Below, one piece after another: positions 1 to 64,000 of a DNA stretch of 64,000 bases (positions within the stretch are counted from its first letter, which is position 1; each line of letters starts with the position of its first letter). Origin of the DNA: Henricia sp. BOLD:AAB3569 (Eukaryota > Echinodermata > Asteroidea > Spinulosida > Echinasteridae); contig JBBELK010000936.1 in the NCBI GenBank assembly GCA_037783545.1, forward strand, positions 248,001 through 312,000, read 5' to 3'. The translations under genes were made by a program, and so were the position numbers. The notes under the pieces were generated by a model. That model was given only the letters and a program-made list of their open reading frames with translations, was not told the origin of the DNA and did no database searches.

Positions 1-2590
1 TTGGTCATAGTTTTATAATTGTTCTTGCCATTCTTAGGCCGTGCGTTTTACTTTTATTTTTTTATCATATGTCTGCATATATATTTGTTTCGTAAATGTG
101 TTGTTATTTGTACTTACCTGGGGAGTGAATTTTTCTGGACTATTTCAGTCTTTTCACGACCCTAGACATTGTCTGAAAATTAGTAAATAAATGTATATAC
201 AATAAAGTATGCAACAAAAATGTATGACATCGCAAATATTTGCAAAGAAATTTTCGACAAAGTGCATGTGCGACATCACAAACATTTGCATTTTGAGAAA
301 ACATGTGCGACATCGCAATTTGTGATTTGCGATGCCCCTTGTACGCCACGATGGTTGTGTTAATAACTTGTGTGCATTTAGTTTCCATTTTATGTATATT
401 CTTTAATTGAAGAAATCGTGCCCACGCGGAAAATCATGGCCGAACACAATGTAGATTAAAGAAGCCCGCAGGTCGACGACATTGCGACGACACAGAATAG
501 TCGGCGACTGGCTTTTTACACTCTAAAAACAACTAGACAATAATTAAGGGTCAGGTGCATGGGTGCAACTGAAAATCAGTCAGTATGATTTTCTAATCAG
601 GACGACTAGAATCTTCGTAATGTCAAAAAGATATAGTTAAAACAACTACTGGGCGGAGTCAGATTCATTGTTAGTAAAAACCTTCTTTTATCATTAACTA
701 TAGGCCTTCAGGGTCAGCTGGGTGCAAATCCCGAGCTCGGGATCAAGTTTTGACTGTTTTCTATAGTCAAATTTGAAGTGTTCTTAGAGTGTAATTTCAA
801 AATTGTTTTGTATCCTCGTTTTGCCTGACCTTTAAAAAGAAAACACTCAAACAAGAGAGCTGCTCATTATTGCAGATAGCTTTGCAATCTTCGCGCAGCC
901 ATATTATAGGCAGACTGAGATCCGTGCGCCGAGCTCATAAATATTTTGTATGCCCTCAAATTATTTTATTAGAGAGAGAGCTAGTTGCGAGCATAACGAG
1001 TGTGGTCTAGTGTAGAAATTGGCCATCATTATAATGTGGGGTATTTTATCTTCCAACTGTAAACATTTTGGACAATCTAGCTCGTAAAAGTGGCCCTATT
1101 TTGCCAATTTTTAAAATTTTCCATTTAGCATTGGTTCATAATGGGGGCCCGATTTACTTGGGTGCACCCTACACGGACAATGGAGCCATAATACTACGAT
1201 TGTACTAATTTCGTTCACATAAGGGGCCCCTTGTAAATTTTTAAAAATATGTGTGTGCACACTGCCACGCACACCCACTCACACAATATGTATACAACTT
1301 TGTTTAGTTATCGTTTTCTTATTAAAAACATTATTGCGGACAGAATCATTACATTGGACAGTTGGAACCACTACTATATCCCATTTTGAGTATAAGGTTA
1401 TTGTTATCTTGTTCACAGTTATTTCGTATTACTTTATATTCTTCTTTGCAAGGTGGCCCTTTTTGTTTTTATCGGAATTATAATAATTGTTCTTTTTGCC
1501 TCACATGACTGACCTCAACAGCAGCATATAATTGCAATTGAAGAGGGTCAATAACGTAATCTGGGCATGGGACTAGAATATGGAATGTTTTAATAATATC
1601 TGGTATTTGGCACGGTTTGTAATAGGCTGGATTCACTGCCTTTTCGCGCGTATTGAGCTCATGCCAATGACGTCATTTTGGGAGTAAACAATGCCGCGTC
1701 GTTGTGGAAGCAATGTGCGTGCGCGTTGTGTCTGTCCATAGCGCGCGTAACGCGCTATGATGAGGCTCCCATTGGTGAACTAAACCGCGTTACTCCCACC
1801 AGAGACACACACAACGCGCACGCAAAATGGCATATTCGCACGTGTTCGAAAGGGGTCAATACATGCGACGTGATTACAAAATTGCTGTTGTATCCTCGTT
1901 TTGTCAGACCTTTAAAAAAGAAAACACTCAAACAAGAGAGCTGCTCATTATTGCAGATAGCTTTGTAATCTTTGTGCAGCCATATTTGCCTTATCTGCTA
2001 TAATTAAGGTCGTGCCACTAATGGGAACAGGAAATCTACGTTTTTCCCTCAATTTGCAGAGCACGCGATAAATAATCGATGAATAAGATTATATAAATGC
2101 GACGTGCATCGCTTTGAGTAAAGTCGGTGTCGGAAGTTTTGTTTGAGTAAAACGACGCACTGAAAATCATAAATCAATTTGGGCGGAAAGTGTTTTTGTG
2201 ATTCTGTGATTTTGAGTGCATCGATTTACTCTAATTTCCCTCCACTGACACCGCTTTTTATCAACGCGAATTTACACGCGAAAAGGCTCAGTGTCAATAC
2301 AATGTACATGTACATGTGATGAGAGCATAATATTCTGTCAAAAGTTTTCTAGCGTTCTTTCTTTCTTTGTAAATGAAATTCTTATAATTATACTCATCTG
2401 GATTTTTAATTAATTAATTATAATATTTAGTTATCTGTGCCACTCTTGAATTTGGAATTCTTGTATAATTACTATGATACTCAAGATTGTTTACCTTTTT
2501 GCTCCAACTACCACTGCTGAAGTTGCTTCCTGTTACAACAGTATATAAGCACTGACCATTGAGCAGTCCAACAATGCTTTTGTGTTTGTC
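1..2590. other. Intergenic, old repeats, no gene seen
   Basis: No exon-like coding signal. About 105 bases at 799-906 (TATCCTCGTTTTGCCTGACC and onward) recur with a few changes at 1878-1987 in the same orientation. A possible 660-bp element spans 1634-2293, with CACTG-GCCTTTTCGCG-like ends in inverted orientation. GC-rich half-palindromes lie at 1713-1734 and 1803-1825. Confidence 0.5.
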
Positions 2591-3088
2591 CTTTTGCCAT
2601 ATGCAGCACGATATGTGGCAAACGGACTCCCCCCTATATACCATTGTTCCCCTATTGTGTCTCAAACATAATGAAGGAATTCCTTTCAGTTTTTAGGGGG
2701 GATTGGTGCGTTAACAAAAGGTTGTTGTTGTTGTATATTTTATGGCATCTTCGGCAACTAAGGCCCTTTATGCCATCAACTATACGGTTTTAGCTTTAAC
2801 TATACTATATTATCAACTTGAGATGACGAAGAAGGAGTTGCAGTTTTAGAAGTGGGAGGAAAACCCCCAGAGAAATGCCCCAGGGGAAAACCCACGCGGT
2901 CAAGTAGGGACTGCAAACCCAATCCACATACACGCCCCGGATTCGAACCCGGGACCCCAGAGGTGAAAGGCGAGGAAAGAACCCGTACGCCAACCCGACC
3001 GCCCTTAACAAAAGGGAAGAGTGTGTTGTGGTATAGGGGCGTTATGGGGGAGTCCCTCTGCCACATATCGTGCTGGGTGTACTTTTGT
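2591..3088. repeat. Foldback element interrupted by a SINE
   Basis: 2591-2660 and 3022-3088 are inverted copies (AGCACGATATGTGGCA on the left; TGCCACATATCGTGCT on the right, followed outward by TTTTGTC-like sequence). The SINE at 2721-3004 sits in what was the loop. Confidence 0.75.
2721..3004 (-). mobile_element. tRNA-derived SINE with 10-bp target duplication
   Basis: On the minus strand a tRNA-like head carries the B box GGGTTCGAATCC, followed by a body with GCGTGGGTTTTCCCCTGGGG and TTTTCCTCCCACTTC, and a (CAA)n-like tail at the 2721 end. It is flanked by identical TTAACAAAAG at 2711-2720 and 3005-3014, a clean target-site duplication from LINE-type integration. Confidence 0.88.
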
Positions 3089-3437
3089 CAGGGCGCTTGT
3101 GGCATGAAATTAAGTCCCACGAGAACCGAAAGATAGCAGACGCTGCGTATTAGCCAGAAGCATTAATTAGCCCCCAGAGAACCCGAAACAAAAACAAGTT
3201 AAGCTAAAAAAGGGTAATTATTTCGTAATTTTATGGAGGTTTGCCAATGTTTATTCAAAATAACACTTTTTTTTAATGAGGCCCTGTACACGCGACGATG
3301 CATGTTTTTGCACAATGTTTTCATAGAGCTAATACAACGATTTCTTTTCTTCTCTAAAATAATTGACAGTATAGCCTACCGGTTATATAATCTTTACGCA
3401 ATCGCAACCTCAGTGGACCTGGGTAGCTTATTCATTA

Positions 3438-4433
3438 GGGGGAGACCGGGGCTAGTACGCCCACGGGTCAGGTTCGTCCACGCGTCATTCTAATCCCTAT
3501 AGGGGTAATGGATAATTTTTTTTGATGATGAAATAAGGTTTATAAAGAGGTTATTTCGAACTTGCCAAGAAAGCTGCACAGGGATATTCAGTTTTGTCAC
3601 CGAATTAGAACGAAAAACATGTTTTCCCATCGCGTAGGTAAATTTTTCTTGAATCGGTAATGTTGTATTTACCCCGAGACAAGAGCAAACGTGGATTTAG
3701 TGGTTATAATCTTTCGGGAGGTGTTGGATTTGCCAACAACGTCATGTACTTGTGAACGTCATATTGCATCTATACATAAGGCACACCACAAGGTAAAATA
3801 TTAGCACCTGGGGCACGTCCGCTCACTTGGGATGGGGCAAGTTCGCCCATTGGCGGACTTACCCCAGACCGGTATGCGGACTTGCCCCATCCAATAATTA
3901 TTACTCTGTATTATACTTCATTCGTTTTTACAGAATGGTTCCGAACTACAAAAGGAAAACAAATTGTGGTACAAGTATCCATCCAGGTAGGTGTGATGAG
4001 GCATTGGGCGTGCAACTGCCTTTAACGACGACGTAACCGGGGGATGGGTGGGTGGGGGTGGGAAGGGGAGGGGGCGTGGGGGTACCCCCAGTCGCAATCC
4101 CCCTCCCCCTATTAATCTAATTATTTGTCTGATTAAAATGTTTAATTGACTCCTAGATTTTTGATATATTACGCAGTGTTTTTCTCATGTTTTGAATATG
4201 GCGCACTTGCCCCAACTCATAGGCGAACTTGCCCCAGCCTGGGGCAAGTCCGCCCTCTTTTGCCAATCTTTTATACTCTTTCCTGTGTTCTCCACTGTGA
4301 GCGCTAAGAGTCCAAAGAATGTGACCGTAATTAGCCAAGGCACCAAGCGTTCCCGTGCCCAAAGTCTCTTGTCTGAAAACTAGCAGGTGAAAGTGAAAGT
4401 GAAAAGGGGGCGGACTCGCCCCGGTCTTCCCCT
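3438..4433. mobile_element. About 1-kb non-autonomous TIR element with GGGCAAGTCCGCC repeats
   Basis: The ends are inverted copies: GGGGGAGACCGGGGC-TAGTACGCCC on the left, and the reverse of GGGGAAGACCGGGGCGAGTC on the right. TA flanks both ends. Internal copies of CTTGCCCCA and TGGGGCAAGTCCGCC occur near 3835, 3875, 4203 and 4225. No transposase is visible. Confidence 0.7.
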
Positions 4434-4680
4434 ATACTGTATAAACAGCTATGCAACAGATATGTACTTCACACCTGCCGCGTGCACCACATGGCAACAA
4501 AAAATATAGTCTGGTCAAGTGGATACTAAGTATGCATGTCAGTACACCAGACGCTATTCACCTGCATGATGCACGCAAATGCTATTGGTCTTTTAGAAGT
4601 ATGGCGGAACAAAAGGAGAGGGCGCAATTTATTTGGGTATAAACTTTTTTTAACAATTGTATTTCTTTCCAAAAACATTA

Positions 4681-4828
4681 CAGTAAACTCTCGTTATAAC
4701 ACCCCCTGATATAAAGTCCCAGCCACTATTCCCTGCATTGTGTATGCATTGATTATAGTGCTTTCTGCATGGATATAAAGATCAAATTATTTCGGTCCCT
4801 TGAAGAGCGCTATAATGAGAGTTTACTG
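4681..4828. mobile_element. pogo/Tigger-like MITE, TA duplication
   Basis: Terminal inverted repeats CAGTAAACTCTCGTTATA; TA at 4679-4680 and 4829-4830. A second copy lies at 26359-26530. End sequence and TA target are typical of Tc1/mariner-pogo elements. Confidence 0.82.
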
Positions 4829-4917
4829 TATTTTCATGTTGCAATTATAATACAGTTTTGAGACAGAATTATAAATAAAATAAATAAGTGCAAAGTGAAA
4901 AATGTAGTTATATTTAT

Positions 4918-4968
4918 TCCCCCCCCCCACCCCCCCCCCCCCCCTCCCCCCCTCCCCCCTCCCCCGAT
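4918..4968. repeat. Poly-C low-complexity tract
   Basis: About 50 bases almost entirely C on the plus strand, with a few T and A. The proline run read through it is not a protein. Confidence 0.9.
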
Positions 4969-5229
4969 TTTATACCTATAGGCCTACTTCAAAGTGCGCC
5001 CTCCTATTGTGTCTGCCACAATTCAAAAAGGCTAATGGGCCGGCGTGGACATCCGGAAACTATTATCTTGTTCCCAGCTTTATTCACTTGAAAGTGAATA
5101 CTAGGCCACATCATATGATGTCCGGGGCACAGACTCTGCGGGCCGATTGAAGTCATCGGTTGCTAATGTACGCCACAGTGAAAAACAATGTTGTTGTTTT
5201 TTTACGCAGTGACGTCAACCCGCCCCAAC

Positions 5230-6175
5230 CCATACTAGACCATGTAAGTTGACCTTGAGAACGTGTGGAACTCCGCGAGACTCGCATCCTCTTGCAACAG
5301 TGCCCCTTTAACGCACTCCCTCACTCCTGCGTACAGTGGCCCTGTTGAAAAAGGCCCCATTTGGCGGTGGGACTAGCGACAGAAATCTTGTCGCCTCTCT
5401 AGACCAATCATGAGGCTTGTTATATGTGGCGTTCGGTGTTTCCACGATTGACCTTGTTACCAGTGCCACACGTGCGCGCAGTTTGTAAACACAGTCCATG
5501 TCCGATCTAACGCGCTCGCCGATTGGTCGCTATTTCTACTGAACAGGACATTACGTTACTCGTTCCGCATCCCTCTGATTAATTTTGTTAAAAAAATGCG
5601 TAGTAGACACAAATGTTGCAGGAATTATCGATATGATTAACGTGACAAAGAACAAAAACTCAAACAAATTTCTAGAAAATATAGATATTTGGAATTTTGA
5701 CCAAAACATGACTAATTTTATTTAATTACATCAAAATGACTGGGGCGTGAGTTGGCTCAAGACAACAGCCGGCTCACACCACAAATGTGCGTGTATTTCC
5801 TCAGGGTATTGTTACGTCGCTTTGCAAAGTGGAAATTCCCTGGGTCTCAGGATGCGAGACTCGTGGACTTTCGGAGACCTCGTATAGGAGCTACAATTAA
5901 CACGTGCGGCGACCGTTTTTCGGTACCATTTTGACCCCTCGTGAAAATTAGCAGTTTCACCTCCCGTTTCGGTGTCTACTTTAATTACAAATTCTTAAAA
6001 TCCCATTTATTACCTGTGCGAAAAGTTAATTGAACACAAATTTCATAAAATTATAAATCTGACCATTTATTTTCGTCTCCGAGACAAACTGGTAACCCTA
6101 TACGTAATAGAAAAACCACAGAGCCATGACATCGCGTCGCTGGTAGTCCGCAAGTGGCGCGAATGATTTTGGCGC
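5230..6175 (+). repeat. Repeat family copy split by an insertion
   Basis: 5230-5284 and 5855-6175 together match, diverged, the reverse complement of 51634-51965 inside the giant palindrome. Shared landmarks include GTAAGTTGACCT, TACCATTTTGAC, AACTGGTAACCCTA and CGCGTCGCTGGTAGTC. The segment between them is a separate insertion. Confidence 0.7.
5285..5854. mobile_element. 570-bp insertion with 9-bp target duplication
   Basis: CGAGACTCG is present at 5276-5284 and again at 5855-5863. The insert begins CATCCT and ends AGGATG. The uninterrupted relative at 51914-51940 supports the insertion reading. No coding content is seen. Confidence 0.65.
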
Positions 6176-6672
6176 AGTGTAGTTGGCGCCAAACAAGTTC
6201 TTGATTCAAAAGTTCTTGATTGGGCTTCAGCCTTGTATTCTTTATTTGTTTGGGTTTTCGGTGGTGGTTTTATCTACTCTTAACAAAAGTGAACGTTCCA
6301 GTTGACGGTCAAACCATGTATTCGTTTAATTACGTTAATATTTCCGAGACGCACCAAGCCCTGAGCCTAGCTACCATTCATTAGTACTTGCAAACTGGAA
6401 ACAAAAGGTCAACATTTTTTATTTGTTTGTGACAAACTTGGACAACATTTTCGTCATTTTATTTAATGAATCGATAGATTTTAAGGTACATTTTCCATTT
6501 ATTAGTGTTTGGGCGCTTACAAACGCGGTACGGTAAAGTGATAATTCCAAAAAGATCGTCTCAACGTTAAAACCCCTGGCCATTGCCATTCCCTGACTGG
6601 TCTTTGGAAGTGTGACCCGCCGCGAGACTTATTACACTATTCTTAAGTGCCATATTGATCCTCTGCGGATCA

Positions 6673-6748
6673 CATGCCTTATTTGCTATGGAGCTGCGTA
6701 TTTTGTGGCACGGATTTGGCGCGCGCGCATTGCTGACGAGCCTTGCCT
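6673..6748 (+). mobile_element. Right half of TTAA-flanked palindromic MITE (family A)
   Basis: Carries GCTATGGAGCTGCGTATTT, GGCGCGCGCGCATTGCTGAC and GAGCC-TTGCCTTTAA, the right half of family A. The left arm has been lost or has decayed. Confidence 0.75.
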
Positions 6749-6820
6749 TTAAAGTACATGTATTACTTCATGTCCACCGATATTTTTCCGTTTACAATAG
6801 AGCAGAAAAATATGGTGTTA

Positions 6821-6980
6821 AGCAGGCCTCCCACTGTGCGATTTTTGCCACGAATTCCCCACGATTCGGTACGATTAGCTACGATTTGGTACGATTGTGT
6901 GTAGAGTCTATAGGCAGTCTCCGATAATCGTATCAATTCGTAGGACATTCGTGGCCAAAATCGCACAGTGGGAGGCCTGC
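6821..6980. mobile_element. 160-bp palindromic MITE
   Basis: AGCAGGCCTCCCACTGTGCG at the left and its reverse complement at the right, extending into ATTTTGGCCACGAAT. Internal degenerate ACGATT(C/T)GGT repeats. Confidence 0.8.
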
Positions 6981-7048
6981 TTTACAAGTTTTAGCAAAGT
7001 CCGGGTGTTTTTATCGCTTTAATTGGGCTTTTCGGTAGGGTGTAAATG

Positions 7049-7127
7049 CTAGACTGGTTCCCGGTCCACATATACAACGAATGAATATATTTATGAACGT
7101 GGAATATGTGGACGGGAACCAGTCTAG
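7049..7127. mobile_element. Short foldback with TAGACTGGTTCCC ends (family B)
   Basis: CTAGACTGGTTCCCGGTCCA and its near reverse complement enclose about 40 bases. It lies less than 300 bp upstream of the msto1 ATG. A longer copy is at 13602-14103, and a single end-like motif sits at 7195. Confidence 0.7.
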
Positions 7128-7337
7128 TTTATGCCTCGATTTTGAACTTTTGTGGGCTCTGGTCCTAGCGCCCTCTGTTGAAAATGAAACCATTTAGACT
7201 GGTTCCGGAATCCTAGTTGTGGGCCCCAAACGCGTACACGTATAAATTGTATGAAAAAGGTGAAAAAGTCGAACACTGTCGACGATGGCAGTTTTCCCAA
7301 CAGAAACTTGATTTTTTGTCTGCTACATTTGGTCGAC

Positions 7338-7421
7338 ATGGCGGGCTGGGGAAGGGAGATTGTCACTCTGCAGTGTGGCCATTACTCCAACTTTATTGGA
7401 ACCCACATCTGGAATATTCAG
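7338..7421 (+). CDS. msto1: msto1 coding exon 1 (residues 1-28)
   Basis: Starts MAGWGREIVTLQCGHYSNFI and ends WNIQ before donor GTAGGC. Matches the Misato N-terminal beta strand and first helix, including the GHYSNF turn. Ends in phase 0, in frame with exon 2. Confidence 0.93.
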
Positions 7422-10400
7422 GTAGGCTAGTTTTTATGGTTAGGGGCCGTCCATAAAGTACGTAGGAGGCACGGAGCCTCGGACATGTCGGAGCAGCATG
7501 AGCAGGGAGAGGGGTCATTACTTTTTTAGAAGGCTAAAAGTGTTTATTTGACGTTTATATTGGGATGTTATCATTTTCTAACACTTTTAGCCCTTTGGAT
7601 ATTTGACCACATTCTCCGTCGTGAACCAAGCTGCACGGGCAAGATGGCGGATCTCGACATGTCAAAATAAACCTATCGACGTCTCAATGCATTATGGATT
7701 GGATGACAAAATTGCCCGGCAAAATGTGCATAAACCTATGAGGCGGACACCAACTCGGCAACTTTTTACCTCATTTTCACGAAAAACCAAAAAGAGTTCA
7801 AGAATCAACCTCCCACCAACTTTATCTTTGACAAATATCAAACATTCTGACCAAACATGTCCGAAACGAAATGTCGCAAATGGCGAGAGGGAGAATCTAA
7901 GGGGATTCCCTTCGTATCGGTAGTCCGAGTCCCACGCTCGCAGCTCGGTTATGCGCTAGCGCTATGCAACACACGGCGCTGGACTGGTTCGATATTTTTA
8001 AAATTTATATTGGGGGGGTGGGGGGAGGGGTGGGCCCGTGTACACGGACTCGCAGTGCAGCACAAATACGGCGTGTGTTGCATGCATAGCGCATACCGAG
8101 CTGCGAGCGTGGTACTCGGACTCTACCGATACGAAGGGAATCCCCGATGATTTCTCGCATTTGCAACATTTCTGTTTCGGGACATGTTTGTCGGAATGTT
8201 TGATATGTGTCAAAGATAAAGTGGTGGGAGGTTGATTCTTGAACTCTTTTTGGTTTTCGTTAAAATGAGTAAAAACGTTGCCGAGTTGGTGTCCGCCTCA
8301 TAGGTTTATGCACATTTGGCCGGGCAATTTTGTCATCCAATCCCATATGTGCATTGAGAACGTCGATAAGGTTTATTAAACATTGAAAAACTTACCATGG
8401 AAGTCCCTAGAATCTCCAGAATTCTGTACCCTGGTCTATTTTCCGCGATGATTCTTCTAAACAGGGAAAAAACTAGTCCAACGTCATTTTCGGTATTTTT
8501 TTCGTATACATTGAACAAAGATTTTAAGGAAATTACCTCCTGGAATCAACACATAATGTAATTTTAAGATATACTTCCCACTGGCACTTTCGTCGCAAAT
8601 GTTGCTTTTCTGTAGAAAAATCACGTTTTCTTCTTCACAAATTGCCTTCAGTTAGTGCACAAGATAACCATTCACGCGCGCGCGCAGCGCCCTCTGTTGT
8701 CGCGCTTACGCACAGACTGCTCGCCGCGTCATTTTGTGCATTACTTTATGCAGTAATTTTATCATTTATTTATCTCAGAAATGCAACATTTGCGACGGTA
8801 GTGTCAGTGGGAAGTATATCTTAGAATTGAATAAGCTATCGATTCCAATATATAAATTTACCCAAATCCGTGTTCAATGTATATGAAAAAAATACCTCAT
8901 TTTCTTCACATTTTCCGAGTTTACTGAGGATAAGACTAAGAGCCGTAAAAGTAGCACAGCAAATAGGGGGTCACCTGGTCACCTCACGTCATACAATGAG
9001 GTGTATCTCGACCCGCATTTGCTGTGGCACCATGTGCTACTTTTACGTCACGTCAAGGGCTCTTAGGCCAATGAAATTAGATTACTAGTTTCTCGTCAAC
9101 CACTTTTCAAATTTTGATGAGGGTTGTTTTTCATTATTCATTATTTCTTATCAATGAAAAATGCAACCCGTTATATATACACTAACTGCTATTTTGAAAC
9201 CGATTTAGGCTCTAAAAGTAAAAGTCGTCCAGAAAGTTAGTGCCTGTATCAGTTCCATGGAGTTATACCTGTAGCTTGTGTTTGAAGGAAGAACTTGAGA
9301 TGGCAAAAATCATGGAAAATGTCAAAGAAGTTTTGTAAGAGCAATACATTTAATTTGGCAGGCCTTTACGGCCCCCATGGCCGGCCCAAAGAGGGTGTGC
9401 ATTCCATAAGATCGGTACAGTTCCTACCCACAAAAACCTTCTCTAGATGCACGTGTTACAAAATCCGTGGACGCTGCTGTCCTAGCTGTTCCTGTATAGT
9501 GTCAACCAATGCACAGTTCCGATTGCGAAACCACTCCATTGCTTCGTCTATGTAGGTATGTGACAAACATTTTCAAAGTTACTTTACTTCAATGAAATCA
9601 ATGTCATTGAACAGAACACGACGTAAATAATCTAACAATACCAAGATGAGCATGTTTCGTCCAGTACGGAAGAAAATATCCGCGAAAGAAAGATGAAAAT
9701 TTGGGCCAAAAACCTCCTGCACAGTTAATGGGTTTTGCAACTTTACTTGTGACCGGGCCGAGCACCGCCGCATTGCAATAAAGTTTTGCAACAGACACCA
9801 CTGGGCCAACAAGCTAGGACTGCCAGAAAACTGGGACTGCTTTTGACTAGACGTCAGCTGAAGCAGTCATTGCGCGGCGTATTTCGCGGCGCTACGGCAC
9901 GAATATCCCGCGCACGCATTGCTGACGAGACTGTGCCTTTAATCAGACTCTGGAGGCAGAACGGAACTTCTGCCGAGCACTGACCTAGTTTGCGTATAGA
10001 GCTAGAGCTATAGCATGCGCCAATCTATTTGGCGCGTGCCAGAAGAGTCTGGCCACGTGCCGCCTGGGGTTAATGTATTACATTGTATAACATTGTACAT
10101 GTATTACTAATTCTTTGTATTAGTCTTGCTTCCTGTGCGGTGTGCTTATGATGCACACGGGACTTCGTTGTTGTGTTGCGGTATGTTAGCTGTGCAGTAG
10201 TAAAAGTTGGAGAGTATATTGAATGATAACTCGGCTTTGTCTTTCTTGTAGAGTCGGAAATCCTGTGACTGTGTCCCCTTTCTGGCGTTCAAGTGCGGGA
10301 ATTGAGGAAAGGACACTTGTTACGCCTACTTACAAACAAACACACACGTCTCGGAAAATAATTCAAAATATCCAAGCAGTGAAATGAAATAATTATGTGT

Positions 10401-13400
10401 TATACGACTACCTATTGTTTAAACACAAGATGGCATTTTTTTCTTCAGCAAATTCATCTGGTCAAATCAGCAGCATGCAAAATGATTTTTTTTATTTTAT
10501 TAAAAACCACCATTCCACAATGTTCCATCCAAAAGACATCAAAACGGACGCCACAAAGTAGCATACTGGATCCCATAGGGTGATCTCGTTAAATCACGAC
10601 TATTTTTTATTTCATGTTTCAAACTCGTTTGGTATTATTGTGTGAGCTATTGGGTCAGTACTCCGTACACAAATCGCCTTTGAGGGTATGACTAAAACAA
10701 TACATTTTTGTAGGCTAAAGGCAGAGGCTCGTCAGCAATGCCGCACGCCAAAAAGGTGACACGAAATACGCAGCCCCTATGCTATGGAGCTGCGTATTTC
10801 GTGGCACAAATTTGGCGGGCGCGCATTGCTGACGAGCCTCTGCCTTTAAATAAATATGCCACAAGTTTAGATAGAGCGCAGACTTAGCGCGCTGATCTTT
10901 TATATCGGTTGCTATGCACGCAATTCGCATGCCTGGTGAAAAACAATGGACCTTATTGTCACAGTGTGACGTCACTTCGCCCTCGCCCATATAAGGTAGG
11001 CCCCTACACATGTATTTAATTCTGATTAAAAGTTAACAACAACCTTTTAGCCCAATAACATTTTTGCCACATGGAGAGGTAACGTGTTTAATGCTGACTA
11101 GAGATCATCCGTTTCCCCTGGACTCATCCGTACACTTGTGGCTCTCCGGTACCGTAGTACCAGTGAAACCACGCAGCGGATTCCAAAGCCACCCGGTCCC
11201 CTGAAATTTATCTAAGCTGCGGTGTATAAGAACGCCTGGAGAATAAACTACTCTGTGTCAAACAGCAAGTACAGCCAGCTACCCGGGATGCCTTTTGTGA
11301 GCGTTTGACCAATGAGAAACTGTCATATGTGCAGGTGGCCTGCAAAGTGGCGGATGAATACCTCCCGAGACTTGAAAATTCAGTCATTTATTCCTTAACT
11401 TCTAAATGTTTTTAAATCTTTGCAAACGCCCGGAGGTTAGGGTAAGGACGATGTTTAACATTCAATTTAGATGAAACTCGGCAGGATGATAGACAAATAA
11501 GTAAAGAAAAATACTCGCATAGTCTGAAAAAATACTGCACTGATCTTATGCAAAAATATCAACGATTTGTATGAGAGAAAAAAAGACAGACATGTAGGAA
11601 GAAAATGTGCAGCTGAAGAAGATAACTTTCGAGAAATTCAGTCAAAAATCTAATAATAGGTATGTGTTCTATGTCACCAAAGTAAAAAAACCCGGTGACA
11701 AACAGTGTAAGTACTAAAAAAACGTGATTCCAATATATAAATTTACCCAAATCCGTGTTCAATGTATATGAAAAAAGCCAATAGGTGTCCATGTTACATA
11801 TCCTAACCCTGTGAATTGTGCCTTGGATTAATAGAGAGCGCTGATTGAATCCAGTGATCACCGCGCCGATGTGTTGTGCTAAATTAGTGGCAGATAATCG
11901 GACTTGCGATGAATATAAAGGACGTGCTAAAGTAGGGGACTGTGAAAATATATTCTTTGGAATATTATTCATTAATCTACCGTAGCATTTTACATTCTAT
12001 CTTCTGCCTAGAAGTTGGAAGTTACGGGTTTGGAAGCCTCGCTGGATTGAGCGATGTCGTTAGCGCTCATCAGGTAGTAGACTGGACTTCGCTTGATTGA
12101 GGGTTGCTCCCCTACTAAATAGAGCCATGCCCCTTTCTGTAAAGGCCATTTTTGGGGGCCTTTGCTATTTTTGCTTGCATTTTTTGGTACTAATGTTCTC
12201 TTTCTTCAATTACTTTACTTTATTGTTTCAGTTTTTGAAGTTTTAGAATAACAATAATGTATGTTGGTACATTGACATTTCATTGTTCTAAGTTAGGTTA
12301 ATACTAATAGTAAAAGGCTAAATATTGTTTTGGGATAATTCCAATCTCTTCAGGCCAAGTTTTTTAGTCATTAATCTGTCACTAAAATTACTTATTAAAA
12401 ATCAGAAAGTGCATACATGTACTTGATCTTAATATTTGATTACACGAATAAAGACCTTCAGATAGTTGTTTTGGTATTTTTTTCGTATACATTGAACAAA
12501 GATTTTAAGGAAATTACCTCCTGGAATCAACAGATAATGTAATTTTAAGATATACTTCCCACTTGCACTTTTGTCGCAAATGTTGTTTTTCTGTAGAAAA
12601 GTCACATTTTCTCCTTCAAAAATTGCCTTCGGTTAGCATGGTTAGTGCACAAGATAACCATTCACGCGTGCGCGCAGCGCCCTCTGTTGTCGCACTTACG
12701 CACTCTGTTGTCGCACTTACGCACAGACCGCTCGCTGCGTCATTTTGTGCATTACTTTACGCAGTAATTTATTATTTATTTATCTCCGAAATGCAATATT
12801 TGCGACAGAAGTGCAAGTGGGAAGTATATCTTAGAATTTGATGATCTGTTGATTCCAGGAGGTAATTTCATTCAAATCTTTATTCAATGCATACAAAAAA
12901 AATACCATTGTTTTTAAAAGGTAATTCCAGTTACATTTAGTGTGACAAGATGCTTTATTTGCAGTGACGTTAAGCTATGCACTCGACAACGCTCACAAAG
13001 AGGAACTGATAATCAGTTGTGTGCTAAAACAAACAAACAAACAAAGTGCATGTTTTTTACACTGAAATTTTGCACAAACACAGACAACAATCTCCCCAAA
13101 CTGTCATGTCGCTGGTTTCACAAGTCTGTTTCGCAACACAAACTACCCTTTTTGGACCAGAAATCTCACCGTCAAACAAACATCTTGCTGTGTTCCAATT
13201 TAAATATTTAAAAACAAAAATGTAAAAATAAATATCGTCAGAAAGTATTCTTTATTAAAAAACTTTGAATTGAACAATGCTGTGATGTTTTACAGCGCAT
13301 TTCTCGCGATGCGCCACTTCGCATACGGCAGAAATCCACTGTGAAACTGACCAGTATTAGTGTACCGGTACCTAGTGCAAGCGCGATGACGTCACATATT

Positions 13401-16400
13401 TCCAAGTCCCTACCCTTGGCTCTGATATTTGCTCAAAAGGTGCACTCGCCCCAATGTTCAAATTTTCCAAAGAGTACGCATTGATCCGATGTCTAGTTTC
13501 GGTGAAATCGTGGGGCAAAATTGAGACTCTCCGTGAGATAAAATACAGACTGTTTGCCCCAAAATCAAATATGCACATGCGCGAGAGTGAAGAGGTCAAC
13601 ACTAGACTGGTTCCCTATCCTCATATTTACCTCGTTGTATGAGAGAAAAACGAAGGTGTGTACACGAGTTTTTAGAGTATTACGGCCAGGGTGGTACATG
13701 TACTGTATGTAGAACGTGTAGAGATTTTTATTTTACCCCAAAATTGCAATTTCTTGTAAAAGATTAAAGATTCCGTTTGGGGCTGCGAACGGGATGGGAG
13801 ACAAATTCTGTCATCCTGAAAGTATTGACCTTTAATAACATCATTTTCAGTAAAAAAAACAGGCCAGATACTTTCAGCTATCTGGAAGTATCACATGACC
13901 ACATTCGTGTGACTAACTTATGCACCCATCAAATGCAGAAAGCGCATTCAGAGTTCCGTTGGTTCTGAAATGCGCTATACTGAACTGCCTATTATTTTTA
14001 TTATTATTATTATTAATCTCCACATTCAGCAACATTGGACCAAAAGATTCCCGACTCATATTCATTCGTTGTATGTGGAATATGTGGAGCGGGAACCAGT
14101 CTACTCAGTGAAATGAAGGGTGGCGGAAACTTTATTTGATGAAAAAAACATAAACTACAAAACGAAGACACGAAACACTTTGTACGTTCTTTACAAAATG
14201 GACATTTTAATGTTTTAATCTTGTGCGTGACTTCAATAGTAATAACAAAAATCTTGCCAAAACGATGATTTGTAGCTGGGGAAAAGGCTTACAAAATGGG
14301 CTAAATACCGAGTCCACAACATACACGGGGTGCTAGCGAGTTACAGTGGACACTTTTCATGCATTGAGCGGAGCAAATCGGGACCTCCGCTTACCTTAAA
14401 CTCTGGATACTTAGAAATTTGTATCCATTACCTTGAGTTTACATTTTCCAACCTGTAATGTACATGTATTTTTAACTTTTGGCAGGAGTCAACATTCCAG
14501 TATGATGAGAACCCGGCGGCTGTTGCATCCAAGGAGATTAATCATGATGTCCTCTACAGGGAAGGGCGCACCTTAACAGTAAGCATGGCTGCACTGTTTC
14601 TTGTTCAGTGTTACTGATTCTGTAGATGTGTGTCGAGATGTTTTTGTTCGATCGCTCGCGTTATGCAGGCGTGTTGTACGTGCACGCACACGACCGGATA
14701 CCTAAGTGCACATTTTGCTTTCGAGCGTGCAGTTTCTGTGTGCGTGTGCGTGTTTCAATACGCGCTGACCAGGGCGCGGACGCTGATGCACGGCACGGCC
14801 ACGCGACTCTACTGCACACGTGCTTCACATGTGTGGCATGTTGCTAGGCAATTTCTAAATGGGCGGAGTTTACTGGATCGGTCTATTCAACCTACATGTA
14901 TGCGCTGCGAATTGGAGTTCATTAAACCCATTAAAAAATAAACAAATTAAAATACACCATTTTGACTAAACAGGTTTTGCTATGCTCTATTTGCCTTAAA
15001 ATTGAAGCTTACATTTTCTGATTTTTAAAATTATTCATTGACTGCTTTGAGCTGCTTTGAGCGGTGGCTTGTGAGCACATAGCAACAGTATCTAAGGGGC
15101 GGGGTTAACTAGGCAATCTCGGAACTACATGTATGCATTAAGAAGCCTAGGTTACATTGTATTTAAACACGGTTTACAAAGAAAGAAAAAGTTCAATTAT
15201 TGCTCTTTTTTTTAGAATGGACAACATGGCTTTGAGCCTTTTCATTTTCAACATTTCCTTTTTAGGGTGCCATAACCTACACCCCTAGGCTCGTGACGCT
15301 CGACCTCAAAGGCAGCCTAAGCACACTGAAAGCAGAGGGAGTCCTCTATGAATGCCACTCCAAGGAAGACATCAAATGGTTAGTTTAGTGCCCAGGCCCC
15401 AGAGCAAATGTATGCCACGCCGCTAGAGGGCGTTTGCAATCAAACAGTTCCGATCAATCGACAGTTATTATCAGCACATCGTGCAAATGCATACTGCGCG
15501 GTAACTCTATGGCTTTGGCACGTTGCGGCGATGGAGCCAATACAATATTTGATCGGCACCGATCGAGCGACATCCGTATAGATATCGATTGTGAAGTCAT
15601 GTCGGTACGGAGTCATGCATGTCGGTACCGTGTGGGCTCAAAATGTCGATCTGATTTGGCATTGCTTTGTACAGTGCATATGACGTTCGACAGTTAAACA
15701 CGAAGCGCTTTTGCAAGCATAAGAAGTAATTTCGAGTGGGTTTTTGACATTCAGGAAGCCAGCTGCCTTTCACATTTGGAGGTTTTCATGTTTGTTTGAG
15801 CCGATTGCCTACATTTTTTGACCATGTAAATGTGAAATTTATATTCATCCTTTTCTGGCGCGGCCGAAACTGCAAGTCCGTGCCGTGTAAAACTTACCAT
15901 GAACTTACGGTACGTTGTTGAGGCGAAAACCAAACCGTAAAATCTCCGTTTGATGTAAAAACGTAGACCTGTTCTTTCCTCTTCATTTGATACTTGTGGA
16001 TGTTAAATTTAATCCCAACACGGAACATTTATCCAGCAGTGTTTTGGGGGAGTTTTGTGATGTGACTGTGTCAAGAATGCAATGTAACAAGTTTACGAGA
16101 ATGTCCAGCGCGCACTCGCTGAAACCCTACCGGCTGGCGGGCCGTTCGTTCGGCGTATAATTCACAAAGCACTCGGTACGGTACTGATGAATGTGCACAG
16201 TGAGGTGTACCTTCGCTGCCTCCCCAAAAACAAAAAAAAGGCCATAGCAGTGGGATCAAGACCAAACACAGGTTTCCTCTCACACAATGTGTGCGGCACC
16301 AGACTATTGTATTGGAGCGGAGTGATATCGTGCGCGAGCCGGAACTATTTATTTTTGGCTGAAAAGGTGTCCGTAAAATGACATCACGAATTGGGCCAAA

Positions 16401-19400
16401 TCTGTTTGCTGCCCGCAGCGGCGGGATTTCGACAGTTTCCAGAAAAGAGGAAAATGATGGGTTGGAAATAAGCCTACATTTTCACTTTTTTAATTAATTT
16501 AAAATGTAAAACGAGATAAGATATCAATAATTAATGCAGAAAAATGCAAAAAATGCAGAAAAATGCAAAAATAAATATAATTCATCTCTCCACGGCATAA
16601 CATCTTTAAGATGTGAAATTCAAAGTGAAACACTCCCGAACAGCCGAACTGAGTGAAATGTTCGGTCCGGTCCGGTTCGGTTCGGAAGTGCCAAGTTCGG
16701 TAAAATCCCATTCGGTCCGTATGTTCGGTTACAGCATTACCCCTTTAGAATTATTGTTTTCCTCCAATCTCACCCCTAGTGCCTTGTAGTCTCGGGCGAT
16801 TCCACGCCGGAATCAAGTTGAATTGATTCCACTTTGGGAATTGGAATCGCGATTCCAGATTTTTGAGAATTAAATTCCCAGTAGGGTCGATTCCCTTTCA
16901 TATAGATTTTTTTTTCCCAGTGATAGCTTGCCAATTCCAGAAATTACCTAGCAATTCCGAAGCAAAAACACTCAATTTCTGCCTCTGGTTATTTCCACAT
17001 TATTAGGAACGTGTGTGTTAAAAACACGGCGGCATCATTTTCGTGGACGTTTAAAGCTGTTCGGTGCCAATAACTTGGCCCGTTGTATGCACAATATGTA
17101 GTACCATCAACGTATATGCAAACATCTTCAGTAAATTAAAGGTACACACCGGCTTCGTTGGGCTATTTTGGGCTCGAAATTGACCCATACTAGATTCTGA
17201 ATGCCCTTCCGAAATAAACTGCAAATATCCTGAAAAGAAACCACAGAATTTTGCCGTTTTTTAGCAATTTTTAAAAAACAGAGGTCACGTGACTTTTCGG
17301 AACCAGATTCTGGTTCCGAAATGTCACATGGTCTTGCGAGTTAGTTTTGTGTCCAGTCGCATGAAAGTTTCTTACTGCAGAACTGCACCAAATTCAACTC
17401 TGATTTGTCCACAATATTTATAAGTTGTTGACAAAACGGAGACTATTTATACAGGTATGAAACAAAGTTGAACATAAGTATGAAAATTCGAACAGAAATG
17501 TTTGTTTCGAGAGTCCGGAGAATGGGACTCAGCGAGCGCGTGCTAGTATGGCAAACTACGGTGGATCGCCCCGCGCAGCACGGCAAATATCTCGAGTGCA
17601 CACACGGCGGGTTGGTTGGTGTACATGTACAGTACGTTCGTGAAGAAAAAACATGATGCTAACTTCTCCAGAGAAAGCGGAAATTCATAATCGGTCGTCG
17701 GCGAGCTGTCCAGTGAAATCGTGATCAGAAAATTGGAGATATCCGGAGTAGGAAAAGAGCGAATTGTTTGTGACAAAGTCGTGAAGCTCGCGCGTAGTTG
17801 CAACGGCTGGTACATGTATGCGTACAGTATAACCCGTCTTTTGACCGTTTTTGTTAATTTTGCACTTCTTTAGTAAATTACGGGATATTTTGATGATTTG
17901 TTTTCACAACGACCATCAAAAAAGTATTGTCAATGCTGCTACATCACTAAATCATGTAAACAGTAGGCCGGAGTGTACCTTTAAATGTTTTCCCGTGAAA
18001 AATTGGAATTGATTTCCAATTTTGCATCCCTCTTATTAGTACGAAAAACTGCGAAGTAAATGAAAAGGTCACAGGAAATTTCGATAGGAAGGTATACATG
18101 TAGTCATAAAGAACACAAACTCAATTCAATTTCGGAAGGTTTATAATTGTTTCTTTTCAGCATAACATGGCCAAATTTGTTAAATTACATTAAAATGGAA
18201 TTCTATATACGTCCGTAGGGAAAAGTTGCTAACGCACGATGGGCGCGGGCCTCTTGACAGCGCCCTCACGCGTTAAGGAATATGGTCTATTGCCAAAATG
18301 GACTGTAGAATGTAGAAGGATTCATGTATGTATATACTGTAGTATACATTTCATCAATTTGTTTGTTGGTCTTTGTTTCCTATTAAAGGGAAGGTGATGT
18401 TAACCTTCATAAAGAGAAACCACAACCAAAGAATGAATTCCTCAGTGATCTTGACACCCAAGATGTAAGTTTGTACATTGATTTGCAGAACAGCATTACT
18501 ATCCATTAATACAAGATTGGTTGTCATTATTACTGCTGCCATCAGGAAATCACCAGAACCATTCACTTCAACTAACTTGTAGGTTGCTTTCAGAACTTAC
18601 ATTCCCTCTCCCCAATTGCTTGCTTGGGTTAATTTGAGGAAATTTACATGAAGTGTCTTGCCCATGGACACATCCATTACCATGTATGTGCTTTTGTTAT
18701 TGTTGTACAGTATTTGTTCTCTTGCGCGCGTGCACGCGCATCAGATTGAGACTTTGTGCTGCACAGTATCAGAAACGCACGGTATCCGCAAAAGCTTCAT
18801 TTTATATAATAATATGCTATATCACACGTCTACATGTAGCAATGCTCGTGTTGACTTTCTTCCCCTGACGCGCACGTCGACGCACATCAAATGTAGCCTT
18901 TCTGCTTCAAAAACTTGGTGGCTTGTGTATTGTGAAACGCCCGAATTGAAATTCAAGAGAAAATACTAATTTGCAGTTCGTTTATTGCACATCAAGATGC
19001 TGACACAAGAACCGGAGCAGAGCGAGTCCTCTAAGGAAACGGACACTCTGGAGGTCAAAAGTGAAGTACTTGAGGGTCAGGGTTCACCAAGCCACCCACC
19101 GTCGTTGACATGTCAACATCCCAAGGTCTATAGGCTGGATGAGAGCATCAACGTGTGGTCCGATTTCCTCCATGGTCACCTTCACCCGAAGACGGTTGCT
19201 GTAATCAAGGAGTACACTCATGGAAGGTACGACTACATGTAGCACCCTCGCTGTGTAAATCAGTAAAACTCACCTAAATACTTCGACAGTAAACTTCGCT
19301 AATTTGCCTATAGCTACTTTCATACACACACTGTGCGTCGGGTTGTTTTTGTTCGATTGCACGCACGTTGTATTGTACCCCATTGAGTTTTCCCAAAGAA

Positions 19401-22400
19401 AACTGCTGTTGCTTGTAACTGAACTTGTAACAGACTCGACTACATTCCTTTACTTCATTTTGTTTGCCGATTAATGCAGTGAGGTCGACCCCTTTGGACT
19501 CTTCACCAAAGGTCGCAGTTTACTGACCAAACGAGAAGTTAGCGAGGACCTGGAAAACAGGCTTCACTTTTTTATTGAAGAATGCGACCATCTCCAGGTA
19601 AGGCTAAGAGAATGTAAATACTAATAACTGTTCATGATGAGGGTAGTGGTGCAAACTACTGTCCCGAGGTGATCTTGAGATGGTAGGGCTGCTATTTCTT
19701 CACAGCCATAGGGAATGGTCCATATGTTAGGATAACGTTTTTGTTATTTCTATCTTTTGATTTGGCTAACCTAGGGGTTCCAAGTTCTCGTTGACTTCTA
19801 TGATGGCTTTGGTGGTCTGGGATCCAGCCTCGTTGAGAATCTAGCTGATGAATACCGAGGCAAGGGCATCATGGCTATGGCTGTGGCACCAGCTGCATTT
19901 CCAAACTCTGTAAGTACATGAATATTGAAAGACGGTAGATTTTATGCTGAGGTATTTGAAGCTAAACTAAACTCCTTAAAAATTATATCATTGGAAAGCC
20001 CTGTTATTCCTCTTTACGGTGATGTGTCATTTGTTATGATTAAGCAATTGGGGGATGTGCAGCACAGCTGAATACGGGGGCGGGTGTAAAGTGAAATGTC
20101 ACAAAATGCATTGCTATTGTCAAAAAGTGCATTGACACATTCCCATCCTCCAAGCAAAAGGTGAATGCACTGCATGACAATAGCAGTGAATAACGGGGCT
20201 TTCCAATGATACCAAATTCAAGGGAAATGATTTAGTAACAAGAGAGAAATCGTCAGTCAAACTTGACTTTCCGAACTTTTTTTTAGGAGTTTAGTTCCTG
20301 TTAACCATTTGTTTCAACATACCTCATACATATTCTCCTGTTCCGAATCATACATTGGGGCAATTCTAGTTAGTAAGCTTACATAATACATGTTAAAAGT
20401 ACCGGCCCGTCAGCAATGCGCACCAAAATACCAAATTCTTGCCACGAAATACGCAGCTCCATGCCTCTGCTATGGAGCTGCGTATTTCGTGACACAAATT
20501 TTGGCACGCGCGCTTTGCTGACGAGCCTGTGCCTTTAAGCAAATTACTACAGTTCCATGGGCTGTTATGTCAACACGCATGCCTGTCTTGTTCTTGATTG
20601 TGGTATCATCAATGCATCTTACCAACGCTCACTAGGCAGTGATAACTAAAATCATTTAGTCCCATTTTGTGGGTTGTAATGAAAATTTCAACCTTAGGAC
20701 ATGGTAACAAAAGCCAGAGGTGAGATTTTTCCGGATTTCCGGAATTTTACCAGTCGCTCTTCGTTAAGTGATGTGAAACCGTGCTTCAATAACTAACGAT
20801 GATTAAGTGCCAATATAGTATGAGCCTCATTTGTTGCCCATTGTTGCAGGGTCACAGTGCCGACAACCACCGATTGATCAACTCCGTCCTGACCTTCCAT
20901 AAACTGAGCGAGCAGAGCTCTCTCCTGGTGCCTCTCTCACTGGCTACATCCCTCTGGAGGAAAGCGGGAGCCCCAACCAAACTCCAAAATGTTCAATACA
21001 AGGTTGGACCTGCATCTTGCCTTTTATGATTATATTTCAAGTAAAGGCTAGGTAAAAGATAATATACATGATTGGTAAACTGTTGCAAATAGTTTTATCC
21101 CCCTGTGTGATTGACGATATGCATGATTAAAACCAACCTGAGCAAAAATCAGCTCCGTACTTCGTCTAACTTTTGAGAAAAGTCAAAAAAGGATTTGCAG
21201 TAATTTCGCCCCAAAACCATTTGGCCCTAAACCACAGCCTGTGCACGAAGTGGTTTTGGGGCGAAGTGGTGTTTGGACGATGTAGTGTTTGGACTAAGTA
21301 ATTTGGGGCGAAATGGCACTCGGGCGAAGTGGTTTGGGGCGAAATGGTTTTGGGGCGAATTTAATTTTCGTTTCATGAGACGAAAACTAATTGTTTTACT
21401 CATTTCTCAAAGACTATAGCACTTCAGACAAAACCATTTCAGGTGAAGTTTCCTACGGTCATCATGTTTATATTGTGTAAGTTAAGCGTAAATCTGTGAA
21501 CATTTCTGATTTTCGAGATTTCCAATGATGTATACTGCCTTTAATTCACACTGCACTTACATGTACATGTATTTCTTTTGTCAAACGTACGTAAAATTTA
21601 CGTACGTCATCCCTGGTCCGTCAGTTCTTGATTCGTTGATGCATTTTTAATGTGAACCGTCTCAAAAATCAGCCTAATTTACATACGTCGTGTAGAAAAT
21701 CAACGTATGATTTTCCAAAATGGTTTGTTGGAGAAAATCCTGTGGTGGATGTATTTTTTGTTTTCGAATGTGTGGCTGAATGGGCGTCTGAATCACAGAG
21801 CTAGCTTTGCTCAGGTGGCTAAATGCACGGATGAAACTACACGGTGCGTAAATTTCCTGCGCATTTTGTTGAGTTCCCTATGCAGTTGGATGCGTCGATA
21901 GTGTGAACCACTGGTGAAAACGTACGCAACGCTGCGGAACGGACAGTATCTGGAACAAATTGAGCTCCTACTTTTTGACGTGTTTTAACATAAGAAAAAA
22001 TTCAGTGTGCATCAACCACAGATTTTCATTAACAGCTAGAAAAGAAATGACTGTGTTATTGAATGGCACATCACCGTAACCGGTTTCGGGCGGTTTGGAA
22101 CGCGTGCGTATGTAGCGCGTTTTGTGTTTGAATACATGGGGTGTTATGGCCGAGCGGTCTAGTGCGTCGAACTCAAGTTCCTGCCAGTACTAGAATGTGG
22201 GTTCGATTCCGGGCCGCGACAGGTTGTGGCACTTGTGCTCTTGAGAAAGGCACTTAATCACACTTTCTCCATCCTTCGGAAGGGATGTAAAGCCGTTGGT
22301 CCGGTGTGTTAGGTAAGGTAACGCACTTTAAAGATCCCAGAGCATTTCCTCGTGAAGAGAAGGGGAGGGATTCCCCGGTGTCTCTGGCCATATCTAATTC

Positions 22401-25400
22401 ATCATGGGTTTCCTCACGCTTGCCGCGCGAGCGACAGTGCAATGGGCACTATTGAGGAATCCTTGGTTTCAGTACCAGAAATAAATAATAATAATAATAA
22501 TAACACGCGCAATCATCACAAACCTGAGAAAGTGCGCATGTGGGAGGTTTTACGTGTATTCAGTGGGGAAGTGCCCAAAACCATGCAAATGGTGCCCAGA
22601 AATATGCAACTGGTGCCCAAAACTATGCAAATGAAGGTGTCCAAAACTATGCTAATGGAAGGCATGGTTATGCGCGTCCCGGCTCCGTTTCTGTTCTAGT
22701 TTTAATAGAGTTCTCTGGCACCAACCTTCAATGTCCATGTATCTGGTATCACAGCTATTTTTCACTTCTTACCACACTACCTTGTTTCCTTAGCCATCCC
22801 TTGCCTACCACACCAGTGCAATCCTAGCCAGTAGTCTGGACACGGCTACCCTTCCTTATCGAGTTGTTGAAGATCCCATCTCTCTGTCTGTCCTCACTGA
22901 GGCCTTGGGAAACCTCGGAAGGAAGGTAAATCTGGATTCACAATGAGCCTTTTCAGGCATTAAAAGAACGTGTTCAAATAAATGTATTTCGTTTTAACCT
23001 AACAATCTTATAAAATACCTCCCCAAAATACTTCCCAAGTTTCGTTGTTTCCCCTGTGGCCGCTCACCCACCCCCCCACCCCCCTCCGAGTTCAACCCCG
23101 CGTTGATTCACACTTGGTCTCCAACTTGCCCAGGGGCGACAGCGTTTGCCCTTAACTTTTTTCCCAACTGGCCAACAGGGGCCAGTTGGTTTAAGTCTTC
23201 ACTGGCCCGTCGGCATTCCAAGTGGCCCGGTTAAAATTTTTGGTTGTTCTTTTTACACACAGTCGACCTTTAATGTTTGCAGTAACCACATTTGAGTGAA
23301 TAAATTAGGAAAATTTGGTAGTCATAAGGTTCTCCCCAGTACAAGTTATATTTTAACTGGACAGCCGGACTATTTGGGGAGGCTTTCCAACTGGCCTGAG
23401 ATGATTTCAACTGTCATTTGGCCAACAGACCAGTGCTAATTCGAACGCTGGGCGAACTCGCCCTGGAGATTGGCTCCTCGTCCCTCACTTGAACAAGTGA
23501 GAGCTTGCCCCTGTCCCTTTTCACACTACCGCTCTCGCCCTGGGGAAAGTATCTTGCTTTGGGGCCAACATTTTCAACCTGGTCCTGAGCAGGGTCGAAC
23601 TTGCCCCGGAGAAAGATCAATCTTGGGGTGCTGTGGGGGAGGGAATTACAAGTAGGAATTTAGACTGATTGTGACCTGTCACCACAAAATGAGCTGAAAG
23701 TCAGAATTTAAAAAAAATGGATATTGGTATTTTTGACTTTAGCAGAAAAAGAGCTTTCCAATATTATATAACACATAAGGTAAAACTATTCCCCCAACGC
23801 AACACAGCTTGGAGAAGTGGTAGTGATCAAACAAATCTTCAAACAAAATTTCATACAAGGCACGAAGAAAGCTATCGTCAAAATTGGTTTGAAAATTGTT
23901 TTTAATTGTTGGATGATGCTAATAATTCGGAATTAAATAGAATAAGAGTTACTCTTTTCAAATATTACAAAACCCTAAAATTGACCTTCCCCCAATTTTT
24001 GACTTTGAACTATCATTATAGGAAATAGCGGAGTGCGACTTTACGCTCATTTTGTCGTGACAGGTTACAATTTTCGCACCCCGGGGCCACCCGCGATATT
24101 TGGTATAGTGAGAAAAGGCATCGTGAGTATCAACACCACAGCAAAAAAAAATCGTATCCCTTTATTTTTCTTTCAAATTGTCAGGTTTCGGTGCTTTCGT
24201 CTGCGTTCCCCCTCCCTTTCCCCGACCACGGCTACCTAGCTGGCGTCTTGAGCAGCTATACCCAGAAGCCCCCTTGGATGCCACTGACACCTCACGTTAT
24301 TGACTCGTACGAGGGTTCCGTCATCCAACCGTTTGCGCAGTCCATCGTGTTGCGAGGAGTGCCCGCTGATAGGATGTACACGTGAGTTAGGCCTACATAT
24401 TGCTCTGTAGGGTTTCCCATGGGGCTTTCGGGTAAATATGTTGTGCGCGTAAATATGTTGTGCGTCACTTTCGGAAAAAGCGATGTAGAGTTGAAACGAC
24501 TCACTAAAAATCACTTAATCACAAAAACACTTTCGCATGAAATTGGAACTGGAGATAAACACAAATCAATGGTGCACGTACCGTGTGTGATGCAGTCTTG
24601 ATGAAATCTTGACGACTGCGCTCGAAGCTTCATCCGCGCGTCTAGTTACTGCGTTTCAGCCAGTCGGGATAAAGAATCGGAAAGAGGCGTGTTATAATTC
24701 AAAATAGAGGTGTGACAACTGACTCAAAATCTGACAAATGGGATCATCCACCACCTCAGAGCCATTTTGTATAATTATGTATATTGTAGTCGCCTCAAAT
24801 TTGCTCTTGTTTACTGTTTATTTTGTAGGCCTGGCAGACAACCCCAAAACGCCCTTGAGGCTTGTCGCTCCGTTAATGAGATGCTCAAATGTTACCTGAC
24901 TTGGATGTTCCCAAGAACACTCAGGTAAAATATAAGTTTTGGCCTGAATACCAGTCCTAAGATCAATTTGTCATGATCTTCTGAGACCTGCCATTGTACA
25001 TTTTTAGTTATTAAAAAGAGCGTGTCCAGATCGCATTTTTGAGCCCCCATATTTCCCATGGGTGTTGAGATTTCGATACCATATCATTTGTCACATTTTT
25101 TATCATTACCATTCCGAAATTTCGCGTGCTCAATCCGTTAATGCTGTAAAAAAGTCCGCAAGTTCGGGTTCGGTTCAGTTCGGCAAAAGTTCGGTAATTT
25201 CTTTCCGAACATTTGTTCGGTTCGGGTTCGGCAAGTATTGTCGCAGTGTGGGTTCCGGTTGCAGCTAGCTTTCTTTATAACTTAGGGCCTATGTATTTTT
25301 TTTAATCTTTAAACCCGCTATTTTACACGATTTATTTGTCGTAATGAACAAGATAATGGCTTTGGTGGGATGAAATTGAGACTGAACGGAATCCGCGGCT

Positions 25401-28400
25401 GGAGTGCGGCGCTACTGTGGGAACTTGCGGTGTGCATACATTTTGTGATTTGTACCACGTGCAAACCATCATGTGACTGTGTGAGATGGTATTTTTTTAC
25501 CTAGCCTTTGGTGTTTATTTTCTGACGATTGTTTGTAGTACCCGTAAGTATCGCTTTGTTTCTGTAAGAGGGCTTATTGATTTCCCTCAAAATGCTTTTC
25601 ACAATGTTGTGCGAAATATTCTGTCCAAGAAAATTCTGTATGCCATGCCGCTAGAGGGTGTTTTCAATCAAACCGTTCTGATCAATCGACAGTTATTATC
25701 AGCACATCGTGCAGATGCATACTGCGCGGTATTTACTCTATGGCCTTGGCATGCACGATGCAGTGATGGAGCCAATACAATATTTGATCGGCACCGATCG
25801 AGCGACATCTGTGTATATATAGATTGTGAAGTCATTTCGGTACGGAGTAATGGATGTCGGTACGGTGGGCGCCAGCACCGGGCTCAAAATGTCGGATCTG
25901 ATTTGGCACAAAAGCTTTGTACAGAGCATATGACGTTCGACAGTTAAACACGAAGCGCTTTTGCAAGCATAAGAAGTCATTTCGAGTGGGTTTTTGACAT
26001 TCAGGAAGCAAGCTGCCTTTTACATTTACAGTTAAAATACGTAAGATGTGAAATTCAAAGTGAAACACTCCTGAACAGCCGAACTGAGTGAAATGTTCGG
26101 TTCGGTCCGGTTCGGTTCGGAAGTGCCAAGTTCGGTAAAATCCCGTTCGGTTCGTATGTACGGTTACAGCATTATCAATCCGTACATTTTCAAGGATATT
26201 ATTTTAAAAAACACCAATGATCTGTAAACTAATTTATCCGGTGACATAAAACAGTGCAGTGATTACACCAACCTTTTTGCTTTCACATCCAAATTGGAGA
26301 TGTCAAATTTCATGTTTTCTTCACGAGGACAGTATTTTGGGGAGGTACATGTATTTTACAGTAAACTCTGATTATAGCGCTCTTCAAGGGACCGAAATAA
26401 TTTGAGCTTTATATCGAGAGAGCGCTATATAACCAGTGCATACACAATGCAGAGAATAATGGCTGGGAAAAAAGGAGCTTTATATCGAGAAGAGCTTTAT
26501 ATCAGGGGGCGTTATAACGAGAGTTTACTGTATGATTGTGCCATTTCAAGACCAATTTCATTCACATTTGCTGTACATACCGGTACATACATGTACATGT
26601 ACATTTACATATAGCTTTCTGTTAATGTAGTTTTTGTGATTTTTTTTATCCAACATTTTTAACTTTTCCTTTCCATATTGGAGTAGCTCTGGTCTCTGCA
26701 TCAACCAGCCTGTCAAGACGGCAGCCCCATTCCCTCACATCTTTGACCCCCGTTTGAGTCGGGATGGTTTCATCCAAGATTGGCAACGCAGAGAGGAGGA
26801 AGGTAACCCCCGTTTCACACATGTGCACCACAGTTGCAATGAACCAAATTGTATTTGGATCGACTTTAGGTCCAGACTTTAGATTTAGACAGGCGAAGAT
26901 TTTCACCGGTGTGTCACTGCGCATAACGTGTGAATGCCATCAGTTGGTATTTTTCAAACCGTGTTGGCTACACGAAGCCCTTGTATGAATTGTGCAATAT
27001 ATATTTTTGAACGCTTATCAAAAGCTTAAAGGCACCGGCTCGTGCCACGAAATACGCAGCTCCATGCCTTTGCTATGGAGCTGCATATTTCGTGGCACGA
27101 ATTTGGTGCGCGCGCATTGCTGACGAGCCTGTGCCTGTTTTGTGTCTGTCAAATAAATTAGGTTATATATACAAAATGTGAAAGTTGCTGTCCATACCAT
27201 TCACACGAGAATTTCAACAATCAAGGTAATTGCACTGATTCGCACACATTTACATTAGGTTTGGCTCGCCTAAAGACCGTTGTCTGACACCAAGACGCTC
27301 TTCAGTCGTTCCGACTGACTCAAACAGTCGATCTTTTGATTTGTGGCGAGCCACATCGCTCAAAGTTGTTTCATATGTCAAACTTCTGGCGTACTTAATT
27401 CAAAATGTGACCCGCTCTGCAAAAAAGGGTCTTAAGTCGCGCTGGCTAGTATTCTTTTTGCGACCATCAAAAGAAATCCGCAGCAAATCCGCGCTCAATA
27501 AAATACCAAAACACAATGGAAATTCCTGGCGGTGCCCCGATACCGCCTGGAATGTCTGTGTTCCCCCTGGAATGTCTGCGTTACGCCTGGAATTTCTTTT
27601 GTGTTTAGGTATTTTAATGAGCGTAGAAATGCCACAGATTTCTTTTTATGGTCGCAAAAAGAATACTAGCCAGCGCGACTTAAGACCCTTTTTTGCAGAG
27701 CAGGTCACAAATGTGGGAGTAATTTGGTTCGGTGCGACTCTAAAGCCCGCCGCACACGTGAGGTCGTTTGCTGAGCAAACGGTCATTCGTGGCCGTTTGC
27801 TCAGCACTTGGCTCACGTGTGCGGTGGCTATTTTGCTGCGTTTTTTGCCTCGCGAGGCTGTGAGCCAAAAATCTAACGTGTTTGATATTTTTTGCCTCGT
27901 GTGGCCAAAATCTCACGTGTGCGGGGGTGATGAGCCAAGTGCTGAGCTAAAATAAATGTAGCTGGCCAATTAAAAACCATCCCCATATTCACGTGATATG
28001 AATACAGTGCGCGCGGGCACCGCTAAGGTCACCAAACTTTTGCTAAAGTGTGGTGACCTTGGCGGGTTTCGCCTGCGCGCGCTGTTTCCGTATCGCGCGC
28101 GTGTTTTTAATTGGCCAGCTACATTCATTTTAGCTCAGCACTTGGCTCATCACCCCCGCACACGTGAGATTTTGGCCACGCGAGGCAAAACAAATCAAAC
28201 ACGTTGGATTTTTGGCTCACTGCCTCGCGAGGCAAAAAACGCAGCAAAATAGCCACCGCACACGTGAGCCAAGTGCTGAGCAAACGGCCACGAATGACCG
28301 TTTGCTCAGCAAACCACCTCACGTGTGCGGCGGGCTTAATACACCAGTATGAAATGGATGTCAGACGGAAATATTCACTTTAAAAAAAAAGAAACACATA

Positions 28401-28910
28401 TTTTACTCTCGTTAAAATATTGAAACATTTTATTGGTCAGTAATATCTGACTGCACCAGCCTTAATTAACCCCTTCACGAAGTGTGAGTGTCTTGGGTGC
28501 GGTTATACAGAATTATCCCATGGGTCAGTACTACCAGGGCAAAGCTGGTCTCTCATCTTGTTGGCTTGGGGTAAAGTCAGTTTTTGGTTTTTGACCTGTG
28601 ACTTGACTGTAAAGTATTTTCTGAAGTACTACTGCATCTATGTGGCTGAAATTTCTACAATGCTGTTTTTAAAAGTTTTCCAATCGTGTAATCTGTCTTT
28701 AAAACAGCAGTTGAGAGCGTCCCAGTGATGACATCCCTTCAGACGTCCATGGCAGCCCAAGGTATGCTGAACCATCTCATTAAGGAAGCTGGTAAAGTAG
28801 ACATCCGCAAGTGCCACGGTTTCTTGGAGGACGGATTGGAACAAGATGAATACAAAGAGGCTCTCTGTAGCTTAGAGAGCCTGGCGCATTGCTATGAACC
28901 GTGCTCTTAA
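7338..28910 (+). CDS. msto1: Misato homologue (MSTO1/DML1 family), complete 13-exon gene
   Basis: Misato is a tubulin/FtsZ-like protein associated with mitochondria; in animals it is needed for mitochondrial distribution and morphology and for spindle formation. The coding exons are 7338-7421, 14486-14578, 15266-15378, 18389-18464, 18997-19226, 19480-19597, 19775-19909, 20850-21002, 22794-22925, 24185-24381, 24829-24924, 26687-26802 and 28708-28910. Joined, they give 581 codons plus a stop, close to the roughly 570 residues of human MSTO1. Every junction has AG/GT borders and keeps frame. Family landmarks are visible in order: REIVTLQCGHYSNFIG at the N-terminus, DVLYREGRTL, YTPRLVTLDLKGSLSTL, NVWSDFLHGHLHP, the glycine-rich tubulin-like loop DGFGGLGSS (about residues 248-256), FAQSIVLRGV, and a C-terminal LESLAHCY. 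The start ATG has G at -3 and +4. The one weak junction is the acceptor of exon 5. Introns are long and full of mobile elements, including a 7.1-kb first intron. Identification is secure; function is by family. Confidence 0.95.
7666..8377. mobile_element. Foldback element with about 320-bp inverted arms
   Basis: 7666-7985 is repeated in inverse orientation at 8050-8377 with about 90 per cent agreement by eye. Examples are AATAAACCTATCGACGTCTC at the left end and GCGAGCGTGG-ACTCGGACT on the inner side. The G-rich loop is about 60 bases. ORFs in this region are by-products. Confidence 0.85.
8492..8896. mobile_element. hAT-type MITE copy 1, perfect 8-bp duplication
   Basis: Ends GGTATTTTTTTCGTATACAT and its inverse (ATGTATATGAAAAAAATACC). 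TCATTTTC at 8484-8491 is repeated exactly at 8897-8904. An 8-bp duplication points to hAT-type integration. Copies 2 and 3 lie at 12473 and 43984. Confidence 0.9.
8936..9066. mobile_element. 130-bp foldback MITE
   Basis: CTAAGAGCCGTAAAAGTAGC-ACAGCAAAT and its inverse, with a loop containing GGTCACCT repeats. Confidence 0.72.
9856..9938 (+). mobile_element. Degenerate half copy of TTAA MITE family A
   Basis: CGTATTTCGCGGC, GCACGCATTGCTGACGAGAC and TGTGCCTTTAA match the right half of family A. Confidence 0.6.
10719..10845. mobile_element. TTAA-flanked palindromic MITE, family A copy
   Basis: AGGCAGAGGCTCGTCAGCAA at the left and its inverse at the right, followed by TTAA. The centre reads GCTATGGAGCTGCGTATTTC. 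Confidence 0.85.
11725..11777 (+). mobile_element. Isolated right end of the hAT-type MITE
   Basis: GATTCCAATATATAAATTTA and CCCAAATCCGTGTTCAATGT match the right terminus of the copies at 8492 and 43984, then diverge before the last bases. Confidence 0.7.
12473..12906. mobile_element. hAT-type MITE copy 2, 7-of-8 duplication
   Basis: Both termini are intact. GTTGTTTT at 12465-12472 corresponds to ATTGTTTT at 12907-12914. This copy has a local tandem duplication of CTCTGTTGTCGCACTTACGC near 12682-12721. Its right terminus (TTGATTCCAGGAGGTAATTT) is more similar to its own left end than in copies 1 and 3. Confidence 0.88.
13602..14103. mobile_element. 500-bp family B element (TAGACTGGTTCCC ends)
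   Basis: CTAGACTGGTTCCC at the left and GGGAACCAGTCTA at the right, with inner CGTTGTATG near both ends. Same termini as the short foldback at 7049-7127. Confidence 0.65.
14486..14578 (+). CDS. msto1: msto1 coding exon 2 (residues 29-59)
   Basis: Acceptor TTTTGGCAG and donor GTAAGC. Encodes ESTFQYDENPAAV through DVLYREGRTLT; the DVLYR-GRTL block is a Misato signature. Ends in phase 0. Confidence 0.93.
15060..15140 (+). repeat. Repeat fragment shared with 34050-34125
   Basis: ACATAGCAACAGTATCTAAG-GGGCGGGGTTAACTAGGCAA and CTCGGAACTA recur at 34050-34125 (CATAGCAACGATATCCAAGG and onward). Nature unknown. Confidence 0.55.
15266..15378 (+). CDS. msto1: msto1 coding exon 3 (residues 60-97)
   Basis: Acceptor CCTTTTTAG and donor GTTAGT. 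Encodes GAITYTPRLVTLDLKGSLST and onward; the TPRL-LDLKGSL block is strongly conserved in Misato. Ends two bases into a Trp codon. Confidence 0.93.
15410..16734. mobile_element. 5'-incomplete copy of the TAATGCTGTAA-ended element
   Basis: 15410-15780 and 16605-16734 match 25640-26010 and 26040-26174 closely (GCCGCTAGAGGG, TTATTATCAGCACATCGTGC, GTTCGGTTCGG-type repeats, terminal GGTTACAGCATTA). About 820 bp between the blocks is absent from the other copy. The left terminus is missing here. Confidence 0.75.
17140..17980. mobile_element. 841-bp TTAA-flanked TIR element
   Basis: AGGTACACACCGG at the left, and its inverse with one change (CCGGAGTGTACCT) at the right. TTAA at 17136-17139 and 17981-17984. 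An internal perfect palindrome centres on GAACCAGATTCTGGTTC near 17300-17318. No transposase is visible. Confidence 0.8.
18389..18464 (+). CDS. msto1: msto1 coding exon 4 (residues 97-122)
   Basis: Acceptor CTATTAAAG and donor GTAAGT. Completes the Trp codon and encodes EGDVNLHKEKPQPKNEF, matching the HKE-PKN region of the family. Ends in phase 0. Confidence 0.88.
18480..18690 (-). mobile_element. Old SINE fragment
   Basis: TTATTACTGCTGCCATCAGG, AATCACCAGAACCATTC and AAGTGTCTTGCCCATGGACA match, in the same minus orientation, the body of the SINE at 45683-46005. Head and tail are lost. Confidence 0.65.
18997..19226 (+). CDS. msto1: msto1 coding exon 5 (residues 123-199)
   Basis: Encodes a low-conservation linker (MLTQEPEQSESSKETD and onward) and then VYRLDESINVWSDFLHGHLH, which is the conserved WSDFL-HLHP block. 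Donor GTACGA in phase 2. The acceptor is placed at ATCAAG because the better-looking TTTGCAG 20 bases upstream puts the exon out of frame with exon 4. The first few residues are therefore uncertain. Confidence 0.85.
19480..19597 (+). CDS. msto1: msto1 coding exon 6 (residues 199-238)
   Basis: Acceptor TTAATGCAG and donor GTAAGG. Encodes SEVDPFGLFTKGRSLL and then EDLENRLHFFIEECDHLQ, the LEDRLHFYVEECD block of Misato. Confidence 0.94.
19775..19909 (+). CDS. msto1: msto1 coding exon 7 with tubulin-like glycine loop (residues 239-283)
   Basis: Acceptor GGCTAACCTAG and donor GTAAGT. Encodes GFQVLVDFYDGFGGLGSSLV and onward. The DGFGGLGSS stretch sits where tubulins have their glycine-rich nucleotide-binding loop. 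Phase 0 at both ends. Confidence 0.95.
20397..20534. mobile_element. TTAA-flanked palindromic MITE, family A copy
   Basis: TTAA at 20393-20396 and 20535-20538. Arms contain GCCACGAAATACGCAGCTCC and the inverse, with GCCCGTCAGCAATGCGC at the left. Confidence 0.87.
20850..21002 (+). CDS. msto1: msto1 coding exon 8 (residues 284-334)
   Basis: Acceptor CCCATTGTTGCAG and donor GTTGGA. Encodes GHSADNHRLINSVLTFHKLS, SLLVPLSLATSLWR and a variable tail. It aligns with the NxYRLLNTAFGLVHL-CPLSL region of human MSTO1. Confidence 0.93.
21043..21540 (-). mobile_element. Family C element (GGGCGAA repeats), copy 1
   Basis: Reverse orientation of the copies at 45136 and 47434. Contains many variants of TTTTGGGGCGAAATGG, a CGTTTCATGAGACGAAAA palindrome, and ends ...GTATACTGCCT with TTAA at 21541-21544. 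Confidence 0.8.
22134..22502 (+). mobile_element. tRNA-Leu/Ser-derived SINE with (ATA)n tail
   Basis: The head GTTATGGCCGAGCGGTCTAG carries the A box of a long-variable-arm tRNA (Leu or Ser type), and GGGTTCGATTCC is the B box. The body has AAGGCACTTAATCACACTTT and CGGAAGGGATGTAAAGCCGT. The tail is AATAATAATAATAATAA. No clear target duplication. It lies in msto1 intron 8. Confidence 0.85.
22794..22925 (+). CDS. msto1: msto1 coding exon 9 (residues 335-378)
   Basis: Acceptor TTTCCTTAG and donor GTAAAT. Encodes PSLAYHTSAILASSLDTATL and onward, matching the YH-SAILA-ALDT-T-PYR block. Confidence 0.94.
23141..23450 (+). mobile_element. Family D element (CAGCGTT ends), short copy
   Basis: Begins CAGCGTTTGCCCTTAACTTT and ends ATTCGAACGCTG. 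It matches 58485-58687 and 59579-59682, where the family is split by extra sequence. Internal CAACTGGCCAACAG and GGCCAGTTGG repeats. Confidence 0.72.
24185..24381 (+). CDS. msto1: msto1 coding exon 10 (residues 379-444)
   Basis: Acceptor AAATTGTCAG and donor GTGAGT. Encodes VSVLSSAFPLPFPDHGYLAG, then PPWMPLTP and FAQSIVLRGVPADRM. PFP, TPW-PL and FAQSVVLRG are Misato landmarks. Phase 2 end. Confidence 0.95.
24829..24924 (+). CDS. msto1: msto1 coding exon 11 (residues 444-476)
   Basis: Acceptor TATTTTGTAG and donor GTAAAA. Encodes PGRQPQNALEACRSVNEMLK and CYLTWMFPRTL, matching the region after FAQS-LRG in the family. Confidence 0.9.
25015..26356 (+). mobile_element. Family E element interrupted by another transposon
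   Basis: 25015-25138 and 26175-26356 match the left and right parts of the intact copies at 48181-48530 and 48711-49010 (CCCATGGGTGTTGAGATTT, AACACCAATGATCTGTAAAC, AGTATTTTGGGGAGGTA). The middle is the insertion at 25139-26174. The right end is cut by a pogo-like MITE at 26359. Confidence 0.8.
25139..26174. mobile_element. 1036-bp element with TAATGCTGTAA ends and 9-bp target duplication
   Basis: TIRs TAATGCTGTAA and TTACAGCATTA. TCAATCCGT at 25130-25138 is repeated exactly at 26175-26183. Both subterminal regions hold GTTCGGTTCGG-type repeats. A 153-codon frame inside shows no recognisable domain. The 8-9-bp duplication allows a hAT or Mutator-like source. Confidence 0.88.
26359..26530. mobile_element. 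pogo/Tigger-like MITE, second copy
   Basis: CAGTAAACTCTGATTATAGC at the left, GTTATAACGAGAGTTTACTG at the right, TA at both sides. Same family as 4681-4828. Confidence 0.82.
26687..26802 (+). CDS. msto1: msto1 coding exon 12 (residues 476-515)
   Basis: Encodes SGLCINQPVKTAAPFPHIFD and then PRLSRDGFIQDWQRREEE, matching the PYPHLFS block. Donor GTAACC. The acceptor could be TTGGAGTAG, or GAG three bases earlier; both keep frame. Confidence 0.9.
27030..27136. mobile_element. Family A MITE with shortened left arm
   Basis: TTAA at 27026-27029, then AGGCACCGGCTCGTGCCACG, with about 25 bases of the left arm deleted compared with 62276. The right arm is intact (GCGCATTGCTGACGAGCCTG). The right TTAA is lost. 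Confidence 0.8.
27407..27708. mobile_element. 300-bp palindromic element
   Basis: GCAAAAAAGGGTCTTAAGTC-GCGCTGGCTAGTATTC and its inverse form arms of about 75 bp. The loop has CGCCTGGAAT and TGGAATGTCTG repeats. Confidence 0.83.
27743..28336. mobile_element. 594-bp palindromic element with 225-bp arms
   Basis: AAGCCCGCCGCACACGTGAG at the left and the inverse at the right. The arms remain near-identical through GAGCAAACGGTCATTCGTGG and GCCAAGTGCTGAGC to TGTAGCTGGCCAATTAAAAA, with a 100-base GC-rich loop. It begins 35 bp after the preceding palindrome. Confidence 0.88.
28478..28620 (+). repeat. Repeat fragment shared with 58846-59380
   Basis: GGTTATACAGAATTA, CTACCAGGGCAAAGCTGG and TCAGTTTTTGGTTTTTGACC recur at 58850-58888 and 59293-59375, where they are split by a transposon. 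Confidence 0.65.
28708..28910 (+). CDS. msto1: msto1 terminal coding exon 13 (residues 515-581 and stop)
   Basis: Acceptor CTTTAAAACAG. Encodes VESVPVMTSLQTSMAAQGML, KEAGKVDIRKCHGFLEDGLE and ends LCSLESLAHCYEPCS with TAA at 28908-28910. It matches the human C-terminus (VPVFG-L, LDLRRW-SFMDAGVE, LQSLAQCY). Confidence 0.95.
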
Positions 28911-29315
28911 GCCAAAGATAAGAAAAACAGGCTACTGTTTCTGGGCACAATTTCATAGCGCTGTTTAAGCATTAGCTGAAAAAGGGTGCTTAATCCAGTT
29001 GTGCTTGACTTATTATTTCATGGTTGCAGCATGCTTAACCATGTGCTTACTTAGATATGGCTTTTGTTGCATGACAATCTTTTTAAGCAGTTATTCGGTA
29101 AGGAATGTACATTGTATTATATGCTTATTGTTAAACCCTAAAACTCTTCAATCCTCTAAAATCAATAGGATTTTACATACACCCTAGGGAGTTGGGGTTA
29201 ATGTTATTATCTATGAAAAACCTAATGCTTGGTTAACAGAAAGTAGACTTATACCAGTTGACGCCAGGATTATTTTTGGCAAAAAATACAAATTTGTTAA
29301 AAAGGCAAATGTGAC

Positions 29316-29725
29316 TGGCCAATTTCATAAAGCTGTTTAGCAAAAATATTTGCTTTATAAAAATGGGTTACTGTAAAAGCCAATATTTTCGCGTACAGAT
29401 ATTTTTGCGCATTTAAACATCACTGACATTTTCGCGAGTTGTTATTTTCGCGGATGGAAATGATGTTTTGTTTCAGGGATCGCCACAATTGTTGCAAACA
29501 ATATTTTTGCGGGCTCTGTCTGGTGCGCGAAATGCGCGAAAATAAAACCACCGCGAATATTTCAGCTTTTACAGTAATAGTCAAGATTGTATGTTAACTT
29601 GTGTTCATAGCAAGAATAGCAGATATTCTTGTGAAAAACACAAATTGACATGCAATCTTGACTATTGACCCATTTTTTATAAAACAAACAAATTTTTTAT
29701 TAATCAAATATTTTTGAAATTGGCC
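29316..29725. mobile_element. Foldback element hit in one arm by another MITE
   Basis: TGGCCAATTTCATAA and TTTATAAAAATGGGT on the left match ACCCATTTTTTATAAAA and GAAATTGGCC on the right. Inner arms AATAGTCAAGATTGTATG and CATGCAATCTTGACTATT complete the pairing once 29371-29574 is removed. Confidence 0.78.
29371..29574. mobile_element. CTGTAAAAGC-ended MITE with TTTTCGCG motifs
   Basis: TIR CTGTAAAAGC and GCTTTTACAG, TA on both sides. Inside are ATTTTCGCG, ATTTTTGCGC, TTTTCGCGAG and the reverse CGCGAAAATAAAACCACCGC. Confidence 0.82.
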
Positions 29726-30985
29726 CCTGGTCAAGTACCACAAATACTGACTCTTGAGAGTCATTTCTACATTCATTGTATGAATCTTCTCACCAATAGA
29801 TCATACTTTGCAACACTCTGAGGCGGTGCGATCGCTACAGAGCGAAATTTTCCACACTGACAGGGCGTCCACAGCCGTAAAGTTCAAAACACGGTGTGTA
29901 CAAATGAATGGTGGACAATAATGGACGTGTTTACACGTCAACCGTTTTATCTCGTAAACCGTGCCTGTGACTATAGAGGCGTGACTCCAGTACTAGCCTA
30001 CATGTAATTTCAAATCTGAGTGTTTTAAAACTGCACTCGACAGCATTTTTTCCTTTTTTTCACTAATGGCAAAAATAAATGGGTCCCACAATCACCCATA
30101 TCAATGTTATGCTGCTGCTGTCGTCGGTATACGTAAAGCTGTTGACAGCCTTGATGTTATGTGCAATATTTATGTTTGTATTAAAGAAAGTCTGTCCTTA
30201 TTGTATATTTTGCTAGTCAACCAAGTACTCTGTAAAAATACTGTGGGCTTTTAAATTACCAGAATCAAAACGTGGTTGGCGATGGTAAATTCTATGTTAA
30301 TTTAATAGGAAAATGTATTCTTGTATGTTTTGTTGGTTACTGGTTGTGCATCACTCCATTTGTCAGGTTGGTTAAACATAAACATGGTTACAAGCATTAA
30401 GGATTGTACGTCATTGTAGACAACCCTGGCTTTTAGAGACCATACATGTATATATACAGTATAGCAGCCGCAGGCGGCTTGAAGTTATTTTAAAGTGCCA
30501 TAGAAGCTGCAAATATTACTGAAATACACATGTAGTTGGCCTTTTGCCATGATAATTTACCCTGACCAAAGATTACCCGTGTAATCGTAAAATGTCGCCT
30601 GTTCTGACGAAAATGTAACAAGTGTCTGTCCCGGTTACAAGCGTATATTGGACATTTGTACACAGGGTTTTTAGAAAGGCATGTTGTCACACTATTTGTA
30701 ACCCTTTTTTGGGCCTAAGTTATCTCTTCAGAACAACAAACTTATTTCTTTTATTTTGAGACCAGACAAAGGTATTTTCTAGAAAATATGGTCCGTGTTG
30801 CCAAAATGCCCACTTACTGTGGAAAGACCCACATGTATATGCAGTCTGTTATGGGTTAAACACCCTACAACTTAGAATGTACATCATTACGCCAGCTTTA
30901 CTTATAGTCCTGTCGGACCGATCAAGGTTGTAGTGTTGTTAAAGTGCATGAGATGTATATTTGTGGTTGCTTTCTTATTTTTTGC

Positions 30986-31136
30986 AATAGACAGTATCGA
31001 ATAACTACCATCTTGTAGGGCAGTTTCTTTGTTCTGTGAGGACATGCATGGTTTGCACATTTTGTGCTTACATTGTTGACTAGTTTATATGTCAAAAGTT
31101 GCCCTACAAGATGGCAGCTATTCGATACGGTCTATT
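30986..31136. mobile_element. 150-bp palindromic MITE
   Basis: AATAGACAGTATCGAATAAC and its inverse, extending to CATCTTGTAGGGCA; 36-38-bp arms, 75-base loop. Confidence 0.8.
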
Positions 31137-31949
31137 CACTGTACTTGCCTTTCTGCTAACTTGCTTTCTGGCAGCTTGCAAAGCAGACTAATATAAAGAG
31201 GCTAAATTGAGTTTCTGAACATGCCTTGCTTTTTAGTAATACAATGTATGTGGAATGTATTTTATTTTTAACAGAGAAAATTTAATCGCCCGTTCAAATA
31301 GCACAGCAAAAACTGCGCGGATGCAAACTGGACACACTATTGGCCTTTATCACTGTGCGTCCATCTTTGTCTTGTTCCCTAAAATACATGTCGGGCACGA
31401 TCACGCGTGTAATCCTCAGTTGTTGTTTTGAGAGAATCAGTATCCACGCTTATCATTGTGATGCACACAATGAACAATTTTAACACGGGGCCAAATTATT
31501 TTTTCCTGCAAGCCTCACTTTGGTTACATTGATTTTAATAGGGAAAAGGGAAGATGACCGCGCACCAGGTCCATAGCCCGTGTGACATCACCCCTCTAGA
31601 TAGCAAATTGCGCTTAAAGTGCATATGAATAGATACGTGCCTGTTCACAGAACTCGGTGGAATAATAGAAAGATTGCTTTTGTTTTCAAGAATTGTATTG
31701 CATTTTAATATTAAAAACGCGTAAAAAAAAAAGTTGTATATATAGCTGCATTTCATGCTTCTTGTACCGTAGCTTTTGTTATTAAGCTGGTTTGTTCCGT
31801 CCTTGTGAATATGTGACATGTAAAGTGGGTTCAAGTTCTGTTTGGTGACAACAGCTTCATGAATATTCAATAAGTATCATACATATGTATGACTAATCAA
31901 TTGGGGTTGTGTTAAATACAATGCATAAATTTAGACATTTAAACGGTTA

Positions 31950-32263
31950 TTCATAAATACCCTTAGACAGTTTACGCATTCCTATTGGCTGAGAGTATGT
32001 CACGTAGGCAGTCTTAAACACTTTTGAGCCTGGCTTGCGGCCGCGCCCAAGTCAGTTTCAGCGCGTATGAAACACGCGTAAGCACACAAGCAAATGTGTG
32101 CATGCGCGTACAGCACGCGTGCCTGGAATGCCCCCCAAGCGCACGATCGAACAAAAACAACTTGATGCACAACACATTGAACAACGCGCACAGTACTCTG
32201 CAACATTTATTGCCGAAGAATTTTGGGAGTTTTACTGATTTACATAAAAAGGTATTTATGAAT
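31950..32263. repeat. Possible 314-bp element with TTATTCATAAATACC ends
   Basis: TTATTCATAAATACC-CTT at the left and AAGGTATTTATGAAT at the right. The interior is GC-rich with several CGCGC and ACGCGT motifs. It adjoins the next palindrome. Confidence 0.5.
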
Positions 32264-32429
32264 GGGAATAAAAGTGTGTTTTGCCAGTCTTAAACTATGT
32301 TTAAAACTGGCTAGGGACCTGGAGGCTCATAATGGCCCTCGCCTTATGGCTTGGGCCATTATCGGCCTCCAGGTTCCCAGCTGGTATTAAAAACATAGTT
32401 TAAGACTGGCAAAACACACTTTTATTCCC
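32264..32429. mobile_element. 166-bp palindromic MITE
   Basis: GGGAATAAAAGTGTGTTTTG-CCAGTCTTAAACTATGTTT and its inverse. The inner arms (GGCCATTAT, GGAGGC) are also complementary, so nearly the whole element folds on itself. Confidence 0.85.
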
Positions 32430-34049
32430 TTAATAATTTCCTGGTGATGTGGTGCTACTCATAAACTGTCCTATTGTGGGATCTGAAAAGATTAAATTCG
32501 ATCTTAATAAAAGGCTCTTTGTATTCTTTCATTGATCTATCGTATTACAATTGAACATCATTAATAAGAGATCTCTGCACATTACCTTGTCACAACAGGA
32601 ACCTTGCATTATTATGACCTAAAATTTTCCAGTGCTCTTATTATAGAGGTTTGACTGCATTATTTACATACTGCATGTTTTTGGCTCTTCTTGATGAATA
32701 TTTTGCAGAGAGGATCCTTCTTGGGAATAGGTCACTTGATTTGCAGTAAGCCATATTTGTTAGAGCTTTGAAAGAAGGCAGTTTCTTGCTGTCCAACTCC
32801 AAATGCCCCCTTCGTCGAGTGATCACTATCCCTGGTCCGAACGTACACTGCAACAAATGTGGTCTGGTTCCAAATGGTCGACCAGACTACATTCGGTTGA
32901 AAATAGTCAAACTATAGGTAACTAATTTTATGGTCGTGAATTGAACTTGCTCCATGTGCAATAGACAACTAAAGTGACGTCAGTTACCAGGGTAAACCGA
33001 TCTAAACATTTGCTGTAATACGAAACGTCCATTGTTAAAGCGCAGGAAAATAGTTCACTGATTTTAGTGTAGACCCATGCCAGTAACCCTGGCAACATAC
33101 CGGTATAAAGGACCATGCTTTTCACTTTAGTACTCTACTTGACGGAACAATAACAAAGAAAATGTTACACAGAACTGTATAAAGAAAGTGAAAATGAGGG
33201 AATGGCTAAAATTTGCCACAACAAAATGTGCCAATTACAGTGCATGTAATGTGAGTTCATGCATTATTTATGCACTCCTTGCATGTCAATGGCAAGCCTT
33301 TAAAAAAAAGGTAAAAACAAAAATACAGCTTTACGAAATACCTTTCCGTTAACGAAAAATTCAATAAGGAAAAACCGAAATACATTTTACAAACTCATAA
33401 TAATATACAGCCTTATTTACAAAACTGCTTTATTTACAAACTGCAAAATATTTTTAAAAAAGTTAACTATGCCTTAAAAATACTGTGGCTGCATTGGCCA
33501 ATAAATCTGTGTAGCAAAGTATAAATTAACATAAAAAGCGTTGGGGTGGCAAACAATAAAAAATTATATTTCTTAAAATTTGTTGACAAACTTTCCAGTA
33601 AACCTGGAAAATACAATACTTGTACTTTTTTATCTATGAAAGTTTCACAGATTTAAAAAGAAAAAGCTGTACACTGCAACCTTACAAATGTACATGTATT
33701 AGATGCACATCATTTGTACCGACTTGGGAATGCATAGTTCCGACCTGTCAATCCAGCCGAACCCGCCGACCAATCACAACAGAGCTAGCAGACATAGGTC
33801 AAAGTGCATTGCCTCACAACAATGCAGTGATCCGGGTGAATTTTCGGTTTCAAGGCCGAACGATTCGCTGTTCAAAGGTAAGAAAGCATGTATTTCATGA
33901 TATAACATCCCTGTATTACTGGCCCTTTACTCGGTGTGCTTTAAGATAACTGTTGACCCTGAAACATGGATAACTTTGAGTTTTCTCCAATGAATCTGTG
34001 TTTTCTGTTGAAAGTCCCATTGGTTTGTGTAGTGTGTGTGGACATTTTG

Positions 34050-34125
34050 AGGGATAGCGTGTGAGGCATAGCAACGATATCCAAGGGGGCAGAGTTAACT
34101 GGGCAAACTCGGAACTATGCATTGT
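34050..34125 (+). repeat. Repeat fragment shared with 15060-15140
   Basis: CATAGCAACGATATCCAAGG, GGGCAGAGTTAACTGGGCAA and CTCGGAACTATG; the partner copy lies in msto1 intron 2. Confidence 0.5.
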
Positions 34126-35920
34126 GGGCCTATTGACCAAATAGCTGCCATCTTTGGGGGAAACTAATTGTTTGGTCAAACTGGTCAAATTGCCCCACAC
34201 GATAATGGTTATTTGATAAGGTCCATTGTCACACTTACTCCAACCTCCCCACCCACCCACGCCCTCCCCCAATCCATGCAATTCGAGTATGCACATTTTT
34301 TTCAACTAATTTCATGATTTCAAAATTGATACCAAAATATTGCATTTGTTACTTGGCAATGCAACACCAAGAGAAATGTTTGGTTCTCGAGGGAAACCCG
34401 AGGGAGTTTGTTTACTACAATGCCTTAAACCAGCGCTTATCACTATTCATGTACCTCAGTAAATATTCATCAGGTAGCTGCAGTATTTCATTGGTGTATT
34501 CAGCAACTCAACCATGGATTATTTTTACTACGTATTTCCTTGCATCTTCCACAGATGTATGTGACATGGACAAACCAGGAAAGTAGGCCTAGAATTACAT
34601 GTACACACTTTGGTCATGGACTTAGACTTGTCCCAGAGTGGCGTGAGTGTGATCTTTTATCTGTCTATTGTAACATTTGTAAATGACATCAGAAGGGCTT
34701 GCTTTGCGTAACTGAGGAAGAAATGCTGTAACTTCCTGATAGAATTTTCACGAGGTAAAGTAAAAACACATGGTTTAAAGATGCATGGTCGGGTCACACA
34801 TTATGCAGGTCTTCAGAATTGAAATCGCCACCTGGGGTAGACTTGGGCAAAGGCTATTAGGCAGAAGAACTCCCATTTCAAATGACTCAAGCATGCATGA
34901 TTTCGCCCAAGACTGCTTCGCTAACAGTAAAGCCCTGTCAGCATTGGACTTTTTTGGGGAACACTTACCGAGACGATGGGTACCTTTCCCATTTTAAGTC
35001 CAATGCGGACAGCCTGGGACATTTTCCAGCGGTTACTTTTCCTGGCCAACTGCTGCCCAGGAAAATTGACCAGGGAACCTTTCCCGAGACGATAAGTCCA
35101 ATGCGGACACATCGAGTCAGTAAAATCGCTCTGGAAGCGTACATTACATCCAGGCCGTGAAGGTCATACTGCGAAGGGACACTGTGCATGCTCTCCTACG
35201 GTCTCGGTAAATTTTCCCGTGTCGAAAAAGTCCAAATACGGACAGAAGTCAAATTTAGCAATTTTTTTTTTTTCAATCGTTTCGGTAAACCTCCCAAAAA
35301 ACAATGCGGAATCCAAATCTGCCATTATTTTCATGCATTAACATGGTATGTTTTCATGACCTTTGACCCTCACTTTGACCTTGAATTTGACATCGTGGAT
35401 CACGTGATCCGGAGGTGAACTTCGGTGAAAATTTTCCCCCATATGTTTTCTTCATAATATTACAAAATTAGAGATATAATATTTTTTGTTTGCTTTCCAG
35501 CTCTTCTCAAAGTTGCCATGTTTAGTAAAAATGTAATATTCCTATGCAAAGTACATTACATGTGTACTCGTATATCTGCAAGGCATGCAATACATACATA
35601 CATGTGTACAATCTATACAGGCAGTGGGCAAATTTTGTAAATCTTATGGAATATACATACAACATTTTAAGAAGCAATAAATTACATATTCCAATAGGCA
35701 ATCACTGTGACTATTAGATCATTATCATAAATTATGTCTTTGATCACTCAGCTAAAGTTATTGATCAATTACGATCCAGTCTGGGTACACTCTTGAAATT
35801 TGTGCGCTGTCATTTGCTGAGATGTAGTACTTTCTGGAAGACGAGGATGTCAGTGATGGGGTGTTGACTTTGCATAAAACATTGGCTTCAGTAACCCAGC
35901 ATTTATCAGGTTTCAATTGC

Positions 35921-36236
35921 CACTATAATAATAACAATAATAGCAATCTTATATAGCGCCAAATGCCAGGGCCTCTAGGCGCTTTACAGTATAAAAACAA
36001 AAACCAAAGCGATAACATACATATACATGTACATAGATAAAAAAGATTAAACGTTAAAACCAAAAAGCATCATCAAGAGCATCAAGTCTGGTAATACTGA
36101 ACAAAAAGATGTGTCTTAAGCTGGGACCTGAAATTACTGATGGAATGAATTTGACGCATGCTGTTAGGAAGACCATTCCAGAGGTGTGCCGCTGAAAAAA
36201 CAAATGATCTATCACCATAGAATTTTGTTGATGAGC
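35921..36236 (-). mobile_element. LINE 3' end inserted in the left arm of the inverted-repeat element
   Basis: Reading on the minus strand, HLWNGLPNSMRQIHSISNFR followed by SQLKTHLF is the C-terminal tail typical of CR1/L2-like reverse-transcriptase ORFs. Downstream comes GGCGCTATATAAGATTGC and an ATT-rich tail at 35921-35945. The right arm of the host element lacks this segment. Confidence 0.75.
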
Positions 36237-36393
36237 GAACTGTTTGGATGGTCCATGAGGGTGCCTAAAATTAATATAAAAGTCACCAAACTCCTCAGAA
36301 ATGTTCTGATCCATGGGAAGCCATCATAAATGCAGCAGACAAAGTTTTGTTGTATTATACATCCAAATCCTGTGCTGCCCTCTGGTGCTGGTT

Positions 36394-36804
36394 CTACAAA
36401 TGTACATCATTGCTGTGCGAAACTGGTACTACATCTGGCGGGCTCACTTGACCACTTAATTTGTACACTTGTAACATTGATTTGGAGACTGGGACAAACC
36501 TGTGGAATTGCAGAGTTCCTTTGACAGTTATTGCTGTGTCAAATCTGCCTTGAAGCTCTGATGCCGTTTTGGTAACATCCTCTGGTGACACAATAAAAAA
36601 CTTAATACCAGGGATCTTCTCTGTGCAGAAATCCATTATTGCCTCAGATGTAAGAATTTGGTCATTGTATGGGCGCTGTAGGCTAGCCTTAGTTACAAGT
36701 CGTTTAACAGTCCCTCCAATACCATCGCAGGCACTCTTTCCGTGGGATGTGGCAAACAAAAATTCCATTCGGCAGCTAGCCCGAAATCTTCCTGATGGTG
36801 ACAT
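36394..36804 (-). CDS. Uncharacterised 137-codon frame inside the inverted-repeat element
   Basis: Contains MEFLFATSHGKSACDGIGG, TVKRLVTKASLQRPYND and GIKFFIVSPEDV. I recall GHGKG/SHGKS-DG-GG-VKR motifs in repeated proteins of unknown role in invertebrate genomes, but I cannot name the family. It has a start and stop but is flanked by transposon arms, so it is probably an exon-like remnant carried by the element. A function cannot be given. Confidence 0.5.
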   Translation of the reverse strand: MSPSGRFRASCRMEFLFATSHGKSACDGIGGTVKRLVTKASLQRPYNDQILTSEAIMDFCTEKIPGIKFFIVSPEDVTKTASELQGRFDTAITVKGTLQFHRFVPVSKSMLQVYKLSGQVSPPDVVPVSHSNDVHL

Positions 36805-38202
36805 AGGTTTATGAAGTTATATTTGTTTTTGTATTGTCCTGCGCAGCCATCAGTGAGGTAATGGATTTTTTAAAATTAATTTTATGCACCCTCATGGACC
36901 ATCCAAACAGTTCAAGTGCCCATTGGAACCTGATAAATGCTGGGTTACTGAAGCCAATGTTTTATGCAAAGTCAACACCCCATCACTGACATCCTCGTCT
37001 ACCAGAAAGTACTACATCTCACCCAATGACAGCGCACAAATTTCAAGAGTGTACCCAGACTGAATCGTAATTGATCAATAACTTTAGCTGAGTGATCACT
37101 TAAAGACATAATCTATGGTAATGATGTATTATGGTCACAGTAAATGCCATTTGGAATATTGGAATATGTAATTAATTTATTGCTTCTTAAAATGTATGTA
37201 TATCCCATAAGATCTACAAAATTTTCCTACTGCCTGTATAGATTGTACATGTATATGTATGTATTGCATGCCTTGCATATACACGAGTACACATGTACAT
37301 GTAATGTACTTTGCATAGGAATATTACATTTTTACTAAACATGGCAACTTTGAGAAGAGCTGGAAAGCAAACAAAAAATATTATATCTCTAATTTTTTGA
37401 TACTATGAAGAAAACATATGGGGGAAAATTTTCACCGAAGTTCACCTCCGGATCACGTGATCCACGAGGTCAAATTCAAGGTCAAAAGGTCATGAAAACA
37501 TAACATGTTAATGCATGAAAATAATGGCAGATTTGGATTCCTTATGCAATTCCCTTTCCAAACACCAATTAACCCCTGGGGGGTTACTGATTTATGGTCG
37601 TTTGAAAGTTGACAGTCGCGCTCATTTTGACCAAAATCGTCGAAAAAGCGCGCGCCGTATCGCGAAAACCGTAAGTCGGATGAATTTTTTATTTTGAAAT
37701 TTGAGCTTGTTGAGTCAAAGTTACCCTATAAACCAAATTTGAGCAAATTTGAAGAGGGTAGGGTTAAAAATTTCAGGTGAAATTTACATTGAATGACCCC
37801 TATGAACTGACATTAGCAAATTATAGCATTTTATTCAGTTCAGCAAGTAATTAATTGGATTTCTGGTAACGGAATTACGTTTTATGTGTACATGTATGTG
37901 GAATTACCCCAAGATGCAAGTCAAACAATCCCAGCCCTGTACTCCTTGGATAAGTCAGATCCATGAAAACTTTCCAATTTTGTCAGACTTGAGCAAAATA
38001 AATTAATATTAATTGAGGCAATCCTTATTCTGTTCATATTGCGCCAGGATACTACTCTCAAGTCGGGATACTTTCAAAAATAAAAAAACAAATGCCATCG
38101 TGACAAACATAAGCGGAACTGTACTGATGTAACTGACTATTGAATCTGACTTATCCCAGGTTCCCTTTAATATGGCATTTTAAAACTTTTTTTCTTTCTT
38201 TT

Positions 38203-41200
38203 CTACATCGAGCTGTGTTCCCCTTGTATAAAATGAATCGTGAACTCGTATTTGTCCCTAAAAACAGCACCACACTGATTACATTCAAAAGCACTCCGCC
38301 TGCCATGGCAGCCCATGTGCATGATGTACATGACGCTGTCACTAAAGATGACATCACAATGCTCACAGGTGTAGCTAGTGGTCTGCGTCTGACCAGTGTC
38401 CTGCTCCACTCGGGTGTAGGAATCTCTTTTGACTGGAAGAGTCGACTTGGTCTCCTCCTCTGTCCCCGAGCTACTGGCCGGTTGGGATGTTACTTCGGTT
38501 GACGGCATTTCACGAGTTGTCAGAAGTTCATCCGTGCCCGTTGAGGCAGCAGGATGCATTCTCTGCTCCCATAGAGCACTGCTTGCTGATGAGGTCCCTT
38601 GCACTAAGAGGTGCCGGATTAATGAGTCACTGTTTGAAGTAGTTTTGCTAGTGCCGCTTTCGGAGACTCTGGTGCTAGTGCAGCTAACACTGGGATACTT
38701 GTACCCTGCAAGAGTTTTGATGTCTGGTTTGATGTCAGGCTGCTCGGCGTGGGAAACTGCCTGCTGTTCCCGATTGAGAGAGGGAACCGTTCTGAACGAA
38801 GTGCTAGATTCAGCAGGCAGGTTAGAGCTGATATCATCAGTGGTGGTTGGTGGGCTGTGGTGGCCGTCTTCAGAAATCAGTCTGACCCGCTTCCGAGCAG
38901 GGTTTGGAAGTTCAGGTTGATGCATGTGGGTTGACTGAGCCCAGCGAAAAGATCTGACTTGACGGGCAGGTGGACGGTCATCAACGTGCACGTGGGTAGT
39001 CATGACGGGCTGACTGTCCATGATGGAGGTTGGGATGGTGGAGCTGGTTACGCTCTGGCAAGTAGAAGGCAGTTCAACAGGGTTTGTCAGATACTGGCGA
39101 AGCACATCCTGTTGGCTGTGACTAAATGAGTAATTGGACGAACCAGCAATGCCTGCTACAGTTGCAGTTGGAACCACACCCATGCCACTGCTGTCCCTAT
39201 TTCCACTAGGTCGGAGGGCTTCCTGCAGCCTGTTTATTCCTGCCCCTGACGGCCCTGGCTCATTGGTCCGCTGTAGTAGGTCCCGCACAGTGCTTCCCCC
39301 GAGGCCTGTTCCAAGTGGATGTATCCTGTGACTGCCACTGATTCTGTCATCGGTGTTTGGTGGCCAGCCTGTCCAAGGTTGGTGCCTTTGCTGATCGGGA
39401 AGGGGATCATCTGTCCTTTTGGCCCGTTTCCAGCCAGAGAAACCGTGATCATCTGGTTGTTTATTTGTGCCTTGCCTGGAGAGATAGTTTTGACTGGTGA
39501 ACCAGTTGCTGTAATCACTGAACCTCAACTGTGGTCGACGACGGAAACCCGGCTGGACAGGAGCAGTGATCTGTGTCCTGTGACTATTTGGAGGCACTTG
39601 TTGAAGCGGCTGTTGTTGCTGAAGGTTCCTGGTGTCTGGGTCAGGGTTCTGCTCGGCAGAAGTTTGGTCCCCAGTATTTGGTTCCTGAATTTGTTCGGCA
39701 ATGTTCCTCAGCATGGAACTGATCAAACCACTAGAGCCTTCAGGTGTTTCCTCCCGCATAGGAGCTCGAGGTCTGGGCGGAATGACCTGATGAAAAACTA
39801 AAACTGGCTGGCCGCTCTTTTTACCTTTCATCAATTTGGGATTATCGCCTTCATTGCTAGCGTGTGGGCTATCTCCGCCGTTTGATTCCTCATTCGGAGT
39901 AGTAGGACTAACGGCTTCTTGTTGTGGAGTGGGAGTTGGAAGTTTAACACCAGTGCTTGAACTTCTTTTTCTCTTTGCCTTGGGACGAAGCAAAGTTTCA
40001 AGTCGTTTCCCTTCCATGTTTACAAAATTGACAAGCTTCCTGGCAAACTGTTTTGGGGAGTTCCTTGGGCGAAGTCGCCCTGATCCCGGACTTGTGCTAA
40101 GTCGACCAGGGCTAATTCTCCTTGCCCCAGAACTGAAATTAGCCTCTGTATCCATTGGCTCTTGTTTAACAGTCACAGGAACAAAATCTGATGCCGAGTC
40201 ACACAAAGAGCCGACTTCATCTCCTGGGGAGTTACTTGTTTTAACACCGACTTCAGGTCTCAATCCTTTTACTGTTGCTGGTGGAGAACACAGTTCTGGT
40301 TCACACAGTGAGGAAGTGGGATCCTGGTATCTCCCACCATCAAGGTCTTTCATTTCAGCTTCTGTTGGCTTGCTGTCCTCTACATGTACATGTACTACAT
40401 CAGAACGTTCAGTTTCTTCACAATCTCTTGGCTGGTAATCAAGAATGTTACAATGGGTTGCATTCTCAGCCTTTGGTGATGCATGTCCAGAGCTGCATAT
40501 TGTGTTTTCTTGAGTGGTAGGATTTACCATGCTTTGTACAGTCTCAGTACTAGTATAAGCGGGTGTGTGAGAGGTTACACGTACATCTCTCTGGCAGTGG
40601 TCGGGAGAGGCATTTACTGTAGAACACGGTACTTGAGAAGAACAAGTGTCAACAGATTGTGCATCTGAGTCAGAATCTTTTGGAGTCCAAAAAGCAGTTT
40701 CTTTTCTTATTTCAGCATCGACCAGGGAAGTAATGGAGTATCCTTGAGACTGACAGTGGACTGATTTCTGTGCAACACAGGGAACTGAGGAAGTGTCCTC
40801 TGAGCAAGGTTCCAAGTCTGAACTGGCACACCCCGTACATGTACTTTGTTCACTACGGATATCAGTTGGATGAAGTAGACTCTCCACACTGTAGCCTTGA
40901 ATCTTGCAGTGTCCACTTTCAACATCAGGTTCTGTTATCTGCCCAGCATTTGTCGAGACGCTGACATATTCTTGTGGCCCTGTAGTTCCGGTATTGTAAA
41001 GGTCGGCATGTGTGACATCACTGGTAGAGCACGGATGCTGCTGGATGCTCTCAAAGGACGCCCTGGCTGTCGGCACCTCTGTGCTCACATGGGTATTGTC
41101 TTGTGTACATGTATGTACCGGTACATGCTCTGCACAACTCCCTTCATGATTGCTAACGTTGTCATCTTGCAAACGATGACTTTGTTTCTCAGTACAATGG

Positions 41201-41427
41201 ACCGAAACCATTTGCTCTACATGCATTTGTTCTGGCACTATTTCACTGTCACTGTCTGCGGTGACTTTCAAATGGTTGTGGTCATCAGATTGACTTTTGG
41301 AGTGCCCAGTGTTACTCTTGGCCTCGCTGTTTGTTACTAAGGGCTGTTCGTCCCTTTGACGATATTCAGACTCACTATCTGAAACTTCGTTGTCCACTCC
41401 ACTAACATCCTGAATAGAGCCTTCCAT
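38203..41427 (-). CDS. Ikaros/Hunchback/TRPS1-type C-terminal double zinc-finger protein (long single exon)
   Basis: Open reading frame of 1074 codons. The last 58 residues hold two C2H2 fingers: C1021-C1024-H1037-H1041 ([20 protein letters not shown]) and C1049-C1052-H1065-H1071 ([20 protein letters not shown]). The VMY-HMGCHG and DKYEF-H elements are those of the C-terminal protein-protein interaction fingers of Ikaros-family, Hunchback and TRPS1 factors, which act in the nucleus as chromatin-linked transcription regulators. The remaining 1000 residues are hydrophilic, rich in Ser, Thr, Pro and Gln and probably disordered, with a basic patch near residue 490 ([11 protein letters not shown]). 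No DNA-binding N-terminal fingers are present in this exon. The ATG at 41427 has an in-frame stop upstream, but an acceptor-like TTTTGCAACAG lies 11 bases before it, so this may be the last exon of a longer gene. Coding is supported by length and base composition. The exact subfamily is uncertain. Confidence 0.85.
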
Positions 41428-42464
41428 AGCAGATAGAGCTGTTGCAAAACATGCACAGCTACAGGTAAGTTTCAGGACTACTCAATGTGGGTGGGTTTAT
41501 TCGGTCCTCAGTGTCGGTCTCAGGAATGCGAATAAATATTAACATCGGGAATGTCAAGTTTTGATGAGGCTACCAGCATGTTCATGAAGGTCTTCTCGTG
41601 ATGACGAGAATCTGTCACAGATAAAAGAGTAAAAGTATTAGATTACTAATCTTGCAAGTGTATCAAAGCTTGAATTTTAGGAACAAAAATTGCAAGACCA
41701 CAGCCTACAGGGCTAGTACTTACAGTGTAGTTCAAATTGTTTACTATTTTAGGGTGGATTCACAGTGAGACTTTTCACACGTAAAGTTGACACGTGTCGC
41801 TTTGAGAAAACCCACATACACATAACCAGCTTGGAAGGTAGGTCTGTGCATTTTCGAATAACTGACTATTCAAAATTCAATTTGCTTTAATCAAATATAT
41901 TATATTCGATCCATGAACTTTTTCAAAGACTGCCACCCAATTTTGTCGTGTTTTTTTTATTGAAATCAGTACATCCGAACCATACCAGGTACTTGTATGT
42001 AGGAACAGCGCTGGAGGAATCAAGTCCAGGACTTGGACTCGAGTCACAATTTTCATGAGTCGGACTCGACTCGAGTCACATTGGAAAATGACTCGACTCT
42101 GACTTTAAAAAAAGAAAGATATATATTCGCAGGCCAGTCCTTCATTTTTAAGAAGCCCGATCGCACAGGCGCTCCTACCGTGCTTCCAGTCTTTTCGTGA
42201 GAAGCGACAAAAAATATCGAAGGGAAACCACAAAGTTTCCTACCGTACCTTCATGCAAAGAAAATCATGCTAAGTGAACAGAAAGACGACCCTATATTTA
42301 ACCAACACTGTATGCGACACATGTATGCGAGAGGCCGATCCGACTGACCGTAGGCCTACCGGTACGTGTATGTACCGACATGACCGACGTGAGTTTCTGT
42401 CATGCAGATTTTCTTTTCAGGAGGAACATCAACCCCCATGTGAAGGTGTGCATACATGTACATG

Positions 42465-43060
42465 TACAAGTGTGACGTCATAATGACAAGATCAGGTATC
42501 ATATTGCAAAATTACCAAAATATGCATGTTTTAAAATGCTTCCGTTTCGAAAACCATGTGACCAAGAATCTCTGTATTTGGCAGGCTTATAGATCACATC
42601 CTGTGCTTAAAGTTTTCTTTCTGTGGGAATTTTCATTGGACTCGCATCCTTCTAGGGTCAATTTGAGGTCAAAGTTCAATGAAGACTAAAATCTCAATTT
42701 GTGCAACCATGCCCATCAAACCAAGCTGGATCTTTAAGATAATAGATACAGGCCCTATGGCAGAGTTTCACCAGCATACATGTACATGTGGGTATAATAT
42801 CATGATGGCATCAAGTGTGACGTCATCAAGTATCAAATAATAGCCCAAAAATGACAAAAATATGTTTTAAAACGTTTCTGTCTTGAAAACCAAGTTAACC
42901 AGGATCTTCATATTTGGCACACACATGGATCAGATCGAGGCCTCCATGTACACGTACGTTTTTCTTCCAGTGGGCATTTTCATTTGACCCTTCCTTCTGG
43001 GGTCAATTCGAGGTCAAAGTTCAGCAAAAACGTAAATCTCAGTTTTTGCACTTACACTGT
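42465..43060 (+). repeat. Two diverged tandem units of about 350 bp
   Basis: 42465-42700 and 42815-43055 share GTGTGACGTCAT, AAAATATG-TTTTAAAA, TTTCATT, GGTCAATT-GAGGTCAAAGTTCA and TAAATCTCA in the same order. The units are diverged, with AGGTCA-containing phrases at the end of each. Confidence 0.65.
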
Positions 43061-43564
43061 ACATGTACTGGGACAACTTACTGACTGTCACAATGTGAAG
43101 TATTATTCTTTGATACATATAGTAACTCAATTATTTTCCTTTCTTGTCATGGTTTGCACCATGAGAGAAAAAAACATTTTTTAGTCAGGCTGTTTCCCTT
43201 ACCACAACATAAATATTTAAATATGCAAATTAGTTTCTTATGCAGATTTCTGTGTGCTGCACACTTTTCCCTAGGAATGGGGAAGGCATTTTCATGCTTC
43301 AGTAATTCTTTTTAAGCCTGAAGTGCTATGTGCATGCATGCAGAGTTGGAGTCAGACACACCCAAGTTCTCTATGAGGCAACATGTGTTGTAGTGTGTGG
43401 GCACTACAGTACATGTAGTAGAGTTGCCCTGGGTGTGGTCTATATACCAATAACCCAGCACTATATACTCAGTGTATTTTAGATCCAACTGTGAGTTGCA
43501 TGTGTGGCCTACATGTATGCTCGCTTACAGCTCAGCTTCACAGCCAGTTTTCAGAACTGGGACA

Positions 43565-43757
43565 GACTGAGTTTTAGCCTGTGTGGAACTCTTGCTATAT
43601 TTGCGATGTCCTGTGTGGAACTCTTGCTATAATCGGCGATGTCCTGTGTGTGGAACTCTTGCCATACATGTAAACCTACCATTGGCGTGTGTGGAACTCT
43701 TGCCATTAACCTACCGTTGGCGATGTCCTATGTGGAACCCTTGCCATAACCTACATT
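43565..43757 (+). repeat. Minisatellite, GTGTGGAACTCTTGCCAT core
   Basis: Five imperfect copies of a 35-50-bp unit around TGTGTGGAACTCTTGC, with GGCGATGTCCT and AACCTACC in most units. The open frames across it are repeat artefacts. Confidence 0.8.
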
Positions 43758-43983
43758 GTACTGGGAGGCCCAAGGAGAACGTCAAGAAGAGTACGGAAGG
43801 CCCATGGTGGCTGCGCTCTCATGTCACGCGCATTTACATGATGTATATGGCGCCGCACATAACCGTTTAGTTTCGTTTGACGATGCACAACTACGTACAT
43901 GTTTGCGGAAAAAAAAGACTGTTATCGCGATAAGGAGTCGAAGACGGTTCTCTTCGGCAACAACTGTCGGAAATAGAAATTTG

Positions 43984-44384
43984 GGTATTTTTTTCGTATA
44001 CATTGAACAAAGATTTTAAGGAAATTACCTCCTGGAATCAACACAATGTAATTTTAAGATATACTTCCCACTTGCACTTTTGTCGCAAATGTTGCTTTTG
44101 TGTAGAAAAATCACGTTTTCTTCTTCAAAAATTGCCTTCAGTTAGTGCACAAAATAACCATTCACGCGCGCGCAGCGCCCTCTGTTGTCGCGCTTATGCA
44201 CAGACCGCTCACCGCGTCATTTTGTGCATTACTTTATGCAGTAATTTTATCATTTATTTATCTCAGAAATGCAACATTTGCGACGGAAGTGTCAGTGGGA
44301 AGTATATCTTAGAATTGAATAAGCTATCGATTCCAATATATAAATTTACCCAAATCCGTGTTCAATATATATGAAAAAAATACC
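43984..44384. mobile_element. hAT-type MITE copy 3, 7-of-8 duplication
   Basis: Same termini as 8492-8896. GAAATTTG at 43976-43983 corresponds to TAAATTTG at 44385-44392. Confidence 0.88.
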
Positions 44385-45135
44385 TAAATTTGATTAAAAA
44401 ACGGCAATGTAAGTACATTGTAGTTCTTTTTACTTGTTTTCCAATCAAGTATCTAAAACCACACAACCAGCTGGAAATTGTGTGTGTGATTCCAATTTCG
44501 AGACAAAATGACAACCAGCCACTACATGTACATGAAAAAGGGGAAATTTATAAAACCCGGAGGTCGAAGGTACACGGAGGTCGATCTAAAATTTATGTTA
44601 GAGCTAGAAGAGATCTGCAAACAAGGGAAACGATACTCTGTGAATACAATGTATAGCAACAATATATGTTTGTCTGCCGGTTGATCACATTTCACCAAAC
44701 GGTTATAACAAGTCGAACTTTTTTTGCTTGCCCAGTCCCCACCCAGAGCTCCATTGCGCTTATACATGTATCTAGCGACCCGGGCCAAAGGTTGATGTAA
44801 AATTCGCGATACAGCTGGAATACTTACATGTACATGTACATATGTAGGCAAATTTGCCCAAAGTGTGAAACTGTCCCTGTTTTGTCAAACGGCCATTCCA
44901 ATTTCGCTAAAGTTTTTAAAATTAATGTCTAACTTTAAAAAACAATTTCTACCTCCGGGTTACCTCCGACCTCCGGGTTTGAAAAGGGTGTGCACAGGCT
45001 AACTTCTGTCTTGAAGTTGAAAGGTACAATTTCAGCCGAGTTTTGAGGTTGAAAGTGTCGCTGTATTGAGCGACGTCGCTCATTAAAGTGACGCAAAGCG
45101 TCGCTGGATCAAGCGACGTCACGTTGCTCAGTTAA

Positions 45136-45562
45136 AGGCAGTATACATGATTCTTATCTCGAAAATCGGAAATGTTCACAGATTTACGCCTAACTTACAC
45201 AATATAAGCATGATGATCGTAGAAAACTTCCTCTGAAATGGTTTTGTCTAAAGTGCTAGTCTTTGAGAAATGAGCAAAAGAAAGTTTTCGTCTCACGAGA
45301 CGAAAATTCAATTCGCCCCGAAACCATTTTGCCCAAGTGCCATTTCGCCCCCAAACCACTTTGCCCGAGTGCCATTTTGCCCCAAATCACTTTGTCCAAA
45401 CACAATTGCCAAAATGCTACTTCGCCCCAAAACCACTTCGTGCACAGGCCGTGGTTCAGGGCGAAATGGTTTTGGGGCGAAATGACTGCAAACTCTTTTT
45501 GTTTTACTGTACGTAGCTGGTTTTTGCTCGGGTTGGTTTTAATCATGCATATCTTCAATGCA
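45136..45562 (+). mobile_element. Family C element, copy 2 (truncated right end)
   Basis: TTAA at 45132-45135, then AGGCAGTATACATGATTC. The GAAATGGTTTTG and TCTCACGAGACGAAAATTCA blocks are followed by TTCGCCCC-AAACCA variants. It is lost after AATCATGCATATCTTC. Confidence 0.75.
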
Positions 45563-45682
45563 TTAACATATTTATGAGGACACATCGGCAGCCGGATGCA
45601 GCCAATGCGTCGCTCAATTGTCAATTGAGTGTTGGTCCCCCCACTAGTACTACTCCCAGGTTGGACTCCGTACTGCATATTA

Positions 45683-46005
45683 CATAATAATAATAGTGGA
45701 TTCTTTTATAGCGCACATATCCACCCTGCGGGATGCTCCTGGCGCTGCTGCCATTATTACCGCTGCCGTCAGTGAATCACCAGAACCATTTCGCTTTTAA
45801 CTAGGTGGCTGCTGGCCAGGCGCTCAACCCTATCAGCAGTTAGATTGTGGCATTCCCCTTAACAGCTTGGGTTGACAAGGCAACTGGGATTAAGTGCCTT
45901 GCCCAGGGGCACAGACACGTTGGTCGAAGTGGGGCTCGAACCCGCAACCTCTGATTGGGAGTCCCGCTTCATACCCGGACCCACTAGACCATACGCGCTC
46001 CATGA
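45683..46005 (-). mobile_element. tRNA-derived SINE with (ATT)n tail
   Basis: On the minus strand the head GAGCGCGTATGGTCTAGTGG and GGTTGCGGGTTCGAGCCCC (B box) resemble a tRNA with a CCC-type anticodon region (possibly Gly). The body has GGGCAAGGCACTTAATCCCA. The 3' end GCGCTATAAAAGAATCC-ACTATTATTATTATG resembles the LINE tail at 35921. Related fragments lie at 18480 and 52240. Confidence 0.82.
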
Positions 46006-47433
46006 CTGCACGCGCTACATACTGTCATGACTGTAGGCCTAGGCTACGTATGGGGTATGAAGTATGTGGTACGGAGTCCAACCTGGGCTAGGGCTGGGTC
46101 CAACCTGTCTACTGTACTGCCTGGTCATGCTGATCATCAATCATGGAGGAAGGATTCCTCCGTATGCATCATCATGCATTGTCATGTGAACGAGTTTAAA
46201 ATATTTTTCACCTCGTCACGTCCCGGGCTCCGTACATGATGAGTCATTAAAAAAAAACACATTCTGATTAGGCCTACCCATCAAATAAAAACGGCAATAA
46301 ATGATTGCTACAAAAATAATTAATTACCACTTCTCAGAAGGTGCAGTTCACAGGTTCAGTTGTTGAATCTCATGATCTATTCGAGTTTGACGCCATGTTT
46401 GCAAATCAATTCCTCATTAGACTGCGGACCAGCCAAGTTGCATTTCCCTTCAGTTTGTGCATGATACGGAATGTACACCAGCGAATAACTTCGTCCTTGT
46501 GAAAGTCTGGTTTCCCAAACATTCATTGACGAATACTGATGAGAATGAGGGATCCATTTTTTTCACCTACCTGCGTAATACTAGCCTCAATCAGTCTCTC
46601 CAGTCGTAAGACAACTGAGAATACATTCACCCAAATTTAAAAAATAAGTTTACTCTAGGACTATGGGCGTAAACAAAAAACATAATAATAATAATAACTC
46701 CTAGATCTTAATGCTGCAAACGGTCGACACCACGGGGAACCTTTCCCGAACGACCACCGAAATTTCGGCAAGAATCACTCAAATTGACACAATTTCTCTA
46801 CCCAAAACTTCCAAAAATGGTTCTAGACCTAATAAAAATGGTTTTTGACATACAAAAAATGGTTTTTGACCTTTAAAAAATGGTTTTTAACCTCCAAAAT
46901 ATTGGGGCTACACCAAATTGTCGCCCTAACCGACCATTTCGCCCTAACATAACTTTCTACGCAAAAATTGTAACCCTATTGGATAAAATAGAAAAAAGTG
47001 AATAAATAACTAATAATAAACATTATTTAGGCTAATCTCTAATTAGTAGGTCAAACAGGACCCATTTTAAGAAAATCATGGCTTACGTGTCTGGCCCAAG
47101 AAAAGTTTCTGTCGCGCCTTTAAAGATAGTAGGCCTACATGTAAAACGGCGCCTATTTCCACTGAATAAACCTATAAAAGTATATGTTGATAAAACTGCC
47201 TTGTAGAAATTTCAGCCACACGGCATTTAATACTGCAGAAAACCTTAAAAATCAATGTTGCAGACAACGTTTTAAAAAAAACAGCGCTTTCAGTTGGCAA
47301 TTTGTCCCACCAAAATATCATTTTCACACGAACAAAATCGGGAGGTGTTTAATTGTTACCATGCTATCAACACTTTTAGTCGGAGTAAAGAAAAATTTGG
47401 GGTAACTGCAATCTGTCTTGGGGCTTTAATTAA

Positions 47434-48125
47434 AGGCAGTGTACATCGACCATAGACAGCCGAAGTGTGACGTGCGTTGCCATGGCAATTGGATCTAAAC
47501 TATCATGTCCGTCGGGAAAAGTACCATTGGAAAAGCACTGAGACACGGTTGAGTGATTTTTAATTTAGATCCAATTGCCTAGGCAACCAACAAAAGGTGA
47601 CGTATTCACTTCGGCAGTCTATTGGTAATCTCGAACATCAGAAATGTTCACAGCGGATTTACGCCTTATTAACTTACACAATATAAACATGATGACCGTA
47701 GAAAACTTCCCCTGAAATGGTTTTGCCTAAATTGCTATAGTCTTTGAGAAACGAGTAAAACAATTAGATTTCGTCTCATAAGACGAAAATTCAATTAGCC
47801 CCAAAACCATTTTGCCCAAGTGCCATTTCGCCCAAAACCACTTCGCCCGAGTGCCATTTCGCCCCAAATTACTTCGTCCAAACACTACATCGCCCAAATG
47901 CCACTTCGCCCCAAAACCACTTCGTGCACAGGCTGTGGTTCTGGGCGAAATGATTCAGGGCGAAGTGGTTTTGGGGCGAAATGACTGCAAACCCTTTTTT
48001 GACTTTTCTCAAAAGTTACACGAAGTGCGGAGCTGGTTTTTGCTCAGGTTGGTTTTAATCATGCATATCTTCCACCACACAGGGGATACAACTATTTATA
48101 ACAGTTTACCAATCATGTAGGCCTA
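47434..48125 (+). mobile_element. Family C element, copy 3, with internal extra palindrome
   Basis: TTAA at 47430-47433, AGGCAGTGTACAT, then an extra foldback at 47448-47625 (GACAGCCGAAGTG and CACTTCGGCAGTC ends) before the family resumes with CAGAAATGTTCACAG. It ends near CCAATCATGTAGGCCTAG, matching the far end of copy 1. Confidence 0.75.
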
Positions 48126-48180
48126 GATACTTAGTCTATCTTTAAATATGAAATATTTCAACTGGAGAAGTTCCATTGAA

Positions 48181-48530
48181 GGAGCGTGACCAGTCTTATT
48201 TTTGAGCCTCCAATTTTTTGTCCATGGGTGTTGAGATTTTGATACCATATCAAGTGTCATAATTGTTTCATTAACATTCTGAAATATCGCATTCTAAATC
48301 TGTATAATTCCGGGGATATCGTCAAAAAAACACTAAAGTTTACTATAGACATTTACCCGATTACATAAAGCAGTGCAGTATTACACAAACGCCTTTTGCT
48401 TCCACAAATTGGTATTGCAAATTTTATGTTTTCTTCCCATGCATGGATAGTATTTTGGGGATGTATTTCACTCAGATTATTGTTAGGTTAGAACGAATCT
48501 CATTTAGTGGGATAATCTGGTCACGCTCCT
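48181..48530. mobile_element. Family E element with GGAGCGTGACCAG ends
   Basis: GGAGCGTGACCAG at the left and CTGGTCACGCTCC at the right. The body contains TCCATGGGTGTTGAGATTTT and AGTATTTTGGGGATGTATTT. Confidence 0.8.
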
Positions 48531-48710
48531 GTAAATTAGAAAATATACACGTGGGCTTGAGCGACTCCTTTTTGGAGTCCGTCGATATGCGCACTATCGT
48601 CGATTCCAAGTTGGAAATTGGAATCGCGGTTTTGGAGCAGTCGATTTTCAAATCCTGGTAATGATTCGAGAAGTACATGTCGTCCTAACCGCGGTGATTG
48701 TTTAAAGTAT

Positions 48711-49010
48711 AGTGACCAGATCACATTTTTGAGCGCCGTCCTCCCCCGCCCCCCATTTAATCCCATGGGTGTTGAAATTTTGACGTCAGTCACATTGTTC
48801 TCATTACCATTTTGAAATTTCGCATCCTCATTCCAAGGATATTGTCAAAAAAACACCGATGTTTTGTAAACTAATTGTTTCCGGTTACATAAAGCAATGC
48901 AGTGCAGTACGACACCGACTTTTTTGCTTCCACATCCAAATTGGGGATTACAAATTCCCAGTTCAAGTTCCCATGGATAGTATTTTGGGGAGGTATTTTA
49001 CATTAATTTT
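48711..49010 (+). mobile_element. Family E element, partial copy
   Basis: Starts near GTGACCAGATCACATTTTTG and runs through CCCATGGGTGTTGAAATTT to AGTATTTTGGGGAGGTATTT. The right terminus is missing. Confidence 0.7.
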
Positions 49011-49074
49011 ACATAACCCGACAGGCTCTTCACTTCCAACTTCCGTTGACTCGTACGTACCTCCTTAATTCGCA

Positions 49075-49349
49075 CAGAAAACTGTCAGATATCGAGGGGC
49101 CCAAGTTATGGAACTCACTTAGTGATTTATAAGTTGAAACAATGTACAAACCTTGCAATATTTAAGCGCACTTATAAATCCATTTTACTTTCTAATTAAT
49201 ATCATTAATTTATAATTATACATGTATTACTGTTACTTAGGCTATCTCAAGATTCCCATGCTGGCTTTAGGCATAAGTTTTGTTTGTTCTTGTATATTGT
49301 GTATTAAATTAAGGTATAGTTTGCAACTTATTCATTTGTATGGAGAGCG
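49075..49349 (+). mobile_element. Decayed LINE reverse-transcriptase tail and 3' region
   Basis: In two frames GPKLWNSLSDL and LAIFKRTYKSIL are visible, the C-terminal W-N-L / FK-YKS pattern of LINE ORF2, then AT-rich 3' sequence. The giant palindrome breaks it at 49355. A LINE 3' tail follows at 56202-56460, so both flanks may be one old element. Confidence 0.6.
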
Positions 49350-49400
49350 GTAATTTATGGAATTCCATATGTGCCAATCAATCCGCGTCTCCTTTTTATC

Positions 49401-49651
49401 CCGTCGCGTTTTTTTCCCGTCGCATTTTTTCTTTTCGTCGCATTTTTTCTCTTTTCGTCGAATTTTTTTCCTTTTCGTCGCATTTTTTTCCTTTTCGTCG
49501 CATTTTTTTCCTTTTCGTCGCATTTTTTTTTCGTCGCATTTTTTTTTTTCGTCGCATTTTTTTTTTCGTCGCATTTTTTTTTCCGTCGCATTTTTTTTTT
49601 CGTCGCATGTTTTTTTTTTCGTCGCATTTTTTTTCCCGTCGCATTTTTTTT
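49401..49651. repeat. TCGTCGCATTTTTT minisatellite, left tip
   Basis: About 15 units of 14-19 bp, each TTTTT(T/C)-CGTCGCA. All six frames stay open and give Lys/Arg-rich or Phe/Ser-rich runs that are not proteins. Confidence 0.9.
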
Positions 49652-49895
49652 CGACTACTGCTACTCACGTCTGTTCAAGGCCCATAGAGATAACGGGCAC
49701 AGACTATTTTTCTGGGCTTGGGCGCGTGATTCCACGCCGCCGGAGTCGAGTAGAATCGATTTCACTTCGAATCGCGTTTCGATATTTTTTGAGGAATCGA
49801 TTACCTGTAGAAATCGATTCCCTGTCGAAATCGATTACCTTTCATCTAGATTCTAGAACCAATAAATGAAATACAATTAGCCGAAGGCATTTTTG

Positions 49896-50360
49896 TTATG
49901 GATCTGACCCCTGAACCACCCTGATGACTAGCTGAACCTGGTGCATCGTTTGTACTGGTGACGCGCCGTAGATCAACCAGTCGTCCAGGTACATGCAAAG
50001 GTTGACACCCTGCAGCCTGAGGTACGCTCCCACCGCCCTGGTAACCATCGTGAACGCCCTGGTAACCATCGTGAACACCCTGGGCGAAGTGGAAATCCCG
50101 AAGGGAAGGCACGTCCATTCGTACGTCTGGCCCAGGATTTTGAATCTGAGCCAGCGCTGGTCTAGGGACGAGACCGGGACGTGCAGGTAGGCATACTTCA
50201 AATCGATAGAGGATGCCCACCTTCCCGTAAGCGGGCAGCGTAGGATGGACGCAAAAGTCTCCATCCTGAACTTGCGGGGCCGTATGAAACGGTTTAAGGG
50301 CTTGGGGTTCAGGATGGGGCGCCAGTCCCAGGTCTGCTTGGGAGCCAAGAAGAACGTCAA
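49896..50360 (-). pseudogene. DIRS-like reverse transcriptase fragment, left arm
   Basis: Reading on the minus strand: APKQTWDWRPILNPKPLNRF, SSIDLKYAYLHVPVSSLD, CLPFGISTSPRVFT and CMYLDDWLIYG. IDLK-AYLHVPV, LPFG--SPRVFT and YLDD are motifs of tyrosine-recombinase (DIRS-like) retrotransposon reverse transcriptases. FTMVTRA is duplicated in tandem (21 bp). The frame stops after VVQGSDP, with RNase H, recombinase and methyltransferase absent. It is a non-functional remnant. Confidence 0.85.
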
Positions 50361-50599
50361 CCAAAACCCCTCGCGATAGAGGGGAGGGGGTCGACCGGAG
50401 AGATGGCGCCCTTGGCAAGCAGGGCAGAGACCTCTGTCATAAGGATGACATCCTTCTGACCCCCATCCTGTGGATAAGGGGGTAGGTTTCGGTTAAGAAG
50501 TCGCTGGGGGTACCGCCGTGAATTCCAGGCGATAACCCCGAGACACAATCTCCAGAACCCAAGCGCCCGGGAGCTGAGATGGCTGGCCACTCTGGACGA

Positions 50600-51486
50600 A
50601 CGTCTGTGGGCAAGGAGCATGCCTGGACCCGTGGAGGCGGGAGAAGAGGAAAGCCAAGATCGAGTTGGCCCTTCTCCGCCTACTGCTCGGGCGCACTGGA
50701 CAAGCCGAGCTTATCGGCCGCCCTACGCACCACATCAAAGGGTACACGCTTGAAGAGTGTCCACCTCCTCTGGGTCCATAGTGGCCGCCGGCGGGGCCAG
50801 GACGAATGTGGCCTCGTCAGGAGGATCGTCCGAACCCGAGTCATCCTCACCGCTGCTAGCCTCCGAGACATCGAAGGTTAGTGGGCGGTAGGAACCCGCG
50901 GAAGACGGGGCAGCCGATGGAACCAAAGGAGAAGGAGCAGGCGCGCATCCACATCTGGTTAGAGGGCGCCGTTCCCGATGGACCTGCGGGCTCGTGAGCC
51001 GGCACTGACTGGTCAGCCCCAGTACAACGGTTGGGCTGGACCCGACCGAGCCCCAACGATGGCCCAAACCGGTTCTCCGTAGGCTCGACGCCTCCTGTCC
51101 CTGAAGGTACGCTATCCGAGGGACGGGGGTCACTTGCGTAACCGCCGTGCTCAGCTCTCATACCTGGGCCTACCGAATCGGCAGTACCCCTTCCTTTGAA
51201 GAGAGAGATGAGTTCCCGTAACAACGGTGCTACCTCGCTACCCAGAGGTTGTTCGGTAGCGGCCCCAACTGACCCAAGACCAGGGGGCCGAGCAGCCGGT
51301 GGTCGGGTCACAGCGTAGCCAACCAGGCTGGGGTGTATTGGTTACGTACTGCTGGGCAGCTAACTCTGAAGGGACTAGCTGTGGCAGGTACTCAGCACCA
51401 GCGGGACCCAGCCAAACTGGCTGACCCGCCTGTGCCCCGGTAGCATAAGCACCAACGTCATGTCCAGCTACCGGGTCCCCCGGCAT
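50600..51486 (-). pseudogene. DIRS-like gag-region remnant, left arm
   Basis: Starts MPGDPVAGHDVGAYATGAQA and continues with QPVWLGPAGAEYLPQLVPSE, then, after frame changes, ATEQPLGSEVAPLLRELISL and SEASSGEDDSGSDDPPDEAT. It has an acidic, Pro/Gly-rich composition. Interrupted by frameshifts and lacking the 866-bp segment retained in the right arm. Gag assignment rests on position upstream of the reverse transcriptase. Confidence 0.6.
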
Positions 51487-53285
51487 GATGTGGTTTCAAC
51501 GTTGTGACGATCTCCTTTGATTTTTCACCTCCTTTGATTTTTCACCGGAAATCGCAAAGACTGTATGAATCCGAATCGAGTACTTTTGAAAACGGCCATA
51601 ATGCACAGAATTCGCGGCAACTACACTGCGGCAACATTTTTGCACCAGTTGCAGACTACCAGCGACGCGGTGTCATGGCGATATGGTTTTTCTATTACGT
51701 GTAGGGTTACCAGTTTATGTCAGACACAGAAATATTAAACATTTTATTAACTTTTTGCTCAATCAACATTTCGCACACTCGGTGATAAATGAGATTTTAA
51801 GGATTTTTATAGTGGACCCCGAATCGGTAATTTTGAGGTGGTGTCAAAATGGTAACGAAACTGTCCCCACGCATGATATAATTCCTATCTAAGGTCTCCG
51901 GAAGTCAACGAGTCTCGCAGAGTCCCGCTCGTTCTCGAGGTCAACTTACACGGTCTATTGTGGGTGCACGTGCCCACTTTTGAAGGCATACAGAGTTCAT
52001 TCCGCATACAGAGTGCACCCCACCACTCAGTTGTCGTGTCCCAATAACATATTATAGTATGCACACAAATCTACTATAAGCAAGGTGCCCACATTATTAC
52101 CCCTGGTCACTAGGCTCACTGGAGAGCATACAGCCCTGTTGGACTCTCATGATGAGAGCGCCCAATCAAACACAGAACACTTTCACTCTTATACATGTAC
52201 ATGTAGTATCCATTTGCTCCCGGTGAAACCAGATAGTCCATAACAAAGTGTCTTGCCCAAGGGCACACTCACATTGCCATCACCTGCATTCGAACTGACA
52301 ACCTGTAGAATTGACCAGGTATTAAATATGACATATTAGACTGCTCTCCTTTAGTAACATACTAATGTTGTATACTATGTATAATGCAATTAAAACTAGC
52401 GTTATTGAGCAAAATATTGACCTTTTTAAAAAAATTCAAAAAACCATGAAGGAAAAAAGATACCAAACCAAATTGTATACTAAAGATAGATTGGATACAG
52501 TATTTTAAGATATGTAAGTTTCAATTGCTTGGGTAGTGACATATCGGGGAACCACCCCTCAGAAGAGGAGGCTCATTTTGCCATTTTTCTTTGCGGACAT
52601 ACTTTTAAACCTAGACCACGCCCCCAAAAAGGGTGGAATTACTTTGTCCTTGATATGAAGCAAACCCATGTGCCTAGTGTGTGTGCATATAAAATATGAA
52701 GTCAATTCAACCATCCATGTGGGCACCATGGGGAGCCAAAAATGAAAACAAGTTACCACGATAATCAAAAATGAGAGTTTTCGGGGAGCGACATCTCGAA
52801 AAGGAAACGTGGTAGCGTACTTTTGATAACAGAATCATGCAGATTAGATGCCAATCTATGTGTATATCAATTTTCAGGTAAAAATTCCCAAGCATTTTTG
52901 AGCTACAGGCCTCCAATGGCACGGCTACGATTGGGAAAATGTGGGTAGGGTAGGCATTTTTGTGGAGGTCATATCCCAGCAACTAGCAATTTTGTAAATG
53001 TTCATGACATAGGTTGAAGTATTTTTATAAAATGTTTTGACCAAATCCGAGTCGGACCCCTGACAACCTCTAGGTGATTTCACACGGAATGACCCAGCTA
53101 TGCGGGGTTTCCTCAGCCGGCCGCCGGCTCACCCAACACCTACCCAGTTTGGGCCGGGAAGCGGTGTGCCGCGGCAGGGGTCTTTCCCGTTCATGGCCCA
53201 ACTGGCCCGGCCAGTTTAGAACTTCTACACGGGTACACCCGCGACCGCGTTCAGCGCAGGGTATCCTGCACCGTCCCCGACCGCG
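51483..53285. other. Centre of the giant palindrome
   Basis: Not shared between arms. 51634-51965 is a minus-strand copy of the repeat found at 5230-6175. About 52240-52310 is a SINE fragment (AGTGTCTTGCCCAAGGGCAC, GCATTCGAACTGACAACC). 53060-53285 is GC-rich and could be the leader of the right-arm element. 52330-53050 shows nothing that I can name. Confidence 0.6.
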
Positions 53286-53304
53286 GGAGACCCGGTAGCT
53301 GGAC

Positions 53305-54990
53305 ATGACGTTGGTGCTTATGCAGGCGGGTCAGCCAGTTTGGCTGGGTCCCGCTGGTGCTGAGTACCTGCCACAGCTAGTCCCTTCGGAGTTAGCTGCC
53401 CAGCAGTACGTAACTAATACACCCCAGCCTGGTTGGCACGTCGGGGTGGACCAGTCCGGCACGGGTTTTCTACCATGGCTCCACCGGACTATGGCTACGC
53501 CGTGACCCGGCCCCCTGGTCTTGGGTCAGTTGGGGCCGCTACCGAACAACCTCTGGGTAGCGAGGTAGCACCGTTGTTACGGGAACTCATCTCTCTCTTC
53601 AAAGGAAGGGGTACTACCGATTCGGTAGGCCCAGGTATGAGAGCTGAGCACGGCGGTTACGCAAGTGACCCCCGTCCCTCGGATAGCGTACCTTCAGGGA
53701 CAGGCGTCGAGCCTACGGAGAACCGGCTTGGGCCATCGTTGGGGCTAGGTCGGGTACAGCCCAACCGTTGTACTGGGGCTGACCAGGTCCATCGGGAACG
53801 GCGCCCTCTACCCAGATTGATGCGCGCCTGCTCCTTCTCCTTTGGTTCCATCGGCTGCCCCGTCTTCCGCGGGTTCCTACCGCCCACTAACCTTCGATGT
53901 CTCGGAGGCTAGCAGCGGTGAGGATGACTCGGGTTCGGACGATCCTCCTGACGAGGCTACATCCGTCCTGGCCCCGCCGGCGGCCACTATGGACCCAGAG
54001 GAGGTGGACACTCTTCAAGCGTGTACCCTTTGCTGTGGTGCGTAGGGCGGCCGAGAAGCTCGGCTTGTCCAGTGCGCCCGAGCAGTAGGCGGAGAAGGGC
54101 CAACTCGATCTTGGCTTTCCTCTTCTCCCGCCTCCACGGGTCCAGGCATGCTCCTTGCCCACAGACGTTCGTCTACTGTGGGACAGGTCGGGGGCTGTTC
54201 CCCAGAAGACTGGAATTTTCTCGGTGAAGGGTTTCACCAGATCATTCCGGACTACGGAGAAGGCTTATGACTCCTTCCTGAGGACACCCTCCATGGACCA
54301 TAACGTCGCCGCTAGGCTACCGTCGACCAAGGGACCTCCAGCGGTCTTCTCTCCCTTCTGGGAGGAACAGCTGCGCCTTCTTGACTTGGCGGTGTCCTCC
54401 AGCCTTCGGCTAGGTGCCTTCTCCATGATCGTCGCCCACGACATGCGTCGGTTGTTATGGGCGACAGAGCAGATGCCGCCACGGAGGTCTCCGATGCTGC
54501 CATGGTAATGGCCGCGCTTGTAACCCGGAAGACGGAGACCTCGATGGCGCTGACCCTCCGGCGTAAAAATGTATGTTTTTCCCTCTGGTCGCTAAGCTCA
54601 GACCTGGCTTCTCAGGTCTCGAAGACCAAGCCTGAGAAACAGGACGTCCTCTTCGGAGGCGCGTTCTGTTCTTCCCTGCTCGCTTTGGCCGAGCGGGTTG
54701 AGAGTGAGCAAGCGCTAAAGCAAGCACAGGCAAAGGTTTCTGGTTCCCAAAAAACCTTCGAGCAAGAAGAGCAAGGGCAAGCGCCCTTCCTGTTCGAGCT
54801 CTGGCAGGCCCGCCAAGCAGGAGAAGTCAGGCACTTCCTAGGACACCAAGCAGTCCGGTGCCCCGGGTTCTTCTCAGAAGAATTTCAGGGCCAGGTCTGG
54901 CCAGCCTCCCAATTCGAAGGGCAAGGGCCCAAAGAAGGAGAAGCAACGTCGGTCCTGAGGGCTTGGCGGCCGCGGAATCCCCTCATGTAA
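53305..54990 (+). pseudogene. DIRS-like gag-region remnant, right arm (longer copy)
   Basis: Encodes QPVWLGPAGAEYLPQLVPSE, ATEQPLGSEVAPLLRELISL, SEASSGEDDSGSDDPPDEAT, then the part absent on the left: FSPFWEEQLRLLDLAVSSSL, RLGAFSMIVAHDMRRLLWAT and KPEKQDVLFGGAFCSSLLAL with a Gln/Lys-rich tail. Broken into several frames. The last block resembles Gag-like regions of DIRS elements that end in a basic or glutamine-rich stretch; this is inference from position and composition. Confidence 0.6.
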
Positions 54991-55192
54991 CGGGATCCGT
55001 ACCACCTCCGGTGGGCGGCCGCCTTCGGTTGTATGCTCCGGAGTGGCCAGCCATCTCAGCTCCCCGGGCGCTTGGGTTCTGGAGATTGTGTCTCGGGGTT
55101 ATCGCCTGGAATTCACGGCGGTACCCCCAGCGACTTCTTAACCGAAACCTACCCCTTATCCACAGGACGGGGGTCAGAAGGATGTCATCCTT

Positions 55193-55716
55193 ATGACAGA
55201 GGTCTCTGCCCTGCTTGCCAAGGGCGCCATCTCTCCGGTCGACCCCCCTCCCCCCTATCGCGAGGGGTTTTGGTTGACGTTCTTCTTGGCTCCCAAGCAG
55301 ACCGGGGACTGGCGCCCCATCCTGAACCCCAAGCCCTTAAACCGTTTCATACGGCCCCGCAAGTTCAGGATGGAGACTTTTGCGTCCATCCTACGCTGCC
55401 CGCTTAAGGGAAGGTGGGCATCCTCTATCGATTTGAAGGATGCCTACCTGCACGTCCCGGTCTCGTCCCTAGACCAGCGCTGGCTCAGAAATCCTGGGCC
55501 AGACGTACGAATGGACGTGCCTTCCCTTCGGGATTTCCGCTTCGCCCAGGGTGTTCACGATGGTTACCAGGGCGGTGGGAGCGTACCTCAGGCTGCAGGC
55601 CAGGTGTCAACCTTTGCATGTACCTGGACGACTGGTTGATCTACGGCGCGTCACCAGTACAAACGATGCACCAGGTTCAGCTAGTCATCAGGGTGGTTCA
55701 GGGGTCAGATCCATAA
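55193..55716 (+). pseudogene. DIRS-like reverse transcriptase fragment, right arm
   Basis: Same protein as 49896-50360 on the opposite strand: WRPILNPKPLNRFIRP, SSIDLKDAYLHVPVSSLD, then a frameshift where TTCAA-type bases are missing near 55490, and a second frameshift near 55600 before CMYLDDWLIYG. It ends at the same VVQGSDP junction as the left copy, so the truncation predates the inverted duplication. Confidence 0.85.
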
Positions 55717-55970
55717 CAAAAATGCCTTCGGCTTAATTTTATTTCATTCATTTCATTTATTGGTTCTAGAATCTAGATGAAAGGGAATCGATTTCGACAG
55801 GGAATCGATTTCTACAGGTAATCGATTCCTCAAAAAATATCGAAACGCGATTCGAGGTGGAATCGATTCTACTCGACTCCGGCGGCGTGGAATCACGCGC
55901 CCAAGCCCAGAAAAATAGTCTGTGCCCGTTATCTCTATGGGCCTTGAACAGACGTGAGTAGCAGTAGTCG

Positions 55971-56160
55971 AAAAAAAAATGCGACGGGAAAAAAATGCGA
56001 CGAAAAAAAAAATGCGACGAAAAAAAAAATGCGACGAAAAAAAAAAATGCGACGAAAAGGAAAAAAATGCGACGAAAAGGAACAAAATTCGACGAAAAGA
56101 GAAAAAATGCGACGAAAAGAAAAAATGCGACGGGAAAAAAACCGCGACGGGATAAAAAGG
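55971..56160. repeat. AAAAAATGCGACGA minisatellite, right tip
   Basis: About 11 units, inverse of the left-tip array but shorter. The difference in unit number shows the arrays have changed independently. Confidence 0.88.
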
Positions 56161-56201
56161 AGACGCGGATTGATTGGCACATATGGAATTCCATAGTAAT
56201 T

Positions 56202-56460
56202 GGCTCTTTGGCCTTCAATAGGCCTAGTACATGTATTTAAAATGTAAGGTAAATATTTCTACAAGTTTGGTATGGCCGCTGTCACAATAGTCTGCATGTA
56301 TAGTGCGACGTACACAGTTATGACGTATTAACTTTGGTTCCCCATTAGGGACCCATAATTAACAAGCGAGGCTTTTCTTTTATATAATAAGCGAATGTAA
56401 TGTTTTGATTTGTTAATTATTTTGTGAAAAGTGTGGAAATAAAACGAATTGAATTGAATT
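56202..56460 (+). mobile_element. LINE 3' end with GAATTGAATTGAATT tail
   Basis: CCCATTAGGGACCCATAATT, AACAAGCGAGGC and TGTGGAAATAAAACGAATTG match in reverse the segment at 61195-61390. It ends in a short (GAATT)n tail. Confidence 0.72.
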
Positions 56461-56881
56461 AATGTTGGAACGAAATATATTTCTGAAAATCTGAACACGC
56501 TCCTCATGATGCATGCATGGAAATGAATTTGGAAGTGTTTTGTCTCGGGTTTGAACTTTTTTTCGCATTTTAGTGCACTTTCTTTGTCGTCGAACGGAAA
56601 TTTAATAAAATAGAATGTTGCGATTTCTTGAAACTGGTCTATTTATTAAATTGAAATAATTAATTAACGATGTTTCCAGAAGAAGCGTTAACTATGCTTT
56701 CTATATTCTGTCGGTGTGTGTATTCTAGATTTTTGAAAACTGAGGGTCAATGACGGGTCGATGTTTTGGTCCAAACGACGGCTAGCTTCACCCAGGTTTC
56801 AGCTGCAAGGGCGGCCAAGTAGACTTGTCGGAAGGGGAGTCTTGATAAACTGAGTAAAGATTCTTTTTATCTCAAAGCAGA

Positions 56882-56912
56882 ATGCCAAAGAAAAATACCG
56901 TCGTCGTAACAG
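56882..56912 (+). CDS. pgpep1: pgpep1 coding exon 1 (residues 1-11)
   Basis: A 31-base coding exon, MPKKNTVVVT plus the first base of Gly, before donor GTAAGA. It is too short for routine ORF detection; the VVVTG strand joins GFGPF of exon 2 exactly as in the vertebrate enzyme. Confidence 0.9.
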
Positions 56913-59900
56913 GTAAGACAGTGTGTATTTGCTGTCATCACCAGAGAACGTTTGGAATCCTGTGGACAGATCGATAAGATATTGAGTAAGGCTGGCCCTG
57001 GATTTACGTTTAATTTGGCAACCGTTTGCCATTCTTTCAAGTGCCGGTTAATCGTTTAATCGTTCGGCTGGTACTTAAAAGGGCCCCTTATTTGGGATTT
57101 TTATCAATGAAATATATGCTATAAAACCAATATACTCAGTTACATTCATAAAAATCCTATTTGGAGCGTGTTTTGGGGGTTAAAACAAAGGTTTTTAGTT
57201 TTTATGCTAATCATAATATGCATATTCATGACCAAGGTCATGATGTCACAAGAGGCAAACACAGGAAACTGTGCACAAAAGATTCCACCTATTTTCTCAA
57301 ACGTCCTGGAACTTGTAATCCATGACTGTTTGAGTTAGACATCATGTTTCCTGTTGTAAGCCATGACGAAACTAGAGGAGAAAACTGCATCAATTTGCCA
57401 AGTCTTATAGTACATGTATGTTTTTTCTTAACTTTTCCCTTCTGTCTCCGTACGTGATGCACTCCAAACGGCGCCCTCTGTCTGTGGTTTATTGCAATGA
57501 AATCTTCAAAGTTGAAAAAGGCTACCTTTTGATTGATTTTACATCCAAACGAATGTAGCATGTCTTGCTGAACAAGTAATCCATCATATGAAGCAAAAGA
57601 TTAGGCAAAAAGTTGTTCAGCATGTCATGGGCCCTTTAAAGGGGTAAGAAGTAGTTGATCATTGATATTTTTCTTTAAAGTGACTCTTCAAGCATCAGTA
57701 AGTGCAGATTTGATGAAGAGAGAGGATGAGTTTAGAGTGGAAAAAAATGTTCACAAATTTCTTAAGAAAAACTTCAATTTACTGAATTCAGTCCTGGTCG
57801 CCACATATTATTTATATTAGTTATAGGGCAGGGCTCGAAAAAAAATCAAAATGTGGTTGCCCTTCGGGCAGGGGTATTTGAAATCTGGTTGCCCGAATTT
57901 CATTTTCGGTTGCCCAAATTTCATTACAATTTTTGCCTCAAAATCAAAACTGTAGTGTATGCCAAATTCCAGTAAATAATGCACAAACGTTTGTTTACCT
58001 GAATGACTGAGTCGGTGGTTATTTAATTCATGGTTGAGTAATTTACCGATGCTTAATTAGAAGTTGCAGGAACCTGGGTTCTCCCCATGCACAAACGTGC
58101 ATATCGGCCAGATACAATGAAATACTGGCCTGTCACGCAAGAAAAATCGCCAATCAAAATATTCGGCTCTCAATAGTAAATTGGGCACAACAAAATTATC
58201 AAAAATATCCCACATGGTGCTGCTAAAAAATACAATAAAATTACCATGTATACGTAAATTTTCTTTCGTGAAAAAAAGAACCACGTGGAGAACTGATGAA
58301 AAAAAATATTCCGATCATTCTTCTGATTTGCGTGGTTGGCCAAAAAATGCACGGTCGCTTCGCTAGCAGCGTGACACGTGCGTGCGGTAGTACGGTACTG
58401 TAGCTAGCCTTACATAAGATGTTCCAATACTTTTCTGTGTAACGGCACAAATAGCCTGCGAAGAGCATCGCTAGCAAATAAAATCAGCGTTTGCCCTTAA
58501 CTTTTTTCCCAACTGGCCAACAGGGCCAGTTGGCTTAAATCTTCCCTGGCCCGTCGGCATTTTAAGTGGCCCGCCTGGTTACCGTTAAACATTTCTGGTT
58601 GTTCTTTTTACACACAGTCGACCTTTAAAGTTTGCAATAACCACATTTGAGTAAATAAATTAGGAAAATTTGGTAGTCATAAGGTTCCCACTAAAAGTTT
58701 GAAAATGTGTGGTACATTTTAGAGCTTTCTGGTGAATTTTAGAGCTATTCTGGAGTCTTGAAAGGCTCTTTTGTTATAAATTTTCAAGGATGCATGTTTT
58801 TGTGCAACGGTAAACAGCAGTTCTAAGTGTGATGTACTCTTGGGGGCAGTTATACAGAATTAGCCAATAGTACATGTACTACCAGGGCGCGTGTATTTTT
58901 TTTACACCGCAGCGAGGGGTACACCCCAATTTGTCAACCCGAATAGAGTCTAAGTTTCCAATGACTGACACTTCTCGAGTGACAATCTTGGAAATAGTGA
59001 CAACTCTTACTCTCACTATTAGAGAAAAAGAAGAAACCGAGAAATTTCGGAAAATCCCAAACATTCATATAGATTCGAACCAGGGACCTTATGATTACAA
59101 GTCGAGCTCTCTTCTAACCAGACCACGAAGCTGGTTGCAAACCGACCGCATTCAAAACCCTAAATTCCTTTAAAATAACCAACCCTAAACCCTAACCCTA
59201 AACCCTAACCTATTATATAGTCTCCTCTCAAGACGCTAAAAAGGTACAAACCCCATTGTTCTCCCCTCGCAGTGGTGTAAAAAAAAATTACGCTACCAGG
59301 GCAGAGCTGATCTCTAACTTGTTGGCTTGGGGTCAAGTCAGTTTTTGGTTTTTGACCTGTGACTTGACTCTGGAGAAATTGACTTGTGACAAGACTTGGG
59401 AAATATGATTGGGAAATATGAATGGGAAATATGATTGATTTACGACTTGAAATAAAAACTAGTCATCAAGTCTCCAACCCCAGAGACATACATAAAACTG
59501 CAAGTGCAGTATTTTGCTCCAGGGGAATAAATTGGAACCAGGCCAGCCCTTGTATTGAAAGCAGTATTATGGCTCTGTTTTATTGCAACTGGACAGCCGG
59601 ACCATTTGGGGAGGTATTCCAGCTGGCCCGAGACGATTTCAACTGTCATTTGGCCAACGGACCAGTGTTAATTCGAACGCTGGCAATGCGCGTGAACACA
59701 GTAAATCCTTAAACGTCATTGGCCAGAATTTAGTAGCAACATGTCATACTATTTTTATCGGCCAATCAGCATGCGTTTTACAGCACGATCGCACATGTTG
59801 CATGTTTACAACAGGATCGCATATTATGTACATGTATACACAATAACCACACAGCATGTGGCATGCAGTACGGGCCGGGTGCCGGTGCGATGCGGCTCGC

Positions 59901-62900
59901 ATAGACAGCCTATCCACGGCCGCAGTGTTACAATGTTGTGCGTGGGAGGTAGTACAAAATGTAGGTTCAATGCTGTCCTCATGTCTAGAATTCTAAAACC
60001 AAGAAAATCTTCTGGCGTTTTTTTCCTGACAGTATCGTAAGGCCAAAAAAAATAATAGTTCTGCTTCCGGTTTCCCGACCGACCCTATTTTTAGGCTGCG
60101 ACCCTAATTTTTTTATCGGAATGAAAAAAATGAAAAAAATGAAAAATGAAAAACAAAAACAAAAACAAACAAAAAAAACCGCAGATGCCTCCATATGATT
60201 GTGCACAAAACAAATTGGCAAAAACAAAAAAAATTCCCTACCTACCTACCCTATTTTGAAATGCCATGTAATCGGAAGCAGAACTATTTTTTTTTTTGGC
60301 CTAACCACATAACACCTCGAGGGTGGAAAGATTACAGCTACATTTCGCTACATTTTTCTTTTTAAATAATTGCGTTACACTGTAATTAGTCTTGAGCATT
60401 GACGACTGCAGGTGCATTGCACAATATAGAGAAAACCTAATGCACATACAGCCAGTTTGCTCTCCTTTACTCCGACATGTCTGACTTCAAATGTCTTCAT
60501 GTTTATCTTGAATTTAAAGGAGCATGACCAGAGTTTTTGGAAAATAGTTTTCGATGTAACTTACCAATATTATCAAGTAACTCCCATACACACCTCCCAT
60601 GTCCCAAAAACCCGAAAACATTCGCGATTTCCAGTAAAAAATTGAACAAAACTATCGAGTCGGCTTTCAGTGGATAAACATTGATACTGGAAAATTAGTT
60701 TACAAATAATCGGTGGATTTTCGACGATATCCTCGGAAATATGCGGCCTAGAAGCGCGGGAGTTTCAGTTTCGTAATCAGAAAAATTTAACGGATGTTAT
60801 GATATAAAAATCTCATGACCCATAAGGTAAGTCCCGGGGAGTTATGGGTAAAAAAAAGTGATCTGGTCACACTCCTTTAATACACAGTAACAAACTAAAC
60901 AAACATTTTAAACTTGAATTTGGAGGATCCTATCAATTTGATTTTGTTTTTGTTTTTTAAAATTTAAAAACACTAAATGCCACACCTGCATTTGCACTAA
61001 ATTCTGCCCATGGATTTTGTTAGATATATTGAATGTTTTCAATTTCTCATTAACAAAAAAAATTGAGTGCTATTGATCCAGGGGATTATCAAGAACAAGA
61101 ACTGTTCCTCACTTCATGAAATGACCCATACGATTGCAAGCTGCAAGTGGTGCACATACATGTGGTAAAGACAGACCCTACATGTACATGTTTTTTCAAT
61201 TCAATTTTCAATTCAATTCAATTAGTTTTATTTCCACACTTTTCACAAAATAAATAACCAGTCAAAACATTACATTCGCTCATTATATAAAGGAAAAGTG
61301 AAAGTGCAGAGGAACCCAAAGAAGCCTCGCTTGTTAATTATGGGTCCCTAATGGGGAACCAAAGTTAATGTGTCATAACTATACATCGCTCTTATACGGT
61401 GGCTCCACACACAACTTGTAAAAGTGTTTACTATACATACATGTATATGTACTATTGAAGGTGTAAAGATCCAGTTAATTATACCACTATTGTAGTACAA
61501 TGTATTTGTTCACCAGTGTACAATTCTCTTTCACAGGTTTTGGGCCTTTCTGGGAGCACAAGGTGAATGCAAGCTGGTCGGCCGTGCAGGAATTACAACG
61601 CCTAGGGCTTGACGATGACGACATTGAGCTTGTTACAGTGGAGATTGCAGTGGAATATGAGTCAGCTACCAAAATCGTTCCACAACTATGGAAAGACTAC
61701 GAACCATGTGTATGTTGAGTAAAATCAAAATAAGTCGACGTGTGAGTACATGTAGGCGTGTGAGTACATGTAGGCGTGTGAGGTGATTCCAAAATTAGCC
61801 TTTTGCATGTTTCTCATGAATACTAGCCTCTGGTGTACTGATGTAGTTCCTTTCACATGTACACTTCGTATCCAGATGACCATACTAAGTTTGTGTTGCT
61901 ATGTAATGTGACCGGATGCATGCGACAGGTGTTTAGTACATGTACACAATCAATACCATGTTCAGTGTGGAAGAGAATGGTATAAAGCACCGAGACTGTT
62001 TGCGTGCACCACGTAGCAACAACAATGTAGTATGTGCACTTTTTAAACTGCCAATTAATAAGATGACAAGCGCATGTATTCACCAGTGAAGTAATGTCAG
62101 TTGATGTCACACGAGTTGCAAGTATGGTAACTGGATCAAGCCTGATTTGTGCACATGATCCATCCATTATGTTTATGTGCATGTTCCATGGTGTTCATCT
62201 AAATATTACTGGAAAAAAAACGGGCTTTGAAAATGTTGACTGTGTTAATAATGTATGTACATGATATAGGCTTAAAGGCACAGGCTCGTCAGCAATGCGC
62301 GCCCGCCAAATTCGTGCTCGAAACACACAGCTCCATGCGCCTTTGCTATGGAGCTGCGTATTGCGTGGCACACATTTGGCGGGCGCGCATTGCTGACGAG
62401 CCTGTGCCTTTAAATCTCATACATTGTACTACTGCTTTCAAACTTCAGATGTACACATGTACAATGTAGGCCTGTGGTGACTTTTTCAGTGGTTTACAGG
62501 GGCATCAGTTTTTACGCAACAAAACTAAGACAATAAAACAAAACAAGGCACCCCGAAATGTTAATTTTCTCATGTTTATTATTAGACTGATTTACGGTCA
62601 TGCCTTCCACCATTTTGGGTGTCATTTGACAATCATGACCCACGTGGCCCGAGTGCTAACCAGCAAAAAGAGGAATAAAAGCGCATTGGTTGCACTTACA
62701 TCTGTTACTTAACCTTGCTCTATGTTGTTGCGCCATGGCTGTTGTATCGAGAAAGATAAAACTGTCTTTCTTCAGGCTAAATCATGATCAAGTAAAAACA
62801 CTTTCTTTTTTTACAAGCCGAGTACATGCTCAATAATTTGAACGTATCGCAATGCGCGTGTGCGGCATTTTCGTATGAAAATACACTGGTGGGTATTTTT

Positions 62901-63358
62901 TACGCATGTTCATGTGCATCTATTGGCGCGCGCGCGTACGCGGTGATGCCCAAACATTCCAGGATGTTGCACGTGGTCGAAAGCAATGTATAGACATTTA
63001 GCATTTTTGTTAATAAAATTTAAAACTCTAAATATCAAAGATATTATTTTAGACTAAAAATTTCACAAAAAAATCACATGAAAAAACCATACATAGTGCA
63101 ACTTTTGTATATTGATCACCATTTATTTTGAGCAATAAATTAATTTATGAGTTTTAGAGAAAATTCCTGTCTACTGTACATAGTCGTGCACCGACTATAT
63201 TTCTCGCCACATTTCTGACAATCTGGCGTTGTGTTTGTATGTAGTTGGTGGTACATGTAGGCGTGTCAGGCATTGCTAAGGATCTGACGTTAGAACAACA
63301 AGCACACAACACAGGCTATGACAAACCGGATATAGGATTTATTGTTCCTCCCTCAAAG
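56882..63358 (+). CDS. pgpep1: Pyroglutamyl-peptidase I, first three exons (gene continues past the window)
   Basis: Pyroglutamyl-peptidase I is a cytosolic cysteine peptidase (family C15) that removes N-terminal pyroglutamate from peptides. Exons: 56882-56912, 61537-61709 and 63245-63358, joining in frame to 106 residues. The N-terminus MPKKNTVVVTGFGPFWEHKV carries the GFGPF substrate-pocket motif and NASW-AVQEL. Exon 3 encodes LVVHVGVSGIAKDLTLEQQA and then HNTGYDKPDIGF. Glu85 in LTLE is the conserved catalytic glutamate. The catalytic Cys and His would lie in later exons beyond 64000. The family is about 210 residues long, so half of the protein is present. The start ATG has A at -3. Confidence 0.95.
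59070..59133 (-). other. tRNA-Thr(UGU)-like segment inside a transposon
   Basis: Minus strand: GCTTCGTGGTCTGGTTAGAA (D-arm and A-box like), GAGAGCTCGACTTGTAATC (anticodon arm with TGT) and CCCTGGTTCGAATCT (T-arm, B box). The acceptor stem is not intact, so this is a tRNA relic rather than a working gene. Confidence 0.6.
59183..59213. repeat. Short interstitial telomere-like repeat
   Basis: About four units alternating CCCTAA and CCCTAAA (the TTAGGG complement), with CCTTTAAAATAACC just before. Confidence 0.75.
60031..60302. mobile_element. 270-bp palindromic MITE with GGCCAAAAAAAATAATAG ends
   Basis: GGCCAAAAAAAATAATAGTT-CTGCTTCCG and its inverse CGGAAGCAGAACTATTTTTT-TTTTTGGCC. The A-rich interior includes (GAAAAAAAT)n. 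Confidence 0.82.
60518..60876. mobile_element. TTAA-flanked member of family E
   Basis: AGGAGCATGACCAG at the left, CTGGTCACACTCCT at the right, TTAA at 60514-60517 and 60877-60880. The ends match the family at 48181, but the interior is different. Confidence 0.8.
61195..61390 (-). mobile_element. LINE 3' end, opposite orientation
   Basis: Begins with (AATTC)n-type tail sequence, then TTTTATTTCCACACTTTTCA and GCCTCGCTTGTTAATTATGG; inverse of 56202-56460. It lies about 150 bp before pgpep1 exon 2. Confidence 0.75.
61537..61709 (+). CDS. pgpep1: pgpep1 coding exon 2 (residues 11-68)
   Basis: Acceptor TCTTTCACAG and donor GTATGT. Encodes GFGPFWEHKVNASWSAVQEL, QRLGLDDDDIELVTVEIAVE and YESATKIVPQLWKDYEPC. 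Ends in phase 0. Confidence 0.95.
62276..62409. mobile_element. Best-preserved TTAA palindromic MITE of family A
   Basis: AGGCACAGGCTCGTCAGCAA and TGCGCGCCCGCCAAATTCGT at the left, the inverse at the right. TTAA at 62272-62275 and 62410-62413. It lies in pgpep1 intron 2. Confidence 0.9.
63245..63358 (+). CDS. pgpep1: pgpep1 coding exon 3 with catalytic Glu85 (residues 69-106)
   Basis: Acceptor TTGTATGTAG and donor GTATGT. Encodes LVVHVGVSGIAKDLTLEQQA, ending FIVPPSK in phase 0. HVGVSG and LTLE are family hallmarks. Confidence 0.94.
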
Positions 63359-63730
63359 GTATGTACTGGCAGAGATTTTTATTCACTTCTTGCACAAAAC
63401 GACTATTGGCTATTAAAGCAGCAAGCCTAAGGTCTATTATGCAATAAAGACTCCCTCGCATTATTACCGTCGGTTGCTGTGATGTTGGCTTTTAAAGTTA
63501 TGTCTGTGGTTCTTGACAAATTATTATTTTTTTTCTCTGAACGAATTTTTAAAGCATTTACTTTATTTAAAAAAACAAAAAAATCATACTTTGCATTTTA
63601 GACATCGGCAACCCTGTGAAAAATGCAGTTTTTGCACTTGCCCAAGTCCGACTTCCCGTGTTTGGTCTGTTAAGTGCAGCGTACAGCGCGCCCTCTGGAC
63701 TAGTGGCCTGTTAAATCTCTTTTGAAACAG

Positions 63731-63789
63731 ATGTAAATAACATGTAAATACCATGTAACTGTGTACGGTATTTACATGGTATTTACATA
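63731..63789. repeat. Short AT-rich inverted repeat in pgpep1 intron 3
   Basis: ATGTAAATACCATGTA and its partner TACGGTATTTACATGGTATT, ending in a further ATTTACAT. Could be a small foldback relic. Confidence 0.5.
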
Positions 63790-64000
63790 TTAGCCAATGT
63801 TAAAATTATCATAACTCAAAAACTGTAAGAGTGCCCATCCCAAATCTTTCTGGAAATGTTCCTTACATCTTAAGCTAACAAATAAATAAAAAATTACGCA
63901 TTTTTGCAAAGGTTATATTTACATAACTTTTTTGTGGTACGAGATACAATTTTGATTTCAAGAGCTTTAAAATGATGTAAAGTTTATCTCTCTAGGTCCA

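Follow-up and report, generated by a model that had tools for sequence, protein, structure and literature searches.

The 64-kb window, that is, the whole stretch of DNA analysed here, contains at positions 49356-56195 a 6.8-kb palindrome with retrotransposon-like arms inside inverted ends, and the question raised by this locus is whether such a structure has moved as one unit and by which kind of enzyme. The terminal sequence TATGGAATTCCATATGTGCC is found at a single position of the window, 49356, and its reverse complement likewise at one, ending at 56195. The hexamer GTAATT is located directly outside, as a left (49350-49355) and a right (56196-56201) target-site duplication, so that the perfect inverted ends and the GTAATT on both sides reported in the initial annotation were borne out at exact positions. 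The outer inverted repeat extends over 53 bp without mismatch, from TATGG in the left copy (49356-49408, + strand) to the final CCATA in the right copy (56143-56195, - strand). On the left, the terminal module (49356-49908, + strand) consists of this repeat, a minisatellite and a AATCGATT-rich part, and ends at GGATCTGAC; the right module covers 55704-56195 (- strand), and both are common to a second foldback described below. The minisatellite, with a unit of about 17-20 bp, is present in both outer arms, at 49402-49652 (unit CGTCGCATTTTTT) and 55971-56170.

Inside the modules, two outward-facing gag/reverse transcriptase (RT) arms surround a single-copy centre (about 51483-53283, no open frame >96 codons), in agreement with the arms and 1.8-kb centre described previously. 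The left-arm RT fragment (49909-50595, - strand) breaks off within the RT domain, where it joins the module (VIRVVQ-GSDP-stop); it matches PF00078 at 5.4e-15 (49899-50492) and is preceded by a gag-like fragment (50596-51482, - strand). The right arm, on the + strand, is composed of a gag-like first part (53284-54173), a gag-like middle part of 864 bp (54174-55037) and an RT fragment with broken frames and a weak PF00078 match of 4.4e-4 (55038-55703). The palindrome is imperfect, the 864-bp middle part being missing from the left arm. The long arm pieces exhibited a BLAST identity of 91-96% with gaps counted, and the two RT parts differ by 1.2% when substitutions alone are considered. The gag-like parts of both arms, which gave no Pfam match among the scanned ORFs of the element, are taken to be gag from their position. 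Other repeats were also observed in the window: an inverted-repeat unit at 35308-37541 that has arms of about 0.6 kb with 90% likeness, terminates in GGAATCC..GGATTCC and shows no clear duplication; three copies of an element of about 410-440 bp (8488-8897, 12469-12906 and 43980-44385), with inverted ends around GGTATTTTTTTCGTATACATTG and 83-96% alike; and a group of related repeats that surround a GCGAAGTGGTTTTGGG minisatellite and occur in either orientation, at 21065-21544, 45132-45559 and 47621-48119.

The genome (740.7 Mb, 2104 contigs) was searched for further copies. With 132 exact occurrences of the 20-bp end, chance is excluded, and the 24-bp end with at most 2 mismatches was found 165 times (82 + 83); the end pattern read backwards, used as a control, gave 0 matches in the genome. 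Many of the listed end pairs are spaced by about 5.5-7 kb, and the centre sequence was found at at least 38 other places (46 matches, 95-100% identity, from the best 40 of 1564 candidates scored). A set of 32 loci, comprising L009-L039 and the window element and including five same-flank copies on contig C47, was searched for the RT and its junction. RT matches were present on both strands in 29 of the 32, the remaining three being a locus that is cut off (L029), a 0.9-kb derivative (L037) and a rearranged copy (L039). This result argues against a foldback formed on insertion, which the initial annotation had offered as one of two origins. In L020 the centre is flipped with respect to the arms, and both arms of L034 are of the short type, as arm-to-arm exchange would give. 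Another copy (L024:3382-6414) contains in one arm an insertion of about 2.85 kb, probably a LINE since it has a frame of 1011 aa with matches to RVT_1 (1.1e-26) and Exo_endo_phos_2 (1.3e-8).

Both flanks were read for 49 elements, a non-random set made of the best hits, the end pairs listed first and five elements of outlying size; L029 and L033, in which one end is missing or altered, were excluded. Among the 49, 29 showed an exact duplication, always of 6 bp and never reaching 7, while 9 matched at five of six positions and 11 at fewer; GTAATT flanked none of the other copies read. Some copies share their flanks (five on C47, two on C121, and the group C43/C849/C777), and each group was counted once by removing seven rows (C121b, C849, C777 and L010-L013). 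The 42 insertions left showed 22 exact 6-bp duplications, all 22 different, 9 five-of-six matches and 11 with fewer. Four of these 11 belong to the five size outliers (L035, L037, L038 and L039). Others are C697, whose left flank is that of a member of the C43 group, and two adjacent elements, L014 and L015, with right flanks that are reverse-complementary, as those of one inversion junction would be. As a separate observation, the five C47 copies (L009-L013) have identical GTTTAT flanks, lie about 100-240 kb apart on one contig, and probably represent a duplicated region carrying the insertion.

A natural empty site was also found. L019 sits inside another copy of the family. When its two flanks are joined, AATAAA remains once, and the resulting sequence matches that of the window copy, which is unoccupied there and likewise has one AATAAA. 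The different 6-bp duplications together with this empty site show that the family is mobile as a unit and is not an assembly artefact; the mobility suggested in the initial annotation was thereby confirmed. Shared flanks at C47, C121 and C43/C849/C777 are what segmental duplication or an artefact of assembly in place of transposition would produce, and as an account of the family this is extremely improbable against 22 different exact duplications in 22 insertions and one empty site. The duplications and the empty site also support the other origin proposed earlier, a DNA transposon carrying DIRS-type sequence in its arms, of which the DIRS part is likely.

The arms and the ends of this DNA transposon can be told apart by comparison with a foldback on C495 (L085, L087), which combines the same terminal module with different inner arms (inverted, 93-94% alike) and a different centre. 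As the right end of this foldback is missing, no duplication could be read; a shortened end with an identical left flank was seen at C495:78513 (L084). Since the same module is combined here with unrelated arms, the retroelement is cargo. In the window family, the gag/RT part starts where the shared module stops, at GGATCTGAC, and the RT frame breaks off at VIRVVQ and runs into the module, where it reads GSDP and a stop. This junction was found in 32 of 32 loci, 58 times with up to 3 errors allowed. The arm RT reaches position 173 of the 205 of PF00078, and a relative on C40 covers positions 152-204 with a frame that stays open throughout the 501 bp read. Judged from these sequences, the arm retroelement is a captured fragment, because its RT is cut at one fixed junction beyond which the C40 relative continues.

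We also considered that the unit could be a retroelement itself, namely a DIRS derivative using its own RT and acquiring the 6-bp duplication through some integrase. The copies examined do carry gag/RT, 9 of the 39 RT fragments spanning the region are open (5 of 46 by a stricter whole-reference count), and DIRS-1 has inverted termini. This reading is nevertheless very unlikely, given an RT cut at the same point in all 32 loci searched, 30 of 39 spanning fragments that are not open, a C495 foldback that has the module without the retroelement, and ORFs in which no integrase or tyrosine recombinase was recognised.

The captured retroelement itself is likely of DIRS type. This label is based on the RT motifs, including YLDDWLIY, and the gene order, which we read as DIRS, together with the continuation of the C40 relative. 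The RT was identified by RVT_1 matches of 5.4e-15 for the window fragment and 3.1e-18 for L014, for an RT that is incomplete in both; solved retroviral and Ty3 RTs gave matches of 3.5e-9 and weaker. No tyrosine recombinase was recognised in the foldback ORFs, and no PF00589 match was located near the RT relatives C40, C636, C79, C622 and C611 among the matches listed (at least 141 in the genome for PF00589, with 141 of 474 candidates scored, and 149 of 2308 scored for the RT relatives). The arm RT had no relative in the viral_contigs set, and of 18 pattern-matching stretches in genome_contigs 0 were confirmed. Compared with DIRS elements, the family shares the RT with YLDDWLIY and the gag-like part upstream, and its C40 relative extends past the cut; it differs in having the front half only, inverted, with a cut RT, a target duplication and no recognised recombinase. 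DIRS elements are not known to make a target-site duplication, so that a unit with 6-bp duplications is not itself one of them.

The evolution of the arms was examined on 46 RT fragments from 28 loci, with L010-L013 left out. The mean divergence by substitution was 1.3%, with 1.27% within elements and, between elements, 1.24% among short-type arms, 1.37% among arms with the 864 bp and 1.43% for mixed pairs. Variable columns were distributed over codon positions 1/2/3 as 36/30/47 for singletons (p 0.14) and 15/7/13 for shared columns (p 0.23), or 51/37/60 combined (p 0.066), and the pairwise differences (3169/2012/4220) are most numerous at position 3. These data gave no sign of strong purifying selection on the RT cargo and may be compatible with a weak constraint, either now or before capture. 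The tree of the 46 fragments is nearly star-like and of low resolution, with 33 of 42 inner branches open, and the arm types require 7 changes on it compared to 14.9 in shuffles, so that they are partly clustered but also intermingled. The palindrome is most likely older than a recent burst.

As regards the enzyme, the ends of the family read TATGG..CCATA. IS3EU elements have TA..TA termini and usually 6-bp duplications (PMC10045372), and rust-fungus IS3EU families have terminal inverted repeats (TIRs) >30 bp, ends TAYGG..CCRTA and 6-bp duplications (PMC12730594). The family presents the same features, with TATGG..CCATA termini, a perfect 53-bp TIR and, in the 42 insertions, 22 exact and 9 five-of-six duplications of 6 bp next to 11 with fewer matches. 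It is likely a non-autonomous IS3EU member, because ends, TIR and duplication length fit the published signature exactly. It resembles IS3EU/GingerRoot elements in the TA..TA termini, the TAYGG..CCRTA ends, the TIR >30 bp and the 6-bp duplication, and is unlike them in its long foldback arms, its retroelement cargo and the lack of a recognised transposase. A Pfam scan of all 18 ORFs of at least 100 aa in the window element, outside the minisatellites, recognised no transposase and gave nothing else than RVT_1 and one weak match under its cut-off. In the same way, no transposase was seen by eye in frames of at least 180 aa at 21 other loci, or in frames of at least 120 aa at L035-L039, which had been picked for their odd sizes. 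The element looks non-autonomous, none of the ORFs inspected having shown a recognisable transposase.

Candidate DDE enzymes exist in the genome, as the integrase-core profile PF24764 (rva_4), which we take to be an IS3EU marker, gave 53 matches. No exact end has one of these 53 within 10 kb, and the closest match on a shared contig is 19 kb from an end-like site at C423. NF033516 was tried as a bait for IS3EU transposases and rejected: 72 matches were listed, and the top one (L080) is a Gypsy-like pol by eye. The same foldback could also be moved by another enzyme with a 6-bp stagger, a Polinton/Maverick integrase or a hAT6-type transposase, which we hold to be unlikely. The ends of Polintons (AG..CT) and of hAT elements differ in look from TATGG..CCATA. 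The latter match the IS3EU pattern TAYGG..CCRTA of PMC12730594; on the other side, Polintons make 6-bp duplications (PMC10045372), some hAT families have duplications of that length too (PMC12730594), and none of the 53 PF24764 matches was identified as a helper.

An A at position -2 outside the ends was found at 52 of 83 deduplicated ends and at 88 of the 132 exact ends genome-wide (44 without). In 8 of the 9 five-of-six duplications the mismatch falls on position 2 or 5, with A at -2 in the element-adjacent copy. The pattern was noted with L021, L026, L027 and L031 and with elements on C2, C95, C525 and C701. Exact sites are more palindromic than random window 30-mers (4.95 vs 3.86 of 15 pairs, p 0.0026, 22 sites), and therefore a target preference explains these patterns at least in part; in some cases the integration complex would seem to supply this A itself. 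A highly doubtful extension would make the captured arms more than cargo: read-through transcripts of the palindrome would form a hairpin of gag/RT sequence, each arm measuring about 2 kb, and feed small-RNA silencing of related retrotransposons. In it, the integration complex would also write A at the second outside base, as the unequal duplications hint. If it were true, one transposon would be spreading a natural silencing construct against another.

Taken together, we consider with good confidence that the palindrome is a non-autonomous foldback DNA transposon served in trans by an IS3EU-type enzyme, with arms made of a captured, probably DIRS, gag/RT fragment. In the proposed mechanism, a fragment of a retrotransposon would have been captured between two terminal modules of about 0.5 kb before amplification of the family, and the arms would correspond to an inverted duplication of its front half (the gag-like part and part of the RT). 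A trans-acting DDE transposase, for which the IS3EU/GingerRoot type is the most likely, would recognise the TATGG..CCATA ends and insert the complete 6.8-kb unit at cuts staggered by 6 bp, the cargo presumably evolving without strong constraint. In this manner, half a retrotransposon would have been spread as a mirror image by a DNA transposon family. The fixed junction, the different duplications, the empty site and a cargo-free sibling are all present in one genome, and the order of capture, inversion and amplification becomes testable.

The family displays the characters of foldback elements, with long inverted arms, tandem repeats, a variable middle and mobility as a unit. Tetris has 8-10-bp duplications, and most foldbacks are placed in Mutator, with Galileo in P (PMC4079207). 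Foldback, DIRS and terminal inverted repeats are named together in existing papers, e.g. in PMC8268682. The combination of IS3EU with a foldback was not found beyond a cited title in the literature searched, subscription journals and Repbase entries lying outside this search. The joining of IS3EU-type ends and retroelement arms in one foldback thus appears to be a new combination of known kinds of parts. Like FB, TU of sea urchin, Galileo and Tetris, the window family has long inverted arms, an outer end and tandem repeats and, as in Tetris (PMC4079207), an inner domain, a variable middle, a missing transposase and rearranged forms; unlike them, it has a 6-bp duplication, IS3EU-type ends and gag/RT arms. 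The foldback structure would be extended by these IS3EU-type ends, which bears on the origin of foldbacks from different transposase lineages.
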